Below, piece by piece: positions 1 to 39,811 of a stretch of 39,811 nt of DNA (positions are counted from its first letter, which is position 1; the number at the start of each line of letters is the position of its first letter). Source of the DNA: Telmatospirillum sp. (lineage in GTDB: Bacteria > Pseudomonadota > Alphaproteobacteria > Rhodospirillales > Magnetospirillaceae); NCBI GenBank assembly GCA_031291415.1, contig JARLJB010000216.1, positions 1 to 39,811 of the forward strand. Direction: 5' to 3'. The notes beneath the pieces are model-generated. The model saw nothing but the letters and a program-made list of their open reading frames with translations. It made no database searches and was not told where the DNA came from. Position numbers and translations under genes: made by a program.

Positions 1-105
1 CATCCCCAACTCGATCGCCACAATGAGACGAAGGATCGCCGTTGCCCTGGCCAGGAGACTGTCACGATGTCCGTGTTGTGCACGCCCGATCCGCCAAACC
101 AACAA
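1..105 (-). CDS. possible N-terminal part of a gene leaving the window at the left edge
   Basis: Downstream of the acyltransferase stop (TAG at 160-162) the same minus-strand frame stays open to base 1. Its first usable start is TTG at 103-105, followed directly by another TTG. The reading is about 35 residues, hydrophobic and basic, and includes the string LLARATAILRLIVAIELG. There is no strong Shine-Dalgarno. The texture (basic amphipathic segment ending in an IELG-like turn) vaguely resembles the entry into hexapeptide-repeat serine acetyltransferases of EPS loci, but that is a guess. It may simply be intergenic. Confidence 0.2.
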   Translation of the reverse strand, partial: MLVWRIGRAQHGHRDSLLARATAILRLIVAIELGM

Positions 106-159
106 ACTCAGTTTATGACGCAGTAGTACTAGAGCCGGATGCGTTAAATCCGTGCCACG

Positions 160-1290
160 CTATTCATATCCGATGAACGCCCGATACAAACTGTTCGTGG
201 TTTCGGCCAGCCACCTTGTCATGCTCGGGCGGTAGGCGACCACCCAGAACAGTTCGTCCTTGTCGGTGGCCAAGCTGTTCTTGTAACGGGCGTCTCCGGC
301 GAGGAACCGGTAGATCGACATGCCTTCCTTGCGATACTGCTGCATGGCAAGGACATGGGTAACCAGGCCCGGTCTGGCGTGAGGGCCCTGTTCGTAATGG
401 AAGCCACTCTGGTAGGAACACACCACACCACGCCAGCGAAGATTATAAAGGTAGCCTAGGATGGTGTCGCCTGCCCGGGCGCGCAGGATATCGGGCACTC
501 CCTCGGCGAAGCCGTTTAAGATCAATTGTCGATGGAAGTTTTTGAAAGTGCTATCGGAAAACGCTCCTTTTTTCCCTCGGTGGCGCCAAGACCGCGTATG
601 CAGCACCTCAAGCGCATCAAGCCATTCCAAGGCCTGGGGGGCGTCTTTCGCCCTATCCAATGTTAACGCACCGCGTTCTTCGTAATATCGCATGGAGCGG
701 CGGATCTGTTGGCGGCTATTGCGGGTCATTGTCGCGAGGAAGTCGCAGGTCGGCATGGTCTGAAGAGCAGCGAAGGGGGCTGCCTGAGGCGGGCGGGTCA
801 GCCGCGTCGTCAGCCCATGGCGCAAGCATCGCGCGCCCCATTTGCCGATAACGCCGGAAAGATGCAGGTCGCGTTTGTCGAGTTCCTGACTGGAAACGAC
901 GGTCTTCAGGAAATTTTCGGCAACGTCTTCTTCCAGTCCTTCCTCGGTTAGCAACCCGTTGTATTCGATCATTATTTTGTCCCGTACCGGGTCGCCGGTC
1001 TCATTCAAATGCAGGGACGGGGGGCGCAGCGAAAAGAAACGCCGCTTTTGAATTCCAAGGAGACCCAGGCCTACGAGCTTTTCGCTATCCCGGACACGCA
1101 CCAACATAGAATCTGGACCAAGATGCGTCAATATCGTGCCAATCCACGGCCAGGACAAAAACACCGATCCGGCCGATCGGGTTTCCAACTCCCGCCATTC
1201 CGGCTCAAGTTGCTCTGCGGGTGGGCAAGAGGAAATAACCGCCATGCACCGGCCGCCATTTTTTGGCGATTCTGGCGCCCATGCCGTCAT
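160..1290 (-). CDS. FemAB/BioF2-like GNAT N-acyltransferase
   Basis: A predicted cytosolic acyltransferase of 376 residues. The central-to-C-terminal half (about residues 180-325) has the layout of the BioF2-like/FemAB GNAT fold (Acetyltransf_6): a start around NSRQQIRRSMRYYEE, a central WLDALEVLHTRSWRHRG stretch, and the late RFLAGDARYKNSLA segment typical of the group. Such proteins are common in EPS and PEP-CTERM loci, where they are thought to acylate sugars or precursors; the substrate here is unknown. I place the start at ATG 1288-1290 because GGAGGAAAG lies seven bases upstream. A TTG 11 codons earlier overlaps that ribosome site and is unlikely. The gene is co-oriented with the membrane acyltransferase upstream (gap 113 nt) and probably belongs to the same EPS-modification set. 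Confidence 0.72.
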   Translation of the reverse strand: MTAWAPESPKNGGRCMAVISSCPPAEQLEPEWRELETRSAGSVFLSWPWIGTILTHLGPDSMLVRVRDSEKLVGLGLLGIQKRRFFSLRPPSLHLNETGDPVRDKIMIEYNGLLTEEGLEEDVAENFLKTVVSSQELDKRDLHLSGVIGKWGARCLRHGLTTRLTRPPQAAPFAALQTMPTCDFLATMTRNSRQQIRRSMRYYEERGALTLDRAKDAPQALEWLDALEVLHTRSWRHRGKKGAFSDSTFKNFHRQLILNGFAEGVPDILRARAGDTILGYLYNLRWRGVVCSYQSGFHYEQGPHARPGLVTHVLAMQQYRKEGMSIYRFLAGDARYKNSLATDKDELFWVVAYRPSMTRWLAETTNSLYRAFIGYE

Positions 1291-1403
1291 TTTGCTCTTT
1301 CCTCCACATCTGCTCTTGGTCAAACATCGATCGGATTTTCAACGGCGTCCAATATATGCATATCTAAAATGTGATCGCCAACAAACGTATTTTTGCGGAT
1401 AAA

Positions 1404-2516
1404 CTATTTAATATCATTGCTATTCGGTACGGGAGCTACGGCCCGTTCCTGCCGTCGTGACTGTAGCATCTGGCGCAGCAGCGATCGGGACGGCGATTCA
1501 ATATAGCGGTAGGTAAGCCAGGCGAACGGGACGATCGAAAGCGAGCCGAGGAAGGCAAATGTCAGGGCCGCCCCAGTGTCCAGGGGTGCTGGATGAAAAA
1601 TACGCAAAAACTCAAGTTCGATAGGCCTGAAAGGATTGTGTATCAAATATATGGAATAGGAGATCATCCCGAGAAAATAGGGGATGCGTGAAGATAATAT
1701 TTTTTTGATTCGTCCGACATTCAACGCCGTCGCAACAACGATAATCGGAAAAAATAGTGCAGCAACTAGGTCTATACGCAGCACCAGAAAGGCGGCGCAA
1801 AAGACAAAAAGCGTTACAAGGGCGGGATCTTGGCAGATTCTCCACGATGACGATCTATTCGTGTAGAGTCTATAGGCACACATTCCCAAAACAAATTCGG
1901 AAAAGCAACGCAATACACCGAAGACAGGATCTTCTGAATTAAGCCCGAGATGGGGGTGACGTGACGCTACATATAATAATATAGATAGCGATATAATAAT
2001 AGAAAAAGTACTAAAAATACGTTTTTTATGAAAAACACACAGTGTGCATATGGGGAATGTGAAATATACGGCAAATTCAGTACTGACGGACCATGAGGGG
2101 TCGTTTAAATTATTACCGATACCAATTCCCTGTAGCATGAGAAGATTTGCCGCAGCATCAAAAATTAAATTATCACTCGTGAACAATATGTTTTTGTTAA
2201 ATATTATTTCGCTTAACGGGCCGATGCATAATAATAAAAATATAACAAACGTATTGAGCGGAACTAACCGTGCCACTCTTTTTATCAGAAAAGACGGAAA
2301 GGCACGCTGCTTATCGCGTAAAAATGATGATAAATATGTGTAACTCATGATAAAGCCGCTTAGAACAAAGAAAAAATCGACAGCCACATAACCGTGGGGG
2401 ATAAGAGACGGGATGGTCGTGATGCTGTGTTCTTGAGCGGTTGCCGAGAAATGTTGCATTACGACAGCCATAGCGGCAAGACCTCTGAGGGAGGTCAGGG
2501 ATTTAATTTCCTGCAT
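1404..2516 (-). CDS. acyltransferase family 3 membrane protein (EPS O-acyltransferase)
   Basis: An integral membrane acyltransferase of 370 residues (Acyl_transf_3, OafA/ExoZ-like), the usual family length, with about ten hydrophobic segments. The N-terminus carries the hallmark LTSLRGLAAMAVVMQHF, whose His and Arg are the conserved catalytic-region residues. DPSWSVSTEFAVYFTFP near residue 140 matches the family's SLxxE region, and SYSIYLIHNPF is the late IYLxH box. By family knowledge such proteins transfer acetyl groups from the cytosol to sugar hydroxyls of surface polysaccharides. The ATG at 2514-2516 follows an AGGA. The gene is clearly richer in A and T than its neighbours, with many TTT/ATA codons and poly-A/T runs from about 1650 to 2400, which suggests recent acquisition. 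It runs divergently from the GDP-mannose dehydrogenase gene. Confidence 0.85.
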   Translation of the reverse strand: MQEIKSLTSLRGLAAMAVVMQHFSATAQEHSITTIPSLIPHGYVAVDFFFVLSGFIMSYTYLSSFLRDKQRAFPSFLIKRVARLVPLNTFVIFLLLCIGPLSEIIFNKNILFTSDNLIFDAAANLLMLQGIGIGNNLNDPSWSVSTEFAVYFTFPICTLCVFHKKRIFSTFSIIISLSILLYVASRHPHLGLNSEDPVFGVLRCFSEFVLGMCAYRLYTNRSSSWRICQDPALVTLFVFCAAFLVLRIDLVAALFFPIIVVATALNVGRIKKILSSRIPYFLGMISYSIYLIHNPFRPIELEFLRIFHPAPLDTGAALTFAFLGSLSIVPFAWLTYRYIESPSRSLLRQMLQSRRQERAVAPVPNSNDIK

Positions 2517-2966
2517 GAAATATATCCTGCCGGATATCGGGGAAATAGTAGTCAGTCGAGCCTATTGGATGCATAAAATGAATGCTTCATCACGGAAAAA
2601 GGGTAGCACATTACGCGTGACGGTTTCTATTGTAATCCTCGCCGGGAACGTTTCGATTGGGTGCGGACAACTGTCGTCGACAGTGACGGGTTCCTCAATC
2701 TGCCATGATCCGCGAGTCCCTTGAGGCGGAAGGAGGACAGATACTTCTTGATACGGAGGGTTGATACGGGAGGCTGGGCTGCTTAGACTGCCTGCGCGGT
2801 TTGGAGGTCCTTTTCCCGTTGGTTTCGACATTGCGCGCCGAATTTGTCTGCACAGGATGAAAATTGATATTGCACCAATTGGTCATAATCAGCCTCGTGT
2901 GCGAGGATGAAATGAGAAATGGGTACGCAGTCGTGTGATGATGGCTAGTGTTTTCCGGGGGTAAGA
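2517..2966. other. 450-bp divergent intergenic region with palindromes and a tandem 13-bp repeat
   Basis: No credible gene is seen. The region separates the acyltransferase (minus) from the GDP-mannose dehydrogenase (plus), so it must hold both promoters. Seen directly: a perfect 15-bp palindrome ACTGTCGTCGACAGT at 2670-2684; a tandem direct repeat TTGATACGGAGGG/TTGATACGGGAGG at 2748-2773; and the 10-bp palindrome ACCAATTGGT at 2874-2883 immediately before CATAAT (2884-2889), which could be a -10 element with an overlapping operator. A sigma-54-like GG-N10-GC element is listed separately. The dehydrogenase start is preceded by GGGGGT. None of the regulatory roles is proven. Confidence 0.5.
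2819..2834 (+). promoter_or_regulatory. candidate sigma-54 (-24/-12) promoter for the GDP-mannose dehydrogenase operon
   Basis: TTGG at 2819-2822 and TTGC at 2831-2834 give exact GG-N10-GC spacing. The -12 half (TTGC) is canonical; the -24 half (TTGGTTT instead of TTGGCAC) is weak. Transcription would start near 2846, leaving a leader of about 120 nt. A sigma-54 activator (PrsR) is encoded in the same locus, which is the only contextual support. Confidence 0.25.
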
Positions 2967-4283
2967 ATGAGGATATCGATTTTCGGCATGGGATATGTTG
3001 GGGCCGTTTCTGCCGGTTGCTTGGCCGATCTCGGGCATGAGATCTATGGCGTCGACAATAATTCGAAGAAGGTCGATCTGATCAATGGCGGCCATTCTCC
3101 GGTTGTCGAGGAAAAGATCGACGATCTGATCAAGGCGGGTATCGGCAATGGCCTTCTTCGTGCCACGACCGACAGCGCCGCGGCTATCGCGGCCACCGAT
3201 GTCTCGTTCATATCCGTTGGCACTCCCAGTTCCGCGACCGGCGCACCGTCGTTGGATGCGCTCGACAAGGTCATCGCCGAGATCGGCGCCGCGCTTCGTA
3301 ATAAAAGTGGCGAGCATACGATTGTTTTGCGCAGCACTGTTCCGCCGGGCACGACCGAGGATCGCGTCTTGCCGGCGTTGGCTGCCGCGACCGGTCGTAG
3401 TCTGGGCAATGGCCTGCATTTGGCTTTCAACCCGGAATTCCTGCGGGAAGGGAGTTCGGTGAAGGATTTTTATGCGCCGCCTTTCACCGTCATCGGCTCG
3501 CCTACGGAAAAAGGTTACCAGGTTGTCGAGGAGATCTATCAGAAGATCGAGGCTGAGGTGATTCGCACCAATACGCGGACCGCGGAATCGGTCAAATGCC
3601 TGAGCAACGCCTACCACGCCGTCAAGATTACCTTCGCCAATGAGGTCGGAGCCATCCTCAAGAGCCTGGGTATCGACAGCCGCGACGTGATGAAGATTTT
3701 CTGCAAAGACCACGATCTCAATATTTCTGCCGCCTATCTGCGTCCCGGTTTTGCTTTCGGCGGATCGTGTCTGCCAAAGGAATTGTCGGCATTGGTCTCG
3801 TTCGCGAAAGAACGGAATGTGGATGTTCCGTTCCTCAGCAACGTGATGAATGCCAATGATGCGCACATCGAGCGTGCGCTGGAGCTGATTCTTCGCCGCA
3901 GGAAGCGGAAGGTCGCCTTGTTCGGTCTTGCCTTCAAACCGGGAACCGACGATTTGCGGGCGGCGCCGTTGGTGAGCTTGTCGGAGCGCCTGATCGGCAA
4001 GGGATATGACTTGGCGATTTACGATCCTTTCGTCGAGGCCAGCCGACTGATGGGGAAGAACCGCGAGTTCATCGATCAGGAAATTCCTCATTTCGAAAGG
4101 CTTCTGACTGCCGACGCGATGGAGGCCTTGGCGCATGCTGAAATCATCGTGGTCGGGCATGTCCGCCGGCCGGAAATCGACGTGATTCTGGCCAACCATC
4201 AAAACCGCCCGATCATCGATCTGGCGGGAATTGCCGAGCTGCGTGATCTCCCCGGCGTCGATTACGAGGGAATCTGCTGGTGA
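2967..4283 (+). CDS. algD: GDP-mannose 6-dehydrogenase (AlgD type)
   Basis: Cytosolic NAD-dependent four-electron oxidation of GDP-mannose to GDP-mannuronate, the committed precursor step of alginate-like polymers. The 438 residues match the length of Pseudomonas AlgD. An N-terminal Rossmann domain starts MRISIFGMGYVGAVSAGCL (GMGYVG at 7-12). VGTPSS and RSTVPPGTT follow. The catalytic Cys268 sits in the FGGSCLPKE motif, and KPGTDDLRAAPLV marks the C-terminal substrate domain. The ending EGICW is the same as I recall for AlgD, which argues for GDP-mannose rather than UDP-glucose as substrate. ATG follows GGGGGT. Its stop overlaps the start of the next glycosyltransferase (GTGA), so the two are translationally coupled. 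UDP-sugar dehydrogenase is the alternative, less likely. Confidence 0.85.
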   Translation: MRISIFGMGYVGAVSAGCLADLGHEIYGVDNNSKKVDLINGGHSPVVEEKIDDLIKAGIGNGLLRATTDSAAAIAATDVSFISVGTPSSATGAPSLDALDKVIAEIGAALRNKSGEHTIVLRSTVPPGTTEDRVLPALAAATGRSLGNGLHLAFNPEFLREGSSVKDFYAPPFTVIGSPTEKGYQVVEEIYQKIEAEVIRTNTRTAESVKCLSNAYHAVKITFANEVGAILKSLGIDSRDVMKIFCKDHDLNISAAYLRPGFAFGGSCLPKELSALVSFAKERNVDVPFLSNVMNANDAHIERALELILRRRKRKVALFGLAFKPGTDDLRAAPLVSLSERLIGKGYDLAIYDPFVEASRLMGKNREFIDQEIPHFERLLTADAMEALAHAEIIVVGHVRRPEIDVILANHQNRPIIDLAGIAELRDLPGVDYEGICW

Positions 4284-5539
4284 CCGGGCGTCCACGACTG
4301 CTCTTCGTTTCCCCGCAATTTTTGTTTCCGACCGATGCCGGAGGCAAGATCCGCACCACCAACATCTTGCGGGGAATGAAGGGCGGCGAGTTCGAAATCA
4401 CGCTGGTTTCGCCGGCAACGCAGGCCCAATTGACGACCTTCGCGGCGGAGCTGGCCGGCGTATGCGACCATTTTGTCTCCTGGCCGCTCCACCCGCGAGG
4501 CCGTCTGTTTTTTGTCCAGCGGTTGCTTTCTCTGGTCTCCGATCTTCCGGCTTCGGTGTCCGCCGACCGGTCGCGGGATGGAACGCGCGTGATCGAAGGA
4601 TTATTGGCGCAACAACCGGATGTCGTTGTCGTCGATTTCGTCCATGCCACTGTGTTGATGCCGCGAAAACTGGCCATGCCATCGATCGTGTTTACCCACA
4701 ATGTCGAGGCCGAAATATTTAAACGCCATGTCAATTACGCAAAAAACGGCGTGATGCGCAGAGTCTGGCAGGATCAGTATCGGAAGATGTTGGCATTCGA
4801 ACAGGCAAGCCTGCTCTCTTTCGATACGGTTATTGCCGTTTCGGAGAGGGATGACGCGTTTTTCCGCGACGAATATGGCGTGCGCGACGGGCGGGTGATT
4901 CCGACGGCGGTCGATCTCGACTTCTTCCATTATCGCGGTGACGATCCCCGGAATGCGGTGAAGCCGCAAGGGGGCCATATCGTGTTTACCGGGTCGATGG
5001 ATTGGCGAGCCAATATCGATGCCATAGAATATTTCATGGATGATATCTGGCCGCTGGTTTCATCTGTACGGCCGGACGCCCATGTGAGTGTGGTCGGACG
5101 CAATCCTCCCAAAGCACTCGTCGCTGCGGCGGCCCAACGCGGATTGCCCTGGAAATTTACCGGGTTTGTCGATGACGTGCGGCCTTACGTCTATGACGCC
5201 GATGCCTATGTCATTCCGTTAAGGGTCGGTGGTGGCACGCGTATCAAGGTCTACGAGGCCATGGCGATGGGGTGTCCCGTTCTGTCGACCGGGATCGGTG
5301 TCGAAGGGCTCCCTGTCGAAGATGGGCGTCACTATCTTCGTGCCGACGCCCCACAGGCTTTCGCCGATGGTCTGTTGCATCTTTTGGCCAATCCGCAGGA
5401 GGGAAGGCGGTTGGCCAAGGCGGCGCACGAGTTCGTCAGTAACCGCTTCGGCGCCCCGCAAGTGGCCAGAGTTTTTGAAGGTTATTGTCGGGAAACGCTC
5501 GACCGACGGACGTCGTCGGTGTCGTCCGTCGCCGGTTGA
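4280..5539 (+). CDS. glycosyltransferase family 4 (EPS assembly)
   Basis: A GT-B fold glycosyltransferase of 419 residues, probably adding one sugar to the lipid-linked EPS repeat on the inner face of the membrane. The N-terminal half opens LLFVSPQFLFPTDAGGKIR, the 'pyPPdkGgkiR' pattern of sugar transferases found in PEP-CTERM/EPS clusters. THNVEAEIF follows near residue 140. The C-terminal half has VFTGSMDWRANIDAI, FTGFVDDVRPYV and the nucleotide-sugar region PLRVGGGTRIKVYEAMAMG (about 315-333), where Glu of YEAMAMG is the conserved acidic residue. The start is GTG at 4280, overlapping the preceding TGA. Its 3' end overlaps the convergent glycosyltransferase by 58 bp. Donor and acceptor are unknown. 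Confidence 0.82.
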   Translation: MTGRPRLLFVSPQFLFPTDAGGKIRTTNILRGMKGGEFEITLVSPATQAQLTTFAAELAGVCDHFVSWPLHPRGRLFFVQRLLSLVSDLPASVSADRSRDGTRVIEGLLAQQPDVVVVDFVHATVLMPRKLAMPSIVFTHNVEAEIFKRHVNYAKNGVMRRVWQDQYRKMLAFEQASLLSFDTVIAVSERDDAFFRDEYGVRDGRVIPTAVDLDFFHYRGDDPRNAVKPQGGHIVFTGSMDWRANIDAIEYFMDDIWPLVSSVRPDAHVSVVGRNPPKALVAAAAQRGLPWKFTGFVDDVRPYVYDADAYVIPLRVGGGTRIKVYEAMAMGCPVLSTGIGVEGLPVEDGRHYLRADAPQAFADGLLHLLANPQEGRRLAKAAHEFVSNRFGAPQVARVFEGYCRETLDRRTSSVSSVAG

Positions 5540-6648
5540 CCTCGCTTACCATCGAAGAGTTTGCGATAGGCTGCAAACATCAAGGATTGCTCGAACACCT
5601 CCGCCGCCCTTAGCGCGTTGGCCCGGCCGGCGGCGCGGGCTTGGAGAGGATTGTCGAGCAATCCGAGGATTGCCTTGGCGAGGGACGGAGCATCTCGGCG
5701 AACGACATAAGCGCGGTTTTCGTCGGAAACCATGTTCCGTACGTCGCCGACGTCGGTCGCGGCGATCGGCAACCCGCAGGCCATCGCTTCCAGAATGGAA
5801 AGTGGCATTTGCTCGGTGTCCGACGACAGAGCGAACACGGAGAAAGACGGCAAAAGCCGCTCCGGTTCACCGCAACTTCCGGTGAATATTACCCGATCGC
5901 CGATACCCAATTCCGCAGCTCTGGCTTTTAGTTTCGGCATTTCCGCGCCATCGCCGACAATCGCCAGCCGAACAGGGCGAAGACGCGCGACCTCGGCAAC
6001 CGCGTCCAAAAGGCGCGACAGATTTTTCTCTGCCCGCAAGGCGGCCACCGTCCCGATGACCGGTTCGTCTCCGTCCATGATGCCTTTGGCGGCGGCGAAT
6101 TGTCGATCGGGGCCGCCACCGAAGCGGGCACAATCAACGCCGTTGGGAATGTGGTGAAGATGCCGTTCAGGCAGACGCCAGATATTTCGGGCAATTCCGT
6201 AGAGCGTCATGGACGGCAATATGATCGTCGAGCGGCGCAGGACGATCCGGCGTGTCCAAACCCGGCGGGGGAGTTGTCTGTTCGCTTCCTCGGGACCAAA
6301 ACCGTCTTCCATATGGACATGGCGGACCCGGCCGTCGAGATTGGCCATGGCCCATTCGATGGATCCCCAGTTGGACGTCACCAACAGATCCGGGTGCAGT
6401 TCGCGCAGAAGTGCCCGAAACGTTTTCAGATTTCCCAGTGTTTCTCCATGCCGGATGGGAACGTCGAGGACTCGGGCATCGATCTCCGGAGCAAGTCGCG
6501 CCATTGCCCCGGTTTCGCCGTCCATGGCAATGATCCGGTGACGGTAACGAGGACCGAAATGGTTCGCCAGTTGGGCAAAACGCATTTGCGGTCCGCCAAC
6601 TTTGAAGGTGGCATAAACGTGCAGAAGAAGCGGCGCCGGAGTAGTCAT
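5482..6648 (-). CDS. glycosyltransferase family 4
   Basis: A GT4-type retaining glycosyltransferase of 388 residues. It starts LLLHVYATFKVGGPQMRFAQ (the GG loop that contacts the acceptor). IPNGVDCARF sits at mid-length, VIGTVAALRAEKNLSRLLDA is the start of the second Rossmann domain, and VIFTGSCGEPERLLPSF follows. The EX7E nucleotide-sugar motif is intact in SSDTEQMPLSILEAMACG. The C-terminal tail of about 15 residues (DDTDDVRRSSVSRQ) lies inside the overlap with the convergent gene and may be a drifted extension. The start overlaps the stop of the upstream fused oxidoreductase (ATGA), so the two are coupled. It acts on the EPS lipid-linked intermediate by inference from context. Confidence 0.85.
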   Translation of the reverse strand: MTTPAPLLLHVYATFKVGGPQMRFAQLANHFGPRYRHRIIAMDGETGAMARLAPEIDARVLDVPIRHGETLGNLKTFRALLRELHPDLLVTSNWGSIEWAMANLDGRVRHVHMEDGFGPEEANRQLPRRVWTRRIVLRRSTIILPSMTLYGIARNIWRLPERHLHHIPNGVDCARFGGGPDRQFAAAKGIMDGDEPVIGTVAALRAEKNLSRLLDAVAEVARLRPVRLAIVGDGAEMPKLKARAAELGIGDRVIFTGSCGEPERLLPSFSVFALSSDTEQMPLSILEAMACGLPIAATDVGDVRNMVSDENRAYVVRRDAPSLAKAILGLLDNPLQARAAGRANALRAAEVFEQSLMFAAYRKLFDGKRGQPATDDTDDVRRSSVSRQ

Positions 6649-8735
6649 GGCGCAGCATAGATGCGAATGCCACGGTCGAGAAACCGCTCACGGTCGGCGA
6701 CAGGCGTCCAGCCAAGATCCTTTTTTGCGTCGTCGCAATCAAGTTTCGCTTCCAACCCACGCGACAGGAAATCCCTACGGCTGGGGACGGGGACTTTGCG
6801 GCCGCCAACCCGTTTCACCACCCATTTGCCCACCTCCATCAGCCATAAGGCGGTCGTGCTGTTGGGATGAAAATGCAGCGGCCGGTCAAGGGCCTTGGCC
6901 AACTCCTCGATGTATTCGCGTGCGGTCAACCGGACATCGCCAACAAGATTGTAGGCGTGACCGAGCGCAGATGGAGCGGCGCAGGTTCGAGCGATGGCGT
7001 CGGCGACATCTTCGACCAGCACGAAGGGCAGGGGGTTCCGTCCGCGGTTCCAACCGACGCAATATTGGTCGTTGTTGAAAAAACCGACGCCCGAGTGACA
7101 CGCGATGCCGTTTTCGCCGACCACCAGTCCTGGACGCAGAATGCAGACGGGCAATCCTTCGGTATCGCGCAGTTTAAACAGCATGAGATCGCACTCGGCT
7201 TTGGCTCGCGCGTAGTCGGCTCGTTCTTCCGCCTGCGGATCAGGGGGAGTGGCTCCAGTCACCGGTTTGTCCTGTGGGCCGAGATAAAGTCCCGCTATGG
7301 AGCCGATATGGATCAGGCGATCAATTTTCTTGGCCAGACAACACCGCGCGACGGCTTCGGCGCTGCCAACCATGGCGGCGCGGATCTCCTCGAAGGTTTT
7401 GCCACCGCCTCCGTGTGCAAGATTGACAACCACGCGGGCATTGCCGATGGCCCGATCGACATCCGCCGGATTGCGGACGTCGCCGCGCACCAGGACGACG
7501 TGATCATCGTGGTAGATCTCGGCGAGATTTCTGGTATTGCGCGCCAATACGCCGACGCGGTGTCCGTCGGCCAGCAGCCGCCTGACGACGTGACAACCGA
7601 TGAATCCGGTGCCGCCCAGCACGGCGATGTCGTAGTCTCCCGACGTGTGGACGTCAGTCGGCGCGACTGGCGCGGTGAAAGCTGCTTTTGCCGCTTGTTC
7701 ACAAACGGTGACCAGATGCGCTCCAAACGCGCCGTCCAGCTCCGGCGTCCGTTTGTCGTCCAGCGCCTTATGGAAGGCGCCGACGCTGCCCCGGATGCTT
7801 TGGAAAAAGCTGTCGGTCCGCGGTTTCAGTTTTGCCGTCGACAAAATATAGTCGGCGGCGTTGCCGAAGCTGTCGCGCAGAATTCCACCAGCCGTCCTGG
7901 AGCCCGACAGAAAGCCGTCGAAGAACTCCAGCCACAATGTCCGCTGGTAGGTGAAGAATCGGTTGTTGAGGATGTCGGCGACCAGCACGCCATCATCGCA
8001 GATGACCGCGACCTGCCAGAAGGGAAAGCTTTGACCAAGCGCGATCCGTAGTTCGGCCGGGACGTGTTGGCATTTCAGCATCAGGCCGATGTTGCCGTAG
8101 AAAGGCACGCCGGGAGAAATTTCGACCGGGTCGGCGGCCATGGCCATGGTTTCCTGCACGGGGCCGGCGATCGAGACAATTTGCGACAGCGGATGAACCG
8201 CCTGTTCAAGCAGGATATTGCCGGGTCGAACAAACATCCAGTGGCCGAATTGCCGTGCCGCCATTTGGCGCAGGGGCACATTGTAAAGGCAGTTGACCAA
8301 CCGGGGCTTCCCCAGGCGCCTTTCCGCAACGGCCTGGCGCAATCGGGCGAAGGCCGGGTGATGGACGAAATTCTGATTGACGCCAAGAACGGTGCCGCCG
8401 TCGCGAGCCGCCGTTATCAAGGTGGCGCATTCATCACCGCTGGCGGCCAGGGGTTTTTCCAGCAGGACCGGAATACCGCTTTTGAGAAACGGCAGAGCCG
8501 TGGCGCAGTGCAGATTGGGCGGCGTAAGGACATGAACGCAGTCGATCTCGCCCGAGGCGATGGCCTCTTCGCCGGTGGCGAAAACGTGAGGAATATCGTA
8601 CTGCCGGGCAAGGGTCCTGGCGGCCGATTCGTTGAGATCGACGACCGCGTTGATGGTTACTCCGGCGGTGACACGAAGGGATTCGGCGTGCACTTGAGAA
8701 ATATAACCAGCACCGAGCAGACACACTTTCCGCAT
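6645..8735 (-). CDS. fused Gfo/Idh/MocA oxidoreductase - NAD-dependent epimerase/dehydratase (SDR)
   Basis: A 696-residue protein made of two complete NAD(P)-binding enzymes. Residues 1-345 form a Gfo/Idh/MocA oxidoreductase: LLGAGYISQVHAE is the dinucleotide fingerprint, LLEKPLA carries Lys94 of the EKP motif, and LLEQAVHPL (His181) is the active-site helix. After a short TAPVAPTDVHTSG linker, residues 368-696 form an extended SDR: VLGGTGFIGCHV (GGTGFIG 374-380), RGDV at 417-420, HIGSIAG with Ser479, and Tyr508/Lys512 of YxxxK. Together they look suited to consecutive redox or epimerisation steps on one nucleotide sugar. The actual sugar is unknown. TTAGGAG lies just before ATG 8735. It is coupled to the downstream glycosyltransferase by an ATGA overlap and separated from the upstream operon by 112 nt. 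Confidence 0.82.
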   Translation of the reverse strand: MRKVCLLGAGYISQVHAESLRVTAGVTINAVVDLNESAARTLARQYDIPHVFATGEEAIASGEIDCVHVLTPPNLHCATALPFLKSGIPVLLEKPLAASGDECATLITAARDGGTVLGVNQNFVHHPAFARLRQAVAERRLGKPRLVNCLYNVPLRQMAARQFGHWMFVRPGNILLEQAVHPLSQIVSIAGPVQETMAMAADPVEISPGVPFYGNIGLMLKCQHVPAELRIALGQSFPFWQVAVICDDGVLVADILNNRFFTYQRTLWLEFFDGFLSGSRTAGGILRDSFGNAADYILSTAKLKPRTDSFFQSIRGSVGAFHKALDDKRTPELDGAFGAHLVTVCEQAAKAAFTAPVAPTDVHTSGDYDIAVLGGTGFIGCHVVRRLLADGHRVGVLARNTRNLAEIYHDDHVVLVRGDVRNPADVDRAIGNARVVVNLAHGGGGKTFEEIRAAMVGSAEAVARCCLAKKIDRLIHIGSIAGLYLGPQDKPVTGATPPDPQAEERADYARAKAECDLMLFKLRDTEGLPVCILRPGLVVGENGIACHSGVGFFNNDQYCVGWNRGRNPLPFVLVEDVADAIARTCAAPSALGHAYNLVGDVRLTAREYIEELAKALDRPLHFHPNSTTALWLMEVGKWVVKRVGGRKVPVPSRRDFLSRGLEAKLDCDDAKKDLGWTPVADRERFLDRGIRIYAAP

Positions 8736-8800
8736 AATTTCTCCTAACCCCTTCGATGGCTTAACGCCGTACGCTAGATCTATATTTAAAGAGTGACGCC

Positions 8801-8816
8801 ACGTCTATCGTGCCAA
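8801..8816 (-). promoter_or_regulatory. candidate sigma-54-like -24 element upstream of the fused oxidoreductase
   Basis: On the minus strand TTGGCACGATAGACGT reads into the 112-nt gap before the fusion gene. The -24 half TTGGCACGAT is identical to that of the PEP-CTERM gene promoter at 26730-26746, but the -12 position is GT instead of GC, so activity is doubtful. The gap otherwise holds TATAGA at 8777-8782 (a weak -10) and a good ribosome site. Confidence 0.25.
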
Positions 8817-8847
8817 TGGTTGTCCGGAAAGAAGGGCGCCGATTTTC

Positions 8848-10113
8848 TCACCTGCGGGATTGGAATGCTGCACCGTCAATGGTCTCGATGGTTGGGAGAT
8901 GATCGTTTCGATCGGCAACAATTCGATTGAAGAGTGCCAACTGCCCTTCGGTGGTGGCATCCCAACTGAACTGTTCGGCGTAGCTGCGGGTCGTCGAGCG
9001 GTCGGGCAAGGCGGCGAACAGTGCCCGTACGCCGTTGGCGATTCCGTCCGCCGAACGATCTTCTACCAAAACGCCGGCTTCACCGTCGCCAACGACCTCT
9101 CGCGTGCCCCAGACATCGGAGGCGACGACGGGCGTGCCGCAAGCCATGGACTCCAACAACACATTGGCCCAGCCTTCGCGGCTCGATGCCAGCACCAAAG
9201 CGTCGGCAGCCGAGTAGATGTCGGGCAGCACCTCGTGAGGAATTTCGCCAAGGAAACGAACGCGGTCGCCGACGCCGGCCTTCATCGCGCGACTTTCCAG
9301 GTCCTGCCGGTCCGGGCCGCCACCGGCAATCAGCAGGGTAAAGTCGGGCAGTTGTCGCAGGGCGTCGATGATCAGATGGTGGCCTTTGCGTTCGATCAGA
9401 TGCCCGACAGACGCCAGAATCCGTCCCGACAGGCCCAGCCGCGCACGGACTTCTTCACGGTCACGCGGACAAAATGAGACCAGGTCGACGCCGTTACGCA
9501 GGACGCGAACCTTGTCCGGCGAAACGTCAAGGTCGAGGAGAGCATCGCGCAAGGCGTCACAGACGGTGACCAAGCCATCGGCCCGACCGGCAGCCCAGCG
9601 AATCTGAGCCTTCGGCAGGGCAAATTGCGGAATCAGGTTGATATCGGTGCCTCTGGCCGTGATGACCAGCGGCTTTCCGAGGTCACGGGCGATCAGGGCG
9701 GCGGCGACGCCATCGGGATAGAAATAGTGCGCATCGATGAGGTCGAAATCGGCATCGGCCTGTAATTTCCGTACGAGTCCGCGGGTCCAGAAATACATCA
9801 AAAGAGGCCCCAAGGTCATGCCGACCTTGGGGATAACCGGAAAACGGGGGTGCCAGACTTTGATGCCGTGGCGTTCCTCGAAAGAGGGCGCGCCAGCAAA
9901 TCGTGCCCAAGCGCCGAACCGTGGATTGGCTGAGGGAAACCATGGAACCGGTGCGACCACACGTGCCGCCACTTGGCCGCTGGCGACCAGGTGGCGGAGA
10001 CGATTCTCGACGAACACGCCGTTAAGCGGCTGCGCGGCGTTAGGAAAGAGGCTCGAAAAGGTCAAAACCCGCAAAGGGCGCTCCAAGGTGGAACTGATCG
10101 CAGCAAGCCCCAT
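8848..10113 (-). CDS. glycosyltransferase family 4 (TuaC-like)
   Basis: A GT4 glycosyltransferase of 421 residues. The N-terminal domain contains FSSLFPNAAQPLNGVFVENR, the opening usual in TuaC-like EPS glycosyltransferases, then IDAHYFYPDGVAAAL and TARGTDINLI. The C-terminal domain has LRNGVDLVSFCP, ILASVGHLIERKGHHLIIDA, VRFLGEIPHEVLPDIYSAAD and an intact EX7E motif in SSREGWANVLLESMACGTPV. It is the last gene of the sugar transferase-prsK-prsR-prsT run, beginning two bases after the prsT stop, so it should be co-transcribed. Its placement behind prsT suggests it belongs to the PEP-CTERM-linked EPS rather than to lipopolysaccharide. The donor sugar is unknown. Confidence 0.83.
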   Translation of the reverse strand: MGLAAISSTLERPLRVLTFSSLFPNAAQPLNGVFVENRLRHLVASGQVAARVVAPVPWFPSANPRFGAWARFAGAPSFEERHGIKVWHPRFPVIPKVGMTLGPLLMYFWTRGLVRKLQADADFDLIDAHYFYPDGVAAALIARDLGKPLVITARGTDINLIPQFALPKAQIRWAAGRADGLVTVCDALRDALLDLDVSPDKVRVLRNGVDLVSFCPRDREEVRARLGLSGRILASVGHLIERKGHHLIIDALRQLPDFTLLIAGGGPDRQDLESRAMKAGVGDRVRFLGEIPHEVLPDIYSAADALVLASSREGWANVLLESMACGTPVVASDVWGTREVVGDGEAGVLVEDRSADGIANGVRALFAALPDRSTTRSYAEQFSWDATTEGQLALFNRIVADRNDHLPTIETIDGAAFQSRR

Positions 10114-10115
10114 GA

Positions 10116-12905
10116 TCAGCTTCCGCCCAGTTCCGTATAGAGCTTGTGTGCATCGTCATCGCCGTCGAAGGTCGTTTTGGCGTCGACCAGTCCTTTGAGG
10201 ATGCTGCGGGCTTCCGTCGGATTCTTGGCGTCAACCAAAACCCTGGCCATGTGATAGGCCACCTGCGGATCGCGGGAATTGGCCTGGTAGGCGCGGCGAA
10301 TCAGGTCTCCTCCCTGCCGCTGATCCCCCCCTTGATAGAGGATGAAGCCGTAGGTGTCCATGATGGCCGGCGCATTGGGTGCCATGGAATAGGCGCGTTT
10401 GGCGACGTCTTTGGCCCGCGGGTCCTTCTGGTGGCCGTAGGTCCAGGCGAGATTGTTGAGAACGGCGGCGTTGCGCGGAAGAGCCTTCAGCACCGTTTCG
10501 TAATGCGCCGCTGCGTCAACATAGTTACCGCGCGCCAATTGGTGATCGGCCAGGACAAGCCTGGACTCGGCATCGTTCGGATTTTTCTGCAGCCATTGGC
10601 CGAGGAAAGCGTCAGCACCGTCATTGTCGCCCTTTTGAACGAGGACCCTGAAGACGCGATTGGCCGCTACGGTGGTCGGTTTCTGTTCGAAGGACTTGCG
10701 GAAATAGGCTTCCGCCTCCGGCAGTTTTCCGACCGAGAGAAGAAGGTCGCCCGGCAAGGCGACCGCGCCCGGATCGTCGGGGTTCTTGAGTTTGGCTTTC
10801 TCGGCGATGGTCATCGCGGCGTCCAGGCCATTCAATTTCTGCTCGAGGATTACGCGGTTGAACCAGGCCGACATATATTTTTGATCGGCCGAAATCGCAC
10901 GGTCAAAGGCGACTTTTGCCTGATCGGTCTTTCCTGCCGCTGTCAGGATTTGTCCATACCGTTCGTGAATCGGCGCCGAATCCGGGAAATTCCCCTGCAG
11001 TTTTTGGTAAAGAGCGATGGCGTCGTCGATTTTTCCCACGGAAAAAAGGGTCCGCGCCGCGATGTCGACGGCTGTCGGGTCATCGGGGCGGCTGCGGGCG
11101 AGATCGCTGGCGGCAAGAGCCGCCTTGTCCTGATTCTTTTGGTTCAATTGGACTTGGATCAAGCGAACTCGTGGGTCCATCTCATTCGGATGGGCTCTGA
11201 TCGCGTCCTCGAGAAATGGGATGGCCGCCGCCGGTTGGTTGGCCCGTTCTTCTATCTGTTCGCGGGCAAGAAGCGCCCGCAGGTCGGCGGGATCGTGTTT
11301 TAAGATGGCGTCGAGCATGGCGCGGGCGTGATCGAAATTGCCGGCTTGCATGTCCAGTTCGGCAAGATAGACGGCTGCCGGAACATAGTTGGCATTCTTG
11401 GCGAGGGCGCTTTCGAAGTCGGCGCGCGCTCCTTGCTCGTCGCCCTTGGCCAACCGTGCCGATCCGCGGATCGTCATCGGCAATGAGGGGTCTGGCTGAG
11501 ACCCGATCATGTCCGTTGCGGTTGCGATCGCCCGATCGTAGTCGCCATTGCCGATATAGGTCGCGACCAGCGCCAAATCGATCTGCAGGTTCTTCGGATC
11601 GCTTTTGACCAGCGCTTCCAGTTCGCGAATACCGTCATCCCGGGTGGAATTGTCACGGGTATGGCTGATCGCCAGGCGGGCCCGAGCCATGGGATCGGTC
11701 GGATGCGCCTTGACGGCGGCGTTCAGCAGATCGTTCGCCTCGGTAACCTGACCTTCGGCCAAATATGCCGATCCTAAAAGATCAAGCGCTTCGGCGTCAT
11801 CGCTCAACCGGTCGCGCATGGGGGCCAGGATGGTAATGACCTTGCTGAAGGCGCGAAGACGGAAGTTGATGTTTGCCAGCAATTTCGCGCCGATGACGCT
11901 GTCGGGTTCGGCGGCATGGAATCGCGTTGCGTAATCGAGCGCTTCTTCCAGATTGTTGCTGCCGGAATGGATGAGCGCCAAAAGAAAGGTCCCTTGCGGA
12001 ATTTTCGCGATGGTGGCTTCCACGGGCCGGACCGTGTCCAGCGCCTCGGCGGTTTTCTGGGCGCGCACCAGCAGCATCGCCTTCAGGTAGAGCGCCATGA
12101 CCGACTTTGGGGCCAGCTCAAGCGCCTGATCGACTTGTGTCCGGGCTTCGGCATCCTGACCCTGGGCCATCAATGCCATGGCCAGGCTCTGATGGAGGCG
12201 GGGATCCCTGGGACTGACTTCGAGGGCGGCGCGGTAGCTTTTGATGGCTCCGTCCTGGTCACCGGCTTGGCGGCGGAGATCGCCCTTGAGGACCAGGGCT
12301 TCGGCGACTTTTGGATTGATGCCCAATATCCGGTCGACGATCTGTTCGGCGCCGGCACCATCGTTGCGTCTCGCCAGAACCAGGGCGCGGGTAACTTGCG
12401 TGGTGGCGCTATTCGGATTGGCGTCGAGCGCTGCCTGCGATTCTTTGTCCGCATTGTCAATGTCGCGCAAAGCGATATAGGCCCTGGCGCGGAGCGCCAA
12501 GACGTCTCCCTTGCAGACCTGATCGTCGGGGCAGGGCGGGATGGCGTTCAAGAGTTGCTGAAATTTGCCCTCGGCCAAGTAGGTACTGGCCAGCAAGGGG
12601 CTGGTTTTCGCAACGGGATAGCCATTTTCCCGCGCCTGGGAGATATCCTTTTCGGCGGCGACAAAATCACCGGTCCGGAACTCCAGGCGTCCCAGCTCGT
12701 AGCGGGCGTCGGGATTGGCGGGGTTTGACCTGACGGCCTTCTTCAACTGAATCAGCGCTGTTCGAAAATCGCCTTTTTCCAGCAAGGCGCGGCCTTCCGC
12801 AAGAAAACGGACATCTTCCGGGTCCTGGACGGCAAAGGCCGGCGACGCGGCCGCCGTTCCCAAAGCAACCAACGCGGCAGCCAGGTAGGGGCGATAGGAT
12901 CTCAT
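10116..12905 (-). CDS. prsT: PEP-CTERM system TPR-repeat protein PrsT
   Basis: A large exported repeat protein of 929 residues. After the signal peptide (residues 1-25, cut after PAFA) it consists almost wholly of tetratricopeptide repeats. Recurrent blocks such as GDFRTALIQLKKAVRSNPANP, DADARTQ-type helices and KDPRAKDVAKRAYSMAP repeat about every 34 residues, to roughly 25 helical pairs. Length, order (prsK-prsR-prsT) and PEP-CTERM context identify PrsT, an accessory protein of exosortase/EPS systems presumed to be a periplasmic scaffold. Family members are often described as lipoproteins. Here I see an AxA-type signal peptidase I site and no Cys near the cleavage point. The start overlaps the prsR stop (ATGA), so it is co-translated with prsR. 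Confidence 0.9.
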   Translation of the reverse strand: MRSYRPYLAAALVALGTAAASPAFAVQDPEDVRFLAEGRALLEKGDFRTALIQLKKAVRSNPANPDARYELGRLEFRTGDFVAAEKDISQARENGYPVAKTSPLLASTYLAEGKFQQLLNAIPPCPDDQVCKGDVLALRARAYIALRDIDNADKESQAALDANPNSATTQVTRALVLARRNDGAGAEQIVDRILGINPKVAEALVLKGDLRRQAGDQDGAIKSYRAALEVSPRDPRLHQSLAMALMAQGQDAEARTQVDQALELAPKSVMALYLKAMLLVRAQKTAEALDTVRPVEATIAKIPQGTFLLALIHSGSNNLEEALDYATRFHAAEPDSVIGAKLLANINFRLRAFSKVITILAPMRDRLSDDAEALDLLGSAYLAEGQVTEANDLLNAAVKAHPTDPMARARLAISHTRDNSTRDDGIRELEALVKSDPKNLQIDLALVATYIGNGDYDRAIATATDMIGSQPDPSLPMTIRGSARLAKGDEQGARADFESALAKNANYVPAAVYLAELDMQAGNFDHARAMLDAILKHDPADLRALLAREQIEERANQPAAAIPFLEDAIRAHPNEMDPRVRLIQVQLNQKNQDKAALAASDLARSRPDDPTAVDIAARTLFSVGKIDDAIALYQKLQGNFPDSAPIHERYGQILTAAGKTDQAKVAFDRAISADQKYMSAWFNRVILEQKLNGLDAAMTIAEKAKLKNPDDPGAVALPGDLLLSVGKLPEAEAYFRKSFEQKPTTVAANRVFRVLVQKGDNDGADAFLGQWLQKNPNDAESRLVLADHQLARGNYVDAAAHYETVLKALPRNAAVLNNLAWTYGHQKDPRAKDVAKRAYSMAPNAPAIMDTYGFILYQGGDQRQGGDLIRRAYQANSRDPQVAYHMARVLVDAKNPTEARSILKGLVDAKTTFDGDDDAHKLYTELGGS

Positions 12906-14296
12906 GACCGGTCCTTTCTTTTGATGTTCACGTTGGCAGTACGCATGAGTTCATAAAGCGTCGGGCGGGAGACGCCCAAAAGCTGCGCGGCATCCGACAC
13001 ATTGTTGTCGGTAAGCGCCAGGGCGCGGGTGACCGCTTCGCTTTCCGCCTGCAGACGAATCTGTCGTAAGGTTGGCATGGGGGCCGCTTCTGCCGGATTG
13101 TCCATGCCGAGATCGAGGTCGGCGGCGGTAATGCTTTTGCCATCGGCCATCAACATCGACCTCTTCACCCGGTTTTCCAGTTCTCGGACATTGCCTGGCC
13201 AAGGATAGGTTCCGATGGCGGCAAGGGCGTCGACCGTAAAGGCTTTGGGAGCCCGTTGGAAGTCCTTGGTATATTTTCCAAGGAAATACTTCGCCAGTAG
13301 AACCGCGTCGCCGGGGCGTTCCCGAAGGGGGGGGATGTGGATTGCGACTTCGTTAAGGCGATAGAACAGGTCCTCGCGGAACCCGCCTTCCTTCATCATT
13401 ACCTTGAGATCACAGTTGGTGGCCGACAAGACGCGGACATCCACCTCGATTTCCTTACGCCCGCCAATTCGTTCAATCGTCCGATTTTGCAGGAAGCGCA
13501 GCAGCTTGGCCTGCAGCGGCAAGGGCATGTCACCGATTTCGTCGAGGAACAATGTTCCGAGATGGGCCTGTTCAACTTTGCCGATGGTCTGTTTGACAGC
13601 CCCGGTGAAGGCGCCTTTTTCGTGACCGAACAGCTCGCTCTCCAACAGATTGTCGGGGATGGCTGCGCAGTTGATGGCGACGAAACTGCGGCCGGCGCGC
13701 GGGCTCAGATCGTGGATTGTCCGCGCCAGCACTTCCTTGCCGGTGCCGCTTTCGCCGGTGATCAGGAGGGCGATGTTGGCCGATGCGACCCGTTCGGCAG
13801 TGCGGCAGACCTGCAGCATCTGCGGAGAGGACGCCACCAAGCCGGCCAACGGAGAGACTTCGCTTTTGGCCAGCCGTTCGTTCTCCTCTTCGAGATCGTG
13901 CAGGTGGATCGCCCGGTTGACGATCATGCGAAGAACGTCCGGATCGACCGGCTTCGGGTAAAAATCATAAGCGCCAAGACCGACGGCCTGCAGGGCATTG
14001 GCCCGTTCCTCATTGCCGCTGGCGACGACGACCTTGGCCAGGCGATCCTGGCGGAGAAGACCTTCGAGAGTGGCCAACCCTTCAGAGGCGCCATTCGGGT
14101 CGGGAGGCAGGCCGAGATCGAGGATGACGACCGGGGGTCTTTCCTTGTCAAACAGGGTCAGAGCGGCCTGGCGTTCTTCGGCGACAAATACCTCGAACTC
14201 GCCCAGCGCCCATTTCATTTGCGTGCGTAGGCCGAGATCGTCTTCGACGATGAGAAGCTTTCGTTTTTCGTCGGGCATCTTTTTCTCGTCGGTCAT
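12902..14296 (-). CDS. prsR: PEP-CTERM system sigma-54-dependent response regulator PrsR
   Basis: An NtrC-class transcription activator of 464 residues. Receiver domain 10-125: acidic pair D19-D20, phosphoacceptor D60 in VILDLGLP, Lys in KPVDPD. AAA+ domain about 145-375: Walker A GESGTGKE 181-188, GAFTGA loop 228-233 that contacts sigma-54, Walker B LFLDE 249-253, and sensor region RPGDAVLLAKYFL. A Fis-type helix-turn-helix lies at about 425-460 (NNVSDAAQLLGVSRPTLYELM). It should be phosphorylated by PrsK, whose gene overlaps it by ATGA, and open RpoN promoters upstream of PEP-CTERM genes. A perfect -24/-12 site in front of the PEP-CTERM gene at 26030-26662 is the obvious target. RpoN itself is not encoded here. 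Confidence 0.93.
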   Translation of the reverse strand: MTDEKKMPDEKRKLLIVEDDLGLRTQMKWALGEFEVFVAEERQAALTLFDKERPPVVILDLGLPPDPNGASEGLATLEGLLRQDRLAKVVVASGNEERANALQAVGLGAYDFYPKPVDPDVLRMIVNRAIHLHDLEEENERLAKSEVSPLAGLVASSPQMLQVCRTAERVASANIALLITGESGTGKEVLARTIHDLSPRAGRSFVAINCAAIPDNLLESELFGHEKGAFTGAVKQTIGKVEQAHLGTLFLDEIGDMPLPLQAKLLRFLQNRTIERIGGRKEIEVDVRVLSATNCDLKVMMKEGGFREDLFYRLNEVAIHIPPLRERPGDAVLLAKYFLGKYTKDFQRAPKAFTVDALAAIGTYPWPGNVRELENRVKRSMLMADGKSITAADLDLGMDNPAEAAPMPTLRQIRLQAESEAVTRALALTDNNVSDAAQLLGVSRPTLYELMRTANVNIKRKDRS

Positions 14297-16410
14297 CCTT
14301 CACCTGACTCTCGCGTAACGTCTTTGGGGGAGGCCAAGGAGGGGGCCGTGCCCGGGGATATCACGATTCGCATGGTCGTGCCTTGTTGCGGTGCCGTGTC
14401 CACTTCCAATTGCGCTCCCATTTCCCGCACCAGATGTCGGGTCTGATAGGCTCCGATTCCATAGCCGGTGGATTTCGTCGATGCCAGGGGCCGGAACAAT
14501 TCCGTATTGACGAAGGACTCTTCCATGCCGGGGCCGTTATCAGAAACTTCTATGATGATTTTCTCTCCGTCAACGCGCAACCGTAACACGACAGTGCCAG
14601 TCGGGCCGCTTGCCGAAAGGGCGTTGTCGATCAACAGATCGAGTACGGAGATCAGCGTCGCCTCGACGGCGGTTACCACCACGGGAGACGAGGGTAATTC
14701 GCATAAGAGATTGGGCGCGGTCTTGTTCCACCGGGCGCCGATTTTTCCCAGCACACCCGTCAATTCGATGGGCTGCGGCTTCGGCGGCTGGCGCCGCTGG
14801 GCCGCCAATTGCTCCAGCATCGCCCGCATCCGATTGACCGAGTTGCCGACGGTCTCCAGCATATCCTTTTGAAAGTCGGGGTTGTCCCCATATTTCTTCG
14901 CGTTTTCCAGCATCAAGGACATTTGACCGACGACGTTCTTGATGTCATGCACGACAAAGGCGAATTGTCGGTTGAAATCCTCGAGCCGACGTGCAGCGCG
15001 CAGCTCCTCGGTCGTCAATTCCTCGGCCAGGTAGCTGGCGGCTTGAATGGCCGCCGTGCTGAGAAGATCGCGGTCTTCCCAATCGAGGCGATGGCGGGCC
15101 CTGGCCTGGTCCAGAACGAGGAATCCCAGAATGTCACTGCGGTGGATAAGCGGGACAACCAGCCAAACGGTTGGCCGATCGGTGATCCATTCCGGAAGAG
15201 CAAGATCACCATATCGGTCGGGACTTTGGCGATATTCGTCGACGTCGATGATGCGGCAGGTTCTCCGGAAAAATTCGATCAAGGAAGAATCCGCCCGGAC
15301 CGGCGGATGTGGGGTGGCGAGATTCCACACGGCGTTGACAAAAAAACAATTGTCCTGTTCCTGGAGAACCCACAATGCCCCGGCGGGACTATTCATCATA
15401 TCTGTCAAAGCTCTGGCCAAGCGAAATTCCAGAGCAGACGGTTGTTGCGCTGACATTATTTGGATAAAACGCAACCACTCTTCTCTGTAGTCGTATCGAT
15501 ATGTAAAAAAATTCTTTAATATAAGGACCTTGATGTGTGATTTTATCTGAGAAGAGGTGAGGCTCACCAGCATAATCAAGAGAGCCGCCACCATGAGCGT
15601 AATTTGGAACGAAAATCCCCAGCGTCCACCAATATCATGAACGTAATAGGCCAGTGCCGCCATGATCAGCAGGTAGGATCCGCTGGCGATAAGCACGACG
15701 GTGTAAAGAGCTGGTTTGGGAGAGGCGTTGATTTTTACCTCAGCCCGGAAATTCCAGTTCTTAAGACGATAGAACGAACTCATCAACAAAGGGGCGACAA
15801 GGACGGCGATCAGGCCGTGCGCGACGGAAAACGCATCATCGATGCCTCCCTCGACCAGGGCATCGGAATGAACGAAGAAACCAAAAGTGAAAAGAGTTCC
15901 AAGGCCCAGGCAGAGATGCTTGATTTCCCAGCGACCAGACGAGCCGCTTGTCCGTAGGACATTCTCGATGAGAAGCAGGCCGATGACCGGCAGGACGATG
16001 TTGACGAGAGACAGCAGGACGAGAAGCGAGTGGGCTGCTGAACGTCCATTGTAGAAGTAAGGCAGGGCGACGATCAAAAGGACGATCAGAATCGGCGCGC
16101 CGGCGCGACTGATCAGGATTCGCCTGGGAGCTGCGCTCTGGCGGTCGTCCAGTCGGCCCCACAAGGTCAGCAGAAAACCGATCCAACTGCCGTTCCGCAG
16201 CATTTCCGCAACGTCCAGCAGGACGGGGGGGGCGGTGTCCGCGATGTCCGCAATCGCCGCGAGGATAGCCCAAATGGCAGACAAAAGGCAGGCGGCGACA
16301 AAATATCGCCGTTTCATCGCCTTGACTTTGGCGAGCGCGGCGACGGTCGAAAAGATCAGGTAAACGGCGGCGCAGACCGCGAAGACCACCGTTCCAACGA
16401 TATCGTTCAA
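14293..16410 (-). CDS. prsK: PEP-CTERM system sensor histidine kinase PrsK
   Basis: A membrane sensor kinase of 705 residues. The first 285 residues hold about eight to ten hydrophobic segments (for example 5-28, 38-57, 103-120, 128-150, 165-181, 238-257, 266-286), forming the unusual polytopic input domain of PrsK. A GAF-like domain spans about 325-465 (SPAGALWVLQEQDNCFFV to LLSTAAIQAASYLAEEL). The kinase core follows: H-box FAFVVHDIKNVVGQMS with His488, an N-box with DNALSASGPTG, and the G1 box DNGPGMEE. The signal is unknown, possibly envelope or polysaccharide state. It is 30 nt downstream of the sugar transferase gene and overlaps prsR by ATGA, giving a sugar transferase-prsK-prsR-prsT-GT4 operon. 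Confidence 0.93.
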   Translation of the reverse strand: MNDIVGTVVFAVCAAVYLIFSTVAALAKVKAMKRRYFVAACLLSAIWAILAAIADIADTAPPVLLDVAEMLRNGSWIGFLLTLWGRLDDRQSAAPRRILISRAGAPILIVLLIVALPYFYNGRSAAHSLLVLLSLVNIVLPVIGLLLIENVLRTSGSSGRWEIKHLCLGLGTLFTFGFFVHSDALVEGGIDDAFSVAHGLIAVLVAPLLMSSFYRLKNWNFRAEVKINASPKPALYTVVLIASGSYLLIMAALAYYVHDIGGRWGFSFQITLMVAALLIMLVSLTSSQIKSHIKVLILKNFFTYRYDYREEWLRFIQIMSAQQPSALEFRLARALTDMMNSPAGALWVLQEQDNCFFVNAVWNLATPHPPVRADSSLIEFFRRTCRIIDVDEYRQSPDRYGDLALPEWITDRPTVWLVVPLIHRSDILGFLVLDQARARHRLDWEDRDLLSTAAIQAASYLAEELTTEELRAARRLEDFNRQFAFVVHDIKNVVGQMSLMLENAKKYGDNPDFQKDMLETVGNSVNRMRAMLEQLAAQRRQPPKPQPIELTGVLGKIGARWNKTAPNLLCELPSSPVVVTAVEATLISVLDLLIDNALSASGPTGTVVLRLRVDGEKIIIEVSDNGPGMEESFVNTELFRPLASTKSTGYGIGAYQTRHLVREMGAQLEVDTAPQQGTTMRIVISPGTAPSLASPKDVTRESGEG

Positions 16411-16440
16411 ACTGGTAAATCCTAAAAGTGAATTAATTTA

Positions 16441-17889
16441 TCACCGTGCGCCTTGATTCCAAAGTAGAACCTTAACAGTTTGCATGATAATTATAATATC
16501 TAAAAACAAGCTGCAGTTCTTTATATAGTAAAGATCATAGGTTAATTTCATCTTGGCGTCATATTCTGTGGCGCCATAGGGGTAGTTGATTTGAGCCCAT
16601 CCAGTAATGCCGGGCTTTGCGACATGTCGTTCATTGTAGTAGGGGATTTTTTCCGCAAGAGCGGTGACGAAGACCGGGCGTTCCGGGCGTGGCCCAACGA
16701 AGGCCATGTCACCCTTCAGCACATTGATAACCTGCGGAATCTCGTCAATTCTGACCTTGCGGATGAAGGCGCCGACCTTGGTGACGCGGGCATCGTTTTT
16801 GGCTGCCCAGCGCGGTCCATCCTTCTCGGCGTCGTCGCACATGCTGCGGAACTTGAGAACCATGAAGGGCTTCCCCTTCATGCCGACGCGTTCCTGCCGG
16901 TAAAAAAGCGGCCCCCGGCTTTCGAGCTTGATCAGGATGGCCGTCGGGATGGTAAGCGGCAGTGTGAGGATGAGGACGATGGAACTGATGGTGATGTCAA
17001 ATGTACGTTTCAAGAAACTGCGGATGGTTCCGATACTGAAGCCGTCGGAAAACAGCAGCCAACTGGGGCTGATTTCCTCAAGATCCACCTGTCCACTTTC
17101 GCGTTCCCAGAACGACGCATATTCGGTGACCTGAATGCCTCGCAACTTGCAGGCCAGAAGATCATAGACGGGCAGGCCCCGGCGCTCCGCACTGGCGACG
17201 ACAAGCTCTTCGACGCGCTTTTCCGCGCAGAATTTCGGCAAATTCTGTGGAACAATCCAATAGTCAGTTCGCCGATCGACGCTCCGGCGGCAATGATCGG
17301 CGGACTGCGCCTGATCTAGCGGTCCGACTGGCTCCGGACGGGTCCCGAAGCGGACATATCCGACAATGTTGATGGCGCGATTGCTGAGTTCGTGGTTCAG
17401 CTTTTCGATTTTTGCGGCCCGCTTTCCGGAACCCAGGATCAGTACGCGACGTTTGAGAGTGTCGGTTCGGTCGATAAGCCGGATAAAGGCGGCGCGCCAA
17501 GCCAAAAGGACCGGGAAAAAAACGGTCAGGGTGGCGATGCAGAGGGCATACTGTCCGGTCTGGAGGTGCTCCGCGATAATGCGATCACGAACGAAGAGTA
17601 CGAAACCTATGCTGAGAAGAACAATGGGAAGGATGACCAGCGATCGGGAAAAGACATCCTGGTAATGGACGAAATGATGCCGGTTGTAGAGGCCAACGCA
17701 AGCCATGCCGGAAACGGTTACCAAGGCGACGACAATCGAGAGTATTATTCCGGAACTAAGGTCAATGGTTATGCCAATTGTTTGGAATATATTAAATATA
17801 ACAACAGATTGTACAAGTAAATATATCGTCTCGCTCAAAAAGAGAATCACTGTGGAGACGTCGATATAATGTTTAAACAGACGAAACAT
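16441..17889 (-). CDS. polyprenyl-phosphate sugar-1-phosphate transferase (PEP-CTERM/EpsB type)
   Basis: This enzyme starts EPS assembly by moving a sugar-1-phosphate onto undecaprenyl phosphate. It has 482 residues, with hydrophobic segments near 15-35, 45-66, 83-100 and 115-132 and a Rossmann-like domain (VLILGSGKRAAKI at 149-161). A C-terminal bacterial sugar-transferase domain runs from KRTFDITISS at 294: YRQERVGMKGKPFMVLKFRS, RKVRIDEIPQVINVLKGDM, the VGPRPERPVF signature, and KPGITGWAQINYPYGAT. Layout and neighbours match the PEP-CTERM/XrtA-associated sugar transferase. The stretch between 183 and 212 is lower in similarity, probably a loop. It opens the prs operon and has its own candidate sigma-70 promoter about 175 nt upstream. 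The first sugar (glucose, galactose or other) cannot be told. Confidence 0.88.
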   Translation of the reverse strand: MFRLFKHYIDVSTVILFLSETIYLLVQSVVIFNIFQTIGITIDLSSGIILSIVVALVTVSGMACVGLYNRHHFVHYQDVFSRSLVILPIVLLSIGFVLFVRDRIIAEHLQTGQYALCIATLTVFFPVLLAWRAAFIRLIDRTDTLKRRVLILGSGKRAAKIEKLNHELSNRAINIVGYVRFGTRPEPVGPLDQAQSADHCRRSVDRRTDYWIVPQNLPKFCAEKRVEELVVASAERRGLPVYDLLACKLRGIQVTEYASFWERESGQVDLEEISPSWLLFSDGFSIGTIRSFLKRTFDITISSIVLILTLPLTIPTAILIKLESRGPLFYRQERVGMKGKPFMVLKFRSMCDDAEKDGPRWAAKNDARVTKVGAFIRKVRIDEIPQVINVLKGDMAFVGPRPERPVFVTALAEKIPYYNERHVAKPGITGWAQINYPYGATEYDAKMKLTYDLYYIKNCSLFLDIIIIMQTVKVLLWNQGAR

Positions 17890-18030
17890 TTAGGCCTCTG
17901 TCCCCCAGCGCTTTTTGGTTCTTTGAAAGGAACCGCAGAAATTTACGATTAAAGAAGGTTCGTCTTTCTGCAGTCTCTTTTGCGCGAACATCCAGCGCTC
18001 CCCATCCCACGTCAGAGCGGCGCCCGACAA

Positions 18031-18058
18031 ACTAGCTCCATTTTGGCGAAAAGCTAGC
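18031..18058. promoter_or_regulatory. inverted repeat at the predicted start of the prs operon transcript
   Basis: CTAGCT at 18032-18037 and AGCTAG at 18052-18057 are inverted around a 14-base centre that itself contains CCATTTTGG. Lying just downstream of the candidate -10, it could be an operator or a leader hairpin. No regulator is assigned. Confidence 0.3.
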
Positions 18059-18064
18059 ATGTTA

Positions 18065-18091
18065 AACATAACCTATCGGAACGCTTGTCAA
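18065..18091 (-). promoter_or_regulatory. candidate sigma-70 promoter for the sugar transferase-prsKRT operon
   Basis: On the minus strand a perfect -35 TTGACA (18086-18091) is followed by TATGTT (18065-18070) after 15 bp. The spacer is shorter than the usual 17, so strength is uncertain. It would leave a leader of about 170 nt before the ATG at 17889, starting in or next to the inverted repeat at 18031-18058. Confidence 0.35.
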
Positions 18092-18310
18092 TATACCAGC
18101 AAGAGGATGTAACTGTGGAGCGTATTTTCCATAGCGGTTGATGTCTTGCGGCGTTTGGGTTCCATTTCACATTAAGTTCTAATGACAGACGCGTCGCGGA
18201 GACCCAGCGTCGGCCGAGCGGCGTTTGAGCCCGCCGGAGCGGAGCGCAGGCGTCATGTGGAACTTTAGGGCCTGGAGCAATAATTTTGCGACCGGCCCTA
18301 AGTCGCGGTT

Positions 18311-21241
18311 TCATAGACTCTGCCGGTAGGCTAAGGCGGTGAACAGCCCACCTTGTTCCATCAGCTGAGTATAGGTTCCCGATTCGGCCACCTTCCCATT
18401 CTCCAGAACATAAATGCGGTCCGCGTTCATGACAGTGCTCAACCGGTGGGCGATAACAATGCGCGTGATGGAAAGATGGTCAAGGGTGCCCATGACCACT
18501 GACTGTGTCTCGTTATCGAGTGCGCTGGTTGCCTCATCGAGCAACATGATCGCGGGTCTTCCGACCAGTGCCCGGGCAATCAGCAGGCGCTGGACTTGCC
18601 CCCCCGACAAAGTGGAAGCGCCATCCGTCAACATGGTGTGCATCTGCATGGGCATGGCCTTGATGTCGTCGGCCAAGCCAGCCTTGGCCGCGGCCTCCCA
18701 GCAGTCATCGAGACTGACCCGCGACACGCCCTTGATGTTCTCGTAAAGAGACCCTGGCATCAGTCGCCCATTCTGCAGGACGACTCCCTGCTGCTGGCGA
18801 ACGGAGCGCAAATTCAATCCACTGAGATCCCGGCCATCGAGGTAGATCGCTCCGGATTCCGGATGGTTGAGCCCGAGAAGAAGACGGACCAGCGTGGATT
18901 TTCCGGAACCGGATGGGCCAACCACGGCGATCAGCTCCCCGGCGCGGATCGTGAGGGATAATCCCTTGAGAACATAGGGGAGGTCGGGGGCATAACGGAA
19001 AAACACGCCATTGACTTCGATATCGCCGCTTAACGGGCCGGGATCGGCCTTGGTCGGGTCATTCTCTGGGACAGTTGCCAAGATGGGGGCGGCGCGGCGG
19101 TAGAGCGGGACAACCGCCAAGACTTCGATCAACGATCGTCCAAGGGCGTAAAGCGAACTCAGCAAGCCGCTGAAAGCCGCAACGAAGGCCAGGAATACGC
19201 CGGTCGTCATGCCCGATCCGCCGATCAGGCTGACTGCCGCGAAGATGGCGGTCAGGCAAAGAACTTCGTAGGTGGTCCAGAACACACCAAAGCGGATTTG
19301 CAATCTGCGGCTGTGATTCTCGCGGTCACGAAGGAGAAAAAATTGCCCCCCCCAATTGTTGAAAGCGCGCTCTTCCGCTCCGGCGATCCGCAATTTCGTG
19401 ATACCGGTGATGATCTCGAGGGCGAGATTGCTGATTCGACCGGAAACTTCCTGAATCTGAGCGACGGCACTCATGATGCGAACGCCGGTGACAATGGTCG
19501 TGGCCGCCAGGACCAGAACCAGGAGGGCGGAGAGCAGTGCGGCAATCGGCGCGTAGTAGATCAAAAGCCCGAAACTGAAAATCGAAAAACCGCCGGATAC
19601 CAGGGATCCGAGGACCACACCGGTGAGGCTCTTGCGGGCGATTTCCACCATCATCGTTCGTTGCGCAAGATCGCCCGACGAATAATCGGAAAAAAAAGTG
19701 GAGGGCAGGCGAAGCAGGCGATCCATCAAGGCCGCCTGGACAATGCCGGAAATGCGGCCTTCGACACGAAGCTGCCCGACATTGCGGGTGAACTCGAATG
19801 CCGCCGCGGCAAATGTGGCGGCGACGATGGCTCCGGCGACCTGCAACATTTGTGCGATTTGATGGCCGGGAATCACCTCGTCGAACACATAGCCGGTGGC
19901 CAATGGAATCGCCGTGGCGATCAGTCCTCCCAGGGCGCCCATCAGAACAACGGCGAGAAGATCTTTTCGGCATTGACGGAAGCATAGAGCCAGCAGGTCG
20001 ATTGCCGAGACGGCGCGACAGGGCAGGCTTGCGTAGAAGGTGTAGGCCGAGGGTGACAGGGTTGCCGCCACCTCCTCAGTGACGATCTGCTCATTGCCGC
20101 TGACGGGGTCGTGCAGCACCATGGAGGACGGTCGGCGCTGCAGTAAGGCCACCGGCTGGTCGCTATCGGCGCGAAAGGCGACCAGCGGGCCATTTTCCGC
20201 GATCCACCATCGGGCCGGCAGGGTGACCTGGCGCAGCCGCATCTGCGAGGCGGCGGCAATTTCCTCAATGCTGAGCGGCGGTTCCTCGGCTCGCCGCCGT
20301 CTGACAAAAGCAGGCATGACCATGGTCGCGTTCATCGCCTCGCCGACGAGGTGGCAACAATTGAAGAGTGCGTCCTCGCCGGTTTGATCGACCGGTCGGT
20401 GAACCGTTTCATCGAAAAGCCGGGCAAACCGGATGAAAGTGTTTTCGGTTTCGGTGACGATCCAACCGGCCCGCCGTTTCAGCCGGGAACTTTCCATGGC
20501 GGCGGCGTTCCGGAAGCCATAAGCAAGATTGTAAAAAATCCAACCGTGGAAAAGATCCATCTGGCGGCTGGCCTGCCCGAAACGCAGGACGGATTCGGTC
20601 GACAGACCGCGCAGGCTGCGGGCGCTTCCGGCCCGCAGCCAACCTTGCTGCGTGAGAGGTACGAAGGCCGGTTGCCCATCGTCACCGATTTCTTTGATGT
20701 CGATATAATAGCCGTTTCCCGCTTCCAGCAGTGCCCAGGTGACCTGCCTATGGCTGATGACGCGGTCGTTTTCGGTGACGGCCAGTTCCTCGCCGGGGGC
20801 AAGCGACTGACGCGGAGGCTTGCGGGGCGAGATATATTTGGTCACCCCGCGCGACAGACCGGTGATCCATTGGTCGACGGCGCCAGCCAGGGAAGCGGCC
20901 AAGGCCTGATCTCTTCCCCAGCGGTCAATCGTCGTCGTGCTGACCCTGGTTAGGGCCGTGTCGTCGGCGCTCAAGGCCAACAGGTGGATACCATCGGTGC
21001 TCGGACTCTGGTCGATGCCCCAAACCAGACTGCCGGCGGGCAAGGTGCACAAATGTTCGCGCGGGCCGGTCTGCGTGCCATTCTTCCGTTGGACGGCGAA
21101 CAGGTCGATCGATCCGTCGCGCAAAAACCATACGCTGGCGCAGTCGTCGAAGACCTTAAGCGTGCCAGTGGGCAAAAACAGATTGGTGCCTTCGGCGTCC
21201 AGAAGCTGATCGAGGTTTGAGGTGATCGACAAGGTGGTCAT
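18311..21241 (-). CDS. NHLM-type bacteriocin export ABC transporter, permease/ATPase without peptidase
   Basis: The second ABC half-transporter of an NHLM peptide export system, 976 residues. The first 400 or so residues are a long cytosolic domain special to this family, with a weak cyclic-nucleotide-binding-like beta pattern at 20-120, and no C39 peptidase. Residues about 420-700 are the ABC exporter membrane domain (LLAVVLMGALGGLIATAIPL, TGVFLAFVAAFSGLLSSLY). The ATPase has Walker A VGPSGSGKST, signature TLSGGQVQR, Walker B IMLLDEATSALD and switch His in VIAHRLST. It begins three bases after the peptidase-ABC stop and should form a heterodimer with that protein. Family knowledge: such pairs secrete leader-peptide-bearing natural products. 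Confidence 0.9.
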   Translation of the reverse strand: MTTLSITSNLDQLLDAEGTNLFLPTGTLKVFDDCASVWFLRDGSIDLFAVQRKNGTQTGPREHLCTLPAGSLVWGIDQSPSTDGIHLLALSADDTALTRVSTTTIDRWGRDQALAASLAGAVDQWITGLSRGVTKYISPRKPPRQSLAPGEELAVTENDRVISHRQVTWALLEAGNGYYIDIKEIGDDGQPAFVPLTQQGWLRAGSARSLRGLSTESVLRFGQASRQMDLFHGWIFYNLAYGFRNAAAMESSRLKRRAGWIVTETENTFIRFARLFDETVHRPVDQTGEDALFNCCHLVGEAMNATMVMPAFVRRRRAEEPPLSIEEIAAASQMRLRQVTLPARWWIAENGPLVAFRADSDQPVALLQRRPSSMVLHDPVSGNEQIVTEEVAATLSPSAYTFYASLPCRAVSAIDLLALCFRQCRKDLLAVVLMGALGGLIATAIPLATGYVFDEVIPGHQIAQMLQVAGAIVAATFAAAAFEFTRNVGQLRVEGRISGIVQAALMDRLLRLPSTFFSDYSSGDLAQRTMMVEIARKSLTGVVLGSLVSGGFSIFSFGLLIYYAPIAALLSALLVLVLAATTIVTGVRIMSAVAQIQEVSGRISNLALEIITGITKLRIAGAEERAFNNWGGQFFLLRDRENHSRRLQIRFGVFWTTYEVLCLTAIFAAVSLIGGSGMTTGVFLAFVAAFSGLLSSLYALGRSLIEVLAVVPLYRRAAPILATVPENDPTKADPGPLSGDIEVNGVFFRYAPDLPYVLKGLSLTIRAGELIAVVGPSGSGKSTLVRLLLGLNHPESGAIYLDGRDLSGLNLRSVRQQQGVVLQNGRLMPGSLYENIKGVSRVSLDDCWEAAAKAGLADDIKAMPMQMHTMLTDGASTLSGGQVQRLLIARALVGRPAIMLLDEATSALDNETQSVVMGTLDHLSITRIVIAHRLSTVMNADRIYVLENGKVAESGTYTQLMEQGGLFTALAYRQSL

Positions 21242-21244
21242 GGT

Positions 21245-23548
21245 TCAGCTTTCGACCAGGTGACGGTAGAGCCCGTGCATCGCGATGAGGTCCTGGTGGC
21301 GTCCCCGTTCCACGACGGTGCCGCGGTCGAGGACGATAATCTCGTCGCAGTCGCGGATGGTGCTGAGCCGGTGGGCGATAATGACGCAACTGCAGCCGCG
21401 CAAGCGGACGTTATCGATGATCTGTTTCTCATTGGTGGTGTCGAGCGCACTGGTCGCTTCGTCGAGGATCAGGACCGCCGGGTCGGTTGCCAGGGCGCGG
21501 GCCAATTCGATCCGTTGCCGTTGGCCGCCACTGAAGTTGCGCCCTCCTTCGGCGAGCTGGAAGGCGTAGTTCTCGGGGCGCTGGGCGATCTCGTCGTGAA
21601 TCCGGGCATCGCGGGCGGCACGGACGATGCGGTCCTCGGGCATGGTAGGGTCCCAAAGGCTGATATTGTCGGCGACGCTGCTGCCGAACAGCACGATGTC
21701 CTGGTCGACCAGGGCCACCGAGCCGCGCAGCAATGTCCTTGGAACGGCGGCGATAGGGATGCCGTCAAACAGGATGTCACCGCTCCAGGGGCGGTAAAGT
21801 CCGGCGATCAGCTTGCCGATGGTCGATTTTCCGCTGCCCGACGAACCAACCAGGGCCACGCGTTTCCCAGGTTCGATATCAAGGGAGAAATCCTGAATCA
21901 AGGGCGCGGCCGTCGGCACATATCCGAAAGTCAGGTCGCGAATCTGCACGCGTCCGGTCAGCTTGACCTGGGTTTTTGAAATCACTTGATATGTTGCCGG
22001 AGCAGCTGCGGCGATCGCCGTGGCCGATCCGGGGCGTTCCGATGGCGGGCTTGGCGGCGGCTCGATGGCCTGTGGCGCGGCGATTGCCGAGGGGGCCGAG
22101 GGGGAAAAATCGGCGTCGATGTCGTGGTTCAGGATGTCGTCGAGTCTGGTGAGATCGGCGGCGGCCTCTTGCAGCTGACTGCCAAGACGAACCAGATCGA
22201 TCAGCGGCGCCGAAAAACTGGTCATCAGGGCCTGGAAGGCGACCAAGGTGCCGATGCTGATCGTCCCGTCCATCACGCGCAATCCGCCAAGAACGAGGAT
22301 TGCCGCCGATCCCAGCATCGATAGCGCGATGGGTGAAATGTCAAGCAGCATGCGGGTCCGCGACAAGGCCTGTTCAGTGTTGACCGCCTTGGCGAGGTAT
22401 CCCGCCCACCGGGCGAAAAACAGGTCTTCCGAACCGCTGGCCTTGATGGTTTCCATCATCTGCAGACCCTGCGTGGCGACACCGACCAGCCGGCCTTCGT
22501 TCAGCAGCAAAGTCTGCGAGCCGTCCGACAGGCGTCTGGCCACGAGGCCGAAGGCCAGCAGATTGAGGCTGGCGAAGACGACCGCCAGTCCGGTAAGAAG
22601 AAGATCGTGTCCGGCCATGACGGCGGCGTAGATGACCATGGTGACGAGGCTGATAACGGCGATCGCCAGGTCACCGGCGATCAAATCGGCCACGCGGTCA
22701 TTCAACGCGACGCGAGAGGCGATTTCGCCGGCATAGCGTTGGGTGAAGAACCGGGTTGGCAAGCGGAGCAGATGCCAGAAGAACACGCATGATCCGCGTA
22801 AGGCCAGTCTGGTTTGCAGGCGCAGCAAATAGCGCTGGCGCAGCCAGAAAAGGCCGCCGCGCAGCAGGGCCGTCAAAGCCATGCCGGCCAGCAAGGGGCG
22901 CAACCAGTCGGAAAACCCCTGAATGAGATAATCGTCGACGAAGACCCGTGAGAGCGCCGGGACCAGCAGCCCTGGGACGATCAGCCCCAGGCTGGCCAGC
23001 AGGACGAAGGCGAAGGCCGCCCCATTGCCGTGTAAACGGCGGAGCAATCCGTCCCAAACGCTGCGCCGCCGGCCTCCCGTGGCGAAATCAGGGCCCGGTT
23101 CGAAGGTCAGGACGACGCCGGTGAAGGCCTTGTCGAATTCAGCCGCGGTGACGATGCGAGGGCCGGAGCCCGGGTCGTTGAGGTAGACCTTGTTCCGCGA
23201 AAAGCCCTCGACAACGACGAAATGGTTGAACTCCCAGAAAATGATGAAGGGCAGGCGGAAGTCTCCCAGATCACCTGGTTCGGCGGAGAAGCCTTTGGCG
23301 TCGAGACCGAAGGAACGGGCCGCCTTGACGACATTGGATGCCGAGGTGCCGTCGCGGGATACGCCGCAGGCATAACGCAGCGTCTCAAGCGGCACATGGC
23401 ATCTGTAATGGCTGAGGATCATGGCGAGGCATGCCGCGCCGCATTCGACGGCTTCCATCTGCAACACGGTGGGGACACGCACGCGCCGCCTTGTCCGTGG
23501 CCATGCCGGGCCGGTAGCTTCCCTGCCGTGTTGGGTGTCTCGTCCCAA
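21245..23548 (-). CDS. NHLM-type bacteriocin export ABC transporter with C39 leader peptidase
   Basis: A bifunctional leader-cleaving exporter of 767 residues in the inner membrane. An N-terminal C39 peptidase (about 25-150) keeps its full catalytic set: Cys36 in MEAVECGAACLAM, His109 in EFNHFVVVEG and Asp125 in VYLNDPGSG, so it should cut after double-glycine leaders. The exporter membrane domain spans about 175-465, followed by a Pro/Ala-rich linker (480-525) unusual for the family, then an ATPase with VGSSGSGKST, NFSGGQRQR, VLILDEATSALD and IIAHRLST. The start is TTG at 23546-23548 behind GAGGAG; no in-frame ATG occurs before the active-site Cys. Its natural substrate is probably the 49-residue double-glycine peptide at 25671-25820. 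The adaptor gene upstream is separated from it by an inserted GIY-YIG module. Confidence 0.92.
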   Translation of the reverse strand: MGRDTQHGREATGPAWPRTRRRVRVPTVLQMEAVECGAACLAMILSHYRCHVPLETLRYACGVSRDGTSASNVVKAARSFGLDAKGFSAEPGDLGDFRLPFIIFWEFNHFVVVEGFSRNKVYLNDPGSGPRIVTAAEFDKAFTGVVLTFEPGPDFATGGRRRSVWDGLLRRLHGNGAAFAFVLLASLGLIVPGLLVPALSRVFVDDYLIQGFSDWLRPLLAGMALTALLRGGLFWLRQRYLLRLQTRLALRGSCVFFWHLLRLPTRFFTQRYAGEIASRVALNDRVADLIAGDLAIAVISLVTMVIYAAVMAGHDLLLTGLAVVFASLNLLAFGLVARRLSDGSQTLLLNEGRLVGVATQGLQMMETIKASGSEDLFFARWAGYLAKAVNTEQALSRTRMLLDISPIALSMLGSAAILVLGGLRVMDGTISIGTLVAFQALMTSFSAPLIDLVRLGSQLQEAAADLTRLDDILNHDIDADFSPSAPSAIAAPQAIEPPPSPPSERPGSATAIAAAAPATYQVISKTQVKLTGRVQIRDLTFGYVPTAAPLIQDFSLDIEPGKRVALVGSSGSGKSTIGKLIAGLYRPWSGDILFDGIPIAAVPRTLLRGSVALVDQDIVLFGSSVADNISLWDPTMPEDRIVRAARDARIHDEIAQRPENYAFQLAEGGRNFSGGQRQRIELARALATDPAVLILDEATSALDTTNEKQIIDNVRLRGCSCVIIAHRLSTIRDCDEIIVLDRGTVVERGRHQDLIAMHGLYRHLVES

Positions 23549-23620
23549 GCCGTCTTCTCCTCATGCCCTGCTTGGTTCGGCTCTCACTGGATTGAGCGGT
23601 GATGATATCCTATCCACTGC

Positions 23621-23662
23621 CATCCTTCGAGACGCGCCGTTCCGGCGCTCCTCAGGATGAGG
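23621..23662 (+). repeat. REP-like palindromic repeat, left copy
   Basis: A 42-bp element that starts CATCCTTCGAGACG and ends CTCCTCAGGATGAGG around a palindromic centre. Except in the 13-base centre it is the same as the element at 24003-24044 in opposite orientation. The pattern belongs to a dispersed palindromic repeat widespread in alphaproteobacteria (established knowledge). Confidence 0.8.
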
Positions 23663-23701
23663 TGCTGTTTTCCCCCTTTGGACGGTAACCACGAGAACGC
23701 C

Positions 23702-24013
23702 ATGTCTGCGTTTCTTTACATTCTTCAATGCGCCGACCAATCCTATTATGTTGGTACGACGCGGGGTTCCCTTGAGAAAAGAGTGGCCGAACATCAGTCG
23801 GCAACCTTCGGAGGGTACACGGCGACGCGACGGCCGGTGATCTTGGTCTTTCAGCAGTCTTTTGATCGTATTGAAGACGCAATCGCCGCTGAACGGCAAG
23901 TGAAGGGATGGCGTCGTGAAAAAAAGGAAGCTTTGATCCGTGGCGATACGGCGGCATTGCCGGCTTTGGCCAAACGCGGCCGCATCGCGGCCGTCTCGAA
24001 GTCCTCATCCTGA
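23702..24013 (+). CDS. GIY-YIG nuclease-domain protein, REP-flanked
   Basis: A stand-alone GIY-YIG domain protein of 103 residues (YhbQ/UPF0213-like), on the strand opposite to the exporter genes around it. The catalytic pattern is present: YIL at 6-8, YYVG at 15-18, Arg27 and Glu64 in AAERQVKGW. After about residue 90 the sequence is no longer domain: RGRIAAVSKSSS is encoded by repeat DNA, and the stop lies inside the right REP copy at 24003-24044. ATG 23702 is 39 nt past the left REP. The biological role of these small proteins is unsettled; DNA end or structure processing is suspected. The setting (one gene between inverted REPs, splitting a conserved export operon) suggests a small insertion unit. 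It is unlikely to take part in peptide export. Confidence 0.85.
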   Translation: MSAFLYILQCADQSYYVGTTRGSLEKRVAEHQSATFGGYTATRRPVILVFQQSFDRIEDAIAAERQVKGWRREKKEALIRGDTAALPALAKRGRIAAVSKSSS

Positions 24014-24040
24014 GGAGGCCGCATCGCGGCCGTCTCGAAG
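23978..24040 (+). repeat. 24-bp direct duplication within the right REP cluster
   Basis: The 24-base block beginning GGCCGCATCGCGGCC and ending GTCTCGAAG occurs at 23978-24001 and again at 24017-24040, a 39-base period. The first copy codes for the C-terminus of the GIY-YIG protein; the second is part of the complete REP copy. This indicates local duplication of the repeat into the gene end. Confidence 0.8.
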
Positions 24041-24044
24041 GATG
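24003..24044 (-). repeat. REP-like palindromic repeat, right copy
   Basis: The inverted counterpart of 23621-23662. Read on the minus strand it starts CATCCTTCGAGACG and ends CTCCTCAGGATGAGG, with centre GCCGCGATGCGGC. It covers the GIY-YIG stop codon and ends 15 bp before the adaptor gene's stop, so it may also act as a transcription barrier or mRNA 3'-end stabiliser. Confidence 0.8.
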
Positions 24045-24059
24045 CCCAGACACGCGCGC

Positions 24060-25361
24060 TCATGACCCGCTGCGGCGGAAAAGGTGATCGAGCGCCGGAT
24101 CGAGAAGTCCGATGAGATGTATTTCCCGGACAGTGATCTTGCCTTCCGCCAATGTCCCGGGGTTGATGTCGGTGTCGGGGCCGGCCGACGAGGACCATTT
24201 GAAACCGTTGTTCGACGTGGGGTCGAGGGCCAGTTCCACCGAGACCTCGAAAGGGGCGCCGCCACCGGATAGTTCCTGAACCAATTGCCGGTTTTTCAGC
24301 GTTCGCAGCATGCCCTCTTCCGTCGAGGGTATCGTCGCGACGCTGGTTACCGTGCCCTCGATGAAGCCATATTCCTCGCGCTTCACAGTGGACGGGGCGA
24401 TCTGCGCCTTCATGCCCGGGCGGATCTTTTTGCCGTCGTCCGGCCTGACATAGAGTTTGGCCACGAGATCACCGGCATGCCGGACGACGGCCGTCCCGGC
24501 CGCATCGTTACGGCGGGTTTGCGGCAACAGAGAGAACAGGGCGCGACCGCTTTCGACCACTTCACCGGCGTTGACCTTGAATTCGACGATCGTGCCGGAA
24601 TAGGGGCAGATCAGTTCCTCATTGCGCTTCAGCTTGTCCTTCAGGGTTTCGACCTTGCGCTGCAGGTCGGCGATTTTGAGTTGCTGGTCGATCCGCTCTT
24701 TTTCCTTGGCAATGGCAAGGGTGCTTTCCTCGAGATCGAGATGTTTGAGATCGTTTTCCGCCTGCGCGTATTCCTCTCGCGTGGCGTTGACATCGATCTT
24801 GGTGTCGACGACGCGTTTGCGCTCGAGCAGGCCCTTGGCGTTCAGCTCCGTCTCGATGGCCTCGCGTTCCCGCAGCCATTTCAACCGGTCGTTCAGGAAA
24901 CCTTCCTGCTGCGTCAGGACCTCGCGCTTTTGCTTGAGATAGCTCTTTTGCAAAGCGACATCGCGTTCCTGGAATTCGAGAATCTTGTTGTATTGGCTTT
25001 GTGCATCGGCCGCCTCAGCCGTCGCCACTTCCAACTGATTGCCGATGTCCGGCTGGGCGACGTAGGCGACCACGGTTCCGCTATCGACCCAGTCGCCGGG
25101 TTGGACAAGAAATTGAGTGACACGGCCCTGGCTGGACGAGATGACGTCGAGGACGCCGCCCGGACTGATGAGAATGCCGCGACTGGCGATCTTGACTGGG
25201 ACGGCGCCAAAGAAACTCCAGACGATGGCACCAACCACCAGTCCCGCCACGACCAGGAGGGCAAGCCAGGATGCGGGCGAGGTGACACGCATCACCTGAT
25301 CGAGCCGTTCCGGCGTCGACAGATGGTCCAGCGATGATTGACGAAAGATCTGTCTGCTCAT
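24060..25361 (-). CDS. NHLM-type bacteriocin secretion HlyD-family adaptor
   Basis: The periplasmic adaptor of the peptide export system, 433 residues. A short cytosolic N-terminus (1-30) precedes one membrane anchor at about 31-52 (SWLALLVVAGLVVGAIVWSF). A biotinyl-lipoyl half-motif follows (VISSSQGRVTQFLVQPGDWV), then a long coiled coil at about 115-245 rich in Glu/Lys/Gln, the second lipoyl half (YSGTIVEFKVNAGEVVESG) and a beta-barrel domain (VAKLYVRPDDGKKIRPGMKA). This is the normal HlyD plan and length. It should link the two ABC proteins to an outer-membrane channel; no TolC is encoded here. It is the first export gene after the double-glycine peptide gene and its terminator. The ribosome site is weak (GGATGGATCC region), suggesting low expression relative to the peptide. 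Confidence 0.9.
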   Translation of the reverse strand: MSRQIFRQSSLDHLSTPERLDQVMRVTSPASWLALLVVAGLVVGAIVWSFFGAVPVKIASRGILISPGGVLDVISSSQGRVTQFLVQPGDWVDSGTVVAYVAQPDIGNQLEVATAEAADAQSQYNKILEFQERDVALQKSYLKQKREVLTQQEGFLNDRLKWLREREAIETELNAKGLLERKRVVDTKIDVNATREEYAQAENDLKHLDLEESTLAIAKEKERIDQQLKIADLQRKVETLKDKLKRNEELICPYSGTIVEFKVNAGEVVESGRALFSLLPQTRRNDAAGTAVVRHAGDLVAKLYVRPDDGKKIRPGMKAQIAPSTVKREEYGFIEGTVTSVATIPSTEEGMLRTLKNRQLVQELSGGGAPFEVSVELALDPTSNNGFKWSSSAGPDTDINPGTLAEGKITVREIHLIGLLDPALDHLFRRSGS

Positions 25362-25615
25362 CTGTCGATGGATCCATCCATGAGTGGAGTGACCTACCGG
25401 ACGATATCGTTACAGAGGATAGCCGCCTGGGTCGGGTCCGCAAAAGAAAGACAGCCGGGAGATTCGACGAGCCAGATGGTCACTTCTGGCAAATTCGTGA
25501 AGGTGATATTAGTACTTCATATTACGATATTTTTTCGGAGTCATTACCTGGAATTTCAGCCACAGCCGTTACGGGAGGTACCTGTCGAAAAAAACTATCA
25601 TCCCTACCATAACAA

Positions 25616-25648
25616 AATACCGCCCCAGCTGAAAGCCGGAGCGGTATT
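25616..25648 (-). terminator. intrinsic terminator/attenuator after the double-glycine peptide gene
   Basis: On the minus strand AATACCGC and GCGGTATT form a perfect 8-bp stem that extends inward by two more pairs after one mismatch, followed directly by TTTTGTTAT. It begins 23 nt after the peptide stop and 255 nt before the adaptor start. It would give abundant peptide message and reduced read-through into the exporter genes, a common arrangement in bacteriocin operons. Confidence 0.7.
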
Positions 25649-25670
25649 CGATTGCTGAACGGTCAACTGC

Positions 25671-25820
25671 TCATTTTTTCGGAATGGCTGGGCCAATTAC
25701 GATCTTCGTAGGAGCACCAGCACCGCCGCCAACGACATTCTTTAACTCATCGTCTTTGAGGTCGGAGGCCTTGGTTTTCTCGGCATCTTGACCTTTTTTG
25801 TCCTGAATTTTGTCGCTCAT
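25671..25820 (-). CDS. double-glycine leader peptide, presumed exporter substrate
   Basis: A 49-residue peptide gene. Sequence features: an N-terminus rich in Lys, Asp and Gln (residues 1-19), then DLKDDELKNVVGG (20-32), which fits the double-glycine leader consensus (hydrophobics at Leu21, Leu26, Val29/Val30 and Gly-Gly before the cut). The remaining core is 17 residues, or 18 if cut one Gly earlier: GAGAPTKIVIGPAIPKK. The core has three Lys, no acidic residue, no Cys or Ser, one Thr and two Ile-Gly-Pro/Ile-Pro turns, so thioether or azole modification is unlikely. ATG 25818-25820 follows GGAG at proper spacing. The neighbouring C39 exporter has all catalytic residues, which makes this its likely cargo. 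No maturation enzyme or immunity gene is seen. Function (bacteriocin, signal or matrix peptide) is unknown; I do not recognise the family. Confidence 0.8.
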   Translation of the reverse strand: MSDKIQDKKGQDAEKTKASDLKDDELKNVVGGGAGAPTKIVIGPAIPKK

Positions 25821-25908
25821 GATTATCTCCAGTGCCTAGACGTTGAAACGGAAAAGCGTAAAAGCTCTTCTTTTCTAAGAAACATGCGGAGTGGCTCACA
25901 TTCCACAT

Positions 25909-25924
25909 GCCCTCATCGAACCAA
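25909..25924 (-). promoter_or_regulatory. candidate sigma-54 promoter of the double-glycine peptide gene
   Basis: Minus strand TTGGTTCGATGAGGGC keeps GG (25921-25922) and GC (25909-25910) at exactly 10 bp and shares the CGATGA spacer with the PEP-CTERM promoter at 26730-26746. The -24 lacks CAC and the -12 lacks TT, so it is suboptimal. Transcription would start near 25897, about 77 nt before the ATG. No convincing sigma-70 pair is seen in the 209-bp gap. Confidence 0.4.
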
Positions 25925-25974
25925 AATCGTTATTCGGAAGACGCGAAACTCAACTCGTAGGTCACTTTATAGCC

Positions 25975-26008
25975 CTGCCACATCCTGGCAGAAAGTGATG
26001 ATAATCAC
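25975..26008. promoter_or_regulatory. two adjacent inverted repeats between the PEP-CTERM and peptide genes
   Basis: CTGCCA-CATCC-TGGCAG (25975-25991) and GTGAT-GATA-ATCAC (25995-26008) follow the PEP-CTERM stop. They lie about 85-105 bp upstream of the predicted peptide transcript start, the distance usual for a sigma-54 activator's enhancer. They could equally be the 3'-end hairpins of the PEP-CTERM message, though no U-tract follows. Confidence 0.35.
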
Positions 26009-26029
26009 ACAGGCAGACAATTAACTTAT

Positions 26030-26662
26030 TCAGCTTCTTCTGTTCCTGCGAACCACACCAATCCCTAAAAAGGACATTCCCAACAATGCGAGGGCGGTGG
26101 GGGTCGGAACCTCTTGGAACGTCAAATCCGTAATTCCCGTTTCATGCACCGTAGCGTTGCTTCCAGTCTGATAGGTAAATTCGGAATATCCGAACTTTGT
26201 CGTCAATCCATCAGAGGTCGCAAAATCGTAAATTGTGCTTCCTACTTGAAACGCAATTCCAGCATTGTCCGCAGACACATTACCGTTGGAATCTACATAA
26301 AACAGATTGTCCCAGCTGATAGCAGTGCCGGCTAACACATTGTACTCATATACCGTTATGCCTGATACTATAGCGCTGGCATTATAGGTTGCCAACGACG
26401 TCACGGGAGTGCCTGTACTCGCCGTCTGTGTTCCGGAAATGCTGTCGACACGATAGGTGGTGACTTTTGTGACGCTGTCGGTTCCAATTGCTGTGGCATT
26501 TAGGTAGCCAGCAAAAGCCGAAGCGACACCAGATTTTCCCGACTGAGCAGTATAATCGAACTCGAACGTCACCGAACCGGCTTGTGCCGGAGCCGAGAGA
26601 CCCAGGGCCAACACGCCCGCAGCGATCGCCCCGGATAGCTTGAGTGAATTGATAAAAGCCAT
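26030..26662 (-). CDS. PEP-CTERM surface protein (VPTP variant)
   Basis: An exported 210-residue protein. A signal peptide (1-28, cleavage after APAQA) precedes a beta-rich, Ser/Thr/Gly/Asn-rich body with no Cys. The C-terminus is a PEP-CTERM tripartite signal: VPTP at about 185-188, a hydrophobic helix (ALALLGMSFLGIGVV) and a basic tail RRNRRS. Such proteins are cut and anchored or released by exosortase and function in the EPS matrix or flocs. The motif has Thr where Glu is usual (VPEP). The start is ATG 26660-26662 behind AAGGA; upstream in-frame codons overlap the promoter and are not used. A perfect sigma-54 promoter and the prsKR genes in the same window indicate PrsR control. Body function is unknown. 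No exosortase is in the window. Confidence 0.85.
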   Translation of the reverse strand: MAFINSLKLSGAIAAGVLALGLSAPAQAGSVTFEFDYTAQSGKSGVASAFAGYLNATAIGTDSVTKVTTYRVDSISGTQTASTGTPVTSLATYNASAIVSGITVYEYNVLAGTAISWDNLFYVDSNGNVSADNAGIAFQVGSTIYDFATSDGLTTKFGYSEFTYQTGSNATVHETGITDLTFQEVPTPTALALLGMSFLGIGVVRRNRRS

Positions 26663-26729
26663 TGCTGTGGTCCTTTTTTCTCGAACGAACGGGTCGTGTA
26701 AGCCCAAAACTAATTTCAGATATATAAAA

Positions 26730-26746
26730 GCAATCATCGTGCCAAC
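26730..26746 (-). promoter_or_regulatory. sigma-54 (RpoN) -24/-12 promoter of the PEP-CTERM gene
   Basis: Minus strand TTGGCACGATGATTGCT matches the consensus TGGCACG-N4-TTGCW at every defined base, with GG at 26742-26743 and GC at 26730-26731. Transcription is expected near 26718, about 56 nt before the ATG. PrsR, a GAFTGA-bearing activator, is encoded 12 kb away in the same locus. Confidence 0.88.
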
Positions 26747-26762
26747 TCTATAATGCATTGAT

Positions 26763-27294
26763 TAATAAGAAAAATATCTTTTTGGCCGCGATGGGAGTGT
26801 AAGGTTTTTCGACACCTTGACGGCGTCTTGCTCACTGAATCTGACAATTCAGGGTTGGGCTGGTCGGGGGGCGACCTTCGCCCGGGAGCGTTTGGCCGGT
26901 TTCTCCGAACCTCACGCGAACCCTGGTTCGGTCGAGGCAATGCCAAGTCGCGGCGGTCAAACCGATCACCGCAGCCTCGCCGGGCCGGTTTCTCCGAAAC
27001 GCCTGGCGAGTGGAGGTCGTGGAACGAGCCGTCGTCAGCCAACCCGTTGTCGATTTCGATAAAAGTGCCAGCGCGTTCGTTTAGCATCAAGGATGGATCT
27101 TCGACTCCGGCGGTCCGCTTGGGCTTCCGCCGGTGATCGACCACAGGACTCCGACCCGCAGACCAAACGCCTCGGTTGGGTCCGTTGCTGGAGAGGGGCT
27201 GGTGTCGCGATGGTCCCTGGTTCCGAGGAATTTTACGGTGTCAGTTGCCGCTATCATCGGGCCGGGGCGCAAACGAGACGTGCCGAGCGGAGCG
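26763..27294. other. 532-bp stretch without a supportable gene, possibly degenerate DNA
   Basis: Both strands have short open frames rich in Arg/Pro/Ser that resemble no protein. A 16-bp direct repeat GGCCGGTTTCTCCGAA occurs at 26894-26909 and 26983-26998. The stretch lies between the PEP-CTERM promoter and the end of the WYL-like membrane gene, the point where the EPS/peptide-export block gives way to unrelated genes. It may be a decayed insertion element or gene remnant; no family can be named. Confidence 0.4.
26801..26818. promoter_or_regulatory. possible activator site upstream of the PEP-CTERM promoter
   Basis: AAGGT (26801-26805) and ACCTT (26814-26818) are inverted around 8 bp, embedded in TGT...ACA. 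The centre is about 90 bp upstream of the predicted start, a normal enhancer distance for an NtrC-class activator such as PrsR. The arms are short, so chance is quite possible. Confidence 0.25.
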
Positions 27295-28266
27295 TTATCG
27301 CCTCTCGATTGCCGTTTCACCGGCGTCGGTCGGGGGGGCGACCGGTGACGGCGCCACCGTTATGAATTCGCTCGGACACGTTTTGCGAATGAAGGCAAAA
27401 CGATTGGTGACGGTTCTGTCGGTCTCGAGGTCGATCATTTCCTTGATGCGGCTTAACCGGTAGGTGCGGTCCGCCTTTTCGGCGTGACTATAGGCCGTCA
27501 GAGCGACATCGTGCATACCGATGGGAGCTGCGGCCAGGACGGCGATGCGCCGCCAGTTTTTCGTGCCGTCGAGGTCGGCGTATAAAATCAACAGATCAGC
27601 TTTGACGGGAACATTCGGATGCAGGATTTTTTTATTTGCCGCCAGTTTGCGGCTGCGGCGGCGGCGGATCCGGCGGGTGATCTTGGAGTTGTGCTCCAAG
27701 GCCTTGCTTTCCGCCATTTTCCGGCGGAAATAGGCAAATCGATTGGTGACGATCTTCTTGGTTTCCAAATCGATCATGTTTTTGACGAGGCGCAACCGAA
27801 ATGACTGTTCCTCGTGATTGTCCTGGCGGAACCCGGTCAGGATCATATCGCGGGGACCACAAGGTTCCGCCGCCGTCACCGTAATATCATGCCAGGTTTT
27901 CTCTCCGTGAATATCGGAGAAACAAATCTGGACGTCGGCATAGATCGCCACTCTGGTTAATGGCGTCCGGTTCAATTTCGACATGAAATAACTCAGAAAC
28001 TGCGGATTTCTGGCCGAGATCTCACGAACACCGACGATAAAAGCACCGACGACGATCAGTTTCCATCCCCAAGCGGCATCACCCCAAAAGAAGAAAATAA
28101 AACCGGTCACCACCATGGCGCTGCCGAGGCCGATTACTCCTCCCAGAACGACACAACTGGCCGTCAGCAGCCCCCATCCCCAAATGCGATCGCCCCAAAA
28201 CAAGATGCCAGTGCCGAGCGCGGCCAGGAAACCACTTAGCCATCCGACTCCCGATACGGAGCCCAT
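27295..28266 (-). CDS. membrane protein with tandem WYL-like domains
   Basis: A 323-residue protein of unknown role. Residues 8-80 contain about four Gly/Trp-rich hydrophobic segments, with a repeated FWGD.(I/A)WGW motif at 23-32 and 60-68. Two copies of a beta-rich module follow at about 108-180 and 226-293. Each runs IYAD/LYAD..G.K.W..I.V.AA.P.G, then SFRLRLV or TYRLSRI, then MIDLET..(I/T)VTNRFA. The pattern resembles WYL ligand-sensing domains, normally found in transcription factors, but no helix-turn-helix is present. A very basic linker (KITRRIRRRRSRKL at 195-208) joins the copies. I chose ATG 28264-28266, behind GGGGAG; an ATG 14 codons upstream has no ribosome site. The C-tail is Pro-rich and disordered. 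It could be a membrane-tethered sensor of nucleotide or nucleic-acid ligands. Confidence 0.6.
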   Translation of the reverse strand: MGSVSGVGWLSGFLAALGTGILFWGDRIWGWGLLTASCVVLGGVIGLGSAMVVTGFIFFFWGDAAWGWKLIVVGAFIVGVREISARNPQFLSYFMSKLNRTPLTRVAIYADVQICFSDIHGEKTWHDITVTAAEPCGPRDMILTGFRQDNHEEQSFRLRLVKNMIDLETKKIVTNRFAYFRRKMAESKALEHNSKITRRIRRRRSRKLAANKKILHPNVPVKADLLILYADLDGTKNWRRIAVLAAAPIGMHDVALTAYSHAEKADRTYRLSRIKEMIDLETDRTVTNRFAFIRKTCPSEFITVAPSPVAPPTDAGETAIERR

Positions 28267-28369
28267 ATCACTTTCTCTCCCCTCGTTACCGGCGATGGCT
28301 CCGTACATGGACTAACGCCATTTTTTTTCCGGTTTTTTCAAGGCCTGTCGGGAAACAACACCGCGATTT

Positions 28370-28390
28370 CCGTCTGCCTGCCACAGACGG
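28370..28390 (-). terminator. hairpin between the EAL and WYL-like genes
   Basis: CCGTCTG and CAGACGG form a perfect 7-bp stem with a 7-base loop, about 105 nt past the EAL gene's stop. No uniform U-tract follows on the minus strand (AAATCGCGG), so termination is uncertain. Confidence 0.35.
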
Positions 28391-28495
28391 CCCGAAGAAC
28401 GCCAGTGAGATCAAATATCGACGAGAGCATCATGTTGAACGTGTTAGACATTTCAACCACTATGCCGTCCGTTTGCGTTCTCGGCAATGTGGCAA

Positions 28496-30166
28496 TCAGC
28501 CGATCGGTCCGGCCAAGGCGAGTTTTCGGAAAATGTCCGGCGGAACAGGCTTGCTGAAAAGAAATCCTTGGAAGATCTCGACGCCGAGTTCGCGCAGAAA
28601 ACTCGCCTGTGCCCGTGTTTCGACGCCTTCCGCGACGGTCTTCATACCAAGGGACTGCGCCAGCGAAACGATGGTCCGGGCAACGGCGACGGCGTTGGGC
28701 ACATCGGGCGTATCCATGACGAAGGATCGATCGATCTTCAAACTGTCGATCGGAAAGTGTCTCAGATAGCTGAGGGACGAATAGCCGGTCCCGAAATCGT
28801 CCAATGACAAGGAGACACCCTGATCCTTGATGGCGTGCAATCGCTCAGTCGCCTGGACGGGATCGTCGGCCATCGCCGATTCGGTCAACTCGATGACGAC
28901 GCCGGACGGATTACAGCCGGTTTCGGAAATGGTCCGGCCGATTCTGGCGGCAAGGTCGGGTTGGCGTAGATCGATGGCCGACAGGTTGACGGCGATCGTC
29001 AAGGTCAGTCCAGAGCGCTGCCATTCGGCCAAGTGTTCGAGTGAGCGGCGCAAAACCCAAGTCCCAAGATCGCCGATGACACCACTTCGCTCGGCCAGCG
29101 GAATGAATTCGGTCGGGGAAACGTCACCCAATTGATCGTCGTGCCAGCGAACCAGCGCTTCGGCACCGAGTATCACGCCGTCGCGCGCCCGTACCTTGGG
29201 TTGCAAGGCCAGGGATAGCCCATTCTCGGCGACGGCCGCGCGCAGGCGCTCCTCCATGAGGGATTCCCGTGCCATCCTGTTTCCGAGATCGGCGGTGAAC
29301 AGGCTGACACCACCGCAAGCGCCCCATCGCAGCGAATGGCTGGCCGCGGCGTGCGCATCCTGCAACAGAGAATCGGGAACGATGTCTCCGGGTTTGGCGA
29401 TCGCCACGCCAGCTGCCGCCGACAGATGCAAGTTCACCGAATCCCAGGCGATCGGACGAGAGACCACAGCGCAAAGTCGTTCTGCCAGGGCCTGCGGTTC
29501 GGTGTCCGCCGTCATGATGGCGAAACTCTCACCATGGATGCGCGAGACGAGGCCTGCTGTGCCGGCTTCGTCTCGCAAACGACAGGCAATGACACGGATC
29601 ATATGTTCAGCGGAAAACCGGCCGTGTCGCTCGGCAACGCGCCAAAAACCAACCACGTTGAGGACGATGACGGCTACGGGCGTGGAACGGTCCAACGCCT
29701 CCTTCACTCTTTCGATGAACAGCAATCCGTTCGGCAGGCCGGTCGGCTGGTCATGGGTCGCCAGGAACCGCAATCTGTTTTCGGCGGCCCGTCTTTCGCT
29801 GATATCGCGCACGAACCCGGTGAAATAGCGTTCACCGTTGTCCTCGAATACCGAGATCCCGACTTCCACGGGAAAACGCGTGCCGTCCTTGCGGACGGCC
29901 TCAAGCCAGCGGCCGGCCCCCAGCACGTGGGTGATGCCGTGATCCGGACGGAAGGCGGCCAGGAATCCGTCATGTTTTTCCTTGTAGGGAGACGGCATGA
30001 TCATATTGATATTCTTGCCGAGAAGCTCCTCCTTGCTCCAGCCGAACATGCGTTGGGCGGCGCCGTTGACCCAGACAATGGTTCCCTTCGCCGTTGTCGT
30101 GAAAACGCCGTCGATCGAGCTATTCAGGATGGAGGACAGTGGGGCGGTCAGCAAATCCACGGACAT
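28496..30166 (-). CDS. PAS-GGDEF(degenerate)-EAL cyclic-di-GMP phosphodiesterase
   Basis: A predicted cytosolic c-di-GMP regulator of 556 residues. PAS domain at about 8-125 (SSIDGVFTTTAKGTIVWVNG to GFVRDISERRAAE). A GGDEF-like domain at about 130-290 carries HGESF where GGDEF is required (RIHGESFAIM), so cyclase activity should be lost and the domain may only bind GTP or be structural. An EAL domain at about 300-550 is intact: EALVRW, NLSAIDL, ELTESAM, DDFGTGYSSLSYL, IDSLKIDRSFV and AEGVET. It should lower c-di-GMP, which usually favours motility and opposes EPS production. I prefer ATG 30164-30166 (GGAAACG upstream); an ATG at 30176-30178 and a GTG at 30218-30220 are in frame. It is transcribed away from the aldo/keto reductase. 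Confidence 0.88.
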   Translation of the reverse strand: MSVDLLTAPLSSILNSSIDGVFTTTAKGTIVWVNGAAQRMFGWSKEELLGKNINMIMPSPYKEKHDGFLAAFRPDHGITHVLGAGRWLEAVRKDGTRFPVEVGISVFEDNGERYFTGFVRDISERRAAENRLRFLATHDQPTGLPNGLLFIERVKEALDRSTPVAVIVLNVVGFWRVAERHGRFSAEHMIRVIACRLRDEAGTAGLVSRIHGESFAIMTADTEPQALAERLCAVVSRPIAWDSVNLHLSAAAGVAIAKPGDIVPDSLLQDAHAAASHSLRWGACGGVSLFTADLGNRMARESLMEERLRAAVAENGLSLALQPKVRARDGVILGAEALVRWHDDQLGDVSPTEFIPLAERSGVIGDLGTWVLRRSLEHLAEWQRSGLTLTIAVNLSAIDLRQPDLAARIGRTISETGCNPSGVVIELTESAMADDPVQATERLHAIKDQGVSLSLDDFGTGYSSLSYLRHFPIDSLKIDRSFVMDTPDVPNAVAVARTIVSLAQSLGMKTVAEGVETRAQASFLRELGVEIFQGFLFSKPVPPDIFRKLALAGPIG

Positions 30167-30425
30167 GGTCGTTTCCATTCGCAAGAGCACTACTGGCGCA
30201 TGCCATCCCAAACGCGCCACAACGTTATCATGCCCGCCGACCCGTCGCGACGGTGCCGTCGGTGATCGCGGCCGCGATGGCCAGGAGAGATCATGCGATG
30301 CCTTCGTCTCCGACTTCGGCAGGCGGGAAGCACCGCTCGGGCTGGATGGCAGATTTAAGGTTCATCGGGCTTTGCCATCGCTGTAGGATGATGTTCCTTG
30401 TCGTGATTGTGGAAGGATGGCTCCG

Positions 30426-31406
30426 ATGGAATACCGGAAGCTTGGTCAGACCGGCCTTGAGGTTTCGCGTTTGGCGCTTGGCTGCATGACCTACGGCGTG
30501 CCCGAGAGAGGGAGCCATCCCTGGACCTTGCCCGAAGACCAGAGCCGGCCTCTCATAAAGAAAGCGCTTGAGCTCGGTATCAATTTCTTCGACACGGCGA
30601 ACATCTATTCCGATGGCACATCCGAGGAAATCGTCGGGCGCGCGCTCAAGGATTTCGCACGGCGCGAGGACGTGGTCATTGCCACCAAAGTATGCAACCG
30701 CATGCGCCCAGGTCCCAACGGCGCCGGATTGTCGCGCCGGGCCATCATGACCGAGATCGACAATAGCCTCCGTCGTCTCGGTGTCGATTATGTCGATCTC
30801 TACCAAATTCATCGCTGGGACCAGAGCACGCCGATCGAGGAGACGATGGAGGCGTTGCATGACGTGGTCAAGGCGGGAAAGGCGCTCTATATCGGCGCCT
30901 CTTCAATGTTCGCCTGGCAATTTTCCAAGGCCCAGTACGTTGCTGAATGGAACGGTTGGACAAGGTTCGTCACCATGCAGAACCACGTCAATCTTCTCCA
31001 TCGCGAGGAGGAGCGCGAGATGATACCGCTGTGCGCGGACATGGGAGTGGGGCTGCTGCCCTGGAGTCCGCTTGCCCGCGGCCGGTTGACCCGCGACTGG
31101 AATGAGGAAACCGAGCGCGTCCGATCGGACAGTTATGGCCATCGCCTCTACGACGCGACGGTTGACGCCGATCGCGCGGTGATCGAAGCCGTCGGAAGCG
31201 TCGCCAAGGCGCGCGGCGTGCCGCGTGCCCAGGTTGCGCTGGCGTGGCTGGCTCAGAAACCCGGCGTGACGGCGCCGATCGTCGGCGCCTCGAAGCCGCA
31301 TCATCTCGACGATGCCGTCGCCGCTCTGTCGCTCGGCCTGACGGAAGAGGAGATCCTTGTGCTGGAGGCGCCCTACGTGCCGCATCGGGTGGTTGGTCTG
31401 GATTGA
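30426..31406 (+). CDS. aldo/keto reductase
   Basis: An NADPH-dependent carbonyl reductase of 326 residues with a (beta/alpha)8 barrel, cytosolic. The catalytic tetrad is present: Asp56 and Tyr61 (FFDTANIYSDG), Lys88 (VVIATKV) and His129 (YQIHRWD). LLPWSPLARGRLTRDW and IVGASKPHHLDDAVAAL provide the phosphate-binding elements. It resembles the YajO/YghZ-type group of broad-range reductases; the substrate is unknown. ATG 30426 follows AAGGA at eight bases; the ATG at 30417 lies on the ribosome site itself and is less likely. It stands alone, ends in a very strong hairpin, and is convergent with the SDR gene. Confidence 0.88.
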   Translation: MEYRKLGQTGLEVSRLALGCMTYGVPERGSHPWTLPEDQSRPLIKKALELGINFFDTANIYSDGTSEEIVGRALKDFARREDVVIATKVCNRMRPGPNGAGLSRRAIMTEIDNSLRRLGVDYVDLYQIHRWDQSTPIEETMEALHDVVKAGKALYIGASSMFAWQFSKAQYVAEWNGWTRFVTMQNHVNLLHREEEREMIPLCADMGVGLLPWSPLARGRLTRDWNEETERVRSDSYGHRLYDATVDADRAVIEAVGSVAKARGVPRAQVALAWLAQKPGVTAPIVGASKPHHLDDAVAALSLGLTEEEILVLEAPYVPHRVVGLD

Positions 31407-31408
31407 TC

Positions 31409-31453
31409 TGCCACCTTCGACATGTCGTCCAAAATGACATGTCGAAGGTGGCA
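31409..31453. terminator. 18-bp perfect inverted repeat between convergent genes
   Basis: TGCCACCTTCGACATGTC (31409-31426) is exactly complementary to 31436-31453 across a 9-base loop. It begins three bases after the aldo/keto reductase stop and lies 55 bp from the end of the convergent SDR gene, the right place for a bidirectional terminator. No U-tract is present, so it may instead block by structure or bind a protein. Confidence 0.6.
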
Positions 31454-31508
31454 TCCAGGCGATACCGTCGCCTCTGGCCTCAGCAGGCGTCGGGCGGGAT
31501 GAAACGCG

Positions 31509-32399
31509 TCACGTCATCTCCTGCTCGATCCAGGTGATTACCGAGGCATGCTGCGGTGTCCATCCGAGGTCGCGGCGTGCCTTGAGGGCTCGCACGCGGC
31601 TGTTCGAGCCGAGGGCGAAGACCGCGAGTTCCCGCCCCCATCTCGCCACCGCCTGTTCGGCAGTCCAAGGTTGGGCCGGGCCGAGGTTCAGTCTTTTGCC
31701 GATGGCACGGACGATGTCGCCGAAGGCGGCCTCGCCGTTCTCGACATAGTAGAAACTGCCCGCCGGAGCATTGGCCAGCGCCAGACCATAGAGATCGGCA
31801 ACGTCCGCGATATGGACGTTGGACCAGATATTGCGTCCCGCGCCGATGTAGCGTGGAATGCCGCTTTCCCTGGCCTCGGCGACCAACGGCGGGATCTGAA
31901 CGCTTTGCGCCGCCGGGCCAAGAGTGTTGCCGTAGATCAGGCTATTGCACAAAACGACGGTCCGGATGGCGGGGGCGGCGGCCAGGACGAGATTGTTGAG
32001 CGCGACCCGATGCTCCTTGTCCGGCTCCGGCTTGACCGGAGTGTCCTCGGTGAAGATCGCGTTGGACGGTTCGCCCATCGCTTCGTCGCCGACCAGACTG
32101 GTGCCGCTGGTGTGCAGGAAGGCTTTGCCGGAACCGGCCAGTCCGGCCAGCAGCGCCTCGACCGCTCCCTGATGGTCGCTGTCCGCCGCGTTGACGACGG
32201 CCTCAGCCATCCTCGCTTCCGCCGAGAGGAGCCGGGCATCGTCGAGCGTGCCGATCACCGGGGTGATGCCGCAGGCTGCAACCGCATCGGCTTTGGCTGC
32301 GTTGCGGATAAGGCTGCGGACCTCATGGCCAAGGGCCGCCAAACGGGCGGCCACCGAGCCGCCGATGTAGCCACTGGCGCCGGTGACGAAAATCTTCAT
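31509..32399 (-). CDS. NAD(P)-dependent epimerase/dehydratase-type SDR
   Basis: An atypical extended SDR of 296 residues. KIFVTGASGYIGGSVAARL (TGASGYIG at 7-14) is the dinucleotide site. Further on are ADSDHQGAVEALL, the LHTSGTSLVGDE strand with the catalytic Ser/Thr region, and NSLIYGNTLGP, where Tyr of IYG sits near the expected position although a clean YxxxK is not seen. Related proteins act on sugars, aldehydes or small quinone-like substrates; no specific reaction can be given. The start at ATG 32397-32399 is set by AAAGGA seven bases upstream; the frame is open further but lies in the divergent promoter. It is divergent from a LysR-type regulator that probably controls it. Confidence 0.82.
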   Translation of the reverse strand: MKIFVTGASGYIGGSVAARLAALGHEVRSLIRNAAKADAVAACGITPVIGTLDDARLLSAEARMAEAVVNAADSDHQGAVEALLAGLAGSGKAFLHTSGTSLVGDEAMGEPSNAIFTEDTPVKPEPDKEHRVALNNLVLAAAPAIRTVVLCNSLIYGNTLGPAAQSVQIPPLVAEARESGIPRYIGAGRNIWSNVHIADVADLYGLALANAPAGSFYYVENGEAAFGDIVRAIGKRLNLGPAQPWTAEQAVARWGRELAVFALGSNSRVRALKARRDLGWTPQHASVITWIEQEMT

Positions 32400-32495
32400 G
32401 CCAAATTCCTTTCGACTGTTCGCCGGCTCATCCAACGGCCGGCAGTACGGAAGATGGGTGGTTCGTCGTTGCTTGAAAATCAGCGCTGGATCCAC

Positions 32496-32507
32496 ATCAT
32501 CTATGAT
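32496..32507. promoter_or_regulatory. small inverted repeat in the SDR/LysR divergent promoter
   Basis: ATCAT-CT-ATGAT lies about 30 bp before the LysR start in the 132-bp gap between divergent genes, where a LysR-type regulator usually binds. The arms are only 5 bp. Confidence 0.25.
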
Positions 32508-32531
32508 CTGATTTCACAGGTTGGCGCGAAA

Positions 32532-33461
32532 ATGGACAATCGGGTGGGCGAAATGCAGGTTTTTCTGCGCGTCGTTGAAACCGGCAGCTTTTCGGATGCC
32601 GCCCGTTTACTGCTCATGACGCCGTCGACGGTCAGCAAGCTGGTCAGCCGGATCGAAGCGCGTCTTGGCGTCCGTCTCATTGAACGCTCGACCAGGCGTC
32701 TGGCGCTTACCGATGAAGGACGCATCTATTACGACCGGAGCAGCGCCTTGCTTGCCGAGCTCGATGATATCGAGCGGGAGGTAGCCAGGGAGTCACTGCA
32801 GGCGAGCGGGACTGTGCGGGTCAATGCATCCGTCGCTTTCGGTGTGCATGGCGTCGAACCTTTGCTGCCAGCCTTTTGGCAGGCCCATCCCGGTGTCACC
32901 GTCGATCTGTCGTTGTCCGACGATATCGTCGATCTTTATCTCGACCATACGGACGTCGTATTCCGGGTTGGTGAACTGGGGGACTCCAATATGAAGACAC
33001 GCAAGATCGGCGTGGCTCATCGTAAGATCGTGGCCGCGCCGGCCTATCTCGCCCAGCATGGCGTTCCACAATCGGTCGACGACCTCGACCAGCACAATTG
33101 TCTCTGTTTCAATTTTCGCCGGACAGTACCGGTGTGGCCGCTTCCGCAGCGAGGGCGGATCGTCGACCGGATCGTGCGCGGCAACCTTCTTGCCAATAAC
33201 GGCGAAACGGTTCGCCGACTTGCCATTGAGGGGGCAGGGCTGGCTCGGTTGGCCGATTTCCATGTTGATGCGGATATCGCGGCCGGCCGATTGGTCGAGG
33301 TGCTGGCCAACCCCGATGACGTCGAGGACGTGCACGCGCTTTATCTTGGCACCCGGCGCCTTCCTCAACGCGTGCGGGTTTTTCTCGACTTCATGGTGCC
33401 GCGTCTGCAGGCGTTCATGGCGCGGGTGCGGGCGGACGGAGGCGGGCTCAATGACTGTTGA
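32532..33461 (+). CDS. LysR-family transcriptional regulator
   Basis: A DNA-binding regulator of 309 residues. The N-terminal winged helix-turn-helix (about 5-62) reads MQVFLRVVETGSFSDAARLL, then TPSTVSKLVSRIEARLGVRL and ERSTRRLALTDEG. The periplasmic-binding-like effector domain (about 90-300) is of the CrgA/DsdC-like group (VRVNASVAFGVHGVEPLLPAF, VFRVGELGDSNMKTRKIG). By the usual LysR rule it should control the divergent SDR gene and perhaps itself. ATG 32532 has only a weak ribosome site, but it matches the family start. The frame is open for 984 nt upstream, through the SDR gene, which is not coding on this strand. The end overlaps the AraC-type gene by 11 nt. Confidence 0.88.
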   Translation: MDNRVGEMQVFLRVVETGSFSDAARLLLMTPSTVSKLVSRIEARLGVRLIERSTRRLALTDEGRIYYDRSSALLAELDDIEREVARESLQASGTVRVNASVAFGVHGVEPLLPAFWQAHPGVTVDLSLSDDIVDLYLDHTDVVFRVGELGDSNMKTRKIGVAHRKIVAAPAYLAQHGVPQSVDDLDQHNCLCFNFRRTVPVWPLPQRGRIVDRIVRGNLLANNGETVRRLAIEGAGLARLADFHVDADIAAGRLVEVLANPDDVEDVHALYLGTRRLPQRVRVFLDFMVPRLQAFMARVRADGGGLNDC

Positions 33462-34212
33462 TCTGAACGGTATTTTCCGCGGTGCGGCGGCGTCCGTCTG
33501 GAATTACCGGCGGTCGTCCGCCTGCCCGGGAATTGAGTTCGCATCCTGGCGCGGCGATCACTCACAGGCGTTGGCGCCCCATTTCCATGACGAGGACCAG
33601 TTCACGCTGATGTTGCGAGGGCGGCGTCGGTTCGTTGTCGGATCGACGGTTATCGAGGTTGAACAGGGCGAGTGCCTGTTCGTCCCCGCTGGCCTTCCGC
33701 ATGGCCCGGTAAAGGTCGCTGATTGCCCTGCGGCTTGCGTCAATGTCTATGCCTCACCAACTGTCGCCGGACGGTCGGTGGCTATTTCAAGGATGCTGGA
33801 ACCCCGGCTGCAAGACGGTCTGCCGTCCTGGGAGGAGCTTTCCTGCGTCCTTGGCGAATGGCAGCAATCGACTGTGGAAATGTCTTCGTACGGCAACATC
33901 GATCGTCTTTGTTCCCATCTTCTTACGCGGGACGAACCCGTCGCATTGATCGCCGCCAGACTGGGCTGCAGCCGCGAGGCTTTCAGCCGGCGGTTTTCCC
34001 GCGAGGTCGGAATGCCGCCGCACGCCTATCGAATTGCCTGTCGTCTCAATCATGCCCGCGAACTCTTGCGGGACGGCGAGGCCGTGGCGTCCACCGCAGC
34101 GGCGAGTGGATTTGCCGACCAGAGCCATCTCGGACGGTGGTTCCGGAAGAGCTTCGGCGTCAGTCCCGCCGTCTATCGTCGCGTCACATTCGTTCCAGAC
34201 AGCCCGACGTGA
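33451..34212 (+). CDS. AraC-family transcriptional regulator with cupin domain
   Basis: A regulator of 253 residues. The N-terminal cupin (about 25-110) shows HFHDEDQFTLMLRGRRRFVVG and GECLFVPAGLPHGP, the two cupin motifs. The C-terminal double helix-turn-helix (about 155-245) shows VALIAARLGCSREAFSRRFSRE, PHAYRIACRLNHARELL and STAAASGFADQSHLGRWFRK followed by GVSPAVYRR. Family members of this layout often govern a nearby efflux or permease gene. Here the TauE/SafE gene starts 38 nt downstream on the same strand, so control of that exporter is a reasonable inference. ATG 33451 lies inside the LysR 3' end (11-nt overlap), indicating translational coupling. Confidence 0.87.
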   Translation: MTVDLNGIFRGAAASVWNYRRSSACPGIEFASWRGDHSQALAPHFHDEDQFTLMLRGRRRFVVGSTVIEVEQGECLFVPAGLPHGPVKVADCPAACVNVYASPTVAGRSVAISRMLEPRLQDGLPSWEELSCVLGEWQQSTVEMSSYGNIDRLCSHLLTRDEPVALIAARLGCSREAFSRRFSREVGMPPHAYRIACRLNHARELLRDGEAVASTAAASGFADQSHLGRWFRKSFGVSPAVYRRVTFVPDSPT

Positions 34213-34249
34213 GCTTCCTAGTGTTGTTCCCCGGCGAGGGGGATGTCTC

Positions 34250-34996
34250 ATGGATTTCGGAGCTTTTGTTCTGCTGTTGGTCGCCGGTGTGATCGGCGGT
34301 GTCGTCAATGCGCTTGCCGGCGGTGCGACGCTGATCACCTTTCCGGCCATGATGATGGCCGGGCTGTCCCCGGTCGTCGCCAATGCTTCCAATTCTGTGG
34401 CGATTTCGCCCGGTCATTTTCTGGCGGCCATTGCCGACCGGGGAAAACTGTTCCAGGTTCAACTCGGACGTCGTTGTTGTCTGGCCGCGATCGGAGGTGC
34501 CGGTGGCGCCGCCATTCTTCTGGTGCTTCCCGAGCGTCTTTTCACCCTGCCGGTTCCGGCGTTAATCGGCTTTGCCACGCTGCTGTTCGGCTGCGCGCCC
34601 CGCCTGCAGCGGGCCACCCTGAGGCCGCGTGCCAAGCATAGCATTTGGGAAGACGCGATATTGCTGGCTGTGTCCGTTTATGGCGGTTTTTTTGGCGCTG
34701 GTTTGGGAATCATGCTGACTGCGATCGTTTCACTTGGCCAGAACGACGACATCCGGCTGATCAAGGCGGTCAAAAATCTTTTGGCGACCGCTGTAAGCGT
34801 GCCTGCCATCGTTATCTTCGGTCTGAAGGGGGGCGTTGCATGGACGCCGACCGCCGTCATGCTGGTCGGCGCCATCGTCGGCGGCTATGCCGGCGGACAT
34901 CTCATTCGTATTCTTCCCGCAGGATTGGTGCGGCGGGCCGTCATTGTCGCTGGAACCGGGATGACGGTTATCTACGGTGTTCGTTACTGGGCGTGA
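34250..34996 (+). CDS. TauE/SafE-family membrane permease
   Basis: An integral membrane protein of 248 residues with about eight hydrophobic segments, in two similar halves. GVIGGVVNALAGGATLITFPAM at the start and VYGGFFGAGLGIMLTAIVSL in the middle are the paired Gly-rich TauE/SafE signatures, and KAVKNLLATAVSVPAIVIFGLKGGV is also typical. Family members are proposed exporters of sulfite, sulfoacetate or other organic anions; the substrate here is unknown. ATG 34250 is preceded by GAGGGGG. The gene follows an AraC-type regulator on the same strand and is convergent with the antiporter gene. Confidence 0.87.
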   Translation: MDFGAFVLLLVAGVIGGVVNALAGGATLITFPAMMMAGLSPVVANASNSVAISPGHFLAAIADRGKLFQVQLGRRCCLAAIGGAGGAAILLVLPERLFTLPVPALIGFATLLFGCAPRLQRATLRPRAKHSIWEDAILLAVSVYGGFFGAGLGIMLTAIVSLGQNDDIRLIKAVKNLLATAVSVPAIVIFGLKGGVAWTPTAVMLVGAIVGGYAGGHLIRILPAGLVRRAVIVAGTGMTVIYGVRYWA

Positions 34997-35087
34997 CAGG
35001 GGCGCCAGCTCGATTGCAAATTTTGTAAAACAGCCGGATTTTGTCCTTTCGCGCAATATTGCGTCGAAGACGGCTTTCGCTGGACCT

Positions 35088-36800
35088 TCATGAAGGTGAC
35101 GGGGATGAAATCAGCGATTCGGCGATGCCGCGGGCAATTTCGCGTTCACCCATGATCACTTGGTCGGCTCCCATGGCCGTCAGATGCTCTACCTCGGCGT
35201 CAGAGTGGGCGCGGGCGACAATATGTATCGTCGAACTGGCCGAACGGGCCTGGGTGATCACCTGACCAGCCTCGAAAGCATTGGGAATTGCCACGACGAG
35301 GTGACGGGCCTGCACGAGGTTGGCGGCTCTTAGAACCTCTGGATTGGCGGCGTTTCCCGAGATGACCTCGAATCCCGCCTTGCGGATTTGCGTCACCGTC
35401 TGGTCGGCGTCCTCGATGACCACCAAAGGAATCCCCTGCTGCTGCACGACTGGACCAACAAGGCTGCCGACGCGGCCAAAACCGATCAGCACCACATGAC
35501 CGGTGAGCATGGTCATCGGGAGATCTGGTGGAAGAGGTTTTTTGACCACGATCTTCGTTGATTCCTTCGTGGTGTTTTCAGCCCGACTTTCGAGGCGGCG
35601 GGCGACGCGTCCGATGATGGCGAAAACGAGCGGATTGACCATGATCGAGAGGATGGCGCCGGCCAGGATCAACGACCGGCCGCGTTCGGGAAACAGACCA
35701 AGGCCGACGCCCAATTCGGCCAAAATAAAGGAAAATTCACCGATTTGCGCCAAACTGGCCGATATGGTGAGGGCCGTGGCAATCGGGTGCCGGAACAGCA
35801 GGACAATCAGGAAGGACGCCACGGATTTGCCGAAAAGGATGATGGCCAGGGTCGCCAGGACCGCCAAAGGATCGTGCAGCAGGATGGAGGGGTCGAACAG
35901 CATGCCGACCGAGACGAAAAACAGAACGGCGAAGGCGTCGCGCAGCGGCAACGTATCCTGGGCTGCCTGATGGCTGAGTTCCGATTCACTTAAGACCATG
36001 CCGGCAAAAAATCCACCAAGGGCCAGCGATACGCCGAATAGCTGCGCCGCGCCGAAGGCGACGCACAAGGCGATGGCGAGGACGGCCAGACGAAAGAGTT
36101 CCCGCGATCCCCGCTGCGCGATGGCATGCAAGATCCATGGAATGATTCGCCGTCCGACGACCATCATCACGCCGATGAACGCGACAACCTTGGCCATGGT
36201 GATGAAGATGATGCCGGTCACGCCAAGATGGATGCGGTCAGCGATCCAATCGGGCGCCGGCGGCGTCTGCGAGCCCGCCGTCCCGGCGAAGGCCGGCAAC
36301 AGAACAAGGACAAGGACCATGGCAATATCCTCGACGACCAGCCAACCGACGGCGATACGTCCGCGTTCGCTGTCGAGAAGGCGCCGGTCCTGCAGGGCGC
36401 GCAGCAACACCACGGTGCTGGCGACCGAGAGAGCCAAGCCGAAGACCAGTCCTCCGGCCAGCGACCAGCCGAGGACGTGGGCCAGGCCAAAGCCCATCAG
36501 CGAGGCGACGGCGATTTGGGCGAGGGCTCCCGGGATGGCGAGTTTCCCGACCGACAACAGGTCCTTTAGCGAAAAATGCAGGCCGACGCCGAACATCAGC
36601 AGGATGATGCCGATTTCGGCGAGCTCCGGGGCCAGTGTCTGGTCGGCGACATAGCCGGGTGTGAAGGGGCCGACGGCGATACCTGCCAACAAATAACCGA
36701 CCAGCGGCGGCATGCGAAGACGATTGGCCAGGGCGCCGAACAGGAAAGCCAGGCCGATGGCGGCGACGATGGTGGTAACCAGAGGTGAACTATGGGGCAT
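35088..36800 (-). CDS. CPA2-family cation:proton antiporter with TrkA-N domain (YbaL/KefB-like)
   Basis: An inner-membrane K+ or Na+/H+ antiporter of 570 residues. About twelve or thirteen membrane segments fill residues 8-400 (LAFLFGALANRLRMPPLVGYLLAGIAVGP, GIILLMFGVGLHFS, LALSVASTVVLLRAL, GWLVVEDIAMVLVLVLLP with the paired acidic residues E/D, SASLAQIGEFSFILAELG). A cytosolic Rossmann TrkA-N domain at about 425-545 has GFGRVGSLV, VVIEDADQ and VISGNAANPEVL, which bind NAD(H) or a nucleotide and gate transport. No C-terminal TrkA-C domain is evident. The order matches YbaL-type proteins more than glutathione-gated KefB/C. It is monocistronic, and a strong hairpin lies upstream between it and the isomerase-like gene. 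Confidence 0.88.
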   Translation of the reverse strand: MPHSSPLVTTIVAAIGLAFLFGALANRLRMPPLVGYLLAGIAVGPFTPGYVADQTLAPELAEIGIILLMFGVGLHFSLKDLLSVGKLAIPGALAQIAVASLMGFGLAHVLGWSLAGGLVFGLALSVASTVVLLRALQDRRLLDSERGRIAVGWLVVEDIAMVLVLVLLPAFAGTAGSQTPPAPDWIADRIHLGVTGIIFITMAKVVAFIGVMMVVGRRIIPWILHAIAQRGSRELFRLAVLAIALCVAFGAAQLFGVSLALGGFFAGMVLSESELSHQAAQDTLPLRDAFAVLFFVSVGMLFDPSILLHDPLAVLATLAIILFGKSVASFLIVLLFRHPIATALTISASLAQIGEFSFILAELGVGLGLFPERGRSLILAGAILSIMVNPLVFAIIGRVARRLESRAENTTKESTKIVVKKPLPPDLPMTMLTGHVVLIGFGRVGSLVGPVVQQQGIPLVVIEDADQTVTQIRKAGFEVISGNAANPEVLRAANLVQARHLVVAIPNAFEAGQVITQARSASSTIHIVARAHSDAEVEHLTAMGADQVIMGEREIARGIAESLISSPSPS

Positions 36801-36904
36801 ATGCGAAACCGGAAGCCGGAGGCCATGATGGAGGACGGCCTTCTATTGTGTGGGGCGGATGTCCGGCAGGCAAGGAAAGCCGGTGATATTTGATCGATTA
36901 ACCA

Positions 36905-36941
36905 TCATCGCTGCGGATCTCGACCGAGTCCGCAGCGATGA
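36905..36941 (-). terminator. 13-bp hairpin after the muconolactone-isomerase-like gene
   Basis: TCATCGCTGCGGA (36905-36917) pairs perfectly with 36929-36941 across an 11-base loop. It lies 40 nt beyond the isomerase-like stop and over 100 nt before the antiporter start, both on the minus strand. A clear U-run is missing (TGGTTAATC), but stem strength and position favour termination. Confidence 0.6.
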
Positions 36942-36980
36942 CAGGGGGATTCCGAGAAAAGTTGAAACGAAAGCAATAGG

Positions 36981-37265
36981 TTACGATAGGAACCCACGAT
37001 ATGGCAGCAACGGCACAACAGCGACGACTTCCAGCATGCCAGCCTTGACGAGCGGCAGGGTGGCGAGTTTGGCTTCGACGTCCTGCTGATCCCTGGCCTC
37101 GACGAGGAAGCACGCCCCGCCCTGGTCGCCACGGTGCCAGATCTGACGGATGAAACCTTCGCTATAGAGACTGCGGGCCCGTTCCACTTCCTCGGCGATT
37201 TTCGGAGCGATATCGGCATCGGTGAAACGTTCGGAGCGGCGGCGGGAAAGAGTGAGAAACTGCAT
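36981..37265 (-). CDS. muconolactone isomerase-like (YciI/dimeric alpha-beta barrel) protein
   Basis: A small ferredoxin-like-fold protein of 94 residues. MQFLTLSRRR opens the first strand. AEEVERARSLYSEGFIRQIWHRGDQGGACFLVEARD and DVEAKLATLPLVKAGMLEVVAVVPL follow the beta-alpha-beta order of muconolactone Delta-isomerase-like proteins. True isomerase activity is not shown; many relatives lack a defined substrate. The start is ATG 37263-37265 behind AAGGA; the frame extends 23 codons upstream without support. It sits 96 nt downstream of a LysR gene on the same strand, the usual partner in aromatic-acid pathways, but no other catabolic gene is nearby. Confidence 0.75.
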   Translation of the reverse strand: MQFLTLSRRRSERFTDADIAPKIAEEVERARSLYSEGFIRQIWHRGDQGGACFLVEARDQQDVEAKLATLPLVKAGMLEVVAVVPLLPYRGFLS

Positions 37266-37361
37266 CGGGAACCATCCTTGAACGGATAAGTGGAAGACCG
37301 ACAGAGGGTGTCGCATCCATGTTTTGCTGTCCAAGACGGAAAATCGATGACGTGAGACCTT

Positions 37362-38258
37362 TTAGGACGGATCTTCCATGTCCAGTCCAGCAAGGATCTT
37401 GCGGACCAGGGAACCGTCGTCCGTTTTTCGCCAAACCGCGTGGATCCGGATGGTGATGGGCAGCCAAGGCAGCCTGCGGAATGTCACATGCGGCGGCGAC
37501 AGCGACTGTATGCTGGCTTGCACCAAGGCGACACCCAGACCAGCTCCAACGAGACCAAGGACCGTCAGCGGCTCGGCGGTTTCGAAGCGGATGTCCGGCG
37601 AAAAACCGGCTTCCGCCGCGATGCGGAGAAAGCGTTCGCGAAAGCCCTGACTTGCCGAACGGGGCAAGGTGATCCATGGCCGGCCGTCAAGATCGCCGGG
37701 ACGGATTTCACTCATGTCGGCCAGCGGGTGGCCGATCGGCATCGCCAGCAGAACCGGTTCCTCGACGATCAGGCGGAATTGAAGGTCCTGATCATTGTCG
37801 GGCGGCGGCGAATAAAGAATACCGAAGTCGAGTTCCCGGGATCTGAGGGCTGCCAGTTGCGGAGCCGAGCGAAGCGGACGCAGATGCACATGAACGTCCG
37901 AATCATGAACCTGGAAAAGACGAAGCGCCCGTCGCAACGCACCGGCATGCACGGCTCCCTCGACATAGCCGATGGTCAGATGTCCGGTTTCACCCCGTCC
38001 CAGGCGTCTGGCTTTTTCGGCGAAACGGTCGGCCTCGGCGAGTAGTGCGCGGGCATCTTCGAGAAGATGCCGACCTTCCGGCGTCAGAAAAAGTCGCTTC
38101 TTCACGCGTTCGAACAGCGTCAGCCCGAGATCTGCTTCCAGTTGCATGATCTGGCGGCTTAAGGGGGATTGCGAGATATGCAACCGTTCGGCGGCGTGGC
38201 CGATATGTTCCAGTTCGGCGACTGCCACGAAATAGCGAAGCTGACGCAGGTCGATCAT
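37362..38258 (-). CDS. LysR-family transcriptional regulator (CatR/BenM-like group)
   Basis: A LysR-type regulator of 298 residues. The winged helix-turn-helix at 1-60 is textbook: MIDLRQLRYFVAVAELEHIGHAAERLHISQ, then SPLSRQIMQLEADLGLTLFER and LTPEGRHLLEDAR. The effector domain (about 90-295) has LTIGYVEGAVHAGALRRAL, LDFGILYSPPP, VLLAMPIGHPLA and VGAGLGVALVQASI, the pattern of aromatic-acid-responsive members. The ATG immediately follows the stop of the DUF2325 gene (no gap), so it may be translated from that gene's message. It could control the isomerase-like gene 96 nt downstream. Confidence 0.88.
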   Translation of the reverse strand: MIDLRQLRYFVAVAELEHIGHAAERLHISQSPLSRQIMQLEADLGLTLFERVKKRLFLTPEGRHLLEDARALLAEADRFAEKARRLGRGETGHLTIGYVEGAVHAGALRRALRLFQVHDSDVHVHLRPLRSAPQLAALRSRELDFGILYSPPPDNDQDLQFRLIVEEPVLLAMPIGHPLADMSEIRPGDLDGRPWITLPRSASQGFRERFLRIAAEAGFSPDIRFETAEPLTVLGLVGAGLGVALVQASIQSLSPPHVTFRRLPWLPITIRIHAVWRKTDDGSLVRKILAGLDMEDPS

Positions 38259-39488
38259 TCAATGCCTCTCGGCCACGGTCTCAAGGGCGGCGAGATAGGC
38301 TCCGAGACCGGATCGACGAACCGGCACAAAGGGTTTCTGCCACCGCCGGCACAATTGCTTGACGGCATCCTGCGCCGAATGACTGACGCAATCGACAGGG
38401 AACAGGACCGCGTCGGCGCGTCCGAACAGGCCGTGCAATCGGCTCAGGCTCTCTTCGACACCACCGTCGTGATGCGCAAAGACTCCGTTGCAGTCTTCGA
38501 CCAGCCTGCGAACATGGGCCATTTGTTGATGGCGCCCGCCGACGAAAAGGATACAACGGCCGCAGAGATCGGGTCTGTTGCAATTCCACTCGCAGTCACC
38601 GGCACAGGTATCGAGTGCCAGGGCTTCGCCGAGTTTGGCCTCGTAGAGGTGGACTTCCTCGATCAGCTCGTGGTTTTTCGCCGTCAGTTGCTCAAGGCGT
38701 CGCTCGATCGTGATGATTGCGTCGGCTGTCACCTGCTTTTCCCTTCGAGTCTCGCGGTGTTGCGCAACCTCGTCGGTCAATTGGTTCTGCAGTTCGGCGA
38801 CCAGCGAGCGCAAGCGTTCCAATTCCTTGGCGGCGACGGCGGCATGAGCCAGCTGGCGGGTTTCTGCCAATGCCTCGTCCAGGCAACGGCGCAGAGTTTC
38901 GTTTTCCTGGTCGCGTCGGGTGATTTCGATTCTGAGGTGGGTCTGTTGGCGATCCACCTTGCTTTCCAGATCGGCCTTTTCCCGTTCCAGACGATAGATC
39001 TGCCTGAGATCGGCGCGCGCCGCGGCTCCAACCTGATGCGACAGCATGTGGACGTCCTGGAAAACCTGCTTGCGAAGGTTATCGTCGGCTTGCGGATGGC
39101 TCATGACCGCCCAGGCAGCACTGGCAACGTCGCCTTTCTCCAGGGCTTGGGTCCACAGATCGGCCAACTCAGTGGTCGCGCCGGCTTTGGCGAAGCGATT
39201 GATCGTGGCCGTATGGCGATGATCGAGACATTTGGTCAGAGCCTTGGCAATCCGATGATTCTGCGACGCGAGGTGGACCATGCTGGCATGGAGATTGTAC
39301 CCGCTGGAGCCCATCGGCAGAGTGATGTCGAGTTTTGTCGCCAATGACTTCAACTCGCCCAGCGTAAGGCATGTCCCAATGATGGCGCAGTGCCATTGGG
39401 CGTCTATTTCGTCGATTTTCAGCCGCCTGCGCTTCGGTCCCATGGGGCGGTCGGCGGGAACGACCGGCTGCATCGAAACGGGTTCCAT
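38259..39488 (-). CDS. DUF2325 protein with coiled coil and a five-Cys cluster
   Basis: A 409-residue protein of unknown function. The N-terminal part (about 28-155) is helical and starts with QWHCAIIGTCLTLGEL. A long charged coiled coil covers about 160-290 (RLEREKADLESKVDR, LRRCLDEALAETRQL, IERRLEQLTAKNHELIEE). The C-terminus (about 312-403) is a DUF2325 domain: ILFVGGRHQQMAHVRRLVE, VLFPVDCVSHSAQDAVKQLC, RRSGLGAYLAAL. Just before it, Cys295, 299, 303, 309 and 312 form a Cx3Cx3Cx5Cx2C cluster that could bind zinc or an Fe-S centre. I chose ATG 39486-39488 (GGATC upstream); an ATG 20 codons earlier is possible. It is directly followed by a LysR gene with no gap. DUF2325 proteins have been noted near metal and redox genes; no role can be asserted here. 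Confidence 0.75.
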   Translation of the reverse strand: MEPVSMQPVVPADRPMGPKRRRLKIDEIDAQWHCAIIGTCLTLGELKSLATKLDITLPMGSSGYNLHASMVHLASQNHRIAKALTKCLDHRHTATINRFAKAGATTELADLWTQALEKGDVASAAWAVMSHPQADDNLRKQVFQDVHMLSHQVGAAARADLRQIYRLEREKADLESKVDRQQTHLRIEITRRDQENETLRRCLDEALAETRQLAHAAVAAKELERLRSLVAELQNQLTDEVAQHRETRREKQVTADAIITIERRLEQLTAKNHELIEEVHLYEAKLGEALALDTCAGDCEWNCNRPDLCGRCILFVGGRHQQMAHVRRLVEDCNGVFAHHDGGVEESLSRLHGLFGRADAVLFPVDCVSHSAQDAVKQLCRRWQKPFVPVRRSGLGAYLAALETVAERH

Positions 39489-39584
39489 GATTGATCCATC
39501 CATACATGATAATAAGACGCATTCGCAATTAGGAAAGAATGCCAGATCTGTCGCAGGAATCAAGAGCGCAGATTCTCATACCAA

Positions 39585-39621
39585 GGGCCGAAAATGCTGA
39601 GACATTTTCGGCCCCTCAGCA
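39585..39621. repeat. nested, mutually exclusive inverted repeats
   Basis: GGGCCGAAAATG (39585-39596) pairs perfectly with 39603-39614 over a six-base loop. TGCTGAG (39595-39601) can instead pair with CTCAGCA (39615-39621). The two stems share bases, so only one can form at a time. It lies between the DUF2325 gene start and the tandem repeats at the right edge, and may be a terminator of the neighbouring element or an insertion-element relic. Confidence 0.55.
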
Positions 39622-39675
39622 ACTGTCTTTGTCAGGCAGCGGCAGCTTCGGGTAAATCCCGCCGGCGCCTGGCTG

Positions 39676-39795
39676 CGAAATCCGATTCATTCCGGCCACC
39701 TAATCCGATTTGATTCCGGCCACTGATTCCGACGCCAATCCGGCCACCCATTCCGATTTGATTCCGGCCATCGATTCCGATCGCATTCCGGCCAC
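39676..39795. mobile_element. five 24-bp tandem repeats, probable multi-repeat end of an IS21-type element
   Basis: Five consecutive 24-base units (39676-39699, 39700-39723, 39724-39747, 39748-39771, 39772-39795) share the pattern ATTCCGAT-N3-ATTCCGGCCAC, with variation mostly in the first three and the middle bases; a partial sixth unit follows. IS21-family elements carry several copies of a transposase-binding repeat at each end. I recall GATTCCGGCCAC-type repeats at such ends, but the transposase genes would lie beyond the window, so the assignment is inference. About 180 bp between here and the DUF2325 start has no gene. Confidence 0.5.
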
Positions 39796-39811
39796 CCTTC
39801 TGGTTGTGGCG

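Follow-up and report, generated by a model that had tools for sequence, protein, structure and literature searches.

Peptide gene and NHLM exporter

The window, meaning the whole 39,811-nucleotide stretch of Telmatospirillum sp. DNA that was analysed, carries on its minus strand a small gene (25671..25820, read 25820-25671) that encodes a 49-residue precursor. The translated ORF consists of the leader MSDKIQDKKGQDAEKTKASDLKDDELKNVVGG (codons 25820-25725), the core GAGAPTKIVIGPAIPKK (25724-25674) and a stop codon (25673-25671), while the plus strand of the same interval, 25671-25820, is broken by a stop codon. A ribosome site, GGAG (25827..25830, minus strand, read 25830-25827), lies 6 nt 5' of the ATG. 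Double-glycine leaders of the class II type have GG at the cut site and hydrophobic residues at positions -4, -7 and -12. The window precursor has hydrophobic residues at all three positions relative to its GG, and such leaders are found in all six precursors of the family described below. Cleavage is predicted after Gly32 (VVGG), leaving a 17-residue core with a net charge of +3, one Thr and neither Cys nor Ser. No NCBIfam or Pfam family was matched above its cut-off, the only matches being sub-cut-off ones to bacteriocin leaders. The NHLP (TIGR03793) and Nif11 (TIGR03798) leader profiles gave no match to the peptide in an NCBIfam search up to E 10, in which the HMMER filters discard most weak matches. 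The bare leader pattern, with one occurrence in the window against a mean of 0.2 per simulated window (8 of 40 simulated windows have one), is not beyond chance, so conservation must decide whether the gene is real.

A complete NHLM exporter follows immediately downstream of the peptide gene on the same strand, and each of its subunits exceeds its curated NCBIfam cut-off. These are an HlyD-type adaptor (25361-24060; TIGR03794, 345 bits, cut-off 156), ABC1, with C39 peptidase, permease and ATPase (23548-21245; TIGR03796, 1029, cut-off 853; PF03412), and ABC2, with permease and ATPase (21241-18311; TIGR03797, 831, cut-off 709). The catalytic Cys36, His109 and Asp125 of the ABC1 C39 domain are present at the positions given in a preliminary description of this DNA, whose account of the precursor, its good ribosome site, its cationic core lacking Cys and Ser, and its exporter neighbours is borne out in the same way, with two small corrections: the strand, which it leaves unnamed, is minus, and the core contains a Thr. 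A solved-structure search matched general ABC proteins, including PCAT1 and ComA. The preliminary description had seen no maturase, and a scan of part of the window's ORFs likewise recognised none. The NHLP leader (TIGR03793) is absent from all five genomes that carry the gene block described below. The 511-nt gap between the HlyD and ABC1 genes contains a plus-strand GIY-YIG ORF (23657-24013; PF01541) bordered by perfect 14-15 nt inverted repeats (region 23621-24044). This region looks like a small mobile insertion, and the two exporter genes abut or overlap in four related genomes (G052, G053, G047 and G022).

The preliminary description took cargo with a short leader to be unusual for an NHLM exporter, a view that related loci do not support. 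Seven sister exporters have double-glycine precursors with Pro-rich cores, and short double-glycine leaders occur in seven of the eight Lachnospiraceae NHLM loci examined. Judging from these sequences, short double-glycine cargo of NHLM exporters is not rare. The NHLM exporter has already been described as more widespread than NHLP and as a possible lead to further peptide families (available text of PMC2887384). A scan of genome contigs yielded 39 loci with distant exporters, of which 29 were read. In the sister loci (L092, L094, L095, L096, L097, L156 and L209), the precursors are encoded divergently and have long Pro-rich, often repeated cores, with leaders like E[IL]S..DLD.VVGG. Double-glycine peptides with KGFEPVTM repeats and true NHLP-leader peptides were found in L099 (4337-4549) and L100 (8586-8792 and 11128-11436), adjoined by a protein that we take to be YcaO-like. 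The double-glycine precursor of locus L107 (11316-11531, genome G041) has a core of seven residues, KAGGKAG, and its gene immediately precedes a divergent NHLM HlyD.

Conservation of the peptide and its exporter

Among 55 genomes of the same family, TIGR03796 was detected at 25 places in 19 genomes (E <= 1e-150). In G052, G053, G047 and G022, ABC1 is 69-72% identical to that of the window, and a homologous small gene precedes HlyD in each; the lack of such a gene beside this exporter in relatives, by which the preliminary description would have been refuted, is not what these genomes show. The resulting block is common to five genomes of three genera, the window included, in the order PEP-CTERM-like gene, double-glycine peptide, hairpin, HlyD, ABC1, ABC2, EpsB2, PrsK, PrsR, PrsT. 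The predicted core is identical (KLGAPIYKKKP) in G047 and G022, which belong to two genera, and reads NLGAPIFKKKP in G053. Two cores are longer and looser, that of the window, which is only loosely LGAPI-like, and that of G052 (GPAGSTPTSGPGRHLGPDIPSD), which is net negative and poorly conserved. With the sixth homologue, found in G366, core length ranges from 11 to 22 residues, and the net charge is positive in five of the six.

Searching the 55 family genomes with the 49 residues gave matches at E <= 1 in 19 of them, mostly judged to be chance. The four true homologues (E 6e-11, 7e-4, 0.014 and 0.117) were accepted because the exporter adjoins each of them. Weak matches in G035, G042 and G023 were rejected, as no double-glycine peptide was found there by the leader pattern. 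Profile A1 was positive in 9 of 317 genomes of the order at E <= 0.01, with four weak leader matches and five strong ones, the latter by construction since the profile was built from those five; no other strong match was obtained among the 317. In a sample of the class, A1 retrieved the window's own genome only (1 of 385, E <= 0.001).

G366, which belongs to another order, was reached through the exporter and provides an independent test made without a peptide query. The window HlyD matched 28 of the 317 order genomes (E <= 1e-60) and, at E <= 1e-80, three of 372 genomes sampled from the class, namely its own genome, G245 and G366. The G366 exporter is 61% identical in ABC1 and 54% in HlyD. 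About 7 kb away, the opposite strand encodes a type-2 PEP-CTERM-like protein (44.5%), followed by a precursor with leader ending VAGG and core IGGLGAPIPVKR, in which the LGAPI motif is recovered. The EpsB2/PrsK/PrsR/PrsT cluster genes are present in G366 and arranged differently. G245 was rejected as a further member, its exporter genes being broken up and no double-glycine peptide being found. A search of 357 relatives with the G366 HlyD gave two matches at E <= 1e-90; the second, G726, has a Pro-rich double-glycine precursor. Among plasmid records, HlyD matched 13, all under 60% identity, and the type-2 PEP-CTERM-like protein none.

A tree built from 38 ABC1 proteins groups the six exporters in a single clade (100/99; 100% of 200 bootstrap trees), within which window plus G052 and G053 plus G047 plus G022 form subgroups in step with core type. 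Over the loci examined, the core pattern matched only the six family members from which it was derived. The element, core and GG-leader patterns were devised from sequences already seen, and other forms may escape them; the absence of cargo at several exporter contigs is weak evidence because those contigs are short.

That the ORF arose by chance and has no product is a reading that the frequency of the bare leader pattern in simulated windows would allow. That the gene is real is established by homologous small genes preceding this exporter in four further genomes and by a sixth family member in another order, and the six share the same regulatory and genomic setting. GGAG stands 5' of the start codon in all six, and over the 27 codons compared between G047 and G022, differences fall mostly at third positions (3, 2 and 14 at positions 1, 2 and 3). 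We therefore give a chance ORF hardly any weight. On the sequence evidence, the most likely product of the gene is a short exported peptide.

Exopolysaccharide cluster, putative partner protein and control element

Downstream of the exporter, all on the minus strand, lie genes for an EpsB2-type XrtA/PEP-CTERM system glycosyltransferase (16441..17889; TIGR03013), the PrsK histidine kinase (14293..16410; TIGR02916), the PrsR sigma-54 response regulator (12902..14296; TIGR02915) and the TPR protein PrsT (10116..12905; TIGR02917), each over its cut-off, and then two glycosyltransferases conserved in the cluster (8848..10113 and 5482..6648). The order is the same in all five family genomes with the block. 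PrsK has seven hydrophobic stretches within its N-terminal 281 residues. It is encoded in 13 of the 55 family genomes, and five of these 13 have the clade exporter together with the peptide (profile, E <= 0.01), whereas the 42 PrsK-negative genomes have neither. In the other eight PrsK genomes, no such exporter or peptide was found near PrsK/PrsR over stretches of 12-20 kb. Exosortase (TIGR02602) was detected in four of the five block genomes and was not found in G053. The position of the peptide within a PEP-CTERM unit under predicted PrsK, PrsR and sigma-54 control was missed by the preliminary description and is the main point of the present analysis.

Upstream of the peptide is a gene for a secreted protein (26030..26662, minus strand, start taken at MAFINSLK in an ORF open from 26758) with the tail VPTPTALALLG. 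Several PEP-CTERM family models match this tail, all below cut-off (TIGR02595, 9.1 bits, cut-off 16; PF07589, 13 bits, cut-off 20.7), so we call the protein PEP-CTERM-like. In the window protein and its homologues in L085, L086, L087, L090 and L205, the tails read VP[AT]P, not PEP. The type-2 PEP-CTERM-like protein occurs in 3 of the 55 family genomes (E <= 1e-15), the same three that have the [KN]LGAPI[YF]KKKP core, and the window and G052 share the other type (41% identical). PEP-CTERM type and core type appear to have split together once, in a single evolutionary event and not in several.

Before proteobacterial PEP-CTERM genes, most of which are described as single-gene operons, a two-part element has been reported, comprising a motif ending TTTACA and a sigma-54 motif, with a spacer averaging 62.8 nt and a mean distance of 71 nt from the end of the sigma-54 motif to the start codon (available text of PMC1569441). 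The window has CTTACA (26803-26798, minus strand), which resembles the TTTACA terminus of PrsR motif 1 as published, and a sigma-54 -24/-12 box, TGGCACGATGATTGCT (26744-26729, minus strand), which ends 66 nt before the assumed start of the PEP-CTERM-like gene. Such an element precedes all six PEP-CTERM-like genes, with 52-53 nt from the TTTACA-like end to TGGC. A pattern for it, written after the six upstream regions had been seen, matched seven times in 193,099 bases, both strands included, against 0.05 expected (20 simulations), and the seventh match precedes another PEP-CTERM-like ORF of G022. Sigma-54 boxes scoring at least 11 of 12 numbered four in 221,490 bases (both strands counted), three of them at these positions. 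With the element before six of six genes and PrsK, PrsR and PrsT present, the unit has the features of a PrsK/PrsR/sigma-54 PEP-CTERM regulon.

Directly before the peptide gene, the only sigma-54 box was a weak 9-of-12 site in G052, and a sigma-70 and terminator scan gave nothing useful. Between the peptide and HlyD, a strong hairpin (25615..25648, minus strand), which the terminator scan did not list, occupies a place where all five block loci, the window among them, have a hairpin (z -4.5 in the window, -4.7 in G052, -4.4 in G047, -1.8 in G053 and -4.6 in G022). The gap between the PEP-CTERM-like gene and the peptide contains no strong hairpin in G047, G053 and G022 and moderate ones in the window. 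In G052 and G366, it contains strong hairpins without a T run, which makes joint transcription uncertain there.

Possible roles of the peptide

We estimate the probability that the peptide is cargo of the adjacent NHLM exporter, within the PEP-CTERM regulon, at roughly 0.8. The exporter has likely been recruited into the PEP-CTERM/exosortase exopolysaccharide regulon. Taking the conserved gene, exporter, cluster and control element that the DNA carries, we infer that PrsK and PrsR, with sigma-54 RNA polymerase, would switch on the PEP-CTERM-like protein and the precursor as one unit. The C39 domain of ABC1 would then cut the precursor after VVGG, and ABC1, ABC2 and HlyD, with a putative outer-membrane channel, would release a short peptide, usually cationic and probably unmodified, of 17 residues in the window and 11 in its commonest form. 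Outside the cell, it may act with its PEP-CTERM-like partner within the exopolysaccharide layer, where it would serve a floc or biofilm programme as a small matrix or linking component. We favour a role in the matrix over other roles, at slightly less than even odds, because of the tie to the PEP-CTERM-like protein, the mostly cationic cores within an exopolysaccharide cluster and the core shared across genera; the full sequence of regulon control, cleavage, export and matrix action likewise falls a little short of an even chance.

Published parallels also speak for this scheme. In Synechococcus, biofilm formation is served by small proteins with a GG motif together with a C39 transporter (available text of PMC4997328). 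In the text available to us, the PEP-CTERM protein PepA is RpoN-dependent, prevents the release of exopolysaccharide and keeps it in flocs, and PEP-CTERM proteins matter for the flocs of activated-sludge bacteria (PMC9850573). PepA restores flocs, not biofilm, in an rpoN1 mutant, and its overexpression does not rescue biofilm (PMC9850573). We count this biofilm result against the scheme as a whole, together with the negative core of G052, the loose core of the window, the distance between peptide and exporter in G366, the hairpins of G052 and G366, the single split of core and partner types, and the exosortase result in G053.

The main rival to a matrix role is a signal for PrsK. Sensed by PrsK or another receptor, an exported core would act in feedback on the PrsR/sigma-54 regulon, and cells would build matrix when crowded. 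The size of the cores, the presence of kinase and regulator in the same cluster and the occurrence of PrsR's own element before the peptide unit are all consistent with this, as are the differences between cores among species of the window's genus. The double-glycine peptides CSP and BIP signal via two-component systems of the same locus (available text of PMC7595303), and the original description of the system calls the PrsK stimulus obscure (PMC1569441, as far as its text was available). Yet the peptide is missing from 8 of the 13 PrsK-positive family genomes, which excludes a general PrsK signal, and a core shared unchanged by two genera does not resemble a species-specific pheromone. In most pairs, the N-terminal region of PrsK is the most variable, with or without the peptide alike, and no co-variation signal was detected in PrsK. 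We thus regard an autoinducer as possible but doubtful, and its most specific form, in which a PrsR/sigma-54-driven, NHLM-exported mini-peptide of the LGAPI family is the missing stimulus of PrsK, as improbable.

Release of an antimicrobial of the class II microcin or bacteriocin type into the biofilm would suit the double-glycine leader, the mostly cationic cores and a C39 exporter whose family takes its name from bacteriocin export. The core is nevertheless very short and tied to a PEP-CTERM unit, no immunity gene was recognised in the conserved neighbourhood, and the family matches are confined to sub-cut-off bacteriocin leaders, all of which make this role quite unlikely. We give a similarly low standing to a RiPP, its core modified by an enzyme whose gene lies elsewhere: true NHLP-leader peptides with a presumably YcaO-like neighbour do occur at other NHLM loci of the family, but the LGAPI cores lack Cys, Ser and Thr, and the proteins scanned in the window included no recognisable maturase. 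The earlier suggestion of an undescribed, unmodified peptide family stands as regards the lack of a Pfam or NCBIfam family and of a recognisable maturase in the scanned proteins, and of the roles then proposed, signal and matrix component remain the more probable.

Comparison with known systems

The locus resembles the NHLM/NHLP export system in all three exporter subunits, which score above the TIGR03794, TIGR03796 and TIGR03797 cut-offs. It differs from systems with NHLP or Nif11 precursors in that the cargo has a short double-glycine leader and no NHLP leader, no maturase was recognised and the setting is a PrsK/PrsR exopolysaccharide cluster. With the PEP-CTERM/exosortase (XrtA) system, as set out in the available text of PMC1569441, it has in common the kinase, regulator, TPR protein, glycosyltransferases and two-part element, and an exosortase in the four block genomes mentioned above; here, however, the PEP-CTERM-like gene is followed by one for an exportable peptide, and the cluster includes an exporter. 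EbfG1-4 and PteB of Synechococcus elongatus, likened here by description and not by sequence comparison, are small secreted double-glycine-motif proteins and a C39-peptidase transporter that serve biofilm formation (available text of PMC4997328). Pneumococcal pheromones of the CSP type likewise combine a short core, a double-glycine leader, a C39 exporter and a two-component system at the same locus (available text of PMC7595303), whereas the present system is Gram-negative, with a sigma-54 regulator, an NHLM exporter and a putative receptor role for PrsK.

As far as the open-licence literature shows, both this family of peptides and its setting within the PrsK/PrsR/PEP-CTERM regulon are new. 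PMC2887384 and PMC3023750 are the open-licence papers that came up for NHLP and PEP-CTERM together, and the joining of an NHLM peptide exporter with a PEP-CTERM/exosortase exopolysaccharide regulon is absent from the papers found. Synthesis of a defined peptide of 11-17 residues is feasible, which would permit a direct assay of it as a signal or as a part of the matrix. If the autoinducer reading were true, the LGAPI peptide would couple cell density to the building of a PEP-CTERM and exopolysaccharide matrix. In either role, the PEP-CTERM exopolysaccharide system would gain its first candidate peptide partner or signal.
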